This document shows positions 1-64,000 of a stretch of DNA of 64,000 nucleotides, one piece after another. The DNA lies in the NCBI GenBank assembly GCA_013289685.1, contig JABCZL010000006.1, positions 248,001 to 312,000 of the forward strand, read 5' to 3'. The translations under genes and the position numbers were made by a program. The DNA is from Acidobacteriota bacterium (GTDB taxonomy: Bacteria > Acidobacteriota > Terriglobia > Terriglobales > Acidobacteriaceae). A model generated the notes under the pieces. That model made no database searches, was not told the origin of the DNA, and saw only the letters and a program-made list of their open reading frames with translations. How positions within the stretch are numbered: position 1 is the stretch's first letter; the number at the start of each line of letters is the position of its first letter.

Positions 1-264
1 CATAGATGTTCTGATCCTGCTATCCGAGCGATTTCACAAGAGCGTGGATTGGATACTGCGTGGCAGAGTGAACTAGCCAGACTCGCTATCCTGGTTAAGC
101 GCCGGCGACTCGCACCGAGCTTCTGTGCTGTCTCATCCGAAATTCCTCAGTCGAGCTTTGACCTTGGACCGATTCGCAAGAACCTGCAGGCCTACAAGAA
201 GGAAGGGCCCAAGTTCATGCAGCACTTGGTTGCCAAGCAGAAGGCCAAGGTTAAGGAGTTATGA
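1..264 (+). CDS. C-terminal end of an unrecognised protein (cut by window start)
   Basis: The frame is open from base 1 to the TAA-type stop near 264, so about 87 residues are visible and the start lies outside the window. The tail is basic and lysine-rich (GPKFMQHLVAKQKAKVKEL). I recognise no family. A TTG at 49 could be a start, but nothing upstream favours it over read-in from outside. Its neighbour is a decayed phage-type methyltransferase, so it could be part of the same degraded island. Confidence 0.25.
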   Translation, partial: HRCSDPAIRAISQERGLDTAWQSELARLAILVKRRRLAPSFCAVSSEIPQSSFDLGPIRKNLQAYKKEGPKFMQHLVAKQKAKVKEL

Positions 265-519
265 TGTCGTCCTTGTGTGTGGCGGAAGCGACGTAGTCAT
301 AGCCTCGAAGCCACAGATTCCTTGATCTTCGAATCAAATCAAACTGGTCACTTACCAAATGAGCCGTTCGTCTCGCATCAGGTCGGCAAGAAGGGATGCC
401 GCGAATGCGGCGCATCTTCAAATGATTGGTCAGACGCGATCGGCAGCGTACAGTCAAGTGATCTGGCGGCTCACGCGACCCCTTACTTTCTGGCCGACAT
501 CGCTGTTGATCAGCTCATG
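265..519. other. No gene recognised
   Basis: Short frames exist on both strands, but none has a start with a ribosome binding site or recognisable protein sequence. I see only non-coding or decayed DNA here. Confidence 0.4.
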
Positions 520-795
520 TCAAGGACCGTCGTTCCCTAAGCGGTACCCAACCCAGCCTTGCGCCGTCCAGACGATCGTGCGACCGGTGCCCTTTTGAAG
601 GGCAATAATCGGCTCGTCTTCGTCGCTCTGAACAAAGTCGTAGTCGTCGGGCAAGCGAAGACGGGCTCGCAGCTCCAGTTCACGGTAGTATTCGAATACT
701 CCGTACCTGGGCGAATTCTGTTTTGCCCAATCGAGCAGAGCGTTCCAGCGTGGCGGATTGCCGGGTGAATGTCTGCCAGCGCCGAACGATCGTGT
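520..795 (-). other. Coding-like frame without a start, downstream of the methyltransferase pseudogene
   Basis: A - strand frame of about 91 codons reads, in protein-like composition, GNPPRWNALLDWAKQNSPRY and later LRLPDDYDFVQSDEDEP, ending at TGA 520-522. No ATG, GTG or TTG precedes the protein-like part after the upstream stop at 796-798. It overlaps the end of the methyltransferase pseudogene in another frame. It may be a real small gene that lost its start, or a C-terminal piece of the methyltransferase pushed out of frame by another indel. I do not recognise the family. Confidence 0.35.
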
Positions 796-1970
796 CTACA
801 CGCTGAGGATCCAACTCGATACCATAACCCTCACGACCCGTACGCTCAGCCGCCATGACGGTTGTGCCACTGTCCAGAAACGGATCGAGAACAATATCGA
901 GGCGGGATGTGCAATCCATGATGGCGTCCGCTACGAGAGCGACGGGCTTCATCGTCGGATGCAATTCGAGTAGATTTCCTTCGTCACGGGAACGAGAGAA
1001 CGAATCCACTCCTCGGTAGTGCCAGACATTCGTTCTGCACCGCCCGTGCTGGCCAAACTGAACCTTGTTGCGATCACCTTCCTTACCGGTCCTGAATACG
1101 AAAATGAGTTCGTGCTGGCCCCGGTACAGTGAACCCCTGCCGATGTTGTCCTTCACCCAAACGCAAACGTTCATCAACTCCGAATAGACCTGCTTCCCAG
1201 CTGAAAGTAGCTCCGGCATGTGCCGCCAATCCGTGAATGCATAGTGGAGTGAACCGTCGACGCTATAGGATGCGCTCCGTTGCAAGACTTGGGCCAGGAA
1301 GTCGGTGAATTCAGGTTCCGTCATTTCGCCGGAGGCCATTTGGGAATTTCTGTGGCGAAAGGTCCCGAGTCAGGTGGCATGCCCATCCACCATGGCATTG
1401 AACGCTGGGTCCGCGATGACCATGGCCGCACGATGGGATTCCATCAGTGCAGAGTAGCTGTCGGAATTGAGAGCGTTTCCGCAGTAGATCCGGTGTGGAC
1501 CCGCGAGCCAAAGATCGCCTGCATGTGTTACTTCAACCGGCTTCCTCTCAGGCAAGTCATCTGCAGGGTCAGGCGAGACACCCTCGATTAGAACATCAAT
1601 CTCACCCACCTCGAAGCCTGTGGCCTCGAGATCAAAATCCAGTTCTACCGAGCAGAGTTCCTTGAACTGTTCGGCAAGTAGCTGCTCGTCCCAAGAAGCC
1701 TGCTCAGCGAGCCGGTTGTCAGCAATCATGAATGCTCGCCGCTGGGATTCCGACAGGTGAAGAAATGCTAATCGTGGGTACCTCTTGGACCCCAAGACGT
1801 TTGGCAGCCTCAATCCGGCCGTGGCCCGCGAGGACTCGTCGCCTTCCGTCAATCATGACAGGCCAGAGGAACCCGAAGGTCTTGATGCTCTTCTGAAGCA
1901 GGTTGATCTGCCGCTCGCTGTGAACCCGCGGATTTCTAGGATCGATCTTAAGATCTGCAATGGGGAACAC
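680..1970 (-). pseudogene. Decayed ParB-domain DNA N4/N6 methyltransferase (phage type)
   Basis: Three consecutive pieces together make one protein. The first (1970 to about 1775) is a ParB-like nuclease domain (DLKIDPRNPRVHSERQI, RRVLAGHGRIEAAKRLG). A frameshift near 1775 leads to the linker (RRAFMIADNRLAEQASWDEQ, PHRIYCGNALNSDSY). An in-frame TGA at 1370-1372 follows GHAT, and the methylase half resumes as MASGEMTEPEF, HPTMKPVAL, FLDSGTTVMAAERTGREGYG. Family knowledge: intact members have DPPY and FxGxGT motifs. Here DPPY reads DPAF, and the SAM-binding FLGSGTT reads FLDSGTT, so even a repaired protein would probably be inactive. Such ParB-methylase fusions are common in prophages and integrative elements. 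The call as a pseudogene is firm; the phage origin is inferred from the family. Confidence 0.85.
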
Positions 1971-2919
1971 GAATGATCGTGACAGGCGGGTGATGCATAG
2001 TCCCCTCGCAACATTGCGAAAAAATACAACTTAGAGTTGCGAGCCTAAGGAGGGGTCCTACGCTCAGTGGAATCGGATAGAACATCTTCTCTCGCTCTGT
2101 TCTCGCTTGACAAAAAAAAGTTGCTGAAAAGTAACCAGCTTGGTTCATCCAAGGTTAAAACGGATCAGTTTCGTATTAGAGAGCGATCGGCTAAGAAACT
2201 GGAGACTCGACCCGCAAACCGACGTTTGCCGGGAAGGATTGGCGCCAGCGGACCGCTGAGCTTGGGTCGCACAACGAACCCAACTCGGCATCTCACCTCT
2301 GCACTCGCGAAAGCAAGGTCTCCTGAAAAGCGATCGAACGTTACCGTATCAGGGAATCGTATTCCCAGATATCTCCGGGAATTTCCCTGTTCGTTGCAGG
2401 GTCGCTACCTCAATAAGTCTCGCCGACTGAGTGCCCTATAGGAGGATCGTGCGTAATTTCGTTCTCGGGAGAATGAGATTTTCCCTTGCATTTTTTCCCT
2501 GTTAGCAGGGGAAAGCCCAATGGTCGAGAAGGTTGATTCGGGAAACCCGGCCGCTCCTGAATTTGCAGCTCCGGTGCACTCGATGCGACGGACCTGGAGC
2601 GGGCGAAGACTTCAAGTGGGAGGTCGAGAAGACAGGCGACAGCATTGTTTTCAACGGAGTAGATGAACTTCCAGTTTAGTACGCCCTGGCGCGCGCCTAT
2701 TCAAAGCGCCTTCCATCCTGGCATCGACGCGCGGAAAAGTCTATTGGCGTTCACTAACGCCATCGCCGAATACCAAATGTTCCGCCGATCCCAAGGCGGA
2801 GGAACAGCTTAAGCGCCGGCAACCCGGGGTCCGGCGCCGGAATCATCATTCGACTGGCTGGTTCTTAATTGTTGAAAGCAGTGCAAGGACTTGGCGACGT
2901 CTCTGTCGGGAGTCTATGG
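1971..2919. other. About 950 bp without a recognisable gene
   Basis: The longest frame (2067-2441, +) is rich in Arg and Ser, has no ribosome binding site and resembles no protein I know. The middle part carries a cluster of small palindromes (separate entry). The stretch separates the decayed methyltransferase from the 3' end of the TPR gene and is probably eroded element DNA. Confidence 0.5.
2352..2514. repeat. Cluster of GGGAA/TTCCC palindromes
   Basis: Three inverted repeats share the same half-site: GGGAATCGTATTCCC at 2352-2366, GGGAATTTCCC at 2377-2387, and TTTCCCTG with CAGGGGAAA at 2494-2514. They could be a REP-like element or stems of a small structured RNA. No gene lies close enough to assign a regulatory role. 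Confidence 0.45.
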
Positions 2920-4965
2920 TCACTGCGGTTCTGGTTCCACCTGCGGAGATCCCATGATTAGAGCTTGGTCACGTTCAAGCGAGCTTCGACGGAGATCCTG
3001 CGAGCGCGCGAAGGCTTTCTGCGCGAGTTCGGTTTGGCCGAGCTTGCGATACGCCAAATACAACTGATAATGGACGTTGCCGTAATGGTCCAAAGCAGCC
3101 GCCTTCTCGAGTCTTGGGATCGCATCGGCAAACTGTCCCATGCGCACGTATGCCGTCCCCAACAGGCCACTGGCCTCGTTCAGATTGGGTTGAAGTTGCA
3201 GCGCACGTTGTAGATAGCGCACCGCCTTTTCGTTCTCCCGGTCCTGCACGTACAGGCGTCCCAGCAGATAGAGAGCCTTGGTCCGCGAGGGATCGAGCGC
3301 CACGGCCTTCTCCAGTTCACCCTGCGCGTCTCCGTCCGAGTGATTATCGAGGTAGAATTCACCAAGTGCTTCGTGAAGTTCCGCCTCATTCGGACGCAAC
3401 TGCAGGGCCGCCCGATATTCTTTGATCGCACCGTCAAGATCCTGGCGAAGGGCGGCGTCTTCGGCACGCAGCTGGTGAGTTCGCCAGGAGTCGGGAAAAG
3501 AATCTTCGAGTCGCGCGTAGGCCTCGGCCCCCAAGGCCTGGTAGGTCCGCTCCAACCAGTAGCTGGCTTCGGCATTTACGCTGGTGTCGCCATGCACTTG
3601 CGCTAACGCGCCCGCCGCGCGTTCGTATTCCTGCAACGCAAAGTAAGTTCTTCCCAGGAGGAGCTGCGCCGAATCGGTCCGCTGCTTAGCCGTTTGCAGC
3701 AAGGTAATGCAGCGAGAATAGAGATGGGCTTTACAGGGATCCGGATTGGCATGTGTTTGCGGAGCAGCGCGCGACGCCTGTTGCCACTTCGAGAAATCGT
3801 TTTGGAATGATTTCCATTCGCGCTCGGAAAGCGCGCTCTCATTCGTAGCGGCGTAAAGACCCGCCATCAGAAAATGCCGGGCCGGGCCTTCGGGCTGACC
3901 GAGCAAGCCCGAGATGGAAGCCTGCGCCGTCTGCTTGGCAAGTTCGATCGAGGGTAATTCCGGGTGCAACTTCAAGGATTCCGGAGAGATTTCCCAGACT
4001 TTGCCTACCGAATCGAGCGCCTCTGCAGCTTGGCCTTTGGCCAGCTGCAGGTTTGCCAAGCCCAGCCACGCCAGTTCACTCCTCGAATCAAGTTGAAGTT
4101 CGAGGCGAAATTCCGCTTCGGATTCTTTCAGTTTTCCGGCATTCAGGTAGGCTTCGCCAAGCAATGTATGCAAACCGGATTGCCGAGGTTCGATGCCGAG
4201 GGCCTTGCGGTACTCCTGCGCAGCATCTTCCCAACGGTTGCGCTGCAAGAGCATGTCGCCCAGGAAACGATGTCCCCAGGCCGACTCGCGATACAGACGA
4301 GCGCCCCGATAAGCCAACCGAGCCGCCAGATCCAGGTATTCGTGTCCGAGTTTGAACCAGGCCTCGGCTTTATCGGGATCGAGGGCGGCGATCTGGCGGA
4401 ACTCCACAGCCGCGCCTCGAAAGTTTTCTTGACTCAAGTGATACAAAGCCATCGCCTCATGCGCATCGCGGTTGGAGGGATCAAGCTTCAGGGCGCGATC
4501 GAGGAACGGCCTGGCTTTTTCCGATGAGCCAAGTTTCAGGTAATCCATTCCGGCAACTACATTCAGGCCAACCAGGTTTGGCCTCTCGCGCAGAGCCTTA
4601 TCCAGATAGTGGACCGCCGTGTCGTACTGCAGTAGGCCCTGGTACGAGAGTCCCAGGTTGACCTCCGCCTCAAGCAGGCTTGGGTCCAGGGCTAGCACCT
4701 TCTTGAACTCTTCGGTGGCGCGGGCGAAATCGCCCCGTCTCAGGGCTGCCTGGCCGGCGCGGAAAGACCGTTCGACTTCTTCTTGCGCGGACGATTGGCC
4801 TGTCGCGAATCCCGGCACAATCGCCGAAAACGTAAGAAGAAAGACAGCCGCTACCTTGGCGCGAGGATAGCTCCGCCATGCCCACTTCAGGGCAGCAAGT
4901 CTCGGGCGGAGACAGACGAGGAAAGGAATCAGTCGAAGCTTCTTCGTGATTCTCACCGAACGCAT
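2920..4965 (-). CDS. Secreted or membrane-anchored tetratricopeptide-repeat protein
   Basis: This 681-residue protein has a basic N-terminus, a hydrophobic segment at about residues 37-56 (AAVFLLTFSAIVPGF) and a probable signal cleavage near ATGQSSAQ. The rest is repeated TPR helices, for example LDPSLLEAEVNLGLSYQGLL, LDPSNRDAHEAMALYHLSQ and LRPNEAELHEALGEFYL. TPR arrays act as protein-protein scaffolds, here presumably in the periplasm. It follows the TonB receptor on the same strand after 111 bp that hold a strong hairpin, and the CRTAC1 gene lies upstream of both. In Acidobacteriota these three families often occur together, but the partner and substrate are unknown. The start at 4965 has no clear Shine-Dalgarno, so it is only probable. 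Confidence 0.85.
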   Translation of the reverse strand: MRSVRITKKLRLIPFLVCLRPRLAALKWAWRSYPRAKVAAVFLLTFSAIVPGFATGQSSAQEEVERSFRAGQAALRRGDFARATEEFKKVLALDPSLLEAEVNLGLSYQGLLQYDTAVHYLDKALRERPNLVGLNVVAGMDYLKLGSSEKARPFLDRALKLDPSNRDAHEAMALYHLSQENFRGAAVEFRQIAALDPDKAEAWFKLGHEYLDLAARLAYRGARLYRESAWGHRFLGDMLLQRNRWEDAAQEYRKALGIEPRQSGLHTLLGEAYLNAGKLKESEAEFRLELQLDSRSELAWLGLANLQLAKGQAAEALDSVGKVWEISPESLKLHPELPSIELAKQTAQASISGLLGQPEGPARHFLMAGLYAATNESALSEREWKSFQNDFSKWQQASRAAPQTHANPDPCKAHLYSRCITLLQTAKQRTDSAQLLLGRTYFALQEYERAAGALAQVHGDTSVNAEASYWLERTYQALGAEAYARLEDSFPDSWRTHQLRAEDAALRQDLDGAIKEYRAALQLRPNEAELHEALGEFYLDNHSDGDAQGELEKAVALDPSRTKALYLLGRLYVQDRENEKAVRYLQRALQLQPNLNEASGLLGTAYVRMGQFADAIPRLEKAAALDHYGNVHYQLYLAYRKLGQTELAQKAFARSQDLRRSSLERDQALIMGSPQVEPEPQ

Positions 4966-5029
4966 GGAAAACGCTTTAGCCCCAGAGATGAGAATACCAG
5001 CCAGGACAGAAGGGAAGGAGAGAAGAATC

Positions 5030-5066
5030 TTTGTGTCCGGGCGGGCGGACCCCGCCCGGACACAAA
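5030..5066 (-). promoter_or_regulatory. Strong intercistronic hairpin between TonB receptor and TPR genes
   Basis: Perfect 16-bp arms (5030-5045 and 5051-5066, TTTGTGTCCGGGCGGG and its complement) enclose a 5-nt loop, 11 bp after the receptor stop. There is no clear U-run after it on the - strand, so it may stabilise the receptor mRNA or only partly terminate before the TPR gene. Confidence 0.6.
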
Positions 5067-5076
5067 TGCGAAGAGG

Positions 5077-8000
5077 TTAGAAGGTTGTCCTTAAGGCAAA
5101 CTGAATAACGCGTGGCAGATTGTATTGGCCGGTTACCTGGCCAAAGGTCGAATTCGGATTGCCATTGGCACAGCAACTGGTGTTGGGCGGATTGAACTGC
5201 GTGCGATTGAATAGGTTGAAGAACTCTGCCCGGAACTCGAGGCCTATTCGACCATCTGGACCAAACGTCGTGTTCTTAAAAGCGGCGAAGTCAAAGTTCC
5301 TGATTCCGTCGGCACGTATGTTTGGCTCGGTTCGCGAATCAGTACCATAGTTATAGACGGTCGGGTCCCCGTTAGTGAACACGGAATTGTCAAACCAATG
5401 AGCTAACTTCTGGTTCTTGGAACCGGAAGTGAGGCTTGACAGGGCAGTTCTCGTCGGCCGGGAACAGCCTACGTTGGGAATGCCGGAGTTGCTCAGCGCA
5501 CCCGGGCACCCCCCGATGATAATCGGGAAGCCCTTCTGGAAAGTGATGATGGTATTGATTCCCCACCCGCCGATCACCTTGTCGGCAGCGCCCGATGCGT
5601 TACTGGCAAACTGTTTGCCGTGTCCAAAGGGCAAATCCAGAATGCTGCCGATAACCAGCCGCTGCGGAACGTCGAAGCCATCCAGGCTACGCTCGCCCCG
5701 GAGGTTATAGGCGTTGGCGTCGTTCCAGCTCGGAGCGGCGGCCTCCAGCCAATTGATTTCCGAGTTGGTGTTGTCGATGAGTTTCGCGACGGTGTAGCTG
5801 GCCAGCAGTTGCGCGCCTGCTGCGAACCGCTTCTGCACCTTCAACTGCATCGAGTGATAACTCGAATCGCGGTCATTCGGTTCGGCCAGTGAATAGTTAT
5901 CGAACTGCGGGAAGGGCAGCAGCAACTGAGCTGCCTTGACCTGTGCATTGGTTCCCACACCACCGGATTGCACCGGGCCGGTACAACCCGTGCAATTTCC
6001 GGCGAAGGGGTTGTTGACCAGGGTCGTCAGGGCCGTCACATCCGCCGCAGTTTTGGGCAGATATTGCGCTTGCAATTGGTCGATCGTCTGATCGTGCATG
6101 GGCAAGTGCGTGCCCTTCGACCCGGCATAGGCTACGTCCACCAGCAGGTTTCCGGGGAATTGGTGTTGAATGTCCAGATTCCACTGTTGAAGATACGGAG
6201 ATGGGGTGTTGGACGCCGCCGCTTCGTTGCCGTTGCCTTGCACGTCGATCAACGCTTGGTTTCTCCCGAAGGGAGGGGTGATTCCCCCGGCGTATGGATT
6301 GAACAGAGTAGCCTTTGGGGTAACTCCGTCGGCCTGGGTCGTCAGCCAAGGCGAGGAGAACGAGTTGATAAACAAGTTGTGGGGCGCATCATTCCACCGG
6401 ATATCCACCGGCAGGTAAAACATTCCGTAGCCGCTACGGATCACCGTATTCTGGTCCAATTGGTACGAAACCCCAAGACGCGGGCTGACATGGTTCCAGG
6501 ATGGAAACGGACTGCGGGACGAATGCCGGCTCGAGTTTACCAGGTCAAACCCACCCTTCAGGTTGGGGAAAGCGGCAGACACTGCAGGACTCAGCGCCAG
6601 CAATGGGCTGGTTTCGGTTGGGTTGTCCGCGACAATGCGGTTGTACCGCTCGGTCCAAGATCCCTGCAGGTCGACGCGAGCGCCAAGGTTCAGTGTGACT
6701 TTTCTGGTGAGCTGGAAGGTGTCGCCGGCATAAAACGCATAGTAAAGATTCTGATCTGCGGTTCTCGCTGGCTCAACCACGCTGCCGTTATTTCCATACC
6801 CGAGCAGGAAGGACGCGAAACCATTGCCTCCCTGTGCCGCTGCTCTACCCGCCGTGCCGTTGGCGGCGTCATTCGGGTTTGCCGCCGTCATGTTGGCGTC
6901 CAACTGGAACAAGCCCGCGGGATTGTTGCTCTGGTAATAGTTGTTGCGGAGCACGCGAATTTCCGCGCCGACTTTAAGAGTGTGCTTTCCCATAATCCTG
7001 GATAGCGTCGGAGCGAAGCTCCACGTGTCGTCCCAGGCGCCGATGCCGCTGCCGGTACCTTGAGCGCACCAACCGCCGCCCCAGCGATCATCCCCAGGGG
7101 CCTGCGAGACGCACACTTGCGGGATGTGAGTATAGGTCATCTCGGGGGCTAACGCCGCCCAGTTCGGTCCAAACTTCGACATGTCGATGCCTTCGCTGAG
7201 AGGCGTGCGCAGGTATATGTAACGCGTGTAGCCCAGATGCAGGTCCAGGATCATCTTGGGTGAAAGCGTAATCGTGTCCCCGAGGGCAACCTGTTTCGCG
7301 GTGGTTACTTCCGTGCAGCGGTCGGTGCAGATTTGGCTGAACGGATTGTCGGGAAGTGAGAGAATTTTCGATTGCGTGTAGCGTCCGTAAATCCTCTGCT
7401 TCGCACTCAGCACATAGTCGATGTGCGTGTTGTACTGATTCACGGAGCCGCCGCTGCTATAGCTCGTCGCGAAATTACCGATCGTACTATTCGCCAGGTT
7501 GGGCTCCGGGAAGTAAGACAGAAGGGCTAGCGCGGTGGGGTCGAGTCGGGCCGTGGGAATCTTGTTGCCGGTGAAGGCCGTTCTGCATGTGGCCGCGCCG
7601 GAGGTACAGCCCGCACTCGTCGTTGGATCGTAAATGGTGAACGCTGAGGAGTTGCCGCTTGACCCACCCGTCGGGTCGGAGAAGTCCCCCGTGCGCTCCA
7701 GGTCCGTAGGGACCCAGGACGAGAATTGGTGCCCCTGCCGTAACCGAAAGCCCTCATAGCTGAAGAAGAAGAACAGCTTGTCGTGAATAACCGGCCCACC
7801 GAGGTTGGCTCCAAATTGGTTTTGGGTGAAGGCAGGGCGCGCGAGCCCTTCTCGATTAGAGAAGAAGTCATTGGCGTTCAGCACCTTGTTGCGCAAAAAC
7901 TCGTATGCCGAACCATGGAAGCGGTTCGTACCCGATTTTGTCGAGAGGTTGACGACGCCACCGGAAAACCGGCCGTATTCCGGACCCAGGTTGTTGGTCT

Positions 8001-8697
8001 GGACTTTGAATTCCTGGATGGCGTCTTGCGTCGGGATGACGGTGACAACGTTCAGATACGCGCCATTCGTCGGCACACCGTCAATCAGAATCAGATTCTG
8101 ACCGGCCATGCCTCCGCCCACCTGAAAATCTCCCAGCGCGAAAGGATTCGCGCCGACCGGATTGCCGCCAGAGGCGTTCCCACCCGAGGGCTGGCCCTGA
8201 GGCACGATGCCGGGGACCAGTTCCACCAGGGCAAGCGGGTTGCGGCCGTTCAGGGGCAACTCCGTGACCGATCGTTGTTCGACGACTTGCCCCAGCGAGT
8301 TCGTTTCCGGCTGCAGCAAGGGTGGCGCGCCGGTTACCTCGACCGTCTCGGTTTGCGCACCGATTTGCAGCACGATATCGACCCTGATGCCGCTTTCGAT
8401 CTCTACCACGATCGGCTCCCGCACGAACTTCTTAAAACCGCTCTTCTCCGCCTCGATTTTGTAGCGGCCCGGCAAAATATTCGCGAACGTATAGTTGCCC
8501 GATCCGTCCGTCGGTATGTTGTGCTTTTCGTTGTTGTCCAGATTGATCAACACGACGTTGGTGCTGCCGATGGCGGCACCGCTACTGTCGGTCACGGTTC
8601 CGGCAATGGTTCCGTAAACGTTCTGACTTACGGCTGTAGGAGTGAATGCAAAACTGAGAACAGCGGCGAGTAGAACCCCAAGCTTACAGATACGCAT
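5077..8697 (-). CDS. Oar-type TonB-dependent receptor with carboxypeptidase regulatory-like domain
   Basis: Outer-membrane receptor of 1206 residues. I chose the internal ATG at 8697 over the longer frame (8745) because AGGAGGAAAGTG directly precedes it and it begins a good signal peptide (MRICKLGVLLAAVLSFAF). Domains in order: signal peptide to about 25, an Ig-like carboxypeptidase regulatory domain at about 28-115 (GTIAGTVTDSSGAAIG, LPGRYKIEAEKSGFKKF), a plug at about 120-240 (LPLNGRNPLALVELVPG, LILIDGVPTNG), then a long beta-barrel ending in a terminal Phe (FALRTTF), the usual signal for barrel assembly. This family takes up large substrates such as oligosaccharides or peptides in an energy-coupled way; the substrate is unknown. 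Two LacI-type palindromes lie 130-160 bp upstream. Confidence 0.93.
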   Translation of the reverse strand: MRICKLGVLLAAVLSFAFTPTAVSQNVYGTIAGTVTDSSGAAIGSTNVVLINLDNNEKHNIPTDGSGNYTFANILPGRYKIEAEKSGFKKFVREPIVVEIESGIRVDIVLQIGAQTETVEVTGAPPLLQPETNSLGQVVEQRSVTELPLNGRNPLALVELVPGIVPQGQPSGGNASGGNPVGANPFALGDFQVGGGMAGQNLILIDGVPTNGAYLNVVTVIPTQDAIQEFKVQTNNLGPEYGRFSGGVVNLSTKSGTNRFHGSAYEFLRNKVLNANDFFSNREGLARPAFTQNQFGANLGGPVIHDKLFFFFSYEGFRLRQGHQFSSWVPTDLERTGDFSDPTGGSSGNSSAFTIYDPTTSAGCTSGAATCRTAFTGNKIPTARLDPTALALLSYFPEPNLANSTIGNFATSYSSGGSVNQYNTHIDYVLSAKQRIYGRYTQSKILSLPDNPFSQICTDRCTEVTTAKQVALGDTITLSPKMILDLHLGYTRYIYLRTPLSEGIDMSKFGPNWAALAPEMTYTHIPQVCVSQAPGDDRWGGGWCAQGTGSGIGAWDDTWSFAPTLSRIMGKHTLKVGAEIRVLRNNYYQSNNPAGLFQLDANMTAANPNDAANGTAGRAAAQGGNGFASFLLGYGNNGSVVEPARTADQNLYYAFYAGDTFQLTRKVTLNLGARVDLQGSWTERYNRIVADNPTETSPLLALSPAVSAAFPNLKGGFDLVNSSRHSSRSPFPSWNHVSPRLGVSYQLDQNTVIRSGYGMFYLPVDIRWNDAPHNLFINSFSSPWLTTQADGVTPKATLFNPYAGGITPPFGRNQALIDVQGNGNEAAASNTPSPYLQQWNLDIQHQFPGNLLVDVAYAGSKGTHLPMHDQTIDQLQAQYLPKTAADVTALTTLVNNPFAGNCTGCTGPVQSGGVGTNAQVKAAQLLLPFPQFDNYSLAEPNDRDSSYHSMQLKVQKRFAAGAQLLASYTVAKLIDNTNSEINWLEAAAPSWNDANAYNLRGERSLDGFDVPQRLVIGSILDLPFGHGKQFASNASGAADKVIGGWGINTIITFQKGFPIIIGGCPGALSNSGIPNVGCSRPTRTALSSLTSGSKNQKLAHWFDNSVFTNGDPTVYNYGTDSRTEPNIRADGIRNFDFAAFKNTTFGPDGRIGLEFRAEFFNLFNRTQFNPPNTSCCANGNPNSTFGQVTGQYNLPRVIQFALRTTF

Positions 8698-8825
8698 CAC
8701 TTTCCTCCTCGACTTACCGGAACTAGCGACTAGGTATCCCCACATAACATCGGATCGACGGTTTATATGTCGGGTCTATGCGCGTTGTCAAGGTAAAACT
8801 CTGGAGAAAAACGATTTTTTAGTGC

Positions 8826-8856
8826 GTAAGCGATTACTCAGCCCGTAAACGCTTAC
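8826..8856 (-). promoter_or_regulatory. Two LacI-family-like operators upstream of the TonB receptor
   Basis: GTAAGCGATTAC (8826-8837) and GTAAACGCTTAC (8845-8856) both have GTAA/TTAC arms around a central CG, the form typical of LacI/GalR-family operators, with centres 19 bp apart. They lie in the 235-bp gap between the CRTAC1 stop and the receptor start. As they can also pair with each other (CGTAAGCG with CGCTTACG), a terminator for the CRTAC1 gene is the alternative. Confidence 0.5.
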
Positions 8857-8932
8857 GGAGATTCCAGAACGCAAGTTCGGTTTCAGAATAGGGACGTTTG
8901 ACACTGCTCGTAGCCTCCGAGCGCGACTCCCT

Positions 8933-10702
8933 TTAGGTTTTGGACCAGCCACGGTTGGCGATGGGCCCGACACCTTCTTTAATCGTAACGAGTCGATTGG
9001 CGGGTAATCGCTTGAAAGTTTCGTGGAGTCCGCTGGGCCAGTAGACGTCAATGTCAACGGTAGTGGAGGTCCCCAAGCCGAAATGCAAACGGGGATCGCT
9101 GCAGGAGAAAAAGCTGGATTGGCTCAACACGGCTTGCGCCTGGGTCTTGCCACCGTAATGGACGAGAACTCTGGCTCCAATGGCGCTGCGATTGGACTTT
9201 ACACCATCGAGTTTCACCTTGATCCAGTTCGTTGTGCCGCTCAAGTCGTTGCGCAGCAGCGAGGGAGGCTCGTTGAGATTAATGATCAGTATGTCGATGT
9301 CCCCGTCGTTGTCGAAATCTCCAAAAGCGCATCCTCGACTACAGTGGGACGCCGCTATCCCCGGACCGGCCTCCTGCAAGAGTTCTTCAAACACGCCCTT
9401 GCCCAGATTCCGAAAGACGACACGCGGTGTCTTGTTGGGATATTGCGGCAGGCTTCGTTCCACTTGCGGGTAAACATGGCCGGTAACGATGAAGAGGTCC
9501 GGAAGACCATCGTTGTCCAGGTCAACGATGCCTGCCCCCCAACAAACATATCGAGTTTCGACTCCAATGCGAGACGCTCCCGTAACATCGTCGAAATTAC
9601 CCTTCCCGTCGTTGTGGTAAAGGATGTTTGTGTCGTCCAGAAAATGTGTCTTTAAAAGGTCGAGATGTCCGTCGAGATCGTAATCGCCGACTCCGACTCC
9701 CATGCCCGCCTGCTCCATGCCATCTTCGCTGAGCGCTACGCCTCGCAGCACTCCTTCTTCACGAAAGGTTCCATCTCGATTATTCATGAACAAGAGACTG
9801 GGAGTGGAATCGGAGGCGAGGTAGATGTCCTGCCATCCATCCTCATCGAAATCCGCCGCGACCACAGTCAGGCCGTATGTGCCTGGAGCGCGATGGATGC
9901 CCGCTTCCTGAGTTACGTCGGTGAATGTTCCGTTGCCGTTATTTCGATATAGCGAATGCTTTCCCGTCCCCAACCCGCGAGGTCCGCATTCCACGGGGAT
10001 TCCCTTCCATCGGCAATACGGATTTTCGCCAGGAACGCCTGCACTTTCAAAGGAGAAACGTACGTAATTCGAAACAAAGAGGTCGAGGTGCCCATCACGG
10101 TTATAGTCCAGGAAGGTACAGCCCGCACCGAACCTCAGTTGATCGCTCCACAGCCCGGCCTCTTTGGTTACATCCGTGAACGTTCCGTTGCCGTTGTTGC
10201 GATACAGGACATTCTGCCCGTACGTGGTGAAAAAAATATCGTCAAAACCGTCGTTGTTGTAGTCTCCGATGCAGACGCCGCAGGCCCACCCAAGCGAGTG
10301 TAAACCAGCTTTTTCTGTGACGTCGGTAAACGTGCCATCCCGATTATTTTTGTACAGTCGATTCGTGGTGCCTTCGGGAGCTCCGCGCAGACGAGTACCT
10401 GAAAGCACAAACAAATCCATCCACCCATCGTTGTCGTAGTCAATGAAGGCGCAGCCGCATCCCGTGGACTCGACGATGTATTTTTTCGTTTCTTCGTCGC
10501 CATAAATCACCGGGGCGTGCAGGCCGGCCTCGGCGGCCACGTCGACGAAGTGGGAGTTGAAGGGGCGCCCGGAGGGCGCACCTCTCGGCATGGGCTTGGC
10601 GGTGTGCCCCCCCATTCCCTCCTGCGCGAACAACCGATTCGCGGGAAGGGTGAGCACGGCCCCTACCCCGAGCCGGACAAAGCTACGACGGCTGTAATTC
10701 AT
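8933..10702 (-). CDS. CRTAC1-family protein (FG-GAP/VCBS repeats, ASPIC/UnbV C-terminus), Tat-exported
   Basis: The 589-residue protein starts with a twin-arginine signal (NYSRRSFVRLGVGAVLTL, cleavage after LFAQ). Between about residues 50 and 460 are repeated FG-GAP/VCBS calcium-binding blades such as FIDYDNDGWMDLFVLSG, IGDYNNDGFDDIFFTTYG and VGDYDLDGHLDLLKTHF, alternating with LYRNNGNGTFTDVT. The last about 100 residues match the ASPIC/UnbV module (NWIKVKLDGVKSNRSAIGAR, DVYWPSGLHETF). The fold is a beta-propeller exported folded to the periplasm or surface; biochemical function is unknown. It opens a - strand series with the TonB receptor and TPR gene and is divergent from the cytochrome-type gene at 10864. 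Confidence 0.92.
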   Translation of the reverse strand: MNYSRRSFVRLGVGAVLTLPANRLFAQEGMGGHTAKPMPRGAPSGRPFNSHFVDVAAEAGLHAPVIYGDEETKKYIVESTGCGCAFIDYDNDGWMDLFVLSGTRLRGAPEGTTNRLYKNNRDGTFTDVTEKAGLHSLGWACGVCIGDYNNDGFDDIFFTTYGQNVLYRNNGNGTFTDVTKEAGLWSDQLRFGAGCTFLDYNRDGHLDLFVSNYVRFSFESAGVPGENPYCRWKGIPVECGPRGLGTGKHSLYRNNGNGTFTDVTQEAGIHRAPGTYGLTVVAADFDEDGWQDIYLASDSTPSLLFMNNRDGTFREEGVLRGVALSEDGMEQAGMGVGVGDYDLDGHLDLLKTHFLDDTNILYHNDGKGNFDDVTGASRIGVETRYVCWGAGIVDLDNDGLPDLFIVTGHVYPQVERSLPQYPNKTPRVVFRNLGKGVFEELLQEAGPGIAASHCSRGCAFGDFDNDGDIDILIINLNEPPSLLRNDLSGTTNWIKVKLDGVKSNRSAIGARVLVHYGGKTQAQAVLSQSSFFSCSDPRLHFGLGTSTTVDIDVYWPSGLHETFKRLPANRLVTIKEGVGPIANRGWSKT

Positions 10703-10863
10703 GGCTCGAAGAGTCCTCAGCGTTTAGCTTTCGTGAATCGATGATGTTAGCATGGCGCCGAATTGTGACGAAGGCTGAGCTACCACACCGGGCGAGCCCC
10801 GGTTCTAATCCTTGTCATCGCGCAGACCTGGACTTAGAATGACGGCTTCGACGGGGAGGACCT

Positions 10864-12243
10864 ATGGTTCCGCGCAGAATTGTCTATGTCCTCATATTAA
10901 TCGCGTTTGGCGGTCTGTTCCTGGGAGCAGGACAAGAAAGCACGAATCCTCCGAAGGAGGTCACCTACAACCGCGATGTGGCTCCGATTCTGTATAAGAA
11001 TTGCGTAGTGTGCCATCGCGCAAACGACATCGCTCCCATGTCGCTTATGACATATAAGGATACTCGTCCCTGGGCTCGGCTGATTCGTGAGGCCGTGGTG
11101 CAACGCAAGATGCCGCCGTGGCATGCCGACCCCAAGGTTGGCGATTTCATGAACGATCCGCGGCTCTCCGACGCGGACGTCGCGACCATCGATGCCTGGG
11201 TTCGAACCGGCACCAAGGAAGGCGATGCGAAGGATCTGCCTCCCGCGCCAGTGTTCCTCGAAGGCTGGCATATCAAACCCGACCTCGTGCTGACGATTCC
11301 CGAATTTACCGTGGCTGGCGCCAGTCAGGACGATTACGAATACATCTACGTTCCCACCAACTTTACTGAGGACAAATGGCTGCAGGCGGCCGAGGTGCTC
11401 CCCGGAGATCGGCGCGTGGTGCATCATGCCACCGTTTCTGTGATCGCAGCGGACAAAGTGGCGAAGGAAGAAGCAGAGCATGGCAAGGCCGATGCCGGAG
11501 TCGATAAATATCATTTCCGCACCGGCAAGGTATTACACCTGAGGACAGACGCGCCTGTGGTCGACGATGGGTGCGCCTCTCCCGATGGCGGCGGAATGCC
11601 GGGCATGTCGTCCGGATATTTGAACATCGTGCCGGGAATCTATTTGCCGGGCCATTTGGCTGAGACCCGGCCGGCAGGCTACGCGCTGCGAATTCCGGCA
11701 GGCTCTTATTTGCAGTTCCAGGTTCACTACAGCAACCATACTGGCGAGGACGTAAAAGATCGCACCAGCATCGGCCTGGTTTTTGCCCGCGAACCCGTGA
11801 AGCACGAAATCGCGCAGTACGAAATCTGGAACGACCTTTTCCTGATTCCGCCTGGCGACGCCAATCACAGGGTGACTTCGTGTTACACCTTGCCCAAGGA
11901 TGTCACCGTGCTGGCCTATACGGCTCACATGCATTTTCGCGGGAAGAGTATGACCACCGAAGCCGTTTATCCCGATGGCCGCCGCGAGGTGATACTGAAT
12001 GTGCCGCATTATGACTTCCGCTGGCAGGAGACTTACTTCCTGAAACACCAGTTCCTGCTCCCCAAAGGCACAAAGCTGGTAACCACCGCGTACTTCGACA
12101 ACTCGTTTGACAATGCGCAGAATCCCGATCCCTCCAAAGCCATCCGCTGGGGTGAGCCCAGCGACGAGGAGATGATGGGGTTCTGGTTGCAATTCGCAGA
12201 TCCCAAACTGATCGACGAAAAGCCTGCGATCGCGCACAAATGA
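10864..12243 (+). CDS. Cytochrome c / copper type II (PHM-like) monooxygenase-like fusion
   Basis: A 459-residue secreted protein; GGGGAGGACCT in front of ATG 10864 supports the start. A signal peptide (residues 1-23) is followed by a planctomycete-type cytochrome c module with one haem motif C47-V-V-C50-H51 in YNRDVAPILYKNCVVCHR and a distal region with MPPWHADP. The C-terminal two thirds resemble the Cu(II) ascorbate-dependent monooxygenase fold: VVHHATV supplies a His pair, YTAHMHFRGKSM an HxH pair, and SCYTLPKD a conserved Cys region. In PHM-like enzymes these residues hold two copper ions. Electrons could flow from the haem to copper within one chain, but substrate and activity are unknown. 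It is divergent from the CRTAC1 gene and followed by the MetE-like gene after 114 bp. Confidence 0.85.
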   Translation: MVPRRIVYVLILIAFGGLFLGAGQESTNPPKEVTYNRDVAPILYKNCVVCHRANDIAPMSLMTYKDTRPWARLIREAVVQRKMPPWHADPKVGDFMNDPRLSDADVATIDAWVRTGTKEGDAKDLPPAPVFLEGWHIKPDLVLTIPEFTVAGASQDDYEYIYVPTNFTEDKWLQAAEVLPGDRRVVHHATVSVIAADKVAKEEAEHGKADAGVDKYHFRTGKVLHLRTDAPVVDDGCASPDGGGMPGMSSGYLNIVPGIYLPGHLAETRPAGYALRIPAGSYLQFQVHYSNHTGEDVKDRTSIGLVFAREPVKHEIAQYEIWNDLFLIPPGDANHRVTSCYTLPKDVTVLAYTAHMHFRGKSMTTEAVYPDGRREVILNVPHYDFRWQETYFLKHQFLLPKGTKLVTTAYFDNSFDNAQNPDPSKAIRWGEPSDEEMMGFWLQFADPKLIDEKPAIAHK

Positions 12244-12357
12244 CGAAGCCGTATCGCTCGGGCAAAGCCAGATCCACCACCGCGCCATGAAGCCATCACC
12301 GACGACCTGCCGCTCCCCAGTGCTTGAGGGTATCTGCGCGTTTATTCGGAGGAACCC

Positions 12358-13551
12358 ATGTTCACTGCCACTGCCAACTTAATTCTTCCCAGCACCACCA
12401 CCGGGTCTTTTCCACGTCCACGTTGGTATGACGTCAGCATGTGGGGTCGCCCCCTCGACACCTGCATGCAGGACATTCGCTTCCGCGAGAAATTTCAGGA
12501 TGCCTTGGCGGTGGTGATCAGCGACCAGGATCGCGCGGGCCTCGATATCGTGACCCACGGTGACTTCCACGTGGATGAAGACCTCGCCGGCCGTGCCTGG
12601 CACCACTATCCCCTGCAGCGCTGGGCCGGCTTCGCGGGAGATTACCTCCAACCTGAGGCGACCACAGCGCCCTGGCTACACTATCCGCCGGGCACGCTGC
12701 TGAACGAAATCTACACCGGGTGGCGTTGGCCGCACGTCGTCGACAAAATCGAACATCGCCCCCTGGACTACCCTAAAGTGTGGCGCATCGCGCAGGGAAA
12801 AACGAGGAAGCCTCTCAAGTTCGGAACCTGTTGCTCCCAGGTGATGGCTCTCTTCTTGGACATCCACACTCCAAAATACAAAGACAAGCGGCAAGTCATT
12901 TGGGACATGGCCGAAGCCATGAACAAAGAATTGTTGTTGCTCCGCGATGCGGGTTGCAGGTGCATCCAGATTGAGGAGCCCACCTTCCATTTCATGGCCA
13001 ACACGTATGGCAAGGACCACGAAGAAGTGAAGTTCATGATTGAAGCTTTCAATCGGGAAGTACAAGGGCTGGACGACGTGGAGTTGTGGATACACACATG
13101 TTGGGGAAATCCCAACATGCAGCGGGTCATGGAGAACACCAGCTATGCGAACTCCATCGAAATCTACCTGGAGCGCTGCCGCGGCGACGTCTGGACTCTC
13201 GAGATGAAAGATCGTAACCAGGCGGACCTTGAGCTGTTCGAACCTTTCAAGCACGATCTCAAGAAAAAAATCTGCGTCGGCGCCGTAAGTCACCGCGCGC
13301 TGCAAGCCGACCGCCCCGAAGACGTGGCGGCGGAAATCCGCAAGGCGCTGAAATATATTCCAGTGGAAAAGTTGATTATCTCGAACGACTGCGGCTTCGG
13401 ACGTCAGGGCTGCAATCGCGAGATCGCCTTTTACAAGGCGAGTGCCCTGGCGCAAGGCTGCAACATCGTGCGTCGTGAACTGGGACTCCCAACTACCTAC
13501 GTCCCGGCCGCCGACCCGAAGCTTCAAATCGATGTGGTTCCCGGCCGCTAG
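12358..13551 (+). CDS. MetE C-terminal-like cobalamin-independent methyltransferase
   Basis: The 397-residue protein has a strong ribosome binding site (CGGAGGAACCC before ATG). It resembles the C-terminal barrel of cobalamin-independent methionine synthase: TTTGSFPRPRWY at the start, IQIEEPTFHF in the middle and SNDCGFGRQGCNREIAFYK near the end. The zinc ligands known for MetE are visible as H246-T-C248 in WIHTCWGN and C345 in NDCGFG. It lacks the N-terminal half of full MetE, so it belongs to the short methyltransferase group that moves a methyl group onto a thiol such as homocysteine; the methyl donor cannot be told. Its proximity to the cytochrome-type gene suggests, but does not prove, co-expression. 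Confidence 0.85.
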   Translation: MFTATANLILPSTTTGSFPRPRWYDVSMWGRPLDTCMQDIRFREKFQDALAVVISDQDRAGLDIVTHGDFHVDEDLAGRAWHHYPLQRWAGFAGDYLQPEATTAPWLHYPPGTLLNEIYTGWRWPHVVDKIEHRPLDYPKVWRIAQGKTRKPLKFGTCCSQVMALFLDIHTPKYKDKRQVIWDMAEAMNKELLLLRDAGCRCIQIEEPTFHFMANTYGKDHEEVKFMIEAFNREVQGLDDVELWIHTCWGNPNMQRVMENTSYANSIEIYLERCRGDVWTLEMKDRNQADLELFEPFKHDLKKKICVGAVSHRALQADRPEDVAAEIRKALKYIPVEKLIISNDCGFGRQGCNREIAFYKASALAQGCNIVRRELGLPTTYVPAADPKLQIDVVPGR

Positions 13552-13712
13552 ATTCTGCTTACGGGGCACAAAATTCAATCCGTGGGTTAAGCGAGTATTA
13601 AGTGGCCGCCGAAGTCCTTACCGACAATCAAGCCTGCTCGCAAGCGATCTTGCCTACATGGGATTGAATCGTACGGCACACTTCGGCACGCCCGGTTGGG
13701 GCGCGAGTTGGG

Positions 13713-14222
13713 TCACTGATGATTTTTCGCAAGTCCTTGCAGCCGAATTTCGTGCTTGAAGATCTCTGCGCATTCGGGCAAGTGCGTTCGATATTTTGAA
13801 GGAAGTTCAATGCAAAGGTCCACCGCGCTCTTGCGCATTGCGTGTAGCTCCAAAAGTGCCGCCGTACTGACCGTCAGCGTAGGTGGCAGGTTGTTATCTA
13901 CCGGGCTTCGATCCGCGATACCCTCGGCAGTTTTTTTCTTGATCGCACCCGAAGTAGAATTCCTCGTGGCATTGTCAGGAACGCCCATCTCATGGACTGC
14001 GGAGGAAGAAGCCAGGTCAAATGCGTTCCGGTTGTTGAATCCAGTCCCGTTGATTCCAGTCGGTCCGTGTGGGGTTTGGCTACTGCCATATATAGTGCTA
14101 CTCGGAGACGTCAATGCGTAAGCGTGATCTCTGGCCGTAATCTGCGCCCAGGTTGGCACCGCGAGAAGGAAAACCACCGGGAGAAACCAAACACAAAGTA
14201 ACTTTCTGTTCTGGGTAAACAC
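13713..14222 (-). CDS. Small secreted protein of unknown function
   Basis: I start this gene at GTG 14222 because AAAGGAGCAAGC directly precedes it and a good signal peptide follows (FTQNRKLLCVWFLPVVFLLA, cleavage after TWAQ). The longer frame to 14420 has no such site. The mature part (about 140 residues) has a Gly/Asn-rich stretch (YGSSQTPHGPTGINGTGFNN), a Lys-rich middle and a C-terminal helical part with two Cys (DLCIELPSKY, HLPECAEIFKHE), which could form a disulfide. I recognise no family. It stands alone between the MetE-like gene and broken response-regulator pieces. Confidence 0.6.
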   Translation of the reverse strand: MFTQNRKLLCVWFLPVVFLLAVPTWAQITARDHAYALTSPSSTIYGSSQTPHGPTGINGTGFNNRNAFDLASSSAVHEMGVPDNATRNSTSGAIKKKTAEGIADRSPVDNNLPPTLTVSTAALLELHAMRKSAVDLCIELPSKYRTHLPECAEIFKHEIRLQGLAKNHQ

Positions 14223-14579
14223 GCTTGCTCCTTTAAACACTCTGAGATCGCCCACCGATTCGTGCGTCAACGCACAGCCTCGGTTCGCCATGATCTGGAT
14301 AGAAACGTCCCTCGGCTTGAAGCAGAACTTAATCCTGATTTCGATGATTTGCCAATGGCCCAAAAGAGGGATAACCGCACCAGCAGAACCATAGGAAAGC
14401 ATTCGGTGTCTAGCACGCACCCCCTCAGCAGGCGGTGAAATCCGACAGGAGAAAAGACTAGCTCGTTGGTCTGGTGAACTTCGTTGCTCCAGGGCAATCA
14501 GTAAAACTATTGAAACATCGCGATCGGCTCGAGACTCAAAGATGGGCGACAGCCATGGCGAAATTGGGGGTCGAGTTCG

Positions 14580-14740
14580 ATGGCACGCTGTCGCAAACGA
14601 CAGTTCCCAAACCCAGACGCGCGCAATGAAATGCAGCGAATCAGTCTGGGGGCCTGCGGCTACGTTGTGAAGATCAAAGCCGGAAACGATCTGCAGTGGA
14701 CGGAGTTCTTGAGGGCAGGCACTTTGTCCGCGGCGACTTT
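14580..14740 (+). pseudogene. Remnant: C-terminal half of a response-regulator receiver domain
   Basis: The + frame reads ISLGACGYVVKIKAGNDL, which matches the alpha4-beta5 region of NarL-type receiver domains (LGA-GYVVK with the conserved Lys). About one base is missing near 14693; after the shift the text continues AVDGVLEGRHFVRGDF, the usual end of the same domain. No phospho-acceptor half or DNA-binding domain is attached. The piece points towards another receiver remnant on the opposite strand. Confidence 0.65.
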
Positions 14741-14774
14741 CGCCTTGGTCAACTGCACGGCGATCTCCGCCATT

Positions 14775-14972
14775 TCAGCCCGGGCGTTGTACCAGAGGAA
14801 GAAAGGCTGGTTCGCTCTGAATTGCTTCCCTCGCGACTTCTATGCCGCTCATACCTGGCATCGAGATGTCCAACACGACCAAATCGGGTTCGAGCGCCAG
14901 TACTGCCTCTAGAGCAGCCTGCCCATCTGAGACCAAGCCAATGACATCGAATAATTCCTCCAGCAGGCTCAG
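14775..14972 (-). pseudogene. Remnant: N-terminal half of a response-regulator receiver domain
   Basis: The - frame reads LSLLEELFDVIGLVSDGQAA then LALEPDLVVLDISMPGMSG, including the phospho-acceptor Asp of receiver domains, and runs to VAREAI near 14821. A TAG at 14973-14975 cuts it from any start, the acidic N-terminal pocket is missing, and similarity ends before the second half of the domain. It lies head-to-head with the + strand C-terminal half at 14580-14740. Confidence 0.7.
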
Positions 14973-15007
14973 CTATTTGCCACCGGCGAAGTTGGCGCAA
15001 GTCGACA

Positions 15008-15223
15008 TTAGCCCAGGGCCGCGGTGCCGTGCGCGACTGGGATGTTCTCGGGTTTTTCGCCAGCAAGTATGTTCTTCGGTTCTACCGACTCAGCCGTCAG
15101 TGCAAGATGATCAGCTGCGAGACAAACAAAGAAACAGCAAGCCAGCAGTGAGAGCACAAAAGGGCGCGCCCGTGCCTCCTGTCGTCGGCACGATCCAACT
15201 GGCCTAGGTCGGGTCTCCTCCAT
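15008..15223 (-). CDS. Doubtful small ORF with a hydrophobic segment
   Basis: The 71-codon frame has one hydrophobic stretch (RPFVLSLLACCFFVCLAA) followed by a short polar tail. There is no ribosome binding site and no family. It may be a small membrane peptide or chance, lying in a region of broken genes. The rest of 14223-15735 holds only the two receiver remnants and two inverted repeats. Confidence 0.2.
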   Translation of the reverse strand: MEETRPRPVGSCRRQEARARPFVLSLLACCFFVCLAADHLALTAESVEPKNILAGEKPENIPVAHGTAALG

Positions 15224-15254
15224 AGGAACGCAGGCCTTCTCGAACGGGTTGCGT

Positions 15255-15276
15255 GACCCGCAACTCGTTGCGGGTC
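15255..15276. repeat. Inverted repeat GACCCGCAAC/GTTGCGGGTC
   Basis: Perfect 10-bp arms (15255-15264, 15267-15276) around a 2-base gap. The sequence resembles the GGGTTGC/GCAACCC palindrome at 35728-35760, so both may belong to one intergenic repeat family. Confidence 0.5.
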
Positions 15277-15570
15277 AACCGTCCAGGGCGACTAAGACGT
15301 GCCCACACAACAAACCCCTTCAGAATGTATTTCATCGTCGCATTGTTTTTCGCTGAGGACCCAGTGGCTCGTCACGACCACGCTGCCGCAGATGCCCGGT
15401 CGCGATCAATGAAATATGAGTACGGGTGAAACTTCATCGACATTTGGGGTGCTTGGCAGCTGGCGCTTTTGACAGGTCGCTCCCGAACTCGGGCGCTTCG
15501 TAATACTTTTGGCAGTCGGACCTAACTGGGACGGATCCCCCGAGCCTCATGGGCTTTCCCCTACTGTCAG

Positions 15571-15596
15571 TTTTGACGGTTACACATCCGTCAAAA
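15571..15596. promoter_or_regulatory. Operator-like palindrome upstream of the OmpA-family gene
   Basis: Perfect 9-bp arms TTTTGACGG (15571-15579) and CCGTCAAAA (15588-15596) with an 8-base spacer, 140 bp upstream of ATG 15736. A regulator site or an upstream terminator are both possible. Confidence 0.4.
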
Positions 15597-15735
15597 CAGG
15601 GCTAGCCTTCAGGATGAGCAAGCAGCTCACGATGACGAACGAGCGAGCGAATTACTCTCCTTATCGTTTCTCGCTTTTCCGAAAGGAGACTGCTCGCACA
15701 AGTTCAGACAAAGATAGCCGCGAAAGGACAATCGT

Positions 15736-16680
15736 ATGAAGCATGCTCGTAGAAGGATCGTGACCTGCATCGCATTGCTTTGCATGGTATGCGTCGGGTT
15801 GACGTTTGGCGCGTCGGAGGGCAAGAAGGTCAAACTCAACGGACTGATTACCGGACGAGACGGGGACGATTTCACACTGAAGACTCTTAAGGGATCAACA
15901 AATGTCGTCGTAGTGTTGACGGATGATACGAAGGTTCAGACACCGGTCGGTTTGTTCCGGCACACGGAGCAGGCAGTCACCGCTCTCATCCCTGGGCTTA
16001 AAGTGTCAGTTCAGGGCACCGGCACTGAAACCCGAGTGGTCGCCAAGACCATCAATCTCACGAAAGAAGATTTACTTCTCGCCGAGACTATTCAGGCTGG
16101 CTTGAACCCGACGCAACAGCAGCAAGCGACCAACACGTCCAACATTGCCGATAACAAGGAAAACATTTCAACCAACAAGGAAGAGATTTCCGGCAACCAG
16201 CAGCAGATAGGGGCCAATCAAGCAGCCATTGGTGCCAACCAGCAGGATATCGCAGCTAATCAACAGGAGATTCAGGCTACCACTCAGCGATTCTCTGAGC
16301 TTTCCGAATATGACACGAAGGGCAAAGCAGTGGTTTACTTCGCCACCGGAAGTTACGCAATTTCAGACAGTGACAAAGCCGCTTTGTCGGTGCTGGCGGC
16401 AAGCGCAATTGGCACACCCGGCTACATCATCCAGGTAAAGGGCTTTGCCGATTCATCGGGCAATGCCGCGATGAACCAGCAGTTGAGCATGGATCGAGCC
16501 CAAGCTGTGGTCGCGTACTTGCTGCAGAACTGCCGCGTCCCTCTGCGACACATCGTGGCGCCGGGCGCGATGGGCATAGCTGATCCCGCAGCGCCTAACG
16601 AGACCGCTGAAGGACGCGCGGACAACCGTCGGGTGGACGTCAAGGTGCTGGTGAATAAAGGGGTGGCTGGAGGAATGTAG
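15736..16680 (+). CDS. OmpA-family protein with coiled-coil spacer repeats
   Basis: The 314-residue protein starts after AAAGGACAATCGT. A signal peptide (MKHARRRIVTCIALLCMVCV) is followed by a small beta domain at about 27-120 that looks like DUF5666 (VKLNGLITGRDGDDFTLKTL). Residues about 130-190 are short NQQ repeats (GANQAAIGANQQDIAANQQE) expected to form a coiled coil, like a length spacer. The C-terminal domain is OmpA-like (VVYFATGSYAISDSDKAALS, FADSSGNAAMNQQLSMDRAQ, NRRVDVKVLV) and should bind peptidoglycan. The probable role is tethering the outer membrane or sensing the envelope. It stands alone, upstream of an ABC exporter. Confidence 0.88.
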   Translation: MKHARRRIVTCIALLCMVCVGLTFGASEGKKVKLNGLITGRDGDDFTLKTLKGSTNVVVVLTDDTKVQTPVGLFRHTEQAVTALIPGLKVSVQGTGTETRVVAKTINLTKEDLLLAETIQAGLNPTQQQQATNTSNIADNKENISTNKEEISGNQQQIGANQAAIGANQQDIAANQQEIQATTQRFSELSEYDTKGKAVVYFATGSYAISDSDKAALSVLAASAIGTPGYIIQVKGFADSSGNAAMNQQLSMDRAQAVVAYLLQNCRVPLRHIVAPGAMGIADPAAPNETAEGRADNRRVDVKVLVNKGVAGGM

Positions 16681-16935
16681 ACGCCTATTTAGACTGAAGC
16701 GATACCATCCAGAAACCTTTGCGGCTTGCGCCGGCGGGCGATCCTAGTCGCTGGTCGTCCGGAAAGCGGAGTCGTGTTGGGTTGATCTGGCAATCTGAGT
16801 CGAGGGCTTGGCGTCTTTGACGTGATCGGCGGTGCAGAAATCCCTACGGGTCCCCAAGTCTCGTCTGGACCGAGGTGACACCTCTTGGTCTAAATAAGGG
16901 ACGTTTCGCGTATGCGTTAAGCGAGGATATCTAAA

Positions 16936-18744
16936 TTGTTCCGCCTGATACGCAGTCTCGTTCGCCCCTACCGGGGCACGCTCTTGATTATCCTGTCGGC
17001 GATGCTTGTCGAAACTGCGATGAGCGTGGCCGGGCCGTGGCCACTGAAGATCATCCTCGACAATGTGGTCGGTTCTCACAAGCTGTCCTCGTGGCTCGAC
17101 GACTTCCTGCGACCTGTTTTGAGCGGTGGCAGCAAAATGCAGATCGCAGCGGCGGCAGCGATCGCGGCGCTGATCATCGCGGTGTTAGGTGCGATCGCGT
17201 CTTATGTCGCGAGCTACTACACCACCAGCGTGGGCCAATGGGTCGCAAACGATTTGCGTCTGCGCACTTACCACCACCTCCAGCAACTATCGCTCAGCTA
17301 TTACGACAGTCACCAAACCGGAACGCTGTTGAGCACGATCACTTCAGACGTTCAGACAATCCAGGGTTTCGCCTCTTCGTCCACGCTCGGCATTGTTGTG
17401 GATCTGTTCACGATCGTAGCCATGCTGTTCATTATGTTCAGGCTAAATTGGGACTTCACGTTGATTGCGCTGGCGGTGACCCCATTCATGCTTCTTCTGG
17501 TGTCGAGGTTTAAGAAGGCGGTTAAAAAGGCAACCCACGAGGTCCGCAAGGAGCAAAGCAAGATCGTCGCTGTGGTAGATCAGGGGCTACAGTCGATGAG
17601 GGTCGTGAAGGCTTTCGGAAGGCAGGACTTCGCGGAAAAGGAACTTGCTGAAGTCAGCCGGGCGACCGTCACTGCATCGCTCAAAGCCCGGCGGGTGAAG
17701 GCGTTGCTGTCTCCGATTGTGGCGGTTACGGTTGCGTTCTGCACGGCCATCGTGCTCTGGCGAGGCTCGGCGCTCATTATTGCCGGAGTCATGACTGCAG
17801 GCGCCTTGACCGTCTTTCTTTCGTATCTGAACAAATTCTTCAAGCCTGTGCAGGACCTGGCCACGATGACCAACGCTATTGCCCAGGCAGCGGTCGGCGT
17901 GGAACGTATCCGGGGGATTCTTGATGCCGACACGATCATTCCGGAACGACCTGACGCGCGCGAGCCGCAAGCGCTCAGGGGTGAGATCGAATTCGATCAT
18001 GTAGCTTTCGCCTATGACGCCGATGCCCCGGTGCTGACGGATGTCAGTTTTAAAGTGAAAGCGGGGCAAATGGTTGGAGTCGTTGGGCCCACGGGCTGCG
18101 GTAAATCCACCGTCGTAAGCCTCATCCCGCGGTTTTACGATGCCACTGCTGGTGCGGTCAAAATCGACGGTGCCGATATCCGTGAGTATAAATTTCATGG
18201 ACTCCGCGACCAGATCGGCTACGTGCTCCAGGAGCCCCAGCTCTTCGAGGGATCTGTGCGCGACAACATCGCGTTTGGCAAGAGTGGCGTAACTGAGGAG
18301 CAGATCCTGGAAGCAGCAAAGTTGGCCAACGCGGACGAGTTCATCGCTCGGATGCCTCACGGATACGACACCATGATCGGTGAGCGCGGAGAAACGTTAT
18401 CCGGCGGTCAGCGGCAGCGTATTGGGATTGCCCGAGCCATTATTCGCAACAATCCCATCCTCATCCTGGATGAGCCGACAGCCGCTCTCGACACCGAGTC
18501 GGAGAGTCTAGTGATGGAGGCTCTGGAGCGACTCATGAAAGGACGAACCGTCATAACGATCGCGCATCGGCTTAGCACGATTCGCGATGCCGATAAGATC
18601 GTCGTGCTCAAGGGAGGAGTGGTCGCGGAAGAAGGGAGTCATGACGAGTTGATAGCCCGCAATGGCGTATATGCCGAGCTCTATCGAATACAGTTCAACA
18701 CAGCCCCAACGGTCGCGGCTGCTCCGGCTGTGGCAGCTGCCTGA
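16936..18744 (+). CDS. MsbA-type ABC exporter, fused membrane and ATPase domains
   Basis: A 602-residue half-transporter that works as a homodimer in the inner membrane. The first about 310 residues hold six membrane helices (LLIILSAMLVETAMSVAGP, AAAAAIAALIIAVLGAIASY, WDFTLIALAVTPFMLLLVSR). The ATPase domain carries Walker A GPTGCGKST (384-392), Q-loop VLQEPQLF, signature LSGGQRQR (488-495), Walker B ILILDEPTAALD (about 507) and switch His in AHRLSTI. The family exports lipids, peptides or drugs; the cargo cannot be read from sequence. A TTG start at 16936 is used, with GAGG about 10 bases upstream. The Ala-rich tail (APTVAAAPAVAAA) is unremarkable. Confidence 0.92.
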   Translation: MFRLIRSLVRPYRGTLLIILSAMLVETAMSVAGPWPLKIILDNVVGSHKLSSWLDDFLRPVLSGGSKMQIAAAAAIAALIIAVLGAIASYVASYYTTSVGQWVANDLRLRTYHHLQQLSLSYYDSHQTGTLLSTITSDVQTIQGFASSSTLGIVVDLFTIVAMLFIMFRLNWDFTLIALAVTPFMLLLVSRFKKAVKKATHEVRKEQSKIVAVVDQGLQSMRVVKAFGRQDFAEKELAEVSRATVTASLKARRVKALLSPIVAVTVAFCTAIVLWRGSALIIAGVMTAGALTVFLSYLNKFFKPVQDLATMTNAIAQAAVGVERIRGILDADTIIPERPDAREPQALRGEIEFDHVAFAYDADAPVLTDVSFKVKAGQMVGVVGPTGCGKSTVVSLIPRFYDATAGAVKIDGADIREYKFHGLRDQIGYVLQEPQLFEGSVRDNIAFGKSGVTEEQILEAAKLANADEFIARMPHGYDTMIGERGETLSGGQRQRIGIARAIIRNNPILILDEPTAALDTESESLVMEALERLMKGRTVITIAHRLSTIRDADKIVVLKGGVVAEEGSHDELIARNGVYAELYRIQFNTAPTVAAAPAVAAA

Positions 18745-18852
18745 TTGCACGCAATGACGTAAAGATAGTAAGGCAAATGCATATCACGTTCTTTAATGGT
18801 GTTGCCCGACTATTCCGATCCTTGGTGCGATCGCCGGCGCGAGAGTCGGTGA

Positions 18853-19053
18853 TTAAAGCTGTCCGGGTGGGCTGATTTGGATGAAGCGAGATTTTTCCTC
18901 GATAAGCCGTGGCTTGTGGGTGTAAGCGTGTGGCTCGCACTGCTCACATCAGCGGCGCTCGGCTACCGGCTAGCCTTGTTTACACACGTCAATGAAGACA
19001 GCCAGCCTGCGCTGAGAATATCGCGTTTTCGCTTCTTGATCAGGCCCTCATAG
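18853..19053 (+). pseudogene. Fragment: N-terminus of a DUF4239/bestrophin-like membrane protein
   Basis: The + frame reads LDEARFFLDKPWLVGVSVWL, LALLTSAALGYRLALFTHVN and EDS, the usual start of the DUF4239 (bestrophin-like) membrane family, with TTG 18877 as possible start. Similarity stops at EDS near 18995; the remaining codons to TAG 19051-19053 are the antisense of the truncated porin. The other about 200 residues of the family, including the other helices, are gone. Confidence 0.6.
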
Positions 19054-20273
19054 CTAAGCCCAGTTCCTCCGAACACAGGCATGGAACTGAGCAACTGTTT
19101 CGAGCTATACGCCCAGGAACCCCAGATCGTAAGCCCTTGTGACGTGCCTGGACCCTCCGGCCGGTACACTGTCTGTTGCCCAAGGACAAATACGCCGGAG
19201 TTGCCATCACTCTTTCCGTTGCCGTTCGGAAGTGTGGCAAATGAGTTGTTGTCCTCGAAGAAGCCAGCCGTGTATTGGCCTTGCTTCCCCTCTTCACTTG
19301 GTGCCTGGTTGTATAGATAGCTTAACTGGGCCGTAACGAGCACACCCTTGTTCCCCTGCTGGAAGGCAAAGATGTTCCCATTAGCTGCGGAATTTGGGTT
19401 GGTGTTGAATGCTCCGGCTGCCACCTGGACAACGGGAGTGATGTTGTAGACAGCCTGTGCCCCCCACTCTAATCCGGGTGGTGGACCGGTATAGCTTAGA
19501 TCATTGGAAAGCAAAGACACTGGGGTTGGATTGATAGCAAGACTCACATAGTTGTCGAAGACGGGAAGCCCTGCGAAGGTATAGCTGGCGGCCAGGCGGC
19601 CCGCAGCCACGGTTAGATTGCCCTTGAGAAACTTTTGCTGCAGATATATCTCTTCCAAGTGGGCTCCCACTGCATAATTTGGGTTGACCGGGAAGACGCT
19701 GTCGATAGTCGCCGTAAGGTTGCTTCCCGTACCCCATAAATCAGAGAAATATAGCGACATGCCCGGAATCTTGAGCAGCTTCTCGAAGTTGAAGTCTACC
19801 GCCGTAGTGAGCTGACCGGTGTAGCCCCACACCTGATGTGGGCCGCCGCTCGCGTTGGTCTGAAGAGCGGAGTAATACGAACCACTAAGCGTGATTCCCA
19901 GTCTTCTTGCCTCCGCGCGAGCGCCGTTCCAGTCCGCGGTCAGCGTCTCTTCCCGGTCAAAGTCTTCATCTTTGCAGCCAAATCTTCGTTTGCCCGGATT
20001 GGCGGCGTGTTTGCAGTTAAGTTTTCGCGCTTTGGTGGTTGCCGCGGCTGGAGTCCGCCCCTGCTTAGGTAAGGAATCCGGACTCTGGGTCTGGGTGGAA
20101 CGACCAGGGGCAGGCGCATCCTGCACAGGAGGCATTGGATTCGGAGTGGTCTGCTGCCCGAGGGCCGAAACTAACCAGCCCAGCACCAGCACCATCAATG
20201 CTGCTGCCGTCAACGCGAATCGGAGATTGATGCGGCCGAGATGATTCGTCTGTTGCACTCTCTGCGCACTCAT
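18963..20273 (-). pseudogene. OprB-family carbohydrate porin, C-terminus lost
   Basis: ATG 20273 follows an AGAGAG purine run and gives a signal peptide (FALTAAALMVLVLGWLVSAL); a start at 20324 is less likely. After a Pro-rich segment comes an OprB-type barrel: TADWNGARAEARRLGITLSG, LTTAVDFNFEKLLKIPG, LEEIYLQQKFLKGNLTVAAG, PGLEWGAQAVYNITP, TVYRPEGPGTSQGLTIWGSW. Similarity runs to GLIKKRKRDILSAGW, then breaks off after about 430 residues and ends in unrelated codons (LSSLTCVNKASR). Intact members continue with further strands and end in an aromatic residue, so the last strands are missing and the barrel probably cannot close. It meets the membrane-protein fragment head-on at about 18995-19005. 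Confidence 0.75.
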
Positions 20274-20518
20274 CACTCTCTCTTGCGACTGCCAGGGCCC
20301 CCCGAGACCTGCTTTAGTAGCCATCGTCGTGGGTCGGGCGATGCTGCTGCACCTGTCAAAAGCAACAGTTGTGGGCAGCCTGGATATCGTCGTACACCCA
20401 AGATTGAAGAACCGTGTGAGACAGCACGGGAAACTGCGGGGATACTATTCCAACCCTTCTGGCTAAGATTCCCGATGAATTCAAACCACTCGCGGCCCTC
20501 GGCATTGGTGCGTTCGTC

Positions 20519-21214
20519 TTGGTTTTTCTCGCCCTGTTCCACGGAGTTGGTCTGCACTGGATCCTGCTCCAACAGAGGCATGGCGAACGACGTCTGCGCT
20601 CGGGTCGGCCCCGTCTGATCGCGGCTTCGTTCTTGTTCGGATGGTCTGTATTCCTCATGCTCGATCTGCATCTTGTTGAAATCCTGATTTGGGCCTTCGT
20701 CCTTACGCGCATGGGTTTGATCGTGCACGCCTACGATGCGATCTACTTCTGCGCCAACACCTACACAACACTTGGCATGGGGAGGATGGACGTCGCAGAA
20801 CGTTGGCACATCGTCACCCCCATCGTTGCCATTTCCGGATTGTTCACTTTCGCGTGGACCACCAGCGCGCTGGTGGACGTTGTGGCTTCAAACAGACGAC
20901 TTCTCGAAAAACTGGAGGATGAGCGCGAACGGGAAATGCACATGCGCTTCGCGCTGCGAAAAGAGGAATGGCGCGCCCTCAGAACAGAAAGAGAGGCTGA
21001 GCGAGCGGAAGAGAAGAAGACCAAAATCCCAGTCGCTGGATCCTCATTCATTCAGAGGCTCAGAATCTGGCGAGAAGAAAGAAGGCGAGTGTTGGAGCTC
21101 CGCAGGGAGAACAGAGCCGAGATGGAGGATCTCCGCCGACAAGAGCGCCTGAACGAAAGAGAAGCGGTAGCCGCGCCCGCCACAAGCAAACCCGACGACA
21201 AGAACCAGGAGTAA
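20519..21214 (+). CDS. Two-TM ion-channel-like membrane protein with charged coiled-coil tail
   Basis: The protein has two main membrane segments (ASFLFGWSVFLMLDLHLVEI, IVTPIVAISGLFTFAWTTSA) flanking YFCANTYTTLGMG, which resembles the pore helix and selectivity filter of Ion_trans_2 potassium channels, though the filter reads TTLGMG rather than TVGYG. The last about 100 residues are a highly charged predicted coiled coil (EDEREREMHMRFALRKEEWR). TTG 20519 is a weak start; the frame stays open and protein-like upstream to about 20420 (IPDEFKPLAALGIGAF), so the true N-terminus probably lies about 17 codons or more earlier and would add another hydrophobic segment. Ion selectivity is uncertain. 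Confidence 0.75.
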   Translation: MVFLALFHGVGLHWILLQQRHGERRLRSGRPRLIAASFLFGWSVFLMLDLHLVEILIWAFVLTRMGLIVHAYDAIYFCANTYTTLGMGRMDVAERWHIVTPIVAISGLFTFAWTTSALVDVVASNRRLLEKLEDEREREMHMRFALRKEEWRALRTEREAERAEEKKTKIPVAGSSFIQRLRIWREERRRVLELRRENRAEMEDLRRQERLNEREAVAAPATSKPDDKNQE

Positions 21215-21575
21215 GTCGCTGAAACGGTGTCGTATCGACAGCGGGCCACGGTCAGGAACACCCCTGCCGCAATTTGTCAGCACACGCAGAGTACTTAGAA
21301 CGTGCAAGCGAAGTGAAGTTGCGGTGTTCCTGCTAGTGAGTGTATTGGAGGCGACTGCACGTTTTGACCGCTGGGCAATGAGCGATGGGGCGATTTCTCA
21401 CAAGTCCGTGGGTCTCCACCTAGATTTGTAGTGTTCGATCGAAGTTTCTCGGCCAAGGCAGCCTACCCAAAGGCCGACTGCATAGTGTTTCGTTTTGCTC
21501 AGACGAAAGTCGGAGTCTAGCCCATCATGTCTGCATGGGCGACTTCGATGCCCTACATGTTCGCCTGGAGGAACT
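21215..21575. other. No gene recognised
   Basis: I see no frame with a ribosome binding site or protein-like composition and no strong palindrome. It probably carries the promoter of the small genes that follow. Confidence 0.4.
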
Positions 21576-21647
21576 ATGTTAGGTATGGGTGTGCTCGGCA
21601 CAATTATTGTGATTCTCGTGATCGTGTGGCTCGTGCGTCGCGTGTGA
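21576..21647 (+). CDS. 23-residue single-span membrane peptide
   Basis: ATG 21576 is preceded by a near-perfect GGAGGAACT. The 23 codons encode MLGMGVLGTIIVILVIVWL followed by VRRV and TGA: one hydrophobic helix with a basic end, as in many bacterial small membrane peptides. No family can be named. The ribosome binding site and the clean one-helix composition are the reasons to call it a gene; it lies among stress-type small genes. Confidence 0.55.
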   Translation: MLGMGVLGTIIVILVIVWLVRRV

Positions 21648-21788
21648 GGCAGGTTTCTCAACGGCAAGACTTAGCCCACTCGCAATCTTCATGGGCGTGC
21701 CGCGCCTACTCGTGTACCCATGACATTGTCACGGGAGTGGCCAAAATTGAACAGCCTAACCGGAGATAGTTCTGCCACACTGCAAGTC

Positions 21789-22052
21789 ATGACAGTTCAA
21801 ACGATTCCGGAATACCTTGAGGAAGAGCGCCAAAAAGCTGCAGACACTCAGCTACGAACGGAAAAAGAAGCTGCGCGCATCCAGCCGCTGCACCATGGAC
21901 ACCGTCGCAAGGCGAAACAGCCCAGGCTGACGTTGCTGCCTCAAGTCAAAGCAGCAACCAAGAAAAAGAAAAAGAGAAAAACCTTGGCTGTAGCTCGCAA
22001 GAAACCACGCGCCGCGAAAAAGATGGTGGCAAAAACCCGCAAGAGAGCGTGA
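21789..22052 (+). CDS. Small lysine-rich, histone-like basic protein
   Basis: 87 residues from ATG 21789. The N-terminal part is an acidic-basic helix (IPEYLEEERQKAADTQLRTE), the second half is extremely basic (AATKKKKKRKTLAVARKKPR, AAKKMVAKTRKRA), like histone-H1-type tails. Nucleic-acid binding is inferred from charge only. An in-frame ATG at 21720 exists, but the segment between is not convincing. No clear Shine-Dalgarno precedes either start. CsbD follows 33 bp downstream. Confidence 0.5.
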   Translation: MTVQTIPEYLEEERQKAADTQLRTEKEAARIQPLHHGHRRKAKQPRLTLLPQVKAATKKKKKRKTLAVARKKPRAAKKMVAKTRKRA

Positions 22053-22085
22053 TCTGGATGTAACGGGATCAGGAGAAACTTAAAA

Positions 22086-22388
22086 ATGAACAAAGATCAG
22101 GTGGCTGGCAAGATCGCTCAGGCAGTCGGAAAAGTGGAGCAGAGCGTCGGAGAACGCGTTGGCAATCAAAAGCTGGCCAACAAAGGAGTGGTCAATCAGG
22201 CCAAAGGTGCGGCGAAGGAAACCTGGGGCGATGCCAAGGACGCCGCGAAGCAGATCCATGAATCGCACAAGAAGGCCGCTTCCGAAAAGGCCGCCGAGAG
22301 CCGGGGGAAGATCAGCCAATCTGTGGATGACGCGAAAGACAGGGCCAAGAGCAGGATTGATGAATTCAAACGGCGCCACTCTGCATGA
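22086..22388 (+). CDS. CsbD-family stress protein
   Basis: 100 residues, starting after AGGAGAAACTTAAAA. The N-terminus MNKDQVAGKIAQAVGKVEQS and KLANKGVVNQAKGAAKETWG match the CsbD-like family, small hydrophilic helical proteins induced by general stress in many bacteria; molecular role unknown. The C-terminal half is a charged amphipathic helix (AAESRGKISQSVDDAKDRAK) longer than in minimal members, resembling LEA-like repeats. It lies after the basic protein and may be co-transcribed. Confidence 0.9.
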   Translation: MNKDQVAGKIAQAVGKVEQSVGERVGNQKLANKGVVNQAKGAAKETWGDAKDAAKQIHESHKKAASEKAAESRGKISQSVDDAKDRAKSRIDEFKRRHSA

Positions 22389-22465
22389 CGCAGGACGCTC
22401 CGCAGTTCGAACTCTTACAGTGACCGCCTCAGTGAGTTGACGATAACACTTTACACTCCAGATTG

Positions 22466-22535
22466 TGCTATATAGCTCTATGGAGAAAGCATAGAATTCG
22501 CAATTTTTATTGCTGAAACTGCTATATAGGTCTAT
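22466..22535 (+). promoter_or_regulatory. Duplicated TGCTATATAG-TCTAT site upstream of the chitinase
   Basis: TGCTATATAGCTCTAT (22466-22481) recurs as TGCTATATAGGTCTAT (22520-22535), 15 of 16 bases identical and 54 bp apart (about five helical turns). Each contains the palindrome CTATATAG. The second copy ends 40 bp before the chitinase ATG. Paired binding of a regulator (PadR-type sites can look like this) is inferred. Confidence 0.45.
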
Positions 22536-22575
22536 ACTCTCGCCGTTCGTATTCTTGCCCCAAAAGGAAATCCCC

Positions 22576-23916
22576 ATGACCCAGAGTTCCCCATCCCGCC
22601 CGCCCGAGTCCCTTCTTCGCTTCGTGCTCCTCAGCACACTGGTGCTCGCGATACTGGTAGTGCTCATTTCCGGTACGTCGGCTGTTGCTCAGTCCCAGGA
22701 CAGCATCCAGAGCAAAATTCTCGCGGGATACTTCGAAGAGTGGAGTATCTACGGCGCCAACTACAACATCGCGAACCTGCAGCACAACAACGTGGCCGGC
22801 AGGATCACGCACCTGATCTACGCCTTCGCCAACGTCGCACCCACTTCGGGTGCGCCCAATGCGCAGTGCCAGCTAGCCGATCCCTGGGCGGACTACCAGA
22901 CTCCGTACTTGCCCAGCGTTAATGGCAAGCCTTACACGAATTGGCCCTATGGAAATTTCGGCGCGCTCCTTCAACTGAAGCAACTCCACCCCGATCTGAA
23001 TATCATGATCTCGCTCGGTGGAGCGTCCGCCGCCAACGCCGCAGGTTTCTCCTACGCTGCCAGCACGCCGCAATTGCGGTCGCAGTTGGTAGCTTCCTGC
23101 CTCGACATGTTCATCACTGGAAATGTCGGCACCGATTACAGCGGCAATCCGGTTTCGATCGCGGGCCTGATCGCCGGTATCGATATCGATTGGGAGTTTC
23201 CCTTAGCCGCCGACAAACACAACTTCACGCTGCTGATGCGCGAGTTTCGCAAGCAACTGGATGCCCTGGGAGCGGCGAATAATACGCATTACCAGCTTTC
23301 GATGTTCGCGCCCGCGGGCGCGGCCAACTATTCCAACATGGAGCTGGCCAAAGTCGCTAGCCAACTGGATTTCCTGAACGTGCAGGGATACGACATGCAC
23401 GGGACCTGGGAGTCCACCACCAACCACGCATCGCCACTTTTCGATAGCCCCAAGGATCCATCTTTCGGGCAGGGTTTCGATGTCGAAGACACGATGGTGG
23501 CCTACCTTGCTGCGGGAGTGCCACCACGGAAGCTACTGGTGGGCGTACCCTTCTATGGCCGCGGCTGGACGGGCGTTCCTAAGGTGAACCACGGGTTGTA
23601 CCAGACTTCCACCGGAGCGGCTCCTTCGCCCGCGGGTGACGTGCTCCAAACCGACGGACTGGCCACGTTCGGTACACTCAAGAGCCTGACGGGCTTCGAT
23701 CACCAATTCGATCCCATCAGTCTGGCGCAATGGATTTACGATCCGACCTCGCAAACTTTCTGGACCTACGACAACATAAAGACGGTAAACCTCAAGATGG
23801 AGTACGTGCAAACGCGCGTACCCGAGGGCCTGGGTGGAGCATTCTTCTGGGCTTTGAAGGATGATGACGCCAACGGCAATCTAGCGAAGGCTATGGCCAA
23901 GGGCCTGGGGCGGTAG
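22576..23916 (+). CDS. GH18-family chitinase, secreted
   Basis: ATG 22576 follows AAGGAAATCCCC and gives 446 residues; the longer frame to 22510 crosses the repeat-containing leader. A signal peptide (LRFVLLSTLVLAILVVLISG, cleavage after AVAQ) precedes a TIM barrel of glycoside hydrolase family 18. The catalytic motif DxDxE is IAGIDIDWEFP with D203, D205 and the acid E207. Other family marks are ILAGYFEEWSIYGANY at strand 1, MISLGGAS, FLNVQGYDMHGTWE and LGGAFFWALKDDD. It hydrolyses chitin or related N-acetylglucosamine polymers. No carbohydrate-binding module is fused. Confidence 0.93.
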   Translation: MTQSSPSRPPESLLRFVLLSTLVLAILVVLISGTSAVAQSQDSIQSKILAGYFEEWSIYGANYNIANLQHNNVAGRITHLIYAFANVAPTSGAPNAQCQLADPWADYQTPYLPSVNGKPYTNWPYGNFGALLQLKQLHPDLNIMISLGGASAANAAGFSYAASTPQLRSQLVASCLDMFITGNVGTDYSGNPVSIAGLIAGIDIDWEFPLAADKHNFTLLMREFRKQLDALGAANNTHYQLSMFAPAGAANYSNMELAKVASQLDFLNVQGYDMHGTWESTTNHASPLFDSPKDPSFGQGFDVEDTMVAYLAAGVPPRKLLVGVPFYGRGWTGVPKVNHGLYQTSTGAAPSPAGDVLQTDGLATFGTLKSLTGFDHQFDPISLAQWIYDPTSQTFWTYDNIKTVNLKMEYVQTRVPEGLGGAFFWALKDDDANGNLAKAMAKGLGR

Positions 23917-24013
23917 CTTTCCGGGACTTGCGAGAGCGGTGACTCCGAAATGCACCATTCAACAATGCGACACAGTGCAAGGTAGACGTAGGGTCGAGGT
24001 TTGCGGTACCCAC

Positions 24014-24038
24014 CCTAGCCGCAGAAGGCGCGGCTAGG
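24014..24038. repeat. REP-like inverted repeat in a convergent gap
   Basis: Arms CCTAGCCGC (24014-24022) and GCGGCTAGG (24030-24038), followed by GATGGGCCACCC. It lies between the convergent chitinase and pseudopilin genes and could terminate both. GGATGGGC-AC recurs at 29287 and 60665. Confidence 0.5.
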
Positions 24039-24108
24039 ATGGGCCACCCACGGTGTTGGTGGCTTGGGCGAAGTCACGGGCAGGGTGAGCGACGGGCAGC
24101 GGGTGGAT

Positions 24109-24576
24109 TCACCAGGTGCTGTAGGCGGTTCCGTCGGTGGAGGTGCCGGGTGAGGCCGAGTGCACATCGGTGATGCCGGGTTCCTGCTGGTCGACGGCCA
24201 TGATCACATCTTCCTGCACGACTTCCCAGTTGGTTTCCTTGGTCATGGGATCTACGGGAATCTGGCGGAGGTATCCGGCGGTGACGAGGTCGTCGAGCGA
24301 CTGAGGGGCTTTCTGTTTGTCGAGGGTATACTGCGAGATCACGCTGCGCAAAGTGCTCAGGTTGGAGCGCAGAACGGATTCGCGGGACTGGATGACGGTG
24401 CGGTTGTAATTCGGAATCGCGATCGCCATCAGGATGATGATGATGCTGATGACGATCATCATTTCCAGGAGCGTGAAGCCACGGGCGTTGTTGCGGCTGC
24501 GGGCGAACAGGCGTAGCGATGCGTGATCGTTATTTCCAGCGCCGCTTCGCCCCGACTTGTTCACGCCCCGTAGCAT
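24109..24576 (-). CDS. Type II secretion/type IV pilus-like pseudopilin (GspG-like)
   Basis: 155 residues with a class III leader: basic N-terminus, then the prepilin peptidase site ARG|FTLLEMMIVISIIIILMA with Glu at +5, followed by the hydrophobic assembly helix. The mature part (SRESVLRSNLSTLRSVISQY, SLDDLVTAGYLRQIPVDPMT) is of GspG type. The leader of about 33 residues is unusually long, so the true start may be internal. It should polymerise into the periplasmic pseudopilus. It is the last gene of a - strand set with another pseudopilin and a secretin. Confidence 0.88.
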   Translation of the reverse strand: MLRGVNKSGRSGAGNNDHASLRLFARSRNNARGFTLLEMMIVISIIIILMAIAIPNYNRTVIQSRESVLRSNLSTLRSVISQYTLDKQKAPQSLDDLVTAGYLRQIPVDPMTKETNWEVVQEDVIMAVDQQEPGITDVHSASPGTSTDGTAYSTW

Positions 24577-24604
24577 TTACCAGTCCTTGCCTACCAGTCC
24601 TTAT

Positions 24605-25117
24605 CTACCAATCCTTATATTTCGTACCGTCGAGCGCGGTGCCTTCCGACTTGGTGTAGACGTCGAAGACGCTCTGTCCGCCCCAGGAGTCGGAGTCGGG
24701 ATCGTCCTGCATGGAGCGCATGCCCCACTCCTTATTTTTCGTCATGGGGTCTACTGGGATAGAACGGAGGAAACGGATTTTCTTGCCGCCCTGGGCTTCG
24801 ACTCCCTTGACCAGTTCCTCAAGAGTTGGGGGATAGCCCTGGCTGTCCAGTTTGGTCTGAAACATGTTTCGGTCGGCGGCATCTTTGTAGCGGTCGATGG
24901 CGTCGCGCATATCCCACAATGCCTTGCGGAGTTGTTTTTCCTTTTCGCGTTGAATCGTGACGCGCGCCAGGGGCAGCGCCATCAGCGTGAGGATCGAGAG
25001 GATGGTCGCCGCGATGATCAGCTCTAGGAGCGTAAAACCGCGAGCGCGGTTCGCGCTCGGCCCGTGATGGAATGTGTGTGCTCTGATCATCTTTTGCTCT
25101 AGTATCTGGTCGGCCAT
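24605..25117 (-). CDS. Second pseudopilin of the secretion/pilus cluster
   Basis: 170 residues with the cleavage motif ARG|FTLLELIIAATILSILTL and Glu at +5. The mature domain (QLRKALWDMRDAIDRYKDAA, YPPTLEELVKGVEAQGGKK) shares SIPVDPMTKNKEWGMRS with the neighbour's IPVDPMTKETNW, so the two genes are probably diverged duplicates. It follows the secretin gene after 130 bp that hold a REP-like repeat. A start at residue 10 (MIRAHTF) is also possible. Confidence 0.88.
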   Translation of the reverse strand: MADQILEQKMIRAHTFHHGPSANRARGFTLLELIIAATILSILTLMALPLARVTIQREKEKQLRKALWDMRDAIDRYKDAADRNMFQTKLDSQGYPPTLEELVKGVEAQGGKKIRFLRSIPVDPMTKNKEWGMRSMQDDPDSDSWGGQSVFDVYTKSEGTALDGTKYKDW

Positions 25118-25153
25118 TCAATCGCTTTCGGAGTAAAGCCCAACCTTCCTAAG

Positions 25154-25207
25154 GGGCTAAAGCCCGCTTCGTTGCGGAGAGATAACGGCGCGGCTTAAAG
25201 CCGCGCC
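25154..25207. repeat. REP-like double palindrome between secretin and pseudopilin genes
   Basis: GGGCTAAAGCCC (25154-25165) is followed by a perfect inverted repeat with arms GGCGCGGCT and AGCCGCGCC (25187-25207). Pairs of 'gggctaaagccc' palindromes are a typical intergenic repeat form. In the transcript it could modulate the secretin-to-pilin ratio. Confidence 0.55.
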
Positions 25208-25247
25208 CTTTCAAAACCAAGCAAGAATCGATTTCTTCTCCACCGTG

Positions 25248-27569
25248 CTACTGGACCGTGACCGAGGCTTGCGCTCCGTTCACAGTGATGGACTGGGAGC
25301 CGGGATCGCGGGCTCCGCCTCGAGTGATGGTCAGGGGCGTCTGTCCATCGGCCTTGGCCTGGAATGTGATGGTGACCACCGCGCCCTGGCCGGAAACTCC
25401 CCCGGCGCCGAGGGGGCGCGAAGCGGTAATCTGCGACTGTCCGACGGCTTCATCCTCGCGATGAGCCAGGGTGACTACCTGGCCATCTTGCGAGAGGAAG
25501 CCTCCATTGGAGATGTTGACCAGTTGCAGCATGGCCGGGTTGTAGTTCAACTGCACCGGCACGGAATGTACGTTCTGGGCTCCGGAAAGCAGGAGATTCA
25601 CCACAAAAGTGCCGCCTTTGGCCGCTTGAATGGTAGGCGGATCAAACAGGAAGCTGGGTGTGGCGCTGGCATTGGGGGCGGGCGACTGGCCAGCCGGAGG
25701 TTGATTTGCAGGAGCTTGATTTACCGGAGGTTGATTTGCCGGAGGCTGCGTCGCCGGAGGCTGTGTCGCGGGCTGCGAGGACGATGGAGCCGGAGCGGCT
25801 TGCGGCCGACTCGCATAGCGCATTTGGATGGTGTTGGCGGTACCGATGTCGATGGCCCGCTGGTTGATCTCGCTGACTTCCGTGCCCCGGATAATGTGCG
25901 GCACGATGGCAAAGACAATTTCGTTTTCCGAGTGATCCTGGGTGGTCTGGCCGAAGAGGTACTTCAGGATCGGAATCTGCGCGAGTCCGGGAATTCCGCT
26001 CAGCTGCCTGGTCTGCTGATCTTCCATGATTCCACCCAGCAGATTGGCCTCGCCGTCGCGCAGGCGAATCTCGTGTTCGATCTTGCGCTGGCCGATGATG
26101 GGCTGGCTGATGCCGCCGATGTTGGACTGGCCGGTGACGGCAGAAACGTCCATGCTGATCTTCAGCGTGACTTCGCCGTTGGAGTGGACGTGGGGCGTGA
26201 TCTCGATATTGACGCCGACATCGAGATACTGGAATTGGGTATTGACCAGCGGGTTGATGCCCACGCCGCCGATGCCGGGCTGGAAGGATCCGGTGGCGAC
26301 GGGGACGCGGTCGCCAATCTTCAGAGAGGCCTTTTGTCCATCCAAGGCGCGAATCTGGGGATTCTGAATCAGCTTGGTGTCGCTGTTGGCCATCACGGCC
26401 GACAAGTTCGCAGAGGAAATTGTGACTTGGAAGTCGGTCGCGTTCAGGTTGCCCAGGGTGTTCAGGTTAATGCCATTCGATCCCGAACTCTGCGTGACCG
26501 TTCCACCCACTCCGGAATTGCCTGTACCGGTGGTGGTGGTGGAACTCACGTTCGGCTGTAGAGTTACGGTGGCGCTGGTGGGCGGATTGATTCCCAAGGT
26601 GCGCGACCGGTCTTTGCTGATTTGCATGACCGCGATGTCGACGATGACTTCGGGACGCGCCTTATCCAGATCCTCTACCAGTTTTTCCGCCAGCGCGATC
26701 TGATCGGGTGTGCCGCGGACAACTAAGGCATTCTGTGACAGCAACTGCTGCACACGCTGCACGTCGAGCACGGCGCGAATCGCGTTCACCACATCCTGCA
26801 ACTCGGTGGGGGCGGAGAGATTCGTGAGATAAAAAGTTTTGAGGACGCTCTGTTCCAGTTCCTTGCGCTTGGCTGGATTGTCCGCGGCCACGAAAATCGT
26901 ATTTAGCGTGACCGGGCGCCAGAAGGTTTTCGACTCCAGCGCGGTGATCTCCAGCGCCTCTTCCAGCGTGACTCCATTGAGTTCAACCTTGATCGGTTTG
27001 GGAGTGTAATCGGGATCAAACAGTACGTTGATTCCGGCCAGTTGGCCGATGGTGCGGTAGACGGTGTCGGACTTGTCGGTTAGTTTGACGGTGATGGGGA
27101 TGTTGGAAATGGGGCCAAGCTCGACCGGGCCGGCAGCGTCGTGGACCCTGCGCGACAGGCCGGCGGGCGGGCCGGCGGCCTGCGTCGGAGGATTGCGCTG
27201 GTCGTTGATCATCTTCAGCGTGCGGTTCAGTTCCTGCTTGGCGATGAACAGCGAGGGATCGATGGCGAGAGCTTTCTGGAACTCGGCGAGGGCTTCGTCC
27301 AGTTTGCCGTCCTCGCGGAGCTTCTGCCCGTTATGGACGACCTGGGCGGCAGCCTCGAAACGAGTTCGTTCGAAAGCCGAGCGGTAGCGCAGTTCTTTGG
27401 GCTTCAGGTCGTAGGCCTGCTTGAAAAAATTGTAGGCCGCCACGTACTGCTGACGAGCCTCCGCGTCCTGACCCTTGGCGTACAGGTCTTTGGCTTTGTC
27501 GGCGATGGCGGGCAGCGATACAACCGCGACCAGCAACAGCAGGAGTGCCGGGCGCATCAGACGTCTCAT
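25248..27569 (-). CDS. Secretin (GspD/PilQ-like) with N-terminal TPR and C-terminal cohesin-like domain
   Basis: 773 residues. A signal peptide (MRRLMRPALLLLLVAVVSLP) is followed by TPR helices at about 22-110 (AYNFFKQAYDLKPKELRY, LAEFQKALAIDPSLFIAK), a secretin/TonB short N-domain at about 155-235 (DTVYRTIGQLAGINVLFDPD), N-subdomains to 330 (LVVRGTPDQIALAEKLVEDL) and the secretin core at about 335-590 (VIVDIAVMQISKDRSRTLGI, DVGVNIEITPHVHSNGEVTL, GIPGLAQIPILKYLFG). A repetitive PPANQPP linker (about 605-650) leads to a cohesin-like beta domain (FVVNLLLSGAQNVHSVPVQL, MLQLVNISNGGFLSQDG). It should form an outer-membrane channel for the pseudopilus genes downstream. The cohesin-like tail is unusual. 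Confidence 0.9.
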   Translation of the reverse strand: MRRLMRPALLLLLVAVVSLPAIADKAKDLYAKGQDAEARQQYVAAYNFFKQAYDLKPKELRYRSAFERTRFEAAAQVVHNGQKLREDGKLDEALAEFQKALAIDPSLFIAKQELNRTLKMINDQRNPPTQAAGPPAGLSRRVHDAAGPVELGPISNIPITVKLTDKSDTVYRTIGQLAGINVLFDPDYTPKPIKVELNGVTLEEALEITALESKTFWRPVTLNTIFVAADNPAKRKELEQSVLKTFYLTNLSAPTELQDVVNAIRAVLDVQRVQQLLSQNALVVRGTPDQIALAEKLVEDLDKARPEVIVDIAVMQISKDRSRTLGINPPTSATVTLQPNVSSTTTTGTGNSGVGGTVTQSSGSNGINLNTLGNLNATDFQVTISSANLSAVMANSDTKLIQNPQIRALDGQKASLKIGDRVPVATGSFQPGIGGVGINPLVNTQFQYLDVGVNIEITPHVHSNGEVTLKISMDVSAVTGQSNIGGISQPIIGQRKIEHEIRLRDGEANLLGGIMEDQQTRQLSGIPGLAQIPILKYLFGQTTQDHSENEIVFAIVPHIIRGTEVSEINQRAIDIGTANTIQMRYASRPQAAPAPSSSQPATQPPATQPPANQPPVNQAPANQPPAGQSPAPNASATPSFLFDPPTIQAAKGGTFVVNLLLSGAQNVHSVPVQLNYNPAMLQLVNISNGGFLSQDGQVVTLAHREDEAVGQSQITASRPLGAGGVSGQGAVVTITFQAKADGQTPLTITRGGARDPGSQSITVNGAQASVTVQ

Positions 27570-27796
27570 TCGATAATCCTCAAGAGATGATCCTCTTTAT
27601 TACAGTCTTCGCCGGATGAGCGGTTTTCCTCGCTGTGCGGCGCCCCGAACGGGGTTTGGCGCGCGGGAAATCCACTCGCTACACGAAAAAAAACTTCGGA
27701 TGAGGCGATTATAGCATCGCTGTTTCCGGCTCCCGAAGTGCTTGTGCACACGGGAGTTACACTCTTTGGTCGTAGGACTAATGGGTCTACGGCCCG

Positions 27797-27861
27797 ACCT
27801 CGGACTTCGGACCTCGGTCCTCGGACAACCGGGGCCGAGGTCCGACGTCTGAGGTCTGAAG
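27797..27861. repeat. Inverted heptamer array upstream of smpB
   Basis: Consecutive 7-bp units ACCTCGG, ACTTCGG, ACCTCGG, TCCTCGG (27797-27824) are followed after a short spacer by TCCGACG, TCTGAGG, TCTGAAG (27841-27861), which are the same unit inverted, so the region can fold into a long hairpin. The same unit recurs at 54669-54732. It ends 40 bp before smpB. Confidence 0.7.
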
Positions 27862-27900
27862 TCCGCTTCTGGTCTGCTGTTAAGATAAAACCCACCACCC

Positions 27901-28428
27901 ATGGCTCGACAATCCACGCACCAGACCAAGGCCAACCCGGAGAAATCTCCGCGGCGTGACCCTACAGCGTCGGGCGAGCGAGACGCTGCCGTTAATAGGA
28001 TCGCTTCACATAACTACTTCTTGCTGGAAAAATTTGAGGCGGGGGTGGTTCTTACTGGGACCGAGGTCAAATCGGTCCGGGGGGGCCTGGCCAACCTGAA
28101 GGACTCCTACGGTTTGGTCAAGGAGAATGCGGTCTGGCTGCTGAACGCCCACATCGGCCCGTACGAACACGGGAACATTCACAACCACGCCCCGCTGCGT
28201 ACCCGGAAGTTGCTGATGCACAGCGAAGAGATTCGCAAGCTGATCGGGAAAACGCAGCAGAAGGGGCTGACCCTGATTCCCACGCGACTGTATTTCAAGA
28301 ACGGGCGGGTCAAGGTGGAACTGGCTCTGGCCAAGGGCAAACAGCTCTGGGACAAGCGGGAGACGGAGCGGCGGCGGACGGCGGATAAAGAGGCGCGGGA
28401 TGCGATCGGGCGCAGCAGGAAGGCGTAA
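27901..28428 (+). CDS. smpB: SsrA-binding protein SmpB
   Basis: 175 residues. After a basic extension of about 25 residues comes the canonical OB-fold: [73 protein letters not shown] and KKGLTL-type [20 protein letters not shown], ending with the [10 protein letters not shown] tail that binds the decoding site. It binds tmRNA (SsrA) and is required for rescue of stalled ribosomes. No ssrA gene is visible nearby. No Shine-Dalgarno precedes ATG 27901; a heptamer hairpin array lies just upstream. Confidence 0.97.
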
Positions 28429-28487
28429 GGAGCACCAAAGTTCTGGTATGTGGGTGCGGGGAAGTCATCCGGGGAAAATCATCCCGG

Positions 28488-28525
28488 TTGACGCCTTCCT
28501 TGGCATGCACTACACTGTAGTGCAT
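28488..28525 (+). promoter_or_regulatory. Promoter with palindromic operator overlapping a leaderless start
   Basis: TTGACG (28488-28493), a 17-bp spacer and TACACT (28511-28516) form a sigma70-type promoter that would start transcription at about 28523-28524, the A of the antitoxin ATG. A palindrome with 10-bp arms ATGCACTACA and TGTAGTGCAT spans 28505-28525, covering the -10 box and the start codon. This fits autorepression by the antitoxin and translation of a leaderless mRNA. Confidence 0.65.
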
Positions 28526-28862
28526 GAAGACGGAAGTTTACAGCTGGCGTCTATCGGCAGATAGAAAGGCCGAGCTTGAGGAAGAGGCTCGCCGCGAAGG
28601 GACATCACTGTCCGCGCTGCTGGACCGAGTGACCGCCGACTGGCTGGCCGAACGGCGCAACGGTCATTCCGAGGATGAAGCCGAGCAAGCCGCGATTCGC
28701 AAGCGGGCCATGACGGCGATCGGCTCGGTCGCGGGCGACGATCCAACGCGCGCCGAGAGAGCCGGCGAACTAGTTCGGGAAATCATCTATCAAAAGCATC
28801 GCAAGGAATCCAATGCGCTCGCTCGCCGTTTCGGCCGCCGGACTGCCCGCCGCTCTGATTGA
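28524..28862 (+). CDS. Ribbon-helix-helix-like antitoxin of a PIN toxin pair
   Basis: 112 residues. The N-terminus (TEVYSWRLSADRKAELEEEA, REGTSLSALLDRVTADWLAE) has the beta-strand plus two-helix pattern of ribbon-helix-helix DNA-binding antitoxins; the C-terminal part is charged and probably wraps the toxin. The stop overlaps the PIN toxin gene by 50 bases, typical of coupled toxin-antitoxin genes. No Shine-Dalgarno exists because the start appears leaderless (see promoter). Family assignment is by pattern, not by a diagnostic motif. Confidence 0.75.
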   Translation: MKTEVYSWRLSADRKAELEEEARREGTSLSALLDRVTADWLAERRNGHSEDEAEQAAIRKRAMTAIGSVAGDDPTRAERAGELVREIIYQKHRKESNALARRFGRRTARRSD

Positions 28863-29268
28863 CACCGGAGTTATTCTCGCGCTCGTGGATCGCAACGACG
28901 GTTGGCACGACGCTTGCGTGCGGGCTTACAACAACAGCCGCCTGCCCCTTCTTACAACTGAAGCCGTGCTGGCTGAGGTATTCCATCTGGCCCGGAGAAA
29001 GGTTCCCGATGCTCGCGGCGTCTGGCAACTGCTCCGCTCGGGCGCGATTCAGATGTCGGAAATTGCGCACGGCGAATTGTCCCAGCTTCAGACCCTAATG
29101 CAAGATTATGCCGACCGCCCGATGGATTTCGCCGACGCCACGCTGGTGCATCTCGCTGCCCGTGAACACCTCGGCACGATTCTGACCATCGATCATGACG
29201 ATTTTGAAACCTACCGACTCCCTGGGCGGAAGAAGTTCACCATCCTGCCGCGCCGGCAGGGAAGTTAG
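28813..29268 (+). CDS. PIN-domain ribonuclease toxin (VapC type)
   Basis: 151 residues; AAGGAATCCA precedes ATG 28813. PIN-domain acidic residues are visible: D in ALIDTGVILALVDRNDGWH, E in TTEAVLAEVFHLARR, and D in MDFADATLVHLAAREHLGTI with the final DHDDFETYRL. VapC toxins are Mg-dependent RNases that cut tRNA or rRNA until neutralised by the antitoxin, which is encoded just upstream with a 50-base overlap. Confidence 0.85.
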   Translation: MRSLAVSAAGLPAALIDTGVILALVDRNDGWHDACVRAYNNSRLPLLTTEAVLAEVFHLARRKVPDARGVWQLLRSGAIQMSEIAHGELSQLQTLMQDYADRPMDFADATLVHLAAREHLGTILTIDHDDFETYRLPGRKKFTILPRRQGS

Positions 29269-29312
29269 GCCGTCGAATGTCCACCAGGATGGGCCACTAC
29301 ATCGGGAGACCC

Positions 29313-29347
29313 GATCATTGATCATTGATCATGGATCATGGATCATG
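29313..29347 (+). repeat. Five tandem GATCAT(T/G) heptamers ending in the smr-like start codon
   Basis: Units at 29313, 29320, 29327, 29334 and 29341: two GATCATT then three GATCATG. The last unit supplies ATG 29345. The three GATCATG copies offer ATG codons in three different frames, of which only the last opens the real gene. Confidence 0.85.
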
Positions 29348-29680
29348 AAGACAATCAATCTCAAGTCCGATATGCCTTCGGTGCTGGAGGCGCTGCAGCG
29401 GCTGGACCGCGAGGTCATCGTTGCCCGGCAGGAAAAAGTGGCGTTGCTCAAGGTCGTCCACGGTTATGGGTCGAGCGGGGTCGGGGGCGATATTCGTATT
29501 GCGGTGCAGAGGCATTTGCACGACTTGGCGGAGGCTGGCCGGATTCGCGGGTGCATTTTCGGAGAAGACTGGTCGAAGGCGGATGAGGCGACCTGGCGGC
29601 TGTTGCAGGCTCGGGCGGAGTTGAAGAGCGATCCGGATTTGGGGAGGCGGAATCCGGGGATTACGGTTGTGGTGGTCTGA
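29345..29680 (+). CDS. Smr-domain-like small protein
   Basis: 111 residues. ALLKVVHGYGSSGVGGDIRI followed by AVQRHL matches the core of Smr domains (hydrophobic-HGxG-G-LR), seen in MutS2 and in stand-alone nucleases that act on branched DNA or collided-ribosome mRNA. The N-terminal strand is KTINLKSDMPSVLEALQRLD and the end NPGITVVVV fits the last strand. There is no Shine-Dalgarno; the start codon lies within a heptamer repeat. It follows the VapBC-type pair but is probably unrelated to it. Confidence 0.75.
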   Translation: MKTINLKSDMPSVLEALQRLDREVIVARQEKVALLKVVHGYGSSGVGGDIRIAVQRHLHDLAEAGRIRGCIFGEDWSKADEATWRLLQARAELKSDPDLGRRNPGITVVVV

Positions 29681-29805
29681 CTTAGGCGAATGTGGGGGAC
29701 AGCCGCCGATTGTCCATCGGGCCGAAGACCAGAGTCCTCCTTTCGGACCTGGGTGACATCAAAACCGGTCGAGCTACGCTCGACGGACAGCCGTGGGAGG
29801 CTGTC

Positions 29806-30813
29806 CTACATGGATTCTGGCGTTGCGGGAGGATTCGGAATCGTGCTCGGAACCACCGGCGTCGGGTCGGACCCCGCTGCAACCGCGACTGGCTGCGGCC
29901 CCATCGGCTCCATCGGACGCGGTTCCAACGGGCGCACCGAGACTACGGGGAGCATCATCTTCTGCTGCCAGTAGGAAACCGCGACTCCGCGCTGCCAGAA
30001 GCGCGGGATCAATAACAAAAGCAGCGTGAATTGGGCGATGAGGAACGCCCCTCGCACACTCTCGGGGGCGACGAGCTTCATCCAGGCCCAGATGCCGGCC
30101 ACCAGGATGATCCCGGCCACCACCGCGGCCACGACATAGCTGGCCAGTAAACGGAAGAGACTGCGGAAGGTGTGCCGGAGGCCGGCCCAGATCGATTTGC
30201 GCACCGCGCGCTGATCACTGAGGACAACGTCCGTCTCGGCGAGATCGAACCAGATTCGGATAACGGTCATCACCAGGAAAATCACGGCTAATCCTGTCAT
30301 TTGGACCTCAAACGAAAGGAGCTCGTTGGTGCTCTCACCAGCTCTCTTGACGAGCGCGCCGTTGATGGCGAACAAAACTCCGGCGAAGATGCCCATGACA
30401 ATGCCAGCAACGATCATGAGGCGGATGAAGCGCCAGAGATTTCTGCCACAGGCGCGGAAAAAATCTTCGCGGGGCAGCCGGTAGGTGGAGGCGTATCCGG
30501 CGAAGATTCCGGGGAGGAACAGCGCGGTCGCCAGAAAAAACAGAAACGCAAAGTACAGGGCGGGAGTCGTCATCGCCGACATCGAGCCAAACTCCGGCCG
30601 TGCAAACAGGTTGATCATCACCGCCAGATCGAATCCATGAACGAGGCGATCGCCCAGGAGGCTGTGGTCGAGGACGGCGTGCGCACTCTTGCGAAAAGCC
30701 GAGGTGCCAAACTCAGCCAGAGTGAGATTCAACAACCAGAACCAGAAAATATATCGCTTGTTCCGCAGAACCATTCCCAAGCCACTGCTTAGTACACTTT
30801 TTTTGTCACTCAT
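29806..30813 (-). CDS. Polytopic membrane protein of unknown function
   Basis: 335 residues with about six hydrophobic segments: YIFWFWLLNLTLAEFGTSAF, TTPALYFAFLFFLATALFLP, FIRLMIVAGIVMGIFAGVLF, VQMTGLAVIFLVMTVIRIWF, LLASYVVAAVVAGIILVAGI and AFLIAQFTLLLLLIPRFWQ. A soluble Pro-rich tail of about 55 residues follows (RPLEPRPMEPMGPQPVAVAA). The layout resembles glycerophosphoryl-diester/DUF-type integral membrane proteins without enzymatic domains. No motif names it. It lies just downstream of an M1 peptidase on the same strand (48 bp), possibly an operon. Confidence 0.75.
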   Translation of the reverse strand: MSDKKSVLSSGLGMVLRNKRYIFWFWLLNLTLAEFGTSAFRKSAHAVLDHSLLGDRLVHGFDLAVMINLFARPEFGSMSAMTTPALYFAFLFFLATALFLPGIFAGYASTYRLPREDFFRACGRNLWRFIRLMIVAGIVMGIFAGVLFAINGALVKRAGESTNELLSFEVQMTGLAVIFLVMTVIRIWFDLAETDVVLSDQRAVRKSIWAGLRHTFRSLFRLLASYVVAAVVAGIILVAGIWAWMKLVAPESVRGAFLIAQFTLLLLLIPRFWQRGVAVSYWQQKMMLPVVSVRPLEPRPMEPMGPQPVAVAAGSDPTPVVPSTIPNPPATPESM

Positions 30814-30861
30814 TCGTTTCTGTCCTCGATCCCTGTCAATTCGCAGGCCGCCAGATGCGCT

Positions 30862-32988
30862 CTAAACTGCCCACCACGCCAGAGCCTGGCTGACCCATTG
30901 CGTCGCAAACAGCCAGTAGGTGGAGAGTTTGCGGGTGGCCTTGGGATTTGCCTCGACTATGTGGCTGTTGTTGAAATCGTTGCGGTCGATCTGCACCGAA
31001 TGGTCGGGATCAAGTTCCGCGGAGACGACCTTAGCTTTTTTCTGATAACTGTATCGGATCCAGCGGTTCTTTCCGTCCCAGTGCTCGCGGACCTTTTCGC
31101 CGTTATCGAACTTGATCTCGACTTCGACCGGCATCACGAAGTCTTCCTTGCGATGAAGCGACACGTAGGACTGGTAGACGGTGTCGTCTTTAGCGTCCTT
31201 CTTGCCGTCCTTCTTGCCGTCCTTCTTGCCGTCCTTCTTGCCGTCCTTCTCGTCTTTCTTGTCTTTCTTTTCGTCGTACCAGTTTACCGGGAAGGAATGG
31301 ACATCGAGCACTTCGTAGTCCATGACCTCGGTTCCATATACGGCCTGATCGAAGTACCAGCGGAGGTTCTTGCCGGAAACTTCTTCAATCGTCTTGAGGA
31401 AGTCTTCCTTGGTGGGATGGGTGAAGCGGTACTTCATGAAATACGTGTGCATGGCCTTGTCCATGGTGTCTTCGCCGATGATGCCTTCGAGGGTGAGCAG
31501 CACGCTGGCCGTTTTGCCGTAGGTGATGCCACCGTAGGAGGCTGAATCGTGGTACTCGTAGGCCTTCTCGGCTATGGCATCGCGATCGGCCACGCCGATG
31601 AAGAAGAGCTGCTGCTGCTCGCGCTCGCCGATGGTAGCGCCCGCGATGTTCATGATGGATGTGTTCTTGCCCAGAATCGAATCCAGAACTTTGACTTCGG
31701 TGTAGCTGTTAATGCCTTCGTCCATCCAGGCATCTTCAAATTCGTTCGTAGCCACCATACCGTACCAATATTGGTGGCCGAATTCGTGTTCCACAACCAA
31801 TTCAGGCAGGTACACACCGTCCGGCATAAGCCAGCTCGTGCCTCCAGTGATGAAGGTGGGGTACTCCATGCCTCCCGCTGCCGAGTCAGGCTCGGGGTCG
31901 ACCACGGTCAGGGTCTTATAAGGATACGGGCCGTACCATTTTTCAAAGCGGTCGAGCGTTTCGGTGGTGATTTTTTCGTGGCGTTCGGCCTGGCTCCAGT
32001 GCGCGGGCTGCATGAGGAAGCGCAGCTTGATCGGACCCATCTGCGATTGATACACGCTCTCCCGGACTTTGTAGCGCGGGCTGGCCGTCCAGGCGAAGTC
32101 GTGGATGTCGTCGCCGTGATAAGTCACGGTCTTGGTGTTGTCAGGATTGTTCTTTTCGTCGACCATGACGCCGCTGGCGCCGACGACTTCATAGGCTGGA
32201 ACCGTGAGCTTGACGTCATACACGCCGAAGTCGGCGAAGAACTCGGTGGTGTTGTGATACTGGTGGCAGTTCCATGCTCCGTGCCAGAACACGGCGACCT
32301 TCGGAAACCACTGACCTCCGAGCACGAAATCGCGCTTCCATCCCGAACGCGCCTGGGTCTCGGGAAAATTGGTTTGAAAGGCAATCTTGAATTGCACGTA
32401 CGCACCGGGCACGATGGGCTTGGCCACATGCAGATCGACGACGGTTTTGTCGTCTTTGTTGCCATCGTCGGGGGAGATGTATTGCAACTGCGACGTCAGA
32501 TCGCCCTGGCCGACCACTTCGAGGCTTTTGATCTCCTCCGAACCGTAAAGCTTTTCTTCCCACTTCTCATAGGCAACGTCGCGGGTGCCCATGAGTTTTG
32601 AATCACGGACAAATGTAGCCTTGGGTTGAAATGCGTTCTGATAAAGATGGAAGGGGAAGTGGTCGAGGGCCTGCCCGGTCAGGTTGTGGTAGGTGAGCAC
32701 CTCGGTGGCGTCGACGGTGTGCTTGACCGCATCGTACTTCGCGTCGATCTCGTAATGCACCACGCGCTCCGACATGGGCTTGTCGGAGTTGATGGCCAGC
32801 GTGGTGTTGGGGATGGAGATTCCTGCTGGTACCGCTTCTTTGGCGATCTTGGCTGAGGGTGGGGCCTTGACGGTTGGAGCCGCTGCTTGCGGGGCGGCGG
32901 CTGCCGTAGCTGTCTTGCGGTTTATGAGAGCAGTGAGTCCCAGGGCCAACACGGCAACGAGCGCGACCAGCTTCCATCGAATCTGCAT
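30862..32988 (-). CDS. M1-family zinc metallopeptidase (HEFGH type), exported
   Basis: I start at ATG 32988 because AGGTGAGGTTCTTC precedes it and a membrane signal follows (LVALVAVLALGLTALI); the upstream frame to 33096 looks spurious. The 708-residue protein has a beta-rich N-domain and a gluzincin domain with H401-E-F-G-H405 in VVEHEFGHQYWYGM and the third zinc ligand region AWMDEGINSYTE. The usual GAMEN motif reads GGMEYPTFITGG, as in the non-aminopeptidase M1 branch. A run of KKDG units at about residues 575-600, encoded by 12-bp tandem copies (31196-31250), is inserted in the C-terminal domain. It probably degrades peptides in the periplasm. Confidence 0.9.
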   Translation of the reverse strand: MQIRWKLVALVAVLALGLTALINRKTATAAAAPQAAAPTVKAPPSAKIAKEAVPAGISIPNTTLAINSDKPMSERVVHYEIDAKYDAVKHTVDATEVLTYHNLTGQALDHFPFHLYQNAFQPKATFVRDSKLMGTRDVAYEKWEEKLYGSEEIKSLEVVGQGDLTSQLQYISPDDGNKDDKTVVDLHVAKPIVPGAYVQFKIAFQTNFPETQARSGWKRDFVLGGQWFPKVAVFWHGAWNCHQYHNTTEFFADFGVYDVKLTVPAYEVVGASGVMVDEKNNPDNTKTVTYHGDDIHDFAWTASPRYKVRESVYQSQMGPIKLRFLMQPAHWSQAERHEKITTETLDRFEKWYGPYPYKTLTVVDPEPDSAAGGMEYPTFITGGTSWLMPDGVYLPELVVEHEFGHQYWYGMVATNEFEDAWMDEGINSYTEVKVLDSILGKNTSIMNIAGATIGEREQQQLFFIGVADRDAIAEKAYEYHDSASYGGITYGKTASVLLTLEGIIGEDTMDKAMHTYFMKYRFTHPTKEDFLKTIEEVSGKNLRWYFDQAVYGTEVMDYEVLDVHSFPVNWYDEKKDKKDEKDGKKDGKKDGKKDGKKDAKDDTVYQSYVSLHRKEDFVMPVEVEIKFDNGEKVREHWDGKNRWIRYSYQKKAKVVSAELDPDHSVQIDRNDFNNSHIVEANPKATRKLSTYWLFATQWVSQALAWWAV

Positions 32989-33137
32989 GAAGAACCTCAC
33001 CTGTATGGGCTGCGGCTTTGAATCATATCGCAGGCGATCCAATGCCGCCATCTCGACCGCGTGACTTGACTTGGAAAGTACGGGCAAGGCAGTCACCTTG
33101 TTCCGGCATTTGGTGGCCGCTTAATGCCAATACCGTT

Positions 33138-33168
33138 ACCACGGAGGACACAAAGGTACACGAAGGGA
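33138..33168 (+). repeat. Copy of the ACCACAGAGGACAC repeat
   Basis: ACCACGGAGGACACAAAGG and TACACGAAGGGAG resemble the 9-bp-periodic repeat found at 51082-51135 and inside argS (48512-48563). It lies upstream of the small secreted gene. Confidence 0.5.
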
Positions 33169-33236
33169 GCCGTTAAGAATCGCTCACAACCATTGCGTCG
33201 GCCCGTCAAAACAATGAAATGAACAGGAGATCCTTT

Positions 33237-33719
33237 ATGCTTCGCATCGCTTTGGTGATTCTTTTGGGAACGTGTCTTGCCCACGGCCAACAAGATCGTC
33301 AGGTTCCAGACCATCAAGCTGCGGTCAACGAGCACGGCGACAAGGTCATGGGATTCTCCCACGAGAAGAGCACTCACCACTTCGTTCTCACGCAAGACGG
33401 GGGACTGATCGAAGTCCGCGCCAATGACTTCAAAGACGCCGCCAGTCTGGAGCAGATTCGCGGACACTTCCAGCATATCGTCCACATGTTCGCCGAAGGC
33501 AACTTCAACGCCCCTATGCTGGTTCACAGCCAGGACGTGCCCGGCACCGCTACTATGACGCGCCTGAAGAGTGACCTGCATTGGGAGATGCAGGAGGTCC
33601 CGCGCGGCGCGCGCATCACGATTACTGCCGACAGCAAGGAAGCCCTGGACGCGGTCCACGATTTTCTGCGCTTCCAGATCGCCGACCACCAAACCGGCGA
33701 CTGCACCGCCATTCGCTAA
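33237..33719 (+). CDS. Small secreted protein of an uncharacterised family
   Basis: 160 residues; CAGGAGATCCTTT precedes ATG 33237, preferred over 33219. A signal peptide (MLRIALVILLGTCLAHG) is followed by a compact domain: MGFSHEKSTHHFVLTQDGGL, IEVRANDFKDAASLEQIRGH, FQHIVHMFAEGNFNAPMLVH, and AVHDFLRFQIADHQTGDC at the end. The His pairs and the single C-terminal Cys could bind a metal, which is speculation. I have a general memory of similar unnamed proteins in Acidobacteriota; function unknown. Confidence 0.7.
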   Translation: MLRIALVILLGTCLAHGQQDRQVPDHQAAVNEHGDKVMGFSHEKSTHHFVLTQDGGLIEVRANDFKDAASLEQIRGHFQHIVHMFAEGNFNAPMLVHSQDVPGTATMTRLKSDLHWEMQEVPRGARITITADSKEALDAVHDFLRFQIADHQTGDCTAIR

Positions 33720-33842
33720 AGCTAGGCGCGGCGTGGGAATCAGAGCCTACCGGTGGCCTTCTGAACGCCGCACAGGGTCCGCCAAGAAATCGGCTTGCGC
33801 GAATCCCTGCCTGCCGACGATACTAAAGTATTCCCAAAAATT

Positions 33843-35360
33843 ATGAAGACGACAATTTCTCTCGCTACGCCCGCTGAACTGGAAACTGAATCGTTGGTCG
33901 CCGTGGTGTTGGACCACGCCGAGCCCGCGCCCAATGAAAATGAAAAAGAGAAAGACAAAAAGCCGCAACTCAAAGTTGCTACCGTTGACCCGGCGGTGCA
34001 ATCGGTCGCCGCCGACCTGCTGGCGAGCGGGGAAGTTGCCGGCAAGCCGTTTGAGACGAACTTGATGCACCGGCCCGTCACCCTGATGGCGAAGCGTCTG
34101 CTGCTGGTTTCGGGCGGAAGCGCGAAGAAATTCTCCAGCTACGATTTGCGGCGCATTGCCGGAACAGCTGTGCGGGCGTTGAAGTCCCGCGGGATTCGCA
34201 GCTTTGCCTTCGTCGCTCCGCCCAGCATTCCGACAGAAGAAGCCGTGCGCGCGATTGTAGAAGGCGCGCACGTGGGAAACTTCGACCCCGATTATTATCG
34301 CAGCGACCGCAAAGACCAGAAGATTGACGCGCTCACCGTGATCGCAGGCGGAGACGAGGCCACCCTGAAAAAGGCGGCCAACGAAGCGCAAGTCATCGGC
34401 GAATCGCAAAACTTCACGCGCGACCTGGTGAATGAACCTTCCAATCGTATGACGCCCACGATTCTTGGCGAGCGCGCCAAGAAGATGTCCGCGGAAGTCG
34501 GCTTGAAATGTGACGTCTACGGCGCCGACAAGATCAAGGAATTGAAGATGGGTGCGTTCTGGAGCGTGGCGCAAGGCTCCGACGAACCGCCCGCCCTGAT
34601 CGTCATGCGCTACGAACCTGCGGGCGCGCCTGAGAAGCCGGTGCTGGGCCTGGTGGGAAAGGGAATTACGTTCGACACCGGGGGCATCTCGATCAAGCCC
34701 GCCGACGGCATGGAAAAGATGAAATACGACATGGCCGGGGGCGCAACCATGATCGGCGCGATGCGCGCGATTGCGCTGCTCAAGCCGAAAGTGAAAGTCA
34801 TCGGAATCGTGTGCGCGACTGAGAACATGCCGTCTGGAAAAGCGCAGAAGCCGGGCGACGTGCAGATCGCGATGTCAGGGAAGTCGATTGAGATTATCAA
34901 TACCGACGCCGAAGGCAGATTGGTTCTGGCCGACGGTCTTTATTATGCACGCCAGCTGGGCTGCACGCATCTGGTCGACGCCGCTACGCTGACTGGAGCG
35001 GTCGTTGTTGCTCTCGGATACAACAACGCAGGAATCTTCGCTAACGACGACGACATGTACAACCGCTTCCACAGCGCGAACGCGAAGGCGGGCGAAAAAA
35101 TGTGGCGCATGCCGCTCGACGACGAATACAAAGAGCAGATTCGTTCAGGGATTGCCGACATCGTCAATTCGGGCGGACGCTGGGGCGGCGCCATTACCGC
35201 CGCCATGTTCCTGAAAGAGTTTGCCGAAGACACGCCGTGGATCCATCTCGACATTGCCGGCACAGCGTGGATGGAAGATCAGAAGCCGTGGATTGCAAAG
35301 GGACCGTCGGGCATTGCGTTGCGCAGCCTGATCGAGTTCGTGAAGAGCTTTGCTGGATGA
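33843..35360 (+). CDS. pepA: Leucyl aminopeptidase (M17 family)
   Basis: 505 residues. ATG 33843 starts the recognisable protein; the frame extends upstream to 33795 without support. After the N-terminal macrodomain-like part comes the M17 catalytic domain: NFTRDLVNEPSNRMTP, VGKGITFDTGGISIKPADGM, MKYDMAGGATMIGAMRAIAL, the signature NTDAEGRLVLADGLYYA with the two-zinc ligands, and the GPSGIALRSL end. It is a cytosolic hexameric enzyme releasing N-terminal residues from peptides. It has a Lys/Glu-rich insert (NENEKEKDKKPQLK) near residue 35. No neighbour is functionally linked beyond general peptide use. Confidence 0.95.
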   Translation: MKTTISLATPAELETESLVAVVLDHAEPAPNENEKEKDKKPQLKVATVDPAVQSVAADLLASGEVAGKPFETNLMHRPVTLMAKRLLLVSGGSAKKFSSYDLRRIAGTAVRALKSRGIRSFAFVAPPSIPTEEAVRAIVEGAHVGNFDPDYYRSDRKDQKIDALTVIAGGDEATLKKAANEAQVIGESQNFTRDLVNEPSNRMTPTILGERAKKMSAEVGLKCDVYGADKIKELKMGAFWSVAQGSDEPPALIVMRYEPAGAPEKPVLGLVGKGITFDTGGISIKPADGMEKMKYDMAGGATMIGAMRAIALLKPKVKVIGIVCATENMPSGKAQKPGDVQIAMSGKSIEIINTDAEGRLVLADGLYYARQLGCTHLVDAATLTGAVVVALGYNNAGIFANDDDMYNRFHSANAKAGEKMWRMPLDDEYKEQIRSGIADIVNSGGRWGGAITAAMFLKEFAEDTPWIHLDIAGTAWMEDQKPWIAKGPSGIALRSLIEFVKSFAG

Positions 35361-35460
35361 GTCGGCCAGGGATGTGCATGGATGTTAAGGATGTCTTTCG
35401 GAGTGCAACCGCCGAATCCGGGGCGCGCGTTTTTCTTCGAAAGAAAGCGCGCGCTATCCG

Positions 35461-35489
35461 TTGAGGGAAATCAGCGCGGTTGCTATAAT
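35461..35489 (+). promoter_or_regulatory. Promoter of tRNA-Phe
   Basis: TTGAGG (35461-35466), a 17-bp spacer and a consensus TATAAT (35484-35489) place a start near 35496, about 110 bases before the tRNA. Confidence 0.65.
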
Positions 35490-35605
35490 CGAGGTCGTTC
35501 CGCACGCTTCCGGCACTGGAGCAGTTTGGTTCGGTTGCGAATCCCGCCACCATCAGCGTGAAGCGAACATTCCTCGCAGCCCGCGGACAGCGGGTTTGGA
35601 AATGT

Positions 35606-35681
35606 GGCCAGGTAGCTCAGGTGGTAGAGCGCAGCCCTGAAAAGGCTGGCGTCGGCGGTTCAACTCCGTCCCTGGCCACCA
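35606..35681 (+). tRNA. tRNA-Phe (GAA)
   Basis: 76 bases with CCA encoded. Acceptor stem GGCCAGG/CCTGGCC, D arm GCTC-AGGTGGTA-GAGC, anticodon arm CAGCC-CTGAAAA-GGCTG with anticodon GAA, T arm GGCGG-TTCAACT-CCGTC (one G-U pair), discriminator A678 and CCA at 35679-35681. All four stems pair. A sigma70-type promoter lies upstream. Confidence 0.97.
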
Positions 35682-36191
35682 TCTTTTCAATAAGTTAGCA
35701 TCCCGGTGCATCTCCTTAATATGGGTTGCAACCCACAATAACCGCAAAATTGTGGGTTGCGGGATCACATCGTCCGTGTGCTCGCGGGTTTTGCGGCCGC
35801 GAGCCCAGTTTTCGAGTCGTCCGGCAGCAGTTGCTGCATCACCCATCCCTGAGCCTCGACTCTTCCAACCACTTCCATCACTCGATCGGCGCTGCGAGCC
35901 TAAGTCATTCCTGGAGATTTTGCCGCTAACTCCCTGCGGCTCAAGATTTTATCTGGATTCCACCCGATCCACCCAAAGTAAGTTCTTACGAATCAGATTT
36001 TACCGAACGCGAAAGAGGAAAATGCGAGCGATATCCCCCGCCGCAATCCCGCTGCTTCCGCCCACAGACGCGAGCCCCTCAAGCGGTTTCCACAGCGAGC
36101 CTCGCACACAGACGCATGTCTTTCCGAACCTGCCCCTCCCCCTTGCGCAACCCAATTTGTACTGCACAGCGTCAAGAAGTACCATCTACCC
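35682..36191. other. About 510 bp without a gene, carrying one palindrome
   Basis: Perfect 11-bp arms GCAACCCACAA (35728-35738) and TTGTGGGTTGC (35750-35760) form a hairpin 47 bp after the tRNA; without a T-run it may be a repeat or a weak terminator. The rest, up to hutU, has Pro/Ser-rich frames with no ribosome binding site and no recognisable product. Confidence 0.5.
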
Positions 36192-37865
<1,674 letters not shown>

Positions 37866-37891
37866 TCGTTGATCGCTCTGGCCGGCCAGGT

Positions 37892-38293
37892 TTAGTCGCG
37901 CTTCGTGCGCCTGCGGAGGTATTCCCCGGGAAGCGCGATCACAACCCCTTCGATCTTCTTGCCCAGGTACGGTCCGAAGTGTCGAATGTCACCCGTCAAC
38001 AGGTGAGTTGCCCGAGATGCGATGGCAGCAAGTAGGATCGGCACATCTTTTTCCGGCAGAGTGACCCCGCGCGGAAGTGCCCGTTGGCCGGCTTCAACCA
38101 ACTGAATTCCTCCTGACAGCTTCGCCAGCCGCATCGCTTGCTCTTCGTCGTGGAGGTTAATCCTTGCTTCTTCCAAGGCGTAATGGGATGTGCACAATGT
38201 CACGTTGTCGAGCCTCCAGAGCCGGAGAAGACCGGCGTCCGGCCGGTACGCGGCAGAAAACAGAACATTGGCGTCGAGAAACAGGCGATCCAT
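37892..38293 (-). CDS. PIN-domain toxin-like ribonuclease
   Basis: 133 residues. FLDANVLFSAAYRPDAGLLR supplies the first acidic residue, HYALEEARINL the second, and PILLAAIASRATHLLTGDIR the third (GD) of the PIN fold. The ATG (38293) abuts the TAA of the AbrB-type gene (38294-38296) with no spacer, so the pair is translationally coupled. It is a probable toxin-antitoxin RNase, or a retained orphan module lying between hutU and a xylanase. Confidence 0.85.
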   Translation of the reverse strand: MDRLFLDANVLFSAAYRPDAGLLRLWRLDNVTLCTSHYALEEARINLHDEEQAMRLAKLSGGIQLVEAGQRALPRGVTLPEKDVPILLAAIASRATHLLTGDIRHFGPYLGKKIEGVVIALPGEYLRRRTKRD

Positions 38294-38578
38294 TTACACT
38301 GGTCGCCGGTGCGGAATCGAATCCGGATCGAGGCCCAGCTTTCGGACCACTCTCTGCGCCTTGCGATAGTCCGCCTCGTCGATGGCGTTGGAGAGCAGCA
38401 ATTCCGCCTTACGCTCGGGAGTGTACCGTTCGACGGGGACAACGATCGCCGGCCGGATGAGGATGCCGTCTTCCTTCTCTTCGGCGATCACGATGCTGCC
38501 TTCTTCAATGCCAAAACGCTTGCGCAATTTTGCCGGGACTACGATTGCGCCGCGCTTTCCCACTCTGGCCGATTGCAT
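38294..38578 (-). CDS. AbrB/SpoVT-type antitoxin
   Basis: 94 residues; CCGAGGTTAGATC precedes the ATG. The swapped-hairpin DNA-binding domain is clear: ARVGKRGAIVVPAKLRKRFG, EEGSIVIAEEKEDGILIRPA. The C-terminal tail (YTPERKAELLLSNAIDEADY) probably contacts the PIN toxin encoded directly downstream. The pair should repress its own promoter. Confidence 0.88.
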   Translation of the reverse strand: MQSARVGKRGAIVVPAKLRKRFGIEEGSIVIAEEKEDGILIRPAIVVPVERYTPERKAELLLSNAIDEADYRKAQRVVRKLGLDPDSIPHRRPV

Positions 38579-38701
38579 GATCTAACCTCGGATGTCCGGA
38601 TGTATGAGTATCTGATTATACAATATGCCCGACATTCAGGCAATATGGCTTCGGTTGACCAATTCCAAAACGCGACTGGGCAGTTCCTGCGTGCGCATGG
38701 C

Positions 38702-39814
38702 TCACTTGGCCAACGCGTCGTGCACCGCCTCGTACGCCGGTTTCTTCTGGTACTTGTCATCCCAGAGCAGCGCCCATCCTTGCCCTTTGTAGAAGCCCGG
38801 AATCCACGAGTGCTTGTCGGTGAATCCCCAGGTTTGCAGCAGCTTGCACTTGGGCTGCTGGACGCACAGAGTGGTGATTTCGCCATAGAGTTTGGCTTGC
38901 GCGGCGAGCGAGGCCGGACTTGAATCGTTCAGCCGGACGTCGAGTTCGGTGATGTGCAACTCCAGCCCGAGTTTGGCAAACCGTTTCAAGTTCCTGGCGA
39001 AGGAAGCCAGCTTCGCCGGATCGTCGAAGTGCAATCCCACGTGCGCCTGAAAACCAATGCCATCGAGAGGCACGCCGTTCTTCTTGAACCTCTTCGCCAT
39101 GGCATAGATGGCATCGGATTTCTTGTTTACTTCTTCCGCGTCGTAATCGTTGTAGAAGAGCTTCGCGCTCGGGTCCGCTTCGCGCGCCCAGCGCAGAGCC
39201 AGCTCAATGTACTTGGTCCCCGTCCCCGCGCCGATTCCAGGCTGGTCGTACCAGATGGTCGGGTGCAGGGTGCCGTCGTCGTTGAACGCTTCGTTGACCA
39301 CATCCCACGCGTAAACTTTCGAGGCATAGTGCGCCATCACAGTTTTGATGTGGCTGTGCAGAATCTCGCCAAGCTGGGCCGGAGAGTGGTTCCCCTTGGT
39401 GACCCACTCCGGCAGCTGGTTGTGCCAGACCAGAGTGTGCCCGCGAACCACCATGTTATGGCTTTGAGCAAACGCGACCAGCGCGTCGCCGCTGACGAAA
39501 TTGTAAGGATTCGGGTCAGTATCAGGCCTGGGATGAATGGGACCGAACTTCATAGCATTCTCCGCTTGCAGTTGACTGAACTCCGATCCGAGGATGGCGG
39601 CATAGTCCGCCTCAGCGAGATGCGAGGCGGCGGCAGCCGTGCCAATCGTAAGGTGGCGAGCCTCGCCGGCCTGACGCAGCGTTCCAGCCGCGGGTGCAGC
39701 GACGCGCGACTCCTGCGCGGCAGCGCCGGACAGAAGCGCTGTTCCGCACATTCCGCACAAAAGTGTTGTCATCAACATCCGAAACCAAGCGCTGATCGCG
39801 CAAGCGTTCATCAT
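38702..39814 (-). CDS. GH10 endo-1,4-beta-xylanase, secreted
   Basis: 370 residues from ATG 39814, preceded by GGGAAGGTTCAACC; the frame upstream to 39892 is not supported. Signal peptide to about residue 35 (LMTTLLCGMCGTALLSGAAA). The GH10 barrel shows LQAENAMKFGPIHP, VVRGHTLVWHNQLPEW, the acid/base E175 in WDVVNEAFND, QAHVG, and the nucleophile E290 in HITELDVRLND, then TWGFTDKHSWIPGF. It cleaves internal xylan bonds; there is no binding module. It is divergent from hutI. Confidence 0.95.
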   Translation of the reverse strand: MMNACAISAWFRMLMTTLLCGMCGTALLSGAAAQESRVAAPAAGTLRQAGEARHLTIGTAAAASHLAEADYAAILGSEFSQLQAENAMKFGPIHPRPDTDPNPYNFVSGDALVAFAQSHNMVVRGHTLVWHNQLPEWVTKGNHSPAQLGEILHSHIKTVMAHYASKVYAWDVVNEAFNDDGTLHPTIWYDQPGIGAGTGTKYIELALRWAREADPSAKLFYNDYDAEEVNKKSDAIYAMAKRFKKNGVPLDGIGFQAHVGLHFDDPAKLASFARNLKRFAKLGLELHITELDVRLNDSSPASLAAQAKLYGEITTLCVQQPKCKLLQTWGFTDKHSWIPGFYKGQGWALLWDDKYQKKPAYEAVHDALAK

Positions 39815-39932
39815 GGTTGAACCTTCCCGTCCGATGTTAGCCGACGGCGCAACTCTGTCAACTCCGCGAACCGAATTAGACGACGGGTTCACGTTGCCTT
39901 CGCCACTGGAGGCTTTGTTAGACTAGTTACAC

Positions 39933-41234
39933 GTGAGCACCGCAACCCGACGACCCCACCCATCCAAAGCACTGCTGCTAGTCAATGCCGGCCAGTTGCT
40001 CACCTTGCGCGCCGCACCGGCAAAGTCCGGGCCGCGTCGCGGGTCCGGCCTGAAAGAGCTTGGCGTTCTGAAGGATGGCGCGGTGCTGTGCCTGGGCGGC
40101 AAGATCGTCTCTGTCGGCGCGACCAGAGACGCGTTGCGCGACCCGTGGCTCAAGAAGCATCGGAAGAAAGTCATAGAAATCGACTGCGCCGGCAAGGTGG
40201 TACTCCCGGGCCTCGTGGATTCGCACACCCACCCCGTTTTTGTGGGCCCACGGCTGGTGGATTTCGAGAAGCGCATCGAAGGCGCTTCCTACGAAGACAT
40301 TGCGACAGCGGGCGGAGGAATCCGTTCCAGCCTGGAGGCGGTTCGCAAATCGGCCAAGAACGCCCTGGCCGCGAAAGTCGTGACCGCGCTGCAGGACATG
40401 GCCGCGCATGGCACCACAACCGTGGAAGCCAAATCCGGATACGGCCTCACCGTCGAGTCGGAACTGAAGTCGCTGGAGGCCATTAAGGACGCGGCCTCGC
40501 GCTGGCCCGGGACGGTCGTGGCCACCCTTCTCGGAGCCCATGTCGTCCCAAAAGAATTTAAGGGCTGCTCACAAAAGTACGTTGAGATCGTCTGTAAGGA
40601 GATGATTCCTCGAGCGGCTCGGCGGAAGCTCGCCCAATTTGTGGACGTGTTCTGCGACCAGGGAGCCTTTACTGCCGAGGAAACCGAGCAGATCTTTGCA
40701 GCGGCTAAGCAGCATGGGTTGAGCGTCCGCGCGCACATGGGCCAGCTTTCGGAAACAGTTCTGGGGCCGTTCCTGCGTTTTGATCCAGCCTCGTTCGATC
40801 ACATGGACCACGTGAACGAAGGCGACATTGCACAGTTGGCGAAACGCGATACCGTGGCGACACTGGTGCCGGGAGCGAATTATTTCCTGGGTTTGAAGGA
40901 GTATCCGAATGCGCGCCGCTTGATCGATTCCGGCGTGCCAGTGGCTCTGGCGACGGACTATAACCCCGGCACCTCACCCACGATCAGCATGCCCATGGCA
41001 ATGTCGCTAGCTTGCACACACATGAAGATGTCTCCGGCGGAGGCGGTCGCGGCAGCCACTATCAATGGGGCATGGGCTCTGCGATTGGCCGATCGTAAAG
41101 GAAGCATCGAGCCCGGAAAAGATGCTGATCTGGCGGTGTTTGACGTAAACGACTACCGCGAAATCCCGTACTGGTTTGGCGCCAATCACTGTACGGAAAC
41201 CGTTCTGAATGGGGTGCCCGTATCGCACCGTTGA
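39933..41234 (+). CDS. hutI: Imidazolonepropionase
   Basis: 433 residues from GTG 39933. It hydrolyses imidazolonepropionate to N-formimino-glutamate in histidine degradation. Amidohydrolase marks: metal-binding HTHPVF in LPGLVDSHTHPVFVGPR, AGGGIRSSLEAVRKSA, MAAHGTTTVEAKSGYGL, DVFCDQGAFTAEETEQI, RAHMGQLSETV with a further metal His, and VALATDYNPGTSPTISMPM with the catalytic Asp. The N-terminus has about 15 extra basic residues. The start has no clear ribosome binding site. It pairs functionally with hutU. Confidence 0.96.
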   Translation: MSTATRRPHPSKALLLVNAGQLLTLRAAPAKSGPRRGSGLKELGVLKDGAVLCLGGKIVSVGATRDALRDPWLKKHRKKVIEIDCAGKVVLPGLVDSHTHPVFVGPRLVDFEKRIEGASYEDIATAGGGIRSSLEAVRKSAKNALAAKVVTALQDMAAHGTTTVEAKSGYGLTVESELKSLEAIKDAASRWPGTVVATLLGAHVVPKEFKGCSQKYVEIVCKEMIPRAARRKLAQFVDVFCDQGAFTAEETEQIFAAAKQHGLSVRAHMGQLSETVLGPFLRFDPASFDHMDHVNEGDIAQLAKRDTVATLVPGANYFLGLKEYPNARRLIDSGVPVALATDYNPGTSPTISMPMAMSLACTHMKMSPAEAVAAATINGAWALRLADRKGSIEPGKDADLAVFDVNDYREIPYWFGANHCTETVLNGVPVSHR

Positions 41235-41355
41235 ACTTTCGCAAGGCACCATCCGTATCAAGCTGGAGTGGGGTTGTGCAACTGCGTTCGCGACACTCGC
41301 CATTTCGAGAAACACAATTAAGGAAGCAATCCGATTCAATCTCCTGAGGGAAACC

Positions 41356-43974
41356 ATGAAGCGTATTTTTGCAGTTATGACTTTTTTCGTGCTGACAATC
41401 TCGCTGGCTGCCGCGCAGCGGCTGCCCGAGGTGGCAAGACCAGAGAATTACAAACTCACGTTCACGCCCGATCTCGACAACGCCCAGTTCGAGGGCGATG
41501 AAGCCATTGCGATCCGTCTGCTGAAGCCGACCTCGGAGATCACGCTGAACGCGGTCGATATCGATTTCCACAACGTCACGGTCACCAGTGGTGGCGCCAC
41601 CCAGAAGGCCAAGGTCACGCCCGACAAAGAAAAAGAAATGGTAGTGCTGTCGGTCGAGAAACCGCTGGCCGCGGGTCCGGCCACGGTCCACATAACCTAC
41701 GCGGGCATTCTCAACGACGAAATGCGCGGCTTGTACCTCGGCAAGGACGACAAGGGACGCAAATATGCCGCCTCGCAGTTTGAAGCTACCGATGCGCGGC
41801 GCGCCTTCCCCTCGTTCGACGAACCCGACTACAAAGCGACGTTCGACATTACGGCGATCGCCGACAACGGCCAGGTCGCAATCTCGAACCAGAAAATCGT
41901 GTCTGATACTCCCGGCCCCGGGGACAAGCACACCGTTCGTTTCGCCACGACCGCGAAAATGTCGTCCTACCTGGCGGCGCTAGTGGTGGGCAACTTTGAG
42001 TACATTGAGGGCGAAGCCGACGGCATTCCGATTCGCGTCTACAGCACTCCAGGCAAGAAAGAAATGGGCAAGTTCGCCCTCGAATCCGCGGAATACATTC
42101 TCGGCTATTACGACAAGTATTTCGGAATCAAGTATCCCTACGGGAAGCTGGACCTGATCGGCCTGCCCGACTTTTCCGCGGGCGCCATGGAGAATACCGG
42201 CTGCATCACCTTCCGCGAAGTGATTCTTCTCATTGACGAGAAGCAAGGCTCCGTTGGCTTGAAGAAGACCATCGCGAGCGTAATCGCACACGAAATGGCG
42301 CACCAATGGTTTGGCGATCTGGTCACGATGAAATGGTGGGACGACATCTGGCTCAACGAAGGATTTGCCACTTGGATGGAAAGCAAGCCGGTCGCGAAGT
42401 GGAAACCAGAATGGAATTACGCTCTCGACGACGTGAGCGGAACCGGTGGAACCCTCAACGTGGATTCGCTGGCGAATACGCGTCCGATTCATCAGGCAGC
42501 CGACACCCCGGCACAAATTCAGGAACTGTTCGACGGAATCGCCTATGGCAAGGCAGCATCGGTGCTGCGCATGCTGGAATCGTATCTTGGCGAAGAGACC
42601 TTCCGCGCGGGTGTAAACGCGTATCTCAAGCAGCATCAATACGCCAATGCGACGGCGGAAGATTTCTGGGATGCGCAGGCGAAAACCTCGAAGAAGCCCG
42701 TGGACAAGATCATGCCAACGTGGGTGAAACAGCCGGGCGCTCCCATTGTCAACGTGAAGGCGCAGTGCTCCGGTAATTCCACCAGCGTGTCTTTGACCCA
42801 GCAGCGCTATTATTTTGACCGGTCGAAGTTTGAAGCGGGCAACGATGAGCTCTGGCAGATTCCGTTGTGCATGAAGGGATCGGCCAGCGGCAGCGATTCG
42901 AAGTGCGAACTGATGACCAAGAAGGAAGAGACCTTCACGCTGCCAGGGTGCTCGACGTGGGTACTGGCCAACGCGGGCGCGACCGGATACTACCGCACCG
43001 GCTACTCCGCGGATGCAGTGCGGGCTCTGGCCGGCGACGCCGAGACCAAGCTGACTCCAGCGGAGCGAATCTCGTTGCAGAACGATATCTGGGCTTCGGT
43101 GCGAGTCGGGCGGGAACCGGTGGGCGACTATCTCGCCTTCGCCCAAGGCTTGCAGTCGGACCGCAACCGTGCAGTGCTGGAAGACGTGCTTAAAGAGCTC
43201 GGTTACATCAGCCGGTACCTCGTCAGCGATAGCGATCGTGATTCCTATCGTGCGTGGCTGCGGCAATACCTGACCCCGGCCATGCAGGAAATGGGATACA
43301 ACCCGAAGCCCGGTGAGAGCGACGAACAGCGAACTCTGCGGTCGCGGGTGTTCGGCGCACTGGGCTATGATGCCCGCGATCCAGAGGCCCTGGAGGAAGC
43401 GCGCAAACTTGCCGAGCAGGCGCTGGCCGATCCGTCATCGGTCGACAGCGAAATGGCCGGCGATGCCTTCGCGCTTGCGGCGTTGAATGGGGATATTGCG
43501 TTCTACGACCGGATCAGCGCCGCGACGAAGAATCCAAAATCACCCGAGCAGTACTACACGTACCTGTTCACGCTGCCTCAGTTCAGCGATCCGAAGCTGC
43601 TGCAGCGCACGCTGGACTTCGCCATCTCACCTGAGGTGCGATCGCAGGATGCGCTCAATGTGCTCACCAGCGTAATGGGCAATCCAGCCGGGCAGCAATT
43701 GGCCTGGGATTTTGTCCGCCAGCACTGGCCGGAAATTGAAAAAGCCGGAGGCCCGTTTGCCAGCGCCGAGGTCGTGGGAGCGACCAGCGTTTTCTGCGAC
43801 GCCGGATTACGCGATCAGGTCACGGAGTTCTTTACCGCTCACAAAGTCGCGGCGGCAGAGCGCACCTACAAACAATCGATTGAACGGATCAACAACTGCA
43901 TCGATTTGAAGTCACAGCAGGAAACACAACTGGCGTCGTGGCTGGGAAAGCGCGGCACCGCCGGCGGAAAATAG
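41356..43974 (+). CDS. M1-family aminopeptidase N-like enzyme, exported
   Basis: 872 residues; GAGGGAAACC precedes ATG 41356, followed by a signal peptide (IFAVMTFFVLTISLAAA). The M1 set is complete: GAMEN at 276-280, HEMAHQWFGD with zinc ligands H312 and H316, and NEGFATWME with the third ligand. The C-terminal part is the helical ERAP1-like domain (TKLTPAERISLQNDIWASVR, DQVTEFFTAHKVAAAERTYK). It removes N-terminal residues from peptides, probably in the periplasm. It follows hutI at 121 bp on the same strand and could supply the histidine that hutI and hutU use. Confidence 0.95.
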   Translation: MKRIFAVMTFFVLTISLAAAQRLPEVARPENYKLTFTPDLDNAQFEGDEAIAIRLLKPTSEITLNAVDIDFHNVTVTSGGATQKAKVTPDKEKEMVVLSVEKPLAAGPATVHITYAGILNDEMRGLYLGKDDKGRKYAASQFEATDARRAFPSFDEPDYKATFDITAIADNGQVAISNQKIVSDTPGPGDKHTVRFATTAKMSSYLAALVVGNFEYIEGEADGIPIRVYSTPGKKEMGKFALESAEYILGYYDKYFGIKYPYGKLDLIGLPDFSAGAMENTGCITFREVILLIDEKQGSVGLKKTIASVIAHEMAHQWFGDLVTMKWWDDIWLNEGFATWMESKPVAKWKPEWNYALDDVSGTGGTLNVDSLANTRPIHQAADTPAQIQELFDGIAYGKAASVLRMLESYLGEETFRAGVNAYLKQHQYANATAEDFWDAQAKTSKKPVDKIMPTWVKQPGAPIVNVKAQCSGNSTSVSLTQQRYYFDRSKFEAGNDELWQIPLCMKGSASGSDSKCELMTKKEETFTLPGCSTWVLANAGATGYYRTGYSADAVRALAGDAETKLTPAERISLQNDIWASVRVGREPVGDYLAFAQGLQSDRNRAVLEDVLKELGYISRYLVSDSDRDSYRAWLRQYLTPAMQEMGYNPKPGESDEQRTLRSRVFGALGYDARDPEALEEARKLAEQALADPSSVDSEMAGDAFALAALNGDIAFYDRISAATKNPKSPEQYYTYLFTLPQFSDPKLLQRTLDFAISPEVRSQDALNVLTSVMGNPAGQQLAWDFVRQHWPEIEKAGGPFASAEVVGATSVFCDAGLRDQVTEFFTAHKVAAAERTYKQSIERINNCIDLKSQQETQLASWLGKRGTAGGK

Positions 43975-44044
43975 AAAGCGGGATGCGAGGGCGGCCCGGG
44001 AGAAACCCTGGGCCGCTTTCATTTGCGGGAAATCGTTTCCTTGC

Positions 44045-46285
44045 TCAGAACAGTCGTCCGATCGAGAAATTTACCCGACTCTGGCCGGTGGGACTCACGC
44101 TGCCTGCGAGCGCGATGGGCCCGACGATGGTGTCGGAGATTACTCCCAGATTGAACGTGCCGTGCACGGCAACCGGCCCGGGATCGAGCAGGGCCGTGCC
44201 GAAAGTGGTGCCCGCCTCATACCATCCGCCCCAATAGACTTTTCTTCCGACCAGGGAGGGCAGGCGATAAAGTTCACGGCGAAATCCAAGCGACGCATAG
44301 GCGTAGTGGTTTCCCAGAAACTCCTGCGGAAGATAGGCGCCTAATCGAAACGGTCCGCCCAGCGCGAAGACCTGAAACGGGCCAGCCGAGCCGCGGAAGG
44401 TAGTCCCTCCTGACATATCGACAAAGAGCGAAGTCTTTCCACCGATTGGGACAAAGCTGGAAGTCTGCACGTCGAGTTGCCCAATAGGATGGGCCAGCCC
44501 CGGGCTCTGCAGTACGCGCGAGAGCGTCGCAACCACGCGCATGCCTTTGCTGGGCACCGAGGGACTGTCCTGCCCGTCCCAAACGTAGCGCGCGCGGAAT
44601 TCGCCGGTGCTGCCGTGGACGATAGGCAAACCAGCGGCCCCGATCAGCGGACTCAACTTGCCATCGAAAATTTCATAGCCGAGGCGGAGTTCGCTGAGGC
44701 GGCCGGAATCATACCCGATGTCGAAGCCGCCCCCCGCACGCTCGTCCCCGAAGACTGCAACCCGCGTCTGGCCGGTAAACGAGTTGCGGGCATACTTCGA
44801 AGCGAATGCGTACGGCGAAACAAAAAAGTGCGACTGCCCTAAAGGCTGGTAGAACTCGGTGGCCGCCAGATTACTTGACCCGAAAAGGAGATCGTTGCGC
44901 CACTCGCCACCGTGGTGAGCGATGTCCATGAAAGTCACTCGCGCACCGGCGGAGAAATCAAAAGCGGCCACGCCGGAACCGTCCACATTCACGGCGAGAT
45001 CCAGGAATGGCGGACCATAAGATTTATCGTGGGTAGTAACGCGCAGGGCGGGAACTCCATTCTGCGTGAATCCCTCATACCCCAGCCTGTCGAACTGGCC
45101 TTCCCCGGCGATGCGGGTCAGTTGGGTGTCGACTTTAGAAAGGTCAAGAGGCCCGCGGAACGCCTTGCTGAGCCGGTGCTTGATCCTGGTGTCGGTGTCG
45201 GAATCCGCACCGGTGACCTCGATGGCCTCTATTTTCGCGGGCGCCCGATGTCTGCGCGCCGCGCGCGTTGCCAGATACTCCTCCCACTCCGCTGGATCCT
45301 GGATTGCATAGGGAAGAAGACCGGCCGACTGGCTGGCCGCAGTCTTGTGACCGAGGGCGATGAGTTCTTTGACGCGCGAGTAGTCCGTCCCCGTGAAACC
45401 GGTCATGTCGACGCTTACCTTGGCTTGGGCCAGCGCCAGCGAACGGCGCTCGTTCTGCGTCACCATGACGTCGACGGCGCGACCGAGCACTCCCGGGAGC
45501 GTTTCCAGCTGAGTGAGGTTCCCGGGGGCAAGGCGCAACTCCACCGCGATCACCGCGTCCGCTTGCATCGCGAGAACGGTTTCGACCGGAATGTTTTGGA
45601 TCATCCCGCCATCCGCCAGCACGCGCCCGTTGATCTCAACCGGGGTGAATACGCCCGGGAGTGCCATGGAGGCACGCACCGCCTGAGCCAACGAACCGTC
45701 CCGCAGAACCACGCCTTCCCCGCTCAGCATGTCGGTGGCTACGCAACGGAATGGAATGGGCAGGTCGTCAAAGCTGGCGACGCTGGATTCCGGGAAGGCA
45801 ATGCGGTCGAGCAACAGGCCCACTCCCTGGCCGGGGTTGACTCCGTTGGGCCCGTTTAGTCCCTGCTTCAGGCCGAGTGGTGCATGGATTAGAAAGTCGC
45901 GCCGGTCCTGTTTCCGGCGATAGGAGAGCTGGGTGTAGGCCGGCTCGGGAAGCATGGCTGCGTCCCAATCGATTTTTTCGGCAAACTTCTGGATCTCGGC
46001 CGGAGACATGCCGGTGGCATACATCGCGCCAATGATGCTGCCCATGCTGGTTCCGGCAATTCGGTCCACCGGGATGTGATTCTCTTCCATCCACTGGATC
46101 ACGCCGATTTCGGCCAGGCCGAGCGCACCACCGCCGCTGAGAGCCAGACCAATCCGCTGACGATTAGCGGAGGCCGGGGCTTGCGGCCGCGTGGAAGAGT
46201 CCTGCGCGCTTGCGAGCAGTGGCAAAAGCATGCTCAACCAAAAAGTCAGGGCAATCGGGACGAATGCAGTCCGATTCGATTTCAT
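44045..46285 (-). CDS. PlpD-like patatin phospholipase with POTRA and outer-membrane barrel (type Vd)
   Basis: 746 residues. ATG 46285 follows AGGAGCGCACG and a signal peptide (FVPIALTFWLSMLLPLLASA). The patatin domain has the oxyanion loop LALSGGGALGLAEIGV, nucleophile Ser (about residue 80) in GTSMGS and catalytic Asp in LADGGMIQN. A POTRA-like segment follows at about 365-420 (APAKIEAIEVTGADSDTDTR) and then a 16-strand-like barrel ending in Phe (VNFSIGRLF). This is the layout of type Vd autotransporters, in which the lipase is carried by its own barrel. The substrate should be phospholipids. Confidence 0.9.
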   Translation of the reverse strand: MKSNRTAFVPIALTFWLSMLLPLLASAQDSSTRPQAPASANRQRIGLALSGGGALGLAEIGVIQWMEENHIPVDRIAGTSMGSIIGAMYATGMSPAEIQKFAEKIDWDAAMLPEPAYTQLSYRRKQDRRDFLIHAPLGLKQGLNGPNGVNPGQGVGLLLDRIAFPESSVASFDDLPIPFRCVATDMLSGEGVVLRDGSLAQAVRASMALPGVFTPVEINGRVLADGGMIQNIPVETVLAMQADAVIAVELRLAPGNLTQLETLPGVLGRAVDVMVTQNERRSLALAQAKVSVDMTGFTGTDYSRVKELIALGHKTAASQSAGLLPYAIQDPAEWEEYLATRAARRHRAPAKIEAIEVTGADSDTDTRIKHRLSKAFRGPLDLSKVDTQLTRIAGEGQFDRLGYEGFTQNGVPALRVTTHDKSYGPPFLDLAVNVDGSGVAAFDFSAGARVTFMDIAHHGGEWRNDLLFGSSNLAATEFYQPLGQSHFFVSPYAFASKYARNSFTGQTRVAVFGDERAGGGFDIGYDSGRLSELRLGYEIFDGKLSPLIGAAGLPIVHGSTGEFRARYVWDGQDSPSVPSKGMRVVATLSRVLQSPGLAHPIGQLDVQTSSFVPIGGKTSLFVDMSGGTTFRGSAGPFQVFALGGPFRLGAYLPQEFLGNHYAYASLGFRRELYRLPSLVGRKVYWGGWYEAGTTFGTALLDPGPVAVHGTFNLGVISDTIVGPIALAGSVSPTGQSRVNFSIGRLF

Positions 46286-46413
46286 CGTGCGCTCCTGGGG
46301 TGCGGAAGCAAAACGCCGCCTACGCGCGGATTCCAAGGTGAGGGAAAAAGGTTAGCAGGTTTGCGCGGTCTGAGTCAGTAATCGCAGGTTGAGTTTGCAG
46401 GTTAAAATGAAGG

Positions 46414-47436
46414 TCAGTTCGGCTTCGACGACGACACAGGCTGCGCACCACGCGCCTGCTCGACCACGCCTCTGACAGCGTCGACGACGACCTCGGGCCG
46501 ATCGATCTGAATGTAGTGCGAACTGTTCTTCGCGATCGTCTGCGTCCCCCGCGTCGACAGGTGAGCTAATTCTTCCTGCATCTTCTCCCAGGCATCGTTC
46601 ACGGGTTTGGCAAGGTCTGCCGGGAGTTCGCTAGACGGTTTATCGGGATCGTGCGACAGCACGGCCAATGGCATGTCGCCGAGCGAGCCAGTGGCGGCCG
46701 TTTGCGCGGCACTTTCCTTAATGCTCTTGAATTCTGCGATGACTTCGCGCATGGATTGGAAATTGCATTCGGCGGCACGTTGCTCGGGATCGTCGTCGCA
46801 CAGATTGAGCAAGCGCGGAACCCCGAAGGGCATGGTGAATTCCAGGAATTCGGCTTCTCGGAGCTGGGTGCCTTCCATATTTTTGAGCTCCGGCGGGAAA
46901 CGACTCTCCTGATCGGGATGGGAAGCATCGACCAGCACCATACCCGCAACCTCGTTGCGGTAGAGGCTGGCGTAAAGGCGCACATCGTATCCGCCCATCG
47001 AATGGCCGACGAGAACATAAGGCGGCGCAACGCCCGCGGCCCGCAGTAACGCGTGCAATTCAGCGGCGAACACTTTGCTGGTACGCGGTTGCGAACTGGA
47101 TTCGCTGTAGCCGAGTCCGGCGCGGTCGTAGGAGCAGACGCGCGTGAACTTTGCAATCTGTGGCTGCACCTTGCGCCACGAAATGTAACTGTCGCCCAGG
47201 CCAGAATCGAGTATGACGGCAGGACTCCCCTCACCCGTACAGTCGATGTGCATTTTGTACCCGCCCACGTCGAAGAGCCTGCCCTCCATGGGATTAAAGC
47301 GGCGGTCGCGGGCCTCGAAGATGTTCTCGTAGATCATTCCAGCGGCGGCGAGAGAGAGCAGCAAGATCAGCAAGCCGATGGCGATGCGCCGGAGCAGCGG
47401 GCGACGCGGATCGGATAGAGGTGGGGCGTTCTGCAT
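46414..47436 (-). CDS. Membrane-anchored alpha/beta hydrolase
   Basis: 340 residues. One N-terminal helix (IAIGLLILLLSLAAAGMIY) anchors it. The hydrolase fold shows the strand VILDSGLGDSYISW, SYDRAGLGYSESSSQP, nucleophile elbow VLVGHSMGGYDVRLY (Ser in GHSMGG), VLVDASHPDQ for the acid side, and the terminal His in NSSHYIQIDRPEVVVDAV. The substrate is not predictable; esterase or lipase activity is likely. It lies 78 bp before a short stretch leading to the patatin gene on the same strand. Confidence 0.88.
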   Translation of the reverse strand: MQNAPPLSDPRRPLLRRIAIGLLILLLSLAAAGMIYENIFEARDRRFNPMEGRLFDVGGYKMHIDCTGEGSPAVILDSGLGDSYISWRKVQPQIAKFTRVCSYDRAGLGYSESSSQPRTSKVFAAELHALLRAAGVAPPYVLVGHSMGGYDVRLYASLYRNEVAGMVLVDASHPDQESRFPPELKNMEGTQLREAEFLEFTMPFGVPRLLNLCDDDPEQRAAECNFQSMREVIAEFKSIKESAAQTAATGSLGDMPLAVLSHDPDKPSSELPADLAKPVNDAWEKMQEELAHLSTRGTQTIAKNSSHYIQIDRPEVVVDAVRGVVEQARGAQPVSSSKPN

Positions 47437-47484
47437 GTTGAACAGGGACGCGCAGCCCGAGCGTCGCGCTTAGTGGCACGTATT

Positions 47485-49485
47485 CTACATGACTGGCGGC
47501 ACCGTGATGCCCATGACCGCCAGGCATCTCATTAATTCGCGGCGGACGACCGCGACGGTGGCCAAGAGGAACGCTTTCTGCCTCTCGTCCGGCTCGCTGA
47601 GAATCGGATGGCGGTGGTAAAAGGCGTTGAAAAGCTGCCCGAGCTGGAAAACATGTTTCGCCAGAAACGCCGGCTCGGTGGTTGCAATGCACTGCTCGAT
47701 CACCGACGACGTCTTCGACGACGCCAACCAGAGTTCCCAGATCTCGTTCGCAGCCTCGCCGGTGAATGCCTGAGCCAGATCGGCGGGCGAGATCTGGCTG
47801 GCGGCGTCTTGACCGAAAGTCTCGGGATCGACGCCAGCTTTGCGGAAGATGCTGGTCGCACGCACCACCGCATACTGCGCGTACGGACCGGTTTCGCCTT
47901 CGAAACTGAGCGCCTCTTTGAAGTCGAAGGCGATCACCGACTGCTTGGTGTACTTCAGCATGAAATAGCGCAAAGCGCCGATAGCGATCTGCGTAGCAAT
48001 CTGCAAGCGCTCGGGATCGCTGAGCTGCGGATGCCGCGAGTCGACTTCCTTCTTCGCCGAGACGATCAACTGGTCAAGCAGATCGTCAGCCTTCACGCCG
48101 AAGCCTTTCCGCCCGCTGACCCCGATGAAGGATCGCGTCTTCTCTTCCTCACTCAGGTTGTAGCCGAGCTCGGCTGCGCAGCGCGGAGTCAGCACGACCA
48201 TCCCGTAGGAGAAGTGCGTGAAATGGTCGGCAGCTTCTCCGTAACCCAGATCGCGCAGGGCTTCCTTAACGGTGTTTTGCGCTTCCGACTGTCGTACGTC
48301 GATGACGTTGTAGTTTTCGGCCACGTCGCCGAAATGAGGATGATCCTTCTCGCCATCCGCGGTGGAAATCCAGCAGTCGTGATTGTTCGGATAACGGTAG
48401 AACTTGCGATATCCGAAGTCGCGCCCCAGCAGCCCGAACTTCCACATGTGGTAAGCGATGTCCTTGCCCACGTAGCCGACGGTCCCGTTGGAGCGCACGA
48501 TCACCTTCTGGTCTTCCTCTGTGATTTTGTCTACCTCTGTGTCCTCAGTGTCCTCTGTGGTGGCATTTGGTTCCGCAGTCCCGGCACGCCGCATCACCCA
48601 GCAGCCTTCATTCTTCCCCTCACTCTCGAAGGTAAGCACCCCCGCTTCTTTCAGCTTGGTGAAAGCCGCATCCCAAAAATGCAGATGCAGAATTTCGCTC
48701 TCGCGCGGAAGAAAATCGTATTCGATGTCGAGCCGGTCCATGGTCTCCAGATGGCGGCGCAACACGGCAACCGAGATTAAATCGGCGACGGCAGCAGTCT
48801 CCGTCGAAGCATCTTCGATGGCATGCAGGGTCTGCAGCCGCAGCTGCCGGTTCGCCTTGTCTGCCTCGTACCACTGCGAAACCCGGGCATACAAATTCCA
48901 GCAGTAATAGTCGAAGCGCGGCTGCCGGGTCAGCGCCTCGATTTCCGCGCGCGATTTCTTCTCGATGTGCATAAAGCCGACCACCACGTCGGCCACCTGC
49001 ACCCCCGTGTTGTCAATGTAGTTCTGAATGTCGACTTCCCTGCCGGCATAGCGCAGCAGTCGAACGAACGTGTCGCCGAGAATGGCGTTGCGCAGGTGTC
49101 CGATGTGCGCGGCCTTATTGGGATTGATGCTCGAGTGTTCAACCAGAATCTTTCCCGGCGGAATCTCAGTCGGCGGCTTCTGGTCGGCAACGAGGGCCGC
49201 GGCCATCCATGCCCGGTCGATGCTGATGTTCAGGTAGCCGGGAGGAGCCACTTGCATTCCGGCGATGCCTTCCATTGCGCCGATCTCCGCCCGAATCGTC
49301 TCGGCGATCTTAAGCGGCGCCACGCGCAGAGGCTTGGCGAACGGAAAAATCGGGATCGCGAAGTCTCCGAGTTCGACCTTGGGAGGCTGTTCGACGACGA
49401 CTCCCGGCAACGCGACGCCGGGATATCGCCGCTGCAGACATTCCAGCACGCGCTGGGCAAGACGATGTTCCAGATGACGATACAA
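47485..49485 (-). CDS. argS: Arginyl-tRNA synthetase
   Basis: 666 residues, somewhat longer than usual. The N-terminal additional domain is followed by the class I signature HIGHLRNAILGD (HIGH at 127-130), DIQNYIDNTGVQVADVVVGF, a GYVGKDIAYHMWKFG motif, RKGFGVKADDLLDQL in place of KMSKS, and the DALR anticodon domain near the C-terminus (GPYAQYAVVRATSIFRKAG, FLAKHVFQLGQLFNAFYH). A segment at about residues 308-325, TTEDTEDTEVDKITEED, is encoded by an inserted dispersed repeat. It charges tRNA-Arg in the cytosol. Confidence 0.96.
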   Translation of the reverse strand: MYRHLEHRLAQRVLECLQRRYPGVALPGVVVEQPPKVELGDFAIPIFPFAKPLRVAPLKIAETIRAEIGAMEGIAGMQVAPPGYLNISIDRAWMAAALVADQKPPTEIPPGKILVEHSSINPNKAAHIGHLRNAILGDTFVRLLRYAGREVDIQNYIDNTGVQVADVVVGFMHIEKKSRAEIEALTRQPRFDYYCWNLYARVSQWYEADKANRQLRLQTLHAIEDASTETAAVADLISVAVLRRHLETMDRLDIEYDFLPRESEILHLHFWDAAFTKLKEAGVLTFESEGKNEGCWVMRRAGTAEPNATTEDTEDTEVDKITEEDQKVIVRSNGTVGYVGKDIAYHMWKFGLLGRDFGYRKFYRYPNNHDCWISTADGEKDHPHFGDVAENYNVIDVRQSEAQNTVKEALRDLGYGEAADHFTHFSYGMVVLTPRCAAELGYNLSEEEKTRSFIGVSGRKGFGVKADDLLDQLIVSAKKEVDSRHPQLSDPERLQIATQIAIGALRYFMLKYTKQSVIAFDFKEALSFEGETGPYAQYAVVRATSIFRKAGVDPETFGQDAASQISPADLAQAFTGEAANEIWELWLASSKTSSVIEQCIATTEPAFLAKHVFQLGQLFNAFYHRHPILSEPDERQKAFLLATVAVVRRELMRCLAVMGITVPPVM
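48512..48563 (-). repeat. ACACAGAGG repeat inserted in frame within argS
   Basis: On the - strand the 9-bp units ACAGAGGAC, ACTGAGGAC, ACAGAGGTA and a further ACAGAGGAA encode TED-type repeats. As the period is a multiple of three, the frame survives. Related copies lie at 33138-33168 and 51082-51135. Confidence 0.65.
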
Positions 49486-49598
49486 GAAGCTCCTCTAAGT
49501 GATTGAAGAAACAGTGATTTTATCAGAGCGGGCGAGGGGCGCACGTTTGACGGAGAATGTTTGACGGAGATGGAACGGTTCCCTATGATGAAAGTCCC

Positions 49599-49690
49599 GT
49601 CGTTGGCCGCTGGTCGTTCGTCGTTAGCCGCTCCGCTGTGGGCCGGGGCGATGAGTGTTCGCCAACGACCAAGGACTAACGGCCATCGAC
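49599..49690. repeat. Inverted heptamer arrays between argS and larC
   Basis: GTCGTTG, GCCGCTG, GTCGTTC, GTCGTTA (49599-49626) mirror AACGACC, AAGGACT, AACGGCC, ATCGACG (49663-49690), so the gap can form a long stem. The unit AACGACC is the same as the array before tatD. It ends 10 bp before larC. Confidence 0.65.
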
Positions 49691-49700
49691 GGTTTTCCAT

Positions 49701-51083
49701 ATGCGCATTGCCTATCTAGAATGTTTTTCCGGCGTGAGCGGCGACATGTTCCTGGGCGCGCTCATCGATGCCGGAGTTCCGCCGCGAGTTCTGGAAGAAA
49801 CCGTGGCGGCGCTCGACGTAGGCGCACGGCTGGAAATTTCGCGAGTCGTTCGCAGCGGGATTTCAGCGACCAAGGTCGACGTGTGGGTGGACGGGGAGAA
49901 AGACCTTCCGCGGGAAGAGTACTGGGCGAAACAAGATGTGGCGTGGGCGCCCACGAACTCTCACCACGAGCGCGGTCATCATAGTCACGACCAGGGACAT
50001 CATCATGACCACGAGCATTCTTCGGTGCACGAAACTCTGCGGGCGGAAGCCTGCCCTGAGCCCGCCGAAGGGGCGCCCGCGCCACATGAACATTCCCATA
50101 GCCGCGGGTTAACTGAAATTCGCGAGATCATCGGCAAGGCCGCGATCAGCGACACTGCCAAAAAGACGGCCATCGCGATTTTCGAGGCCCTGGGAACCGC
50201 CGAGGCGAAGATTCATGCTACTTCGATCGAGAAGGTGCACTTCCACGAAGTGGGAGCAGTCGACGCGATGGTCGACATCGTCTGTGCGGCGGTCGGAGCT
50301 GAAGTCCTTGGCGCGGATGAGATCGTCTGCTCTCCATTGAACGTCGGCGGCGGAACAGTGCAGTGCGCTCACGGCACGTCTCCCGTGCCGGCCCCGGCGA
50401 CGGTCGAGCTGTTGAAAAACGCGCTGGTGTACTCGTCGGGCGTGCAGGCGGAACTGGTCACACCCACCGGAGCGGCAATTGTGAAGACTTTGGCCAAACG
50501 TTTTGCCGCGTTCCCCGAAATGAAACTTGAAAAGTCGGGCTACGGGGCGGGCACGCGTGAGTTCCCCGGCCTTCCGAACGTTGTGCGCTTGACAATAGGA
50601 GAGGCTGCGTCAACTCTGGCCGCGAAGACAGCGTCCGAAACCGTGACCGTGTTGGAAGCCAATCTCGATGATCTGAATCCGCAGGTATTCGGATACGTCA
50701 TGGATCGACTGCTCGCAGAAGGCGCGCTGGACGTGTTCGGCATGCCGGTGCAGATGAAAAAGAACCGTCCGGGTACGCTGCTCACAGTGCTGTGCAAACC
50801 CGAAGATGCGGCTAAGCTGACGCAGTTGATCTTCACCGAAACCACCACGCTGGGCGTCCGGCGGCGCGACGAGGTTCGGCAGACTCTGGCACGCCGCTGG
50901 GAAAACGTCCGCACCCAATGGGGCGAGGTGCGAATCAAAATTGCCAGCATGAACGGAACCGTCACCAACTACGCGCCCGAATATGAAGACTGCCGGCGCA
51001 TCGCGAGCGAGCATCGGGTGCCGCTGAAGACGGTGATGCAGGAAGCGGCGCGAGCGTATCTCGCGGAAGACGAAAAACATTAA
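49701..51083 (+). CDS. larC: Nickel-pincer cofactor cyclometallase LarC
   Basis: 460 residues. LarC inserts nickel into the pyridinium-dithiocarboxylate pincer cofactor used by lactate racemase and related enzymes. It starts with the family signature YLECFSGVSGDMFLGALIDA, followed by HFHEVGAVDAMVDIVCAAVG, SPLNVGGGTVQCAHG, PAPATVELLKN, TPTGAAIVKTLAKRF and the C-terminal LEANLDDLNPQVFGYVMDRL. A His-rich nickel-binding loop (HHERGHHSHDQGHHHDHEHS) sits at about residues 92-111. Directly after it EACPEPAEGAPA is encoded by a dispersed repeat. No larA, larB or larE is in the window. There is no Shine-Dalgarno at ATG 49701. Confidence 0.93.
   Translation: MRIAYLECFSGVSGDMFLGALIDAGVPPRVLEETVAALDVGARLEISRVVRSGISATKVDVWVDGEKDLPREEYWAKQDVAWAPTNSHHERGHHSHDQGHHHDHEHSSVHETLRAEACPEPAEGAPAPHEHSHSRGLTEIREIIGKAAISDTAKKTAIAIFEALGTAEAKIHATSIEKVHFHEVGAVDAMVDIVCAAVGAEVLGADEIVCSPLNVGGGTVQCAHGTSPVPAPATVELLKNALVYSSGVQAELVTPTGAAIVKTLAKRFAAFPEMKLEKSGYGAGTREFPGLPNVVRLTIGEAASTLAAKTASETVTVLEANLDDLNPQVFGYVMDRLLAEGALDVFGMPVQMKKNRPGTLLTVLCKPEDAAKLTQLIFTETTTLGVRRRDEVRQTLARRWENVRTQWGEVRIKIASMNGTVTNYAPEYEDCRRIASEHRVPLKTVMQEAARAYLAEDEKH
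50049..50074 (+). repeat. CPEPAEG-type palindromic repeat inside larC
   Basis: GCCTGCCCTGAG...GCCGAAGGGG matches the intergenic copy at 60568-60593 except for a few central bases. Its in-frame translation ACPEPAEG is a peptide familiar from such repeat insertions in many genomes. Confidence 0.65.
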
Positions 51084-51135
51084 CCACAGAGGAACACGGA
51101 GCAGCCTTCTGTGATCCTCAGTGGCCTCTGTGGTT
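51082..51135. repeat. Inverted ACCACAGAGG repeat between larC and metG
   Basis: Arms AACCACAGAGG (51082-51092) and CCTCTGTGGTT (51125-51135); the first overlaps the larC stop codon. It ends 9 bp before the metG ATG and may serve as a terminator or as part of the metG leader. Confidence 0.7.
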
Positions 51136-51144
51136 CAAAAACAT

Positions 51145-53169
51145 ATGACTCGAAAGTTTTACATTACGACCCCGATTTACTACGTGAACGCGCGGCCGCA
51201 CATTGGGCACGCGTATACCACGATCGCCTGCGACACCATCGCGCGCCGCCAGCGACTGCTGGGCGCCGACACGTTTTTCCTCACCGGCACCGACGAGCAC
51301 GGCCAAAAGATCGAGCGGGCCGCGCAGGCTGCCGGCAAAACGCCGCAGCAGTACGCCGACGAGATTTCGGCGGAGTTCCGCAATCTCTGGAAGCGGATGG
51401 GAATTTCGAACGACGACTTCATCCGCACCACCGAAGAGCGGCACATGAAGCGCATGCAGGAACTGTTTCGCCGCATTCGCGACAACGGCTACATCTACAA
51501 AGGTACGTACACCGGGCAGTATTGTGTCTCGGACGAACTTTATGTCGACGGCGCGCAGCCCGGCGATCCCTGCCCAACCTGCGGACGCATTACTGAAACG
51601 GTTCACGAAGAGAATTATTTCTTCAAGCTATCGGCCTTCCAGGACAAGTTACTGGAGCTTTATAAGAACCCGGACTTCATTCGGCCAGAGACTCGGCGCA
51701 ACGAGGTGATTTCCTTCGTCCGCTCCGGGCTACGCGACCAGTCGATCAGCCGCTCGACATTTTCCTGGGGCATCCCCGTGCCCGACGATCCCAAGCACGT
51801 GATTTATGTGTGGTTCGACGCGCTGGCCAACTACATCACGGCGATCGGCTACGGCTCGAAGCACGCCGCCGCGCAAGAGGCATTCAAGAAATATTGGCCG
51901 GCCGACGTCCACATGATCGGCAAAGAGATCGTTCGCTTCCATTGCGTCTACTGGCCCGCGTTCCTGATGGCGGCGGGATTGCCATTGCCGAAAGCTATTG
52001 TGGCGCACGGCTGGCTGCTGTTTGAAGAAAGCAAGATGTCGAAGTCGCGTGGGAACATCGTGCGTACGGAGACGATTCTCGATGTGCTGGGCGCGGACGC
52101 GCTCCGCTATTTCCTGTTGCGCGAGGTCGTATTCGGGCAGGATGGTTCGTTTTCCTTCGACGCGCTGGTGCAGCGCTACAACTCTGACCTCGCCAACGGC
52201 CTGGGAAATCTGGCCAGCCGCACGTTAACCATGATTAACCGGTACTTCAAGGGCGAGGTGCCTTATCCGTCGGGAACGGCGTCGAAAATTCCCGCGGACG
52301 ACGCGATTGCCGAGACGGCGCGCAGGACGATTCTCGAATTTGGCACGCTGTTCGATCAATTCCAGTTTTCTCGCGCGCTTGAGGCCGCGTGGGGCCTGAT
52401 CGCTGCGGTCGACAAGTACATCGTCGAAAACGAACCTTGGTCACTGGGCGAGAAGCAGGACGATGCGAGCCGAGCGCGGCTGGCCACGGTGCTTTACACT
52501 TCGGCCGAGGCGCTGCGCATCGCAACCGCACTGGCGCATCCGGTCATGCCCGACGCCACTGCCAAAATCTGGGCGCAGATGGGCCTCGGCGACATCAAGA
52601 AGATCGCGCTGAGCGAACTGGCCTGGGGACAGTTGCCGCTGGGCACGAAGCTCGGCGATGTGCACCCGGTTTTCCCGCGCGCCGACAAGAGCGCAATCGA
52701 AAGGATGCAGCAGATGGAAGATCAGCAACGAGGTCCGGCCGTGGAGGAACCGAAGCAGCCGGCAGCTCAGCCTCCTGCGACGCCTCCGCCAGTGAAGGCG
52801 CAACCCGCGGGGCCCCCTGCGGCTGCTGCTGCGGCCGACGGCGGGAAGATTACGATCGACGACTTCGCCAAGATTGAACTGCGCGTGGGCGTGGTGAAGG
52901 TCGCCGAGCGCGTGCCCAAGGCGGACAAACTGCTGCGCCTGGAAATCGATATCGGGACGGAAGTACGGCAGGTTCTGGCCGGAATCGCCGAGGCTTATGC
53001 ACCCGAGACTCTCATCGGCCGCAAGGTCGTGATCGTGGCCAATCTGGCTCCGCGAAAGCTGCGTGGCATGGAGTCGAATGGAATGATCGTGGCGGCTTCG
53101 CTCGAAGGCGGAAAGCCAGTGCTGGCGGGCTTTCTGGAAGATGTGCCGGTCGGAGCGCGGCTCAAGTAG
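51145..53169 (+). CDS. metG: Methionyl-tRNA synthetase with C-terminal tRNA-binding domain
   Basis: 674 residues from ATG 51145 (MTRKFYITTPIYYVN); the frame from 51121 lies in the repeat. Class I signatures: HIGHAYTTIACD (HIGH at 19-22), TGTDEHGQKI, zinc-knuckle CPTCGR, and ESKMSKSRGN (KMSKS at 297-301). After the anticodon-binding helices a Pro/Ala-rich linker (PKQPAAQPPATPPPVKAQ) leads to an EMAP/Trbp111-type OB domain (IDDFAKIELRVGVVKVAERV, NLAPRKLRGMESNGMIVAAS). It charges initiator and elongator tRNA-Met. It is the start of a + strand run with tatD and yajQ. Confidence 0.97.
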   Translation: MTRKFYITTPIYYVNARPHIGHAYTTIACDTIARRQRLLGADTFFLTGTDEHGQKIERAAQAAGKTPQQYADEISAEFRNLWKRMGISNDDFIRTTEERHMKRMQELFRRIRDNGYIYKGTYTGQYCVSDELYVDGAQPGDPCPTCGRITETVHEENYFFKLSAFQDKLLELYKNPDFIRPETRRNEVISFVRSGLRDQSISRSTFSWGIPVPDDPKHVIYVWFDALANYITAIGYGSKHAAAQEAFKKYWPADVHMIGKEIVRFHCVYWPAFLMAAGLPLPKAIVAHGWLLFEESKMSKSRGNIVRTETILDVLGADALRYFLLREVVFGQDGSFSFDALVQRYNSDLANGLGNLASRTLTMINRYFKGEVPYPSGTASKIPADDAIAETARRTILEFGTLFDQFQFSRALEAAWGLIAAVDKYIVENEPWSLGEKQDDASRARLATVLYTSAEALRIATALAHPVMPDATAKIWAQMGLGDIKKIALSELAWGQLPLGTKLGDVHPVFPRADKSAIERMQQMEDQQRGPAVEEPKQPAAQPPATPPPVKAQPAGPPAAAAAADGGKITIDDFAKIELRVGVVKVAERVPKADKLLRLEIDIGTEVRQVLAGIAEAYAPETLIGRKVVIVANLAPRKLRGMESNGMIVAASLEGGKPVLAGFLEDVPVGARLK

Positions 53170-53255
53170 GCAAGATCAAAAACTGGCCTCGCTGCGCTTG
53201 GCCGCACGGGCGAAGGCGCCCGTCCCCACACAAACCAGCGACCGTCGCTTTCGCT

Positions 53256-53283
53256 AACGACCAACGACCATCGACCAACGACC
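53256..53283 (+). repeat. Four tandem AACGACC heptamers abutting the tatD start codon
   Basis: Units at 53256, 53263, 53270 (ATCGACC) and 53277; ATG 53284 follows the last base directly. No Shine-Dalgarno remains for tatD. Confidence 0.8.
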
Positions 53284-54108
53284 ATGTTTGTAGATTCGCA
53301 CGCACATCTCGACGGCAAGCAGTTCGATGCGGACCGCGAGCAAGTTATCGCACGAGCCCGCGAGGCCGGAGTGCGGACCATGGTCGCCATCGGTAACGGT
53401 GACGGCCCTCCCGTGCTCGATGCCGGGGTTCAACTCGCCGACAAGCATCCGTTCATGTACGCGACCATTGGGATCCATCCTCACGAGGCGCGCCTGGCGT
53501 CCGACCAGGCGTACAGCGAAATGGAGCGACTGGCGCGGCATCCCAAGGTGATTGCCTGGGGCGAGATCGGCCTCGATTATTACTACGATCATTCTCCGCG
53601 AGAAACGCAGAAGCAGGTATTCGCGCGGCAGATGCAACTGGCGGCAGCGGCGAAGCTGCCCATCGTGATTCACTGCCGGCCGTCTGACGGCAGCGACAAT
53701 GCCTGGCAAGACTGCTTAAGCATGATTCAGGAGCAGTGGGCTCCGCACTGGCTGGGCGGCATTCTGCACTGTTTTACCGGAAACTGGGACCAGGCCAAGC
53801 GCGCGCTCGACATGGAATTTATGATTTCTTTCGCGGGGAATTTAACGTTTCCCAAGGCCCAGCAGATTCGCGACGCGGCGCTCCAGGTTCCGCTCGACCG
53901 CATGCTGATCGAGACCGATTCGCCTTATTTGGCGCCGGTCCCGCATCGCGGCAAGCGCAACGAACCCGCCTTCGTTAAGGAAACGGCGCGCCAGTTGGGC
54001 GAATTGCGCGGATTTTCCATGGACGAAGTGGGCGAGCAGACCTCGCGCAATTTCTACAATTTTTTCAAATTGGATGAAATTGCTGAAAGCAAAGTATCCG
54101 CACCGTAG
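53284..54108 (+). CDS. tatD: TatD-family metal-dependent DNase
   Basis: 274 residues. The family has Mg-dependent 3'-5' exonuclease activity on DNA and RNA in the cytosol. Metal-binding marks: MFVDSHAHLD (HxH), IGIHPHEA, IAWGEIGLDYYYDHSPRETQ with the Glu ligand, LPIVIHCRPSD, GGILHCFTGNWDQAKRALDM, and LIETDSPYLAPVPHRGKRNE with the final Asp. All expected ligands are present. It follows metG, as in many bacteria. The gene symbol is by family; bacteria often have several TatD paralogues. Confidence 0.93.
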   Translation: MFVDSHAHLDGKQFDADREQVIARAREAGVRTMVAIGNGDGPPVLDAGVQLADKHPFMYATIGIHPHEARLASDQAYSEMERLARHPKVIAWGEIGLDYYYDHSPRETQKQVFARQMQLAAAAKLPIVIHCRPSDGSDNAWQDCLSMIQEQWAPHWLGGILHCFTGNWDQAKRALDMEFMISFAGNLTFPKAQQIRDAALQVPLDRMLIETDSPYLAPVPHRGKRNEPAFVKETARQLGELRGFSMDEVGEQTSRNFYNFFKLDEIAESKVSAP

Positions 54109-54167
54109 ACTCGCGGTTCTGTTAACCTCTGGTTAAGATTCCATTATTTCAGAAAGATTAGAAATGT

Positions 54168-54662
54168 ATGCCCGATAACAGTTTCGATGTGGTGAGCAAA
54201 ATCGACCTGAACGAGGTCTCGAACGCCATCCAGCAGGCGCTCAAGGAGGTTCACACACGCTTCGACCTGAAGGATTCGAAGTCGAATATCGAACTGGAAA
54301 AGGATGCGATCGTGCTGCATTCCGCCGATGAGTACAAGCTGAAGGCTGTGAATGACATCCTGCAGCAGAAATTGGTGAAGCGCGGAGTTTCGCTCAAAGG
54401 CCTTACATACGCCGCGGTCGAACCGGCCGCGGGCGGTACGGCCAAGCGCCGCGTCACCATGCAGCAAGGCATCGCCATCGAGAAAGCGCGAGAGATCGTG
54501 AAGCTGGTGAAAGACTCCAAGAAGAAAGCGCAAGCCTCCATTCAGGGCGATCTGGTGCGCATCAGCGGAAAGGATCGCGACGCGCTTCAGGAAGTGATCG
54601 CCCTGTTGAAAGGGCACGATTTCGGAATTGATTTGCAGTTTACGAATTACCGGACGAACTAG
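54168..54662 (+). CDS. yajQ: YajQ-family nucleotide-binding protein
   Basis: 164 residues, the usual length. MPDNSFDVVSKIDLNEVSNA, TRFDLKDSKSNIELEKDAIV, DILQQKLVKRGVSLKGLTY, QQGIAIEKAREIVKLVKDSK and LLKGHDFGIDLQFTNYR are family signatures. YajQ homologues form two ferredoxin-like domains and bind nucleotides, cyclic di-GMP in some species. It lies 59 bp after tatD on the same strand. Confidence 0.96.
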   Translation: MPDNSFDVVSKIDLNEVSNAIQQALKEVHTRFDLKDSKSNIELEKDAIVLHSADEYKLKAVNDILQQKLVKRGVSLKGLTYAAVEPAAGGTAKRRVTMQQGIAIEKAREIVKLVKDSKKKAQASIQGDLVRISGKDRDALQEVIALLKGHDFGIDLQFTNYRTN

Positions 54663-54668
54663 AACCCG

Positions 54669-54732
54669 ACTTCGGACCTCGGACTTCAGACCACGCCTGA
54701 AGTCCGAGGTCTGAGGTCCGAAGTCTGAGGTC
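54669..54732. repeat. Inverted heptamer array between yajQ and the polyprenyl synthase
   Basis: ACTTCGG, ACCTCGG, ACTTCAG (54669-54689) face TGAAGTC, CGAGGTC, TGAGGTC, CGAAGTC, TGAGGTC (54698-54732). Same unit as at 27797-27861. The last GAGG of the array is the only Shine-Dalgarno-like sequence for TTG 54741. Confidence 0.75.
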
Positions 54733-54740
54733 TGACTTAC

Positions 54741-55730
54741 TTGAGCGCAACGGCCGCCATTAACGGAAAAGAAGTATTCGATCTGTTGCGGGACGATCTC
54801 GTCGCGCTGGAGGGCGAGTTCGGCCGTGACACGGTCTCCGGCGTCCAGGCCATCACCGAGATTGGCGAATATCTGCGCGCCGGCGGAGGGAAAAGAATCC
54901 GCCCGGCGTTGTTGCTGCTTTCCGCGAAATTGCTCGACTACCGGGGGCAAGGCGCGGTCCGGCTGGGAGCCGTGGTCGAGATCATTCATACCGCGACCCT
55001 GGTGCACGACGACATTATCGATGAAGCCAAGACGCGGCGCGGCCGCCCCGCGGCCAATACGCAGTGGGGCAACTCGAAGTGCGTGCTGGCCGGCGACTGG
55101 CTCTACATGCAGGCCTTCAAGATCGCGGTGCAGGAACGCAATTTCCGCATTCTCGATACTCTGATCGAACTCACGCAGCAGATGGTCGAGGGCGAACTGC
55201 TGCAGATGGAAAAGCTGGGCAAGTCGATCACGCTCGACGAGCATTTCGATCTCATCTTCCGCAAGACCGCGTGCTTATTCTCAGTGTGTATGCGCCTGGG
55301 AGCCATTCTCGCCGGAGCCACCCCCGAGCAGGAAGCGGCGCTGGGCCAGTACGGACACGATCTCGGTATGGCGTTTCAGATTGTCGACGATGTTTTGGAT
55401 CTGACCGCCTCGGAAGATGTGCTGGGCAAGCCCGTGGCCAGCGACTTGCGCGAGGGCAAGGCCACGATGGCCGTGATCCATTCGCTCGAACGCTGCACTC
55501 CGGAAGAACGTTCCAAAATCGAGACTGTACTCCATCATGGGGCCTTCAACGGCGTCACTCATGCCGACATTCTGGAAATCCTGCACAGGTACGGATCGCT
55601 GGAAGTCGCCACGGCTCGCGCCACAAAATATGCCGAATCCGCCCAGAGGGCGATTTGCACCTTCCCTGATACGGAGATCAAGCGGGCCCTGCTCTGGGCG
55701 CCCGAGTTTGTAGTAGCCAGAGAGAAGTAG
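54741..55730 (+). CDS. ispB: Trans-polyprenyl diphosphate synthase (IspB/HepT-like)
   Basis: 329 residues from TTG 54741. It extends isoprenoid diphosphates for quinone side chains. First Asp-rich motif LVHDDIIDEAKTRRGRPAAN, substrate-binding GGGKRIRPALLLLSAKL, and second motif FQIVDDVLDLTASEDVLGKP; the small-to-large residues before the first motif (EIIHTATLVHDD) suit a long-chain product. The exact chain length cannot be read, so the symbol is provisional. It stands after a heptamer array and before a serine hydrolase. Confidence 0.9.
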   Translation: MSATAAINGKEVFDLLRDDLVALEGEFGRDTVSGVQAITEIGEYLRAGGGKRIRPALLLLSAKLLDYRGQGAVRLGAVVEIIHTATLVHDDIIDEAKTRRGRPAANTQWGNSKCVLAGDWLYMQAFKIAVQERNFRILDTLIELTQQMVEGELLQMEKLGKSITLDEHFDLIFRKTACLFSVCMRLGAILAGATPEQEAALGQYGHDLGMAFQIVDDVLDLTASEDVLGKPVASDLREGKATMAVIHSLERCTPEERSKIETVLHHGAFNGVTHADILEILHRYGSLEVATARATKYAESAQRAICTFPDTEIKRALLWAPEFVVAREK

Positions 55731-55778
55731 CAACCCGCCTTCGGGCGTCGGGCATCCAATTCCACCGGGGTTTCGCCG

Positions 55779-56927
55779 TTGAAAAGCTCCTACCTAGCTG
55801 GTCTGCTGCTTGGAATTCTGCTGTCAGCAGGATGGGGCCTTATTGCCTGCGGAGGCAGCAATCACACCCTGAACTCGTGCCCACCCCTGTCGCCGCCATC
55901 GTCATCCAACGGAAGCCTGGCGGCGGCGGTCGATCCTCTCGTCCTGAGCGAAATGAAGGCGCAAGGGCTGGTGGGCGTGGCGGTGGCAGTCGCGAAGAAT
56001 GGAAAGATTCTGTACACCCAGGGATATGGTTACGCGAACCTGGCCACCTGCCAAGCTGTCCAGCCGTCGATGGACTTTCAGATCGGATCCGTCACCAAAC
56101 AGTTCACTGCTGCCGCAGTTTTGCAATTGCAAAATGCCGGGAAGCTGAATCTCGACGACACCGTACTCACCTATCTGCCGAATTACGCGTTCGATCCGCG
56201 GCTCACTCTTCGCATGTTATTGACCCAAACCTCGGGCCTGCCGAACTACCTTGACTTCCCTGACGTGAGTTCCTGGGTCAACGGCGTTTCCGAGCAGACA
56301 GTCCTCACCCAGATCGCGCAAGCGCCGCTGATATTCGCGCCGGGCAGCTACTACGCCTATAGCAACAGCAACTATTATGTCCTGGGTTCGGTCATCGAGG
56401 CCGTGAGTTCCGTGACCTATCCGAGCTACATGGCATCGAACATTTTCCAGCCCGTAGGGTTGAGCAGTACTTCGTATCTCCAACCGGCAGGCGCAGCATC
56501 TCCTTATACGCAGGGCCCGAGTCCCGGACTCATCCCCGACCCGTCTCTGTATTTTTCGGCGGGCGCTTTGTGGTCGAACGTGCAGGACTTGGCTACCTGG
56601 GATGCAGCCCTGCTCAACGGCAAGGTGATCCCGCCAGGGCTGTTCAGTGTGATGGTGACCCCTTCTGGCCTGCCCATTTATCCGCAAGGAGGCGCTTCTC
56701 CATACGCGATGGGCTGGGTCGATGCGACCGAAGTGGGTCATCCATCTGTGTGGCACAACGGTGAGACGGCCGCCTATACCTCGTTCAACGGCGTATTTCT
56801 CGACGATGGCTTTTCCGTGATTGTGCTGACGAATATGCCCGTGAAAGAGGACACCCCCCTGCTGAATCTCGAGCAGCAACTGATGCAGTCGATCTGCACT
56901 TCGTCGGCAACCGCGGGCAATTGCTAG
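55779..56927 (+). CDS. Class C beta-lactamase-fold serine hydrolase, lipoprotein
   Basis: 382 residues from TTG 55779. The signal ends in a lipobox (GWGLIACGGS), so it is probably a lipoprotein. The beta-lactamase/DD-peptidase fold shows the nucleophile motif SVTK in FQIGSVTKQFTAAAVLQLQ, the YSN motif in YYAYSNSNYYVLGSVIEAVS and HNG in SVWHNGETAAYTSFNGVFL in place of KTG. Such proteins are esterases, peptidases or D-aminopeptidases more often than true lactamases. It is unlinked to neighbours. Confidence 0.9.
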   Translation: MKSSYLAGLLLGILLSAGWGLIACGGSNHTLNSCPPLSPPSSSNGSLAAAVDPLVLSEMKAQGLVGVAVAVAKNGKILYTQGYGYANLATCQAVQPSMDFQIGSVTKQFTAAAVLQLQNAGKLNLDDTVLTYLPNYAFDPRLTLRMLLTQTSGLPNYLDFPDVSSWVNGVSEQTVLTQIAQAPLIFAPGSYYAYSNSNYYVLGSVIEAVSSVTYPSYMASNIFQPVGLSSTSYLQPAGAASPYTQGPSPGLIPDPSLYFSAGALWSNVQDLATWDAALLNGKVIPPGLFSVMVTPSGLPIYPQGGASPYAMGWVDATEVGHPSVWHNGETAAYTSFNGVFLDDGFSVIVLTNMPVKEDTPLLNLEQQLMQSICTSSATAGNC

Positions 56928-57048
56928 CGTGTGAGCGCCCGGCAATTGTTTATACTGAACCCTTTCCGGGTGGCGGGGAATCAAACCCCTGCGAATCAGT
57001 TCTGTAACGCCCGTTGATCTGAAACCGATCTGAAACCGATCTGAACCG

Positions 57049-58020
57049 ATGAATGACCTGCTCTCCATGATGGTGCGCCACGGCTATGCCCTGACGTTCG
57101 CCTTGCTGTTTGCCGAGGCGGTTGGCCTGCCCTTTCCGGCGGCGATCGCGCTGGTCGCAGCGGGGGCCGCCATCGCGTCCCACGCCTTGTTGGCGCCCGG
57201 TGTCCTGTTGGCCGCCATGGTCGCACTGCTCTTGGGCGACTCGGCGCAGTTCTGGCTGGGGCGCTACTCCGGCTGGGCCCTGCTCGGCTTCCTCTGCCGT
57301 CTTTCGATGAATCCCGAAACCTGCATCCTCCGGTCCGCTGAATCGTTCTACAAGCGCGGCAAGGCGACGCTGGTCGTCGCCAAGTTCATTCCCGGGGTCA
57401 ACACCATGGCCGCGCCCCTGGCGGGCAGCATGAAGATGCGCTATGGGCAGTTCCTGCGCCTCGACCTGGCTGGCTCGCTGCTGTATTCCACCACTTACCT
57501 GCTGGTGGGATATTTATCCCGCGATTTTCTGGCCGCGACGTTAAGCGGGTTCCACGCGGCGCGACGCGCCATGGAAGTCGTGGTGATCACCGCGCTCGTC
57601 GTGTATGCCGTCTACCGCGCGGTGCAGTTCCGCAAGTATAAGAAGTACCGCGTCATGCCCCGGGTGCAGGTCGAGGAACTGGTCGCGCGTCTGGCTTCGG
57701 ACGAGGCCTACCGTGTGCTCATCGCAGACGTGCGCAGCCACGGCTACTACGACGTCGGAACCGAGCGGATCAAAGGATCGATCCGCATCGAGCCCAACAA
57801 TCTTGAAGAAGAGATCAAGAATCTCCCCAAAGACAAGGACATTTACCTTTACTGTACTTGAGCGCGCGAAGCGACCAGCGCCCGGGTGGCGCATCTACTG
57901 CAGGAAAAAGGCTTCAGCACGTTCGTGATCGTCGGCGGATTGGCCGCCTGGCGCAAGGCCGGGCAGCCGCTGGAATCGATTCCAAAAAATGATCTGGTGA
58001 GGCTGCCCACTTTCAGCTGA
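57049..58020 (+). CDS. DedA-family membrane protein fused to rhodanese domain, candidate selenoprotein (UGA at codon 271)
   Basis: Residues 1-200 are a DedA/VTT membrane domain (LTFALLFAEAVGLPFPAAIA, FIPGVNTMAAPLAGSMKMRY, GSLLYSTTYLLVGYL). A cytoplasmic rhodanese domain follows from about residue 210 (EAYRVLIADVRSHGYYDVGT, IKGSIRIEPNNLEEEIKNLP). The frame meets TGA 57859-57861 right in the active-site loop DIYLYCT-TGA-AREATS. It then continues with rhodanese text (ARVAHLLQEKGFSTFVIVGG, LAAWRKAG, LVRLPTFS) to TGA 58018. From memory of relatives, this loop is YC-x-C followed by x-x-EA-[ST]-SARVA, so the TGA aligns with a Cys. Reading UGA as selenocysteine gives 323 residues. Alternatives are a fresh nonsense mutation or a base error, which would leave a 270-residue protein with no working sulfurtransferase loop. 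Confidence 0.7.
57878..57892 (+). promoter_or_regulatory. Possible bacterial SECIS hairpin after the in-frame UGA
   Basis: GCGCC (57878-57882), loop CGGGU, GGCGC (57888-57892). The loop begins 21 bases after the UGA, has G at its second position and a GU at its end, which fits general bacterial SECIS rules. The stem is short and the region GC-rich, so it could be chance. Confidence 0.4.
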
Positions 58021-58036
58021 GCGCTTGCATTCGGAA

Positions 58037-58486
58037 TTATGCGCCGAATTGCCGCAGGTGATGGTCCACGTGTTTGTACATGCCGCGGCTCCACTCCTGC
58101 GGAGTCAGAGCGCCAAAAAACGGATGCGGATTCCGGGTGCACTGCGCCTCTCCACCCTCGTGAAACTGCCGAATCTTAACCTTGAGTTGTTCCTGTTCGC
58201 GCTGAAAGTCCCGCTGATCCGAAACCACCAGTTTCGGGTCGGTGGGATTGTTGTGCGAGAAAGGCTTGTCATTGGAGTAGATCGGCTTGACGAATCGCCC
58301 GATCAGCCTGCCAATGAACAGCCGCGGCGGATTGAGCCGTCCCGCGGCCATATCGAGCGCAGCAGAACAGTGCGCCATCATCTGCGCCACATCCATCTTC
58401 CCCCACTGCCGTTGCGCCGCAGGCTGCAGCATATCGATGCGCGAGATCACTTCGTCGACGGCTTCTCGCTGGAAGAAATTCTTCAT
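58037..58486 (-). CDS. DUF1569/DinB-like protein
   Basis: 149 residues from ATG 58486 (GGGGAAAC upstream); the longer frame to 58633 is not supported and would overlap the MFS gene start. The sequence FQREAVDEVISRIDMLQPAA, WGKMDVAQMMAHCSAALDMA and NPHPFFGALTPQEWSRGMYK plus HVDHHLRQFG matches DUF1569, a DinB-type four-helix bundle whose His residues (MAHC, HVDHH) usually bind a metal. Some relatives are thiol-dependent transferases. It is convergent with the DedA-rhodanese gene and divergent from MFS. Confidence 0.85.
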   Translation of the reverse strand: MKNFFQREAVDEVISRIDMLQPAAQRQWGKMDVAQMMAHCSAALDMAAGRLNPPRLFIGRLIGRFVKPIYSNDKPFSHNNPTDPKLVVSDQRDFQREQEQLKVKIRQFHEGGEAQCTRNPHPFFGALTPQEWSRGMYKHVDHHLRQFGA

Positions 58487-58617
58487 GTTTCCCCGTTGGC
58501 TTGGAATCTTGATCGCCGAAAATAATAGCACCGTCGCGACCGGCGGTTGCAGTGTAGAGCGACACATAAATTTCGGGTAGACCTGCTGCGATGGTGTAGC
58601 ATTGTCGGGCTTTACTA

Positions 58618-59937
58618 ATGACTGCCAAGTCAACGACCGCCACCACTGCCACGACCAACCACGAAGCGCCCAGCAACGCCCGCATGAACGGCGTGCTTTT
58701 CCTGCTGGCCCTGTCCGTCCTCATCAACTACATCGACCGCAGCAATCTCTCGATCGCGGCCGAATTGATCAAGCACGAAATCGATATCTCCGATTTCCAG
58801 CTGGGGACTCTGCTATCGGCGTTCTTCTGGACGTACGCCCTAATGCAGATTCCGGCCGGCTGGCTGGTGGACCGCTTCGATGTGAAGTGGGTCTTTGCCG
58901 CTGGATTTTTCCTGTGGTCGGTTTCGACGGCGATTACGGGGCTCCTGCACGGTTTCACCGCTCTGCTGATCATCCGTGTGATTCTGGGCCTCGGAGAATC
59001 GGTCACGTTCCCGTCGTGCGGCAAAGTCTTGGGCAGCCATTTCAAAGAGAACCGCCGCGGATTTGCCAACTCCATGATCATGGTGGGCCTGGCGCTGGGC
59101 CCTGCACTCGGAATGTGGGTGGGAGGCCGCGCCGTCGGACGCTTTGGCTGGCGGCCGTTTTTTCTCACGCTCGGCCTGGCAGGGTTGCTCTGGCTCCCGC
59201 TGTGGTCGGCGTGCATGCCGCGCCGAACCGACGCGCCCATCCGGTCACGAAGCGGCACAGCGGGCTTTCTCGACATCTTGCGGCAGAGGTCTGCCTGGGG
59301 CACCTGCGTCGGACAGGCTTCCATCAATTATTTCCTCTATTTTCTGGTGACCTGGTTGCCCTCTTATCTGCAGCGGGGGCGCCACCTCTCCCTGCACGAC
59401 GTGGCCAACTCAGGCGGTCTGCTCTTCCTGGCTTCCGCGATTTCCTCGGCGGCGACAGGAAAACTCTCGGACCGCTGGATTCACGCCGGAGCCTCCCCAA
59501 CCTTGGTGCGCAAAGGCTTGATGCTACTCGGTCACGTGGGTATCGGCGTTTGTCTCGCCATCACAGCGCTGGCGCCCGGCCGCATCTTCACCGCGATGCT
59601 GGTTTCGACCGGGGCATTTCTGGGAATCAGCGTCTGCAACAGCTGGGCGATCTCGCAGATGCTGGCCGGACCTCGCATGGTCGGGCGCTGGATCGGGGTG
59701 CAGAATTTCGTGGGCAATCTTGGGGGCGCCGTAGCTCCCGTACTCACAGGATTCCTTCTCGGTCGAACCCATTCGTTCTATTGGCCGTTCCTGATCACCG
59801 CGGTCGTGGCCTGGATTGGCGGCCTCAGTTGGTGGTTCGTGGTCGGTCCCCTGGACGAAGTGGACTGGGAGAAGAAACTCGGGCCGTCGCGCTTCCCCAT
59901 CGCAGGCACTCCCGCAGCAGGTGCGGCGCATCCGTAA
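58618..59937 (+). CDS. MFS transporter, anion:cation symporter (ACS)-like
   Basis: 439 residues with 12 predicted helices. MFS marks: LINYIDRSNLSIAAELIKHE in helix 1, LVDRFDVKWVFAAGFFLWSV (motif A), IIRVILGLGESVTFPSCGKV in helix 4-5 and SSAATGKLSDRWIHAG in the second half. The NYIDR start and GESxTFP pattern point to the ACS subfamily, which imports organic acids such as hexuronates or glucarate; the substrate is not determined. A Thr/Ala-rich soluble N-terminus (about 20 residues) precedes helix 1, and no Shine-Dalgarno is evident at ATG 58618. Confidence 0.9.
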   Translation: MTAKSTTATTATTNHEAPSNARMNGVLFLLALSVLINYIDRSNLSIAAELIKHEIDISDFQLGTLLSAFFWTYALMQIPAGWLVDRFDVKWVFAAGFFLWSVSTAITGLLHGFTALLIIRVILGLGESVTFPSCGKVLGSHFKENRRGFANSMIMVGLALGPALGMWVGGRAVGRFGWRPFFLTLGLAGLLWLPLWSACMPRRTDAPIRSRSGTAGFLDILRQRSAWGTCVGQASINYFLYFLVTWLPSYLQRGRHLSLHDVANSGGLLFLASAISSAATGKLSDRWIHAGASPTLVRKGLMLLGHVGIGVCLAITALAPGRIFTAMLVSTGAFLGISVCNSWAISQMLAGPRMVGRWIGVQNFVGNLGGAVAPVLTGFLLGRTHSFYWPFLITAVVAWIGGLSWWFVVGPLDEVDWEKKLGPSRFPIAGTPAAGAAHP

Positions 59938-59950
59938 TACACTTCTCCTC

Positions 59951-60523
59951 ATGCAGCGGGAAATCGAAATCAAGTTTCGTGTGGCAGATTTGCGGGCCCT
60001 GGCTCGCCAGCTGCGCGCGGCAGGATTCCGGCTGGTCACCCGGCGAACTCGCGAAATGAACACGCTATACGATCTGCCGGGAGAAATTCTACGCAAGCGC
60101 AAAGAGTTGCTCAGAATCCGCAAGTATGGCTCCGCCTGTACTCTCACCCACAAATGCAAGGGTAGAGTGGGACGGCACAGCAGCCGCGAAGAACTGGAAA
60201 CCAGCGTCGCGGACGGAAACAAGATGGACCTGATTCTTCGAGCGCTGGGATATGCGCCCTCATTCCGCTACGAAAAATTCCGCGCCGAGTGGGTTGACAA
60301 GAAAATGCCCGATGGTAAAGGCAAAGTCGTCGTTGATGAAACGCCGATCGGCAATTTCTGCGAGATCGAAGGCCCGCCGCGCTGGATCGACGCAACCGCG
60401 AAGAGGCTGGGAGTCACGCCCGCGGACTACATCACGAAGAATTACGCAGCTCTGTTCGCCGACTGGAAGCAGGAAACGAAAAGTCCCGCCGAAGAGATGA
60501 CGTTCAAAGCCGTCAAAAGATGA
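59951..60523 (+). CDS. CYTH-domain protein (class IV adenylate cyclase / triphosphatase-like)
   Basis: 190 residues from ATG 59951, 14 bp after the MFS stop. The CYTH signature ExExK is visible in MQREIEIKFRV; further tunnel residues lie in RRTREMNTLYDLPGEILRKR, LLRIRKYGSACTLTHKCKGR, REELETSV and GKVVVDETPIGNFCEIEGP. CYTH enzymes bind triphosphates with divalent metal and act as adenylate cyclases, thiamine-triphosphatases or inorganic triphosphatases; which applies is open. It is convergent with secA. Confidence 0.88.
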   Translation: MQREIEIKFRVADLRALARQLRAAGFRLVTRRTREMNTLYDLPGEILRKRKELLRIRKYGSACTLTHKCKGRVGRHSSREELETSVADGNKMDLILRALGYAPSFRYEKFRAEWVDKKMPDGKGKVVVDETPIGNFCEIEGPPRWIDATAKRLGVTPADYITKNYAALFADWKQETKSPAEEMTFKAVKR

Positions 60524-60540
60524 AGTGGGTGCCGCATCCT

Positions 60541-60670
60541 TGTCCCTCCGCTCTTTGGAGGGACAGAGCCTGCCCTGAGCGAAGTCGAAGGGGTGGGGAT
60601 TTTGACCTTGAAGTCTTCAGGACATAAAGTCAAGCACCCCATCCTGTCGCCCAAAACGCGACAAGGATGG
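60541..60670. repeat. Cluster of three palindromic repeats between CYTH and secA genes
   Basis: TGTCCCTCC/GGAGGGACA (60541-60565), the CPEPAEG-type repeat GCCTGCCCTGAGCGAAG... (60568-60593), and CCATCCTGTCGC/GCGACAAGGATGG (60639-60670). The convergent gap collects intergenic repeats and may provide terminators for both genes. Confidence 0.65.
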
Positions 60671-60688
60671 GCACCCGTTAGGCGCGGC

Positions 60689-63733
<3,045 letters not shown>

Positions 63734-63936
63734 CCGGAATTCCTTCAAAGGGCAGCACGCCCAAAAGTACCTTTAAAGCCTAGCATATTCGATGCTGGAA
63801 CAGGTGCGGAGGAACTCCGTTGATTCTTCCAGTTCAGCGAACCCGCAACCTCGCGCGCGTGCGGCCTGAAAGCATCGAGCACCCGCACGCAAACACTGCG
63901 GCCCAAGGGCTTTTTCGTGTATATTCGCCTCGACGA

Positions 63937-64000
63937 ATGCCCACATTCTACGACCGCTTTGTCGAATGCTCCGAGCGCTGGCCGGACAATGTCGCGCTCG
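63937..64000 (+). CDS. Start of an AMP-dependent acyl-CoA synthetase-like gene (cut by window end)
   Basis: ATG 63937 opens MPTFYDRFVECSERWPDNVA and runs off the window. The pattern 'FxxxxxxxPDxVAL' at the N-terminus is typical of AMP-forming acyl-CoA synthetases, but only 21 codons are visible, so the call is tentative. It is divergent from secA, with about 200 bp between. Confidence 0.45.
   Translation, partial: MPTFYDRFVECSERWPDNVAL

Follow-up and report, generated by a model that had tools for sequence, protein, structure and literature searches.

The operon described here, located in a 64,000-nucleotide stretch of DNA (the window), is probably of the VapBC type, with a sigma-70-like promoter, a transcript that begins leaderless at the ATG of the antitoxin, and autorepression at a dyad. 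To judge from its sequence, the promoter, the dyad, an in-frame stop codon and the start codon share one conserved block, of which a single 19-base stretch holds the −10 box, the probable transcription start, the stop codon and the A of the ATG. In the mechanism that we propose, a sigma-70-like promoter (the sigma factor is assumed), whose −10 box ends 7 bp before the ATG, would drive the operon, and the 19-bp dyad, centred on −9, extends over the −10 box and the expected start point as far as the A of the ATG. Transcription by RNA polymerase would begin with the A of the ATG, or with the base preceding it, giving a leaderless mRNA. The antitoxin, better when joined by the toxin, would bind the dyad as ribbon-helix-helix (RHH) dimers and exclude RNA polymerase, and the promoter would reopen when the antitoxin level drops. 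The antitoxin would be translated from the 5'-terminal AUG without a Shine-Dalgarno (SD) sequence, and translation of the toxin would be coupled to it through an overlapping start.

Table 1. Features of the locus and its two neighbours (positions in the window).
Feature	Position	Strand	Basis or remark
smpB, upstream neighbour	27901-28428	+	PF01668, E=1.3e-56
−35 hexamer TTGACG	28488-28493	+	Promoter scan and conserved T at −36
Spacer, 17 bp	28494-28510		Between TTGACG and TACACT
Perfect inverted repeat, 11-bp arms around C28515, putative operator	28504-28526	.	
Constrained operator core, 19 bp	28506-28524		Comparison of relatives
−10 hexamer TACACT	28511-28516	+	Promoter scan and conserved columns
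In-frame TAG stop within the operator (position −6)	28518-28520	+	
Probable transcription start (A of the ATG, last base of the operator core)	28524	+	From the position of the −10 box
Antitoxin ATG	28524-28526	+	
Antitoxin, 112 aa	28524-28862	+	RHH-like N-terminus MKTEVYSWRLS
PIN-domain toxin, VapC-like, 151 aa from the ATG at 28813	28813-29268	+	PF01850
Smr-like gene, downstream neighbour	29345-29680	+	Pfam match below cut-off

The toxin and antitoxin genes

The gene pair is predicted to be a type II toxin-antitoxin (TA) operon of the VapBC sort, formed by an RHH-like antitoxin and a PIN toxin. The toxin matched PF01850 with 43.4 bits (cut-off 23.6; E=6.4e-11), and among 39 toxins the acidic residues E55, D105, D108 and D127 were invariant, with D17 kept in at least 90%. 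Its gene overlaps that of the antitoxin by 50 bp, the gene order is the same in the relatives, and L025 and L075 have an ATG at the same place as the toxin ATG. The first-pass annotation had located a TA operon at 28488-28862; the reading as a TA operon is supported by the comparison (RHH-like antitoxin and PIN toxin), but this interval comprises the antitoxin only and leaves out the toxin. The NCBIfam search gave nothing above cut-off (TIGR00028, Mtu_PIN_fam, reached 18.7 bits, below its curated cut-off of 73.6) and PADLOC called no system. A plasmid search with the toxin returned 36 records, all below 60% identity, and the antitoxins named beside those toxins, where listed, bore other CopG/RHH/ParD annotations. 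The plasmid search with the antitoxin gave no match.

Against the Pfam RHH_1 profile (PF01402) the antitoxin scored 12.7 bits, below the gathering cut-off of 20.5, and 22 of the 59 members of the antitoxin alignment matched this profile at E ≤ 0.1 (best 2.9e-5). In an RHH fold of the Arc/CopG kind, two helices come after a short strand at the N-terminus; the predicted monomer showed helices H12-24 and H29-65 and no strand (pTM 0.39). The top Foldseek matches of this model were the RHH proteins KacA, NikA, AtaR, CopASO and Arc, with TM(target) up to 0.89 and weak E-values, all above 0.04 (best 0.045). The N-terminal stretch KTEVYSWR, which we take to be where RHH proteins contact DNA, is well conserved among the antitoxins, and its conservation is in keeping with that of the operator. 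L063 and L074, both from records labelled Pseudomonadales, have single reading frames in which a long N-terminal part without the usual RHH strand precedes the C-terminal half of the antitoxin.

The promoter, operator and start codon

The promoter elements named in the first-pass annotation, TTGACG and TACACT separated by 17 bp, are present at 28488-28516. They were recovered by a promoter scan of 28380-29400, with 9 of 12 matches, and this region contained 2 promoter-like sites against 0.3 expected in shuffled sequences. Two signs have been used to define leaderless genes, the lack of an SD and a −10 box (TANNNT) placed near −12 relative to the start codon (PMC3160421). Here TACACT begins at −13 and no SD was found, the positions from −15 to −4 being occupied by the palindrome itself. 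The palindrome was also confirmed over the −10 box and the ATG, although its arms are of 11 bp (28504-28526) and not of 10 bp (28505-28525) as annotated previously; it reads CATGCACTACA-C-TGTAGTGCATG (11+1+11). A start of the antitoxin upstream of 28524 was ruled out, because the in-frame TAG means that translation cannot begin upstream of this ATG. Neither a terminator nor an Rfam element was identified at the locus by the terminator/promoter scan and the Rfam search.

Comparison of the upstream regions in relatives

For the comparison, the best 80 of the 110 confirmed relatives found by a toxin search of genome contigs were taken as loci. When 200 genomes of the source's family were searched with the antitoxin, 10 held a match, the source genome among them. 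Ninety loci (L002-L091) and the window made up 91 sequences. The antitoxin start was located by a protein motif in 65 of them and in 26 none was found; once 5 near-copies were removed, 60 non-redundant sequences remained, window included. The motif used for finding the start lies in the protein and not in the upstream DNA, and ATG starts were preferred. Start finding covered the + strand; L003, L005 and L007 were read separately, outside the 60-row set.

Only two upstream blocks were conserved in the 60 sequences, TTG at −36 to −34 and the stretch from −19 to −1, with a flat profile elsewhere upstream. T occupied −36 in 43/60 sequences and TTG stood exactly at −36 in 23/60, at −37 in 9/60, and at each of the other 14 offsets tried in 0-3/60. 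The upstream consensus was TGCACTACANTGTAGTGC, with the ATG immediately after it, and the −10 columns were, out of 60, T55 A54 C56 A54 N T53. The conserved 19-bp dyad is TGCACTACA-N-TGTAGTGCA, its last A being the A of the ATG. Around the centre at −9, a mean of 8.58 of 10 pairs were symmetric in the 55 regular rows, against 1.3-4.5 for 21 other centres tried. The arms displayed little covariation because most symmetric positions hardly vary; pair −14/−4 was altered on both sides in 5 rows, its observed symmetry was reached by 2 of 2000 permutations, and it alone stood out for covariation when the 5 irregular rows were omitted. A stop codon in frame at −6 within the operator was found in 45/60 sequences (TAG in 36, TAA in 9), which bars a start further upstream in these, and an SD-like 4-mer upstream of the antitoxin ATG in 1/60, namely L053, whose start codon is shifted downstream. 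The first-pass placement of the promoter's start point at the ATG is thus supported by the conserved −35 at 17 bp and the conserved −10 box, which make it probable.

The layout was kept in records labelled Acidobacteriota, Pseudomonadota, Planctomycetota, Gemmatimonadota, Latescibacterota, Myxococcota and Rokuibacteriota, and a near-typical copy was present in one labelled Verrucomicrobiota; these phylum names were taken from metagenome-assembled records and may in some cases be mistaken. The nearest named relatives at the locus are labelled Acidobacteriota. A chance match of promoter and palindrome, of the sort that can arise at single loci, is refuted by this comparison: the pattern is conserved in the 60 sequences, the operator site is unique in the source genome (6.85 Mb) at up to 3 mismatches, where the reversed-pattern control gave 0, and this control gave 0 matches in 396 genomes as well. 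We assign practically no weight to it.

A second alternative is that the palindrome is the target of some regulator other than its own antitoxin. Binding of the dyad by the antitoxin is deduced from sequence, and in a few viral contigs (L123, L124) the same 18-mer accompanies other genes. However, the site accompanies this antitoxin across many lineages and has no second copy in the source genome, and the exact 18-mer, present in 3 of 396 genomes, was each time at this RHH-like antitoxin family. We consider another regulator very improbable, and binding by the operon's own antitoxin the preferred reading. G370 and G352 carry the 18-mer at antitoxin copies that look damaged. As to the viral contigs, the 18-mer at L123:1003-1020 has TTGACG upstream and is directly followed by the ATG of a small ORF of an unrelated kind, possibly a second gene family with this layout. 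At L124:11244-11261 (− strand) 3 bases separate it from the start (ATG) of a different RHH-like gene, and the ORF after that gene looks PIN-like by eye.

Variants among the relatives

In L053 the palindrome is kept, ATC takes the place of the ATG, and GGAGGT and a new ATG follow; the position at which the promoter would start transcription is retained in this copy, which has gained a short SD leader. Symmetric changes at two dyad pairs, −14/−4 and −16/−2, were found in L043 (TGTAGTACA-C-TGTACTACA). One extra base precedes the ATG in L019, L035 and L042, and L017 has a 1-bp insertion in the palindrome. The −10 box is TACACC in L025 and L057, and the dyads of L038 and L062 are weak. Among the loci with other outcomes, L005 and L007, read separately, have the operator site at the ATG, no antitoxin start was found in L003 and no clear operator site in L009.

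The operator and the N-terminal part of the antitoxin were not found at L015:2620-2830 nor in L003/L130, and the toxin still matches there; a GC-rich, repeat-like stretch occupies their place at L015:2620-2830. In L020 and L030 a second, imperfect palindrome-like stretch was seen by eye adjoining the operator upstream (TTGTATTGCAATGTGATGCAA in L020).

RNA folding and transcription from upstream

The operon could also be leadered, if its transcripts came from smpB by read-through or from a further upstream promoter; the palindrome would then have no function but that of a hairpin in the RNA at the start codon. The longer RNA does fold in this manner: in 28488-28560 the palindrome closes over the AUG (−29.5 kcal/mol, z −4.0), and RNA folding paired the AUG in 54/60 sequences against 85/161 neighbouring ORFs. 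In addition, smpB ends 95 bp upstream, on the promoter side of the locus and on the same strand. However, the −35 is conserved at 17 bp from the −10 box, no conserved SD or other block lies upstream, and such a hairpin would keep the AUG hidden at all times. Pairing of the AUG follows from any palindrome placed there and is no evidence of selection on the RNA. A leadered operon is in our opinion very improbable, and leaderless transcription from the promoter at the ATG is retained.

Both roles might be combined in a double lock, in which the block would act as operator in the DNA and, in RNA coming from upstream, as a hairpin over the AUG together with the in-frame stop. We regard this as speculative and rather unlikely. 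If true, its own leaderless mRNA would be the antitoxin's sole source. The cassette would then be shielded from transcription around it and would not rely on the SD usage of its host, which would help it to function in many lineages; the block would then have arisen through leader loss from a leadered ancestor.

Genomic neighbourhood and host background

smpB and the Smr-like gene also flank the TA module in L002, L003, L012, L015 and L025. In G176, of the same genus, the roughly 130 bp that separate the two genes contain no TA match (L133), and the presence of the TA module is therefore patchy. Directly before the ATG of the Smr-like gene (29317-29345 of the window), GATC occurs five times at 7-bp steps, with 0 or 1 in 9 relatives. 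Further downstream, at 30862-33096 on the − strand, a peptidase-like protein has by eye a C-terminal lysine/aspartate-rich repeat, KKDGKKDGKKDG.

In 304 kb of the source genome (186 ORFs, 105 of them starting with ATG), TANNNT stood at −13 in 1/105 with no peak, and an SD-like 4-mer preceded 35/105 ATG ORFs against 13/105 in the control; ORF starts were crude here, as the longest ORF was taken, which blurs the true starts. Leaderless starts thus looked rare in these 304 kb. Similarly, the 161 ORFs in L012-L091 had an SD-like 4-mer in 42 cases against 14 in the control, and TANNNT at −13 in 1. As TANNNT at −13 is rare and SD usage clear in the surroundings, on this evidence the layout would be a property of the TA cassette rather than of the surrounding genes. 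The leaderless genes predicted in three Acidobacteria (9.7-19.4%; PMC3160421) make leaderless translation plausible in Acidobacteriota.

Distant relatives and origin of the leaderless layout

Eight more distant toxins (L076, L078, L080, L082, L083, L085, L088 and L091) have other antitoxins, and in these loci the best palindrome was centred between −19 and −42, well away from the ATG. An SD-like 4-mer preceded the ATG in six of them (L078, L080, L083, L085, L088 and L091). L076 and L082 had none, and L082 and L083 showed a weak palindrome only; the leadered outgroup rests mainly on L078, L080, L085, L088 and L091. In a tree of 74 toxins the EVYSWR-type systems grouped together (62 rows, SH-aLRT 96) with the eight distant toxins outside. 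The tree was quick, built on few columns and midpoint-rooted, and 9/74 toxins fell in no group. Since the EVYSWR clade holds together and the SD-leadered distant loci lie outside, the leaderless layout would seem to characterize a single clade, and it is probably derived. On this tree the labels require 7 changes, and for the leaderless label the starred branches impose 3 or more; strict scoring, which classed 6 mostly near-typical rows as 'other', accounts for part of this.

Comparison with known systems

The nearest solved structures to the toxin profile were VapC26 (E=2.1e-16) and VapC20. The latter is named as a 23S rRNA endonuclease, and by this likeness 23S rRNA may be suggested as the toxin's target. 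VapBC26 of M. tuberculosis (PDB 5X3T) resembles the present system in its PIN toxin, and VapB26 is a weak match of this antitoxin's profile (E=0.15), although the antitoxin sequences are hardly similar. Of the 37 TA pairs of M. tuberculosis that have a primary transcription start, 32 are leaderless (Cortes et al., 2013; PMC3898074); those transcripts were measured, whereas a leaderless mRNA is deduced at this locus, and the excerpted text of that paper makes no mention of operators over the start codon. The 18-bp operator of MazE6 adjoins the transcription start and includes the −10 region, and mycobacterial TA operators are usually centred on the −10 (PMC9477884). However, that system is a MazEF and not a VapBC, and no fusion of operator and ATG is mentioned in the excerpt of the paper. 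In the paaR2-paaA2-parE2 locus the regulator paaR2 is translated leaderless in E. coli (PMC8630535), but it is a separate, third-gene regulator and not an RHH antitoxin. CvkR is likewise a repressor translated from a leaderless mRNA and with a palindromic binding motif (PMC9938897), although it is a MerR-type regulator of CRISPR-associated transposons. TA operators overlapping the −10 box were already known (reviewed in PMC3920265; PMC9477884). At the level of titles and abstract openings, the papers searched gave no description of this family, nor of a leaderless antitoxin whose start codon is merged with an operator.

The leadered outgroup and L053, which has gained a leader, make the question of why TA operons are often leaderless testable by leader swaps. 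Leaderless TA mRNAs and operators overlapping the −10 box being both known, this family appears to be an unusually clean and conserved natural case, in which one short DNA block would serve as promoter element, transcription start, start codon and operator.

Follow-up and report, generated by a model that had tools for sequence, protein, structure and literature searches.

A DedA-rhodanese fusion gene of Acidobacteriota with an in-frame UGA very likely encodes a selenoprotein

The gene for a DedA-rhodanese fusion protein, identified in the window (the whole stretch of 64,000 nucleotides of acidobacterial DNA analysed here), very likely encodes a genuine selenoprotein, in which selenocysteine (Sec) forms the second half of a C-x-U motif, C269-T270-U271, within the rhodanese domain. 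The exchange between UGA and Cys codons among the homologues, the conservation and covariation of a bacterial SECIS (bSECIS) hairpin and the presence of the decoding machinery are shown by sequence comparison; the incorporation of Sec itself is inferred, in the absence of peptide, 75Se or reporter data. The gene would add to the Acidobacteriota, common inhabitants of soils and peat, a widespread and deeply conserved selenoprotein subfamily, and would connect the DedA superfamily, in which no role is known for the rhodanese fusions, with selenium. Standard gene calling would stop at codon 270 in such genes, with the loss of the catalytic end of the protein.

The features of the gene are listed in Table 1. 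Translation with genetic code table 11 yields an ORF of 270 aa that ends at the internal TGA, while reading through this codon gives the complete protein, with 52 codons between the internal TGA and the end and a second TGA (58018-58020) as the terminal stop. The VTT_dom match of Pfam scores 42.1 bits against a cut-off of 33.9, which meets the criterion for the DedA/VTT superfamily, and the Pfam Rhodanese match, also above its cut-off, runs across the internal TGA. In the main TGA group, 55 sequences have Thr directly upstream of this TGA (codon 57856-57858 in the window), and 52 of them encode it with ACT. This share is far above the average for fourfold codons, and it is possible that the U preceding the UGA influences decoding.

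Table 1. Positions of the features discussed, counted from the first nucleotide of the window
Feature	Position	Strand	Remarks
DedA-rhodanese gene (very probable selenoprotein), complete CDS	57049..58020	+	323 aa with Sec271
DedA/VTT membrane domain	57133..57516	+	residues 29-156, PF09335
Codon of Cys83	57295..57297	+	Cys in 137/137 homologues
Codon of Cys92	57322..57324	+	Cys in 137/137 homologues
Rhodanese domain	57676..57957	+	residues 210-303, PF00581
Codon of Cys269, first half of the C-x-U motif	57853..57855	+	Cys in 137/137 homologues
In-frame TGA, proposed Sec codon (residue 271)	57859..57861	+	reading frame and homologue alignment
Bacterial SECIS hairpin GCGCC-CGGGU-GGCGC	57878..57892	+	stem 57878-57882 / 57888-57892, loop CGGGU 57883-57887
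tRNA gene	35606-35678	+	Rfam RF00005

The state of codon 271 was examined in 137 homologues, each with at least 250 aligned residues. The codon is TGA in 91 of these and a Cys codon in the remaining 46, with no other residue observed, and the loops show an exact exchange at this site, of the type YCT-U-AREATSAR versus YCT-C-PRDATSSK and similar forms. A TGA flanked on both sides by conserved coding sequence and aligned with Cys in homologues meets the criterion for a selenoprotein. Among 200 related genomes, nearly all the matches from the same genus hold exactly one in-frame TGA; TGA forms are also present in other families of the Acidobacteriota and the codon recurs across many genera. At least ten changes between the TGA and the Cys states were inferred on a tree of 132 sequences, which constitutes a natural series of Sec/Cys exchanges for testing the benefit of selenium to a rhodanese-type active site. 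The same exchange, together with the hairpin, was found in a second group of DedA-rhodanese proteins, about 35% identical and carrying the loop CT[U/C]PNEATS.

Members of this second group occur at loci L089, L091, L092, L095-L103, L110 and several of L209-L221, and the loops of their hairpins vary (AGUUU, AGUCU, CGUGC, CGGGC). MAGs of Gammaproteobacteria (L179, L181, L182) also carry the Cys form of the DedA-rhodanese gene, at 45-50% identity to the window protein, possibly through transfer or misbinning; the distribution beyond the Acidobacteriota was only sampled. In a Bryobacter sp. MAG (L180), the Cys codon TGC is followed by a fully paired hairpin with a loop, CGCGU, that lacks G[GU], and judged from the sequence alone this gene possibly resembles a recent conversion of Sec to Cys.

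The hairpin downstream of the TGA conforms to the published rules for bSECIS elements, namely a loop of 3-9 nt, a stem of 4-16 bp, a G in the first two loop positions, a distance of 16-37 nt from the UGA to the loop and an MFE <= -7.5 kcal/mol (PMC13188914). It begins 16 nt past the TGA, its loop lies 21 nt from it, and the stem and the loop comprise 5 bp and 5 nt, respectively; all the rules are met, the energy rule only narrowly (-7.6 kcal/mol). The exact arrangement TGA-N16-GCGCC-N5-GGCGC occurs once in the 6.85 Mb genome. A perfect 5-bp stem at +16 nt is present in 107 of 111 TGA genes versus 2 of 45 Cys genes, and a loop beginning with G[GU] in 106 of 107 TGA genes versus 10 of 45 Cys genes. 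Counting of pairs in 70 TGA sequences gave 99.7% paired cells, with double changes at two stem pairs (C-G to U-A and G-C to A-U); shuffled alignments rarely or never attain the observed percentage of pairing, the observed double changes or the observed score for covariation. Controls in which the hairpin was slid along the alignment drop to 20-73% paired. The compensatory changes are few (4 cells). Independently of any folding, codon usage shows that the hairpin is conserved: the three least variable of 46 conserved fourfold-degenerate codons are Ala278 (GCC in 54/54), Val280 (GTG in 54/54) and Ala281 (GCG in 53/54), with a top-codon share of 0.98-1.00 against a mean of 0.58. Likewise, Ser277 is AGC in 56 of 57 sequences, and the sole AGT co-occurs with the sole GCA, in L032, restoring the pair. 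By comparison with shuffles, the single-sequence folding energy is exceptional neither for the 15-mer hairpin (z -1.45) nor for the 42-nt stretch from the UGA (z 0.16), and the case for the hairpin therefore rests on the comparative evidence. Two TGA homologues, L190 and L193, lack the canonical +16 hairpin (GCCTGCGCGTGGCGC, 3/5 pairs); a GCCAC/GUGGC stem possibly substitutes for it there.

The source genome of the window (98.9% complete) was found to carry the components required for decoding. These include a tRNA-Sec with anticodon TCA (selC), SelA (548.9 bits), SelB (348.8 bits against a cut-off of 242) and SelD (363.4 bits), and the occurrence of all four in the same genome meets the criterion for a bacterial selenoprotein. 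SelD has one in-frame TGA of its own, from which it is itself likely to be a selenoprotein, an inference from sequence only; the gene lies at G000:C13:22161-23099, and its in-frame TGA is followed, at a distance of about 14 nt, by a possible GUCC...GGAC hairpin (L021, around 1530-1580). The closest relative that bears a name is a MAG of Candidatus Sulfotelmatobacter (86% identical). The remaining relatives are MAGs of Acidobacteriaceae and Terriglobia, and the sample names of several refer to peat or soil; Candidatus Sulfotelmatobacter is thus the likely genus of the source genome, as judged from relatives only.

The association of SelB with the codon state was examined in genomes with a completeness of 90% or more. 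SelB is present in all the 76 genomes with a TGA form and absent from none, whereas Cys-only genomes are divided between 12 with and 15 without it (Fisher's test, 4e-11). This test treats the genomes as independent though they are related, and shared ancestry inflates the association; phylogenetically independent pairs include none in the opposite direction but are too few for significance. Seven TGA genomes gave no SelB match, every one of them being less than 90% complete, and SelD is present in six of the seven. No SelD match was obtained in any of the 18 Cys-only genomes without SelB.

The initial annotation, made without knowledge of the source, had described a DedA-rhodanese fusion with a UGA in the rhodanese loop, and this description held, as did its position for the TGA, its count of 52 codons and its distances for the hairpin. 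Its expectation that relatives would carry Cys in the UGA column was borne out, as was its proposal of a SECIS element, which satisfies the bSECIS rules and shows covariation. It had also noted that the window contains no sel genes, a gap closed by finding selA, selB, selC and selD in the source genome, and it had named, besides the absence of selA, selB or selC from the genome, two further observations that would refute the claim: frameshifts downstream of the TGA in relatives, which do not occur since the downstream frame stays open, and reads showing TGC or TGT. A sequencing error at the TGA is excluded by the same TGA in dozens of independent genomes.

An AlphaFold2 model built from 48 sequences (mean pLDDT 79.7, pTM 0.62) predicts a helical membrane part and a rhodanese fold. 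Residues 202-312 of the model match E. coli GlpE (1gmx) with Z 13.4, an rmsd of 2.3 and 103 aligned residues, which meets the criterion for a rhodanese fold, and this part matches many other structures as well. The structure search matched the rhodanese half alone, and the missing DedA match carries no evidential weight. In the model, the C-x-U motif follows a strand (264-268) and precedes a helix that begins at residue 272. The catalytic Cys of rhodaneses sits in a six-residue loop. In a phmmer alignment to 6mxv, the loop Cys of that chain falls on residue 271, while by counting from the strand side Cys269 fits; the choice between Cys269 and Sec271 is unsettled, and the earlier assignment of Sec to the nucleophile goes beyond the evidence. 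The DedA/VTT domain is inferred to be polytopic, and the rhodanese domain that it carries to face the cytoplasm, since the last membrane helix is followed by a basic stretch, RKYKKYRVMPR.

In the proposed mechanism, SelB would bind the hairpin and deliver Sec-tRNA(Sec) to the UGA, and the ribosome would insert Sec at residue 271 before translating the rest of the gene. Sec271 would then be paired with Cys269 as a selenenylsulfide or persulfide, and this pair would trade electrons or sulfane sulfur with the two invariant cysteines of the DedA domain, Cys83 and Cys92. That the protein is a membrane-bound thiol/selenol enzyme working by this exchange is put forward tentatively, as the case falls a little short of making it probable: the substrate, the relay and the activity are all inferred, without direct evidence. 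A bolder reading, no more than possible and equally without direct evidence, is a membrane chalcogen relay built on a DedA fold that, as inferred from sequence, has lost the residues of undecaprenyl phosphate (UndP) flippases. Here electrons or sulfane sulfur would travel via the two DedA cysteines and the rhodanese Cys-x-Sec, either at the inner membrane or across it, in a functional parallel to systems of the DsbD/CcdA type or to TsoB.

The gene order of the window between 51121 and 57861 is shared by many relatives and comprises metG-like, tatD-like, yajQ-like and polyprenyl diphosphate synthase-like genes followed by the DedA-rhodanese gene; the names (methionyl-tRNA synthetase-, TatD-, YajQ- and polyprenyl diphosphate synthase-like) were assigned by reading the translations, without a family search. 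In the window, a beta-lactamase-like gene (55779-56927) is inserted within this order. The gap between the synthase-like and the DedA-rhodanese genes is usually hundreds of bases, with a minimum of 49 nt at one locus. The linkage of the DedA-rhodanese gene with its upstream genes is conserved, and an operon is undemonstrated.

Two alternatives to Sec insertion were considered. In the one, the gene is a pseudogene or carries a sequencing error, such that the TGA is a true stop and the product a DedA protein with a truncated rhodanese and a dead tail. TGA is formally a stop codon, and table 11 ends the ORF at it; however, the same TGA is found in two-thirds of the homologues (91/137) and spans several families and many genera, the hairpin that follows it is conserved at the third positions of codons, and the open downstream frame with conserved rhodanese sequence in the homologues already refutes this explanation, which is all but excluded. 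In the other, the UGA is read through by different means, such as a reassigned code or a near-cognate tRNA, with the insertion of Trp, Gly or another residue. Reading through UGA by itself indeed leaves the inserted residue unidentified. Against this, 11 of the 30 long genes of the window end with UGA as a normal stop codon, and therefore the genetic code is not reassigned; UGA also terminates the DedA-rhodanese gene itself. In addition, the alternative residue in the relatives is invariably Cys, SelB accompanies the TGA form in 76 of 76 near-complete genomes and the hairpin fits the bSECIS model, all of which make non-Sec read-through very unlikely.

The function of the protein is less constrained. 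It is possible that the DedA part flips UndP or another lipid and that the C-x-U rhodanese regulates it as a redox or sulfur sensor. A role as UndP flippases has been put forward for the DedA proteins of COG0586, which include rhodanese fusions (PMC10127716); moreover, 47 of 81 loci have the polyprenyl diphosphate synthase-like gene upstream. Of the residues essential for UndP flipping in YghB (E39, D51, R130 and R136; PMC10127716), however, D51 and R136 are present in 0/137 homologues and R130 is replaced by Lys in 134/137, so that the four-residue criterion is not met, E39 being kept in 119/137. The D51 column adjoins a 3-residue gap and is the least certain of the four. The flippase explanation also leaves Cys83 and Cys92 unaccounted for, and in the window the beta-lactamase-like gene separates the synthase-like gene from the fusion. 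The invariance of Cys83, Cys92 and Cys269 and the constant absence of two flippase residues therefore favour the thiol/selenol relay over UndP flipping. Another explanation, considered unlikely, is selenium supply, in which DedA imports selenite and the Sec-rhodanese reduces it or hands selenium on for SelD, with support from a link between selenite uptake and a DedA protein in Cupriavidus metallidurans (cited in PMC8679861). The Cys form, however, persists in the 18 genomes devoid of both SelB and SelD matches, from which the core function appears independent of selenium metabolism, and no sel gene was recognised in the recurrent neighbourhood. Since the Cys form is kept in genomes without a selenium pathway, selenium more likely improves a thiol activity, as in the relay, than serves as the substrate.

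With regard to known selenoproteins, a 2026 review lists 119 prokaryotic families, including rhodanese forms 1-5 (PMC13188914), several of the families being credited to Haft and Tolstoy 2025 (PMC12013261); no DedA entry is present in this catalogue. No model of NCBIfam release 20.0 scored above its cut-off for the window protein or the four homologues tested. A limited library of literature yielded no paper joining DedA, rhodanese and selenoprotein, and a search for DedA with selenoprotein only papers that seem unrelated. One Acidobacteriota genome was among those covered by a deep-learning survey, which found no new selenoprotein genes in it and mentions neither DedA nor rhodanese.

The nearest known family is NF041203 (rhodanese_LYCAU, the 'rhodanese-like domain-containing protein form 3' of Table 1 in PMC13188914), which the rhodanese half matches best within NCBIfam, with 84.7 bits for the window protein and 76.7-96.3 bits for the four homologues, all under the curated cut-off of 115. 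Like the window protein, whose C269-T270-U271 fulfils the requirement of that family for C-x-U or C-x-C in a rhodanese domain, it has an L-Y pair ahead of a C-x-U motif with Sec; unlike the window protein, the model covers 126 rhodanese-only positions, without DedA/VTT. Cys-type DedA-rhodanese fusions such as Pseudomonas aeruginosa PA1209 (PMC12893004) and those of COG0586 (PMC10127716) share the order of DedA followed by rhodanese, but have not been described as selenoproteins and the role of their rhodanese is unknown. TsoB (NF045694), a rhodanese/DsbD fusion-like selenoprotein, likewise joins a rhodanese-like domain to a second part, but has two Sec residues in U-x4-U and a DsbD-like partner instead of DedA, and the NCBIfam search gave no match of NF045694 to the window protein. 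The UndP flippases YghB and UptA of E. coli have the DedA/VTT domain in common with the window protein, whereas the window family lacks two of the four essential residues in all 137 homologues and has gained Cys83, Cys92 and the rhodanese domain. The initial claim of a new selenoprotein is largely upheld: C-x-U rhodaneses and Cys-type DedA-rhodaneses are already known, and the new part, within the catalogues searched, is the selenocysteine DedA fusion and its spread.
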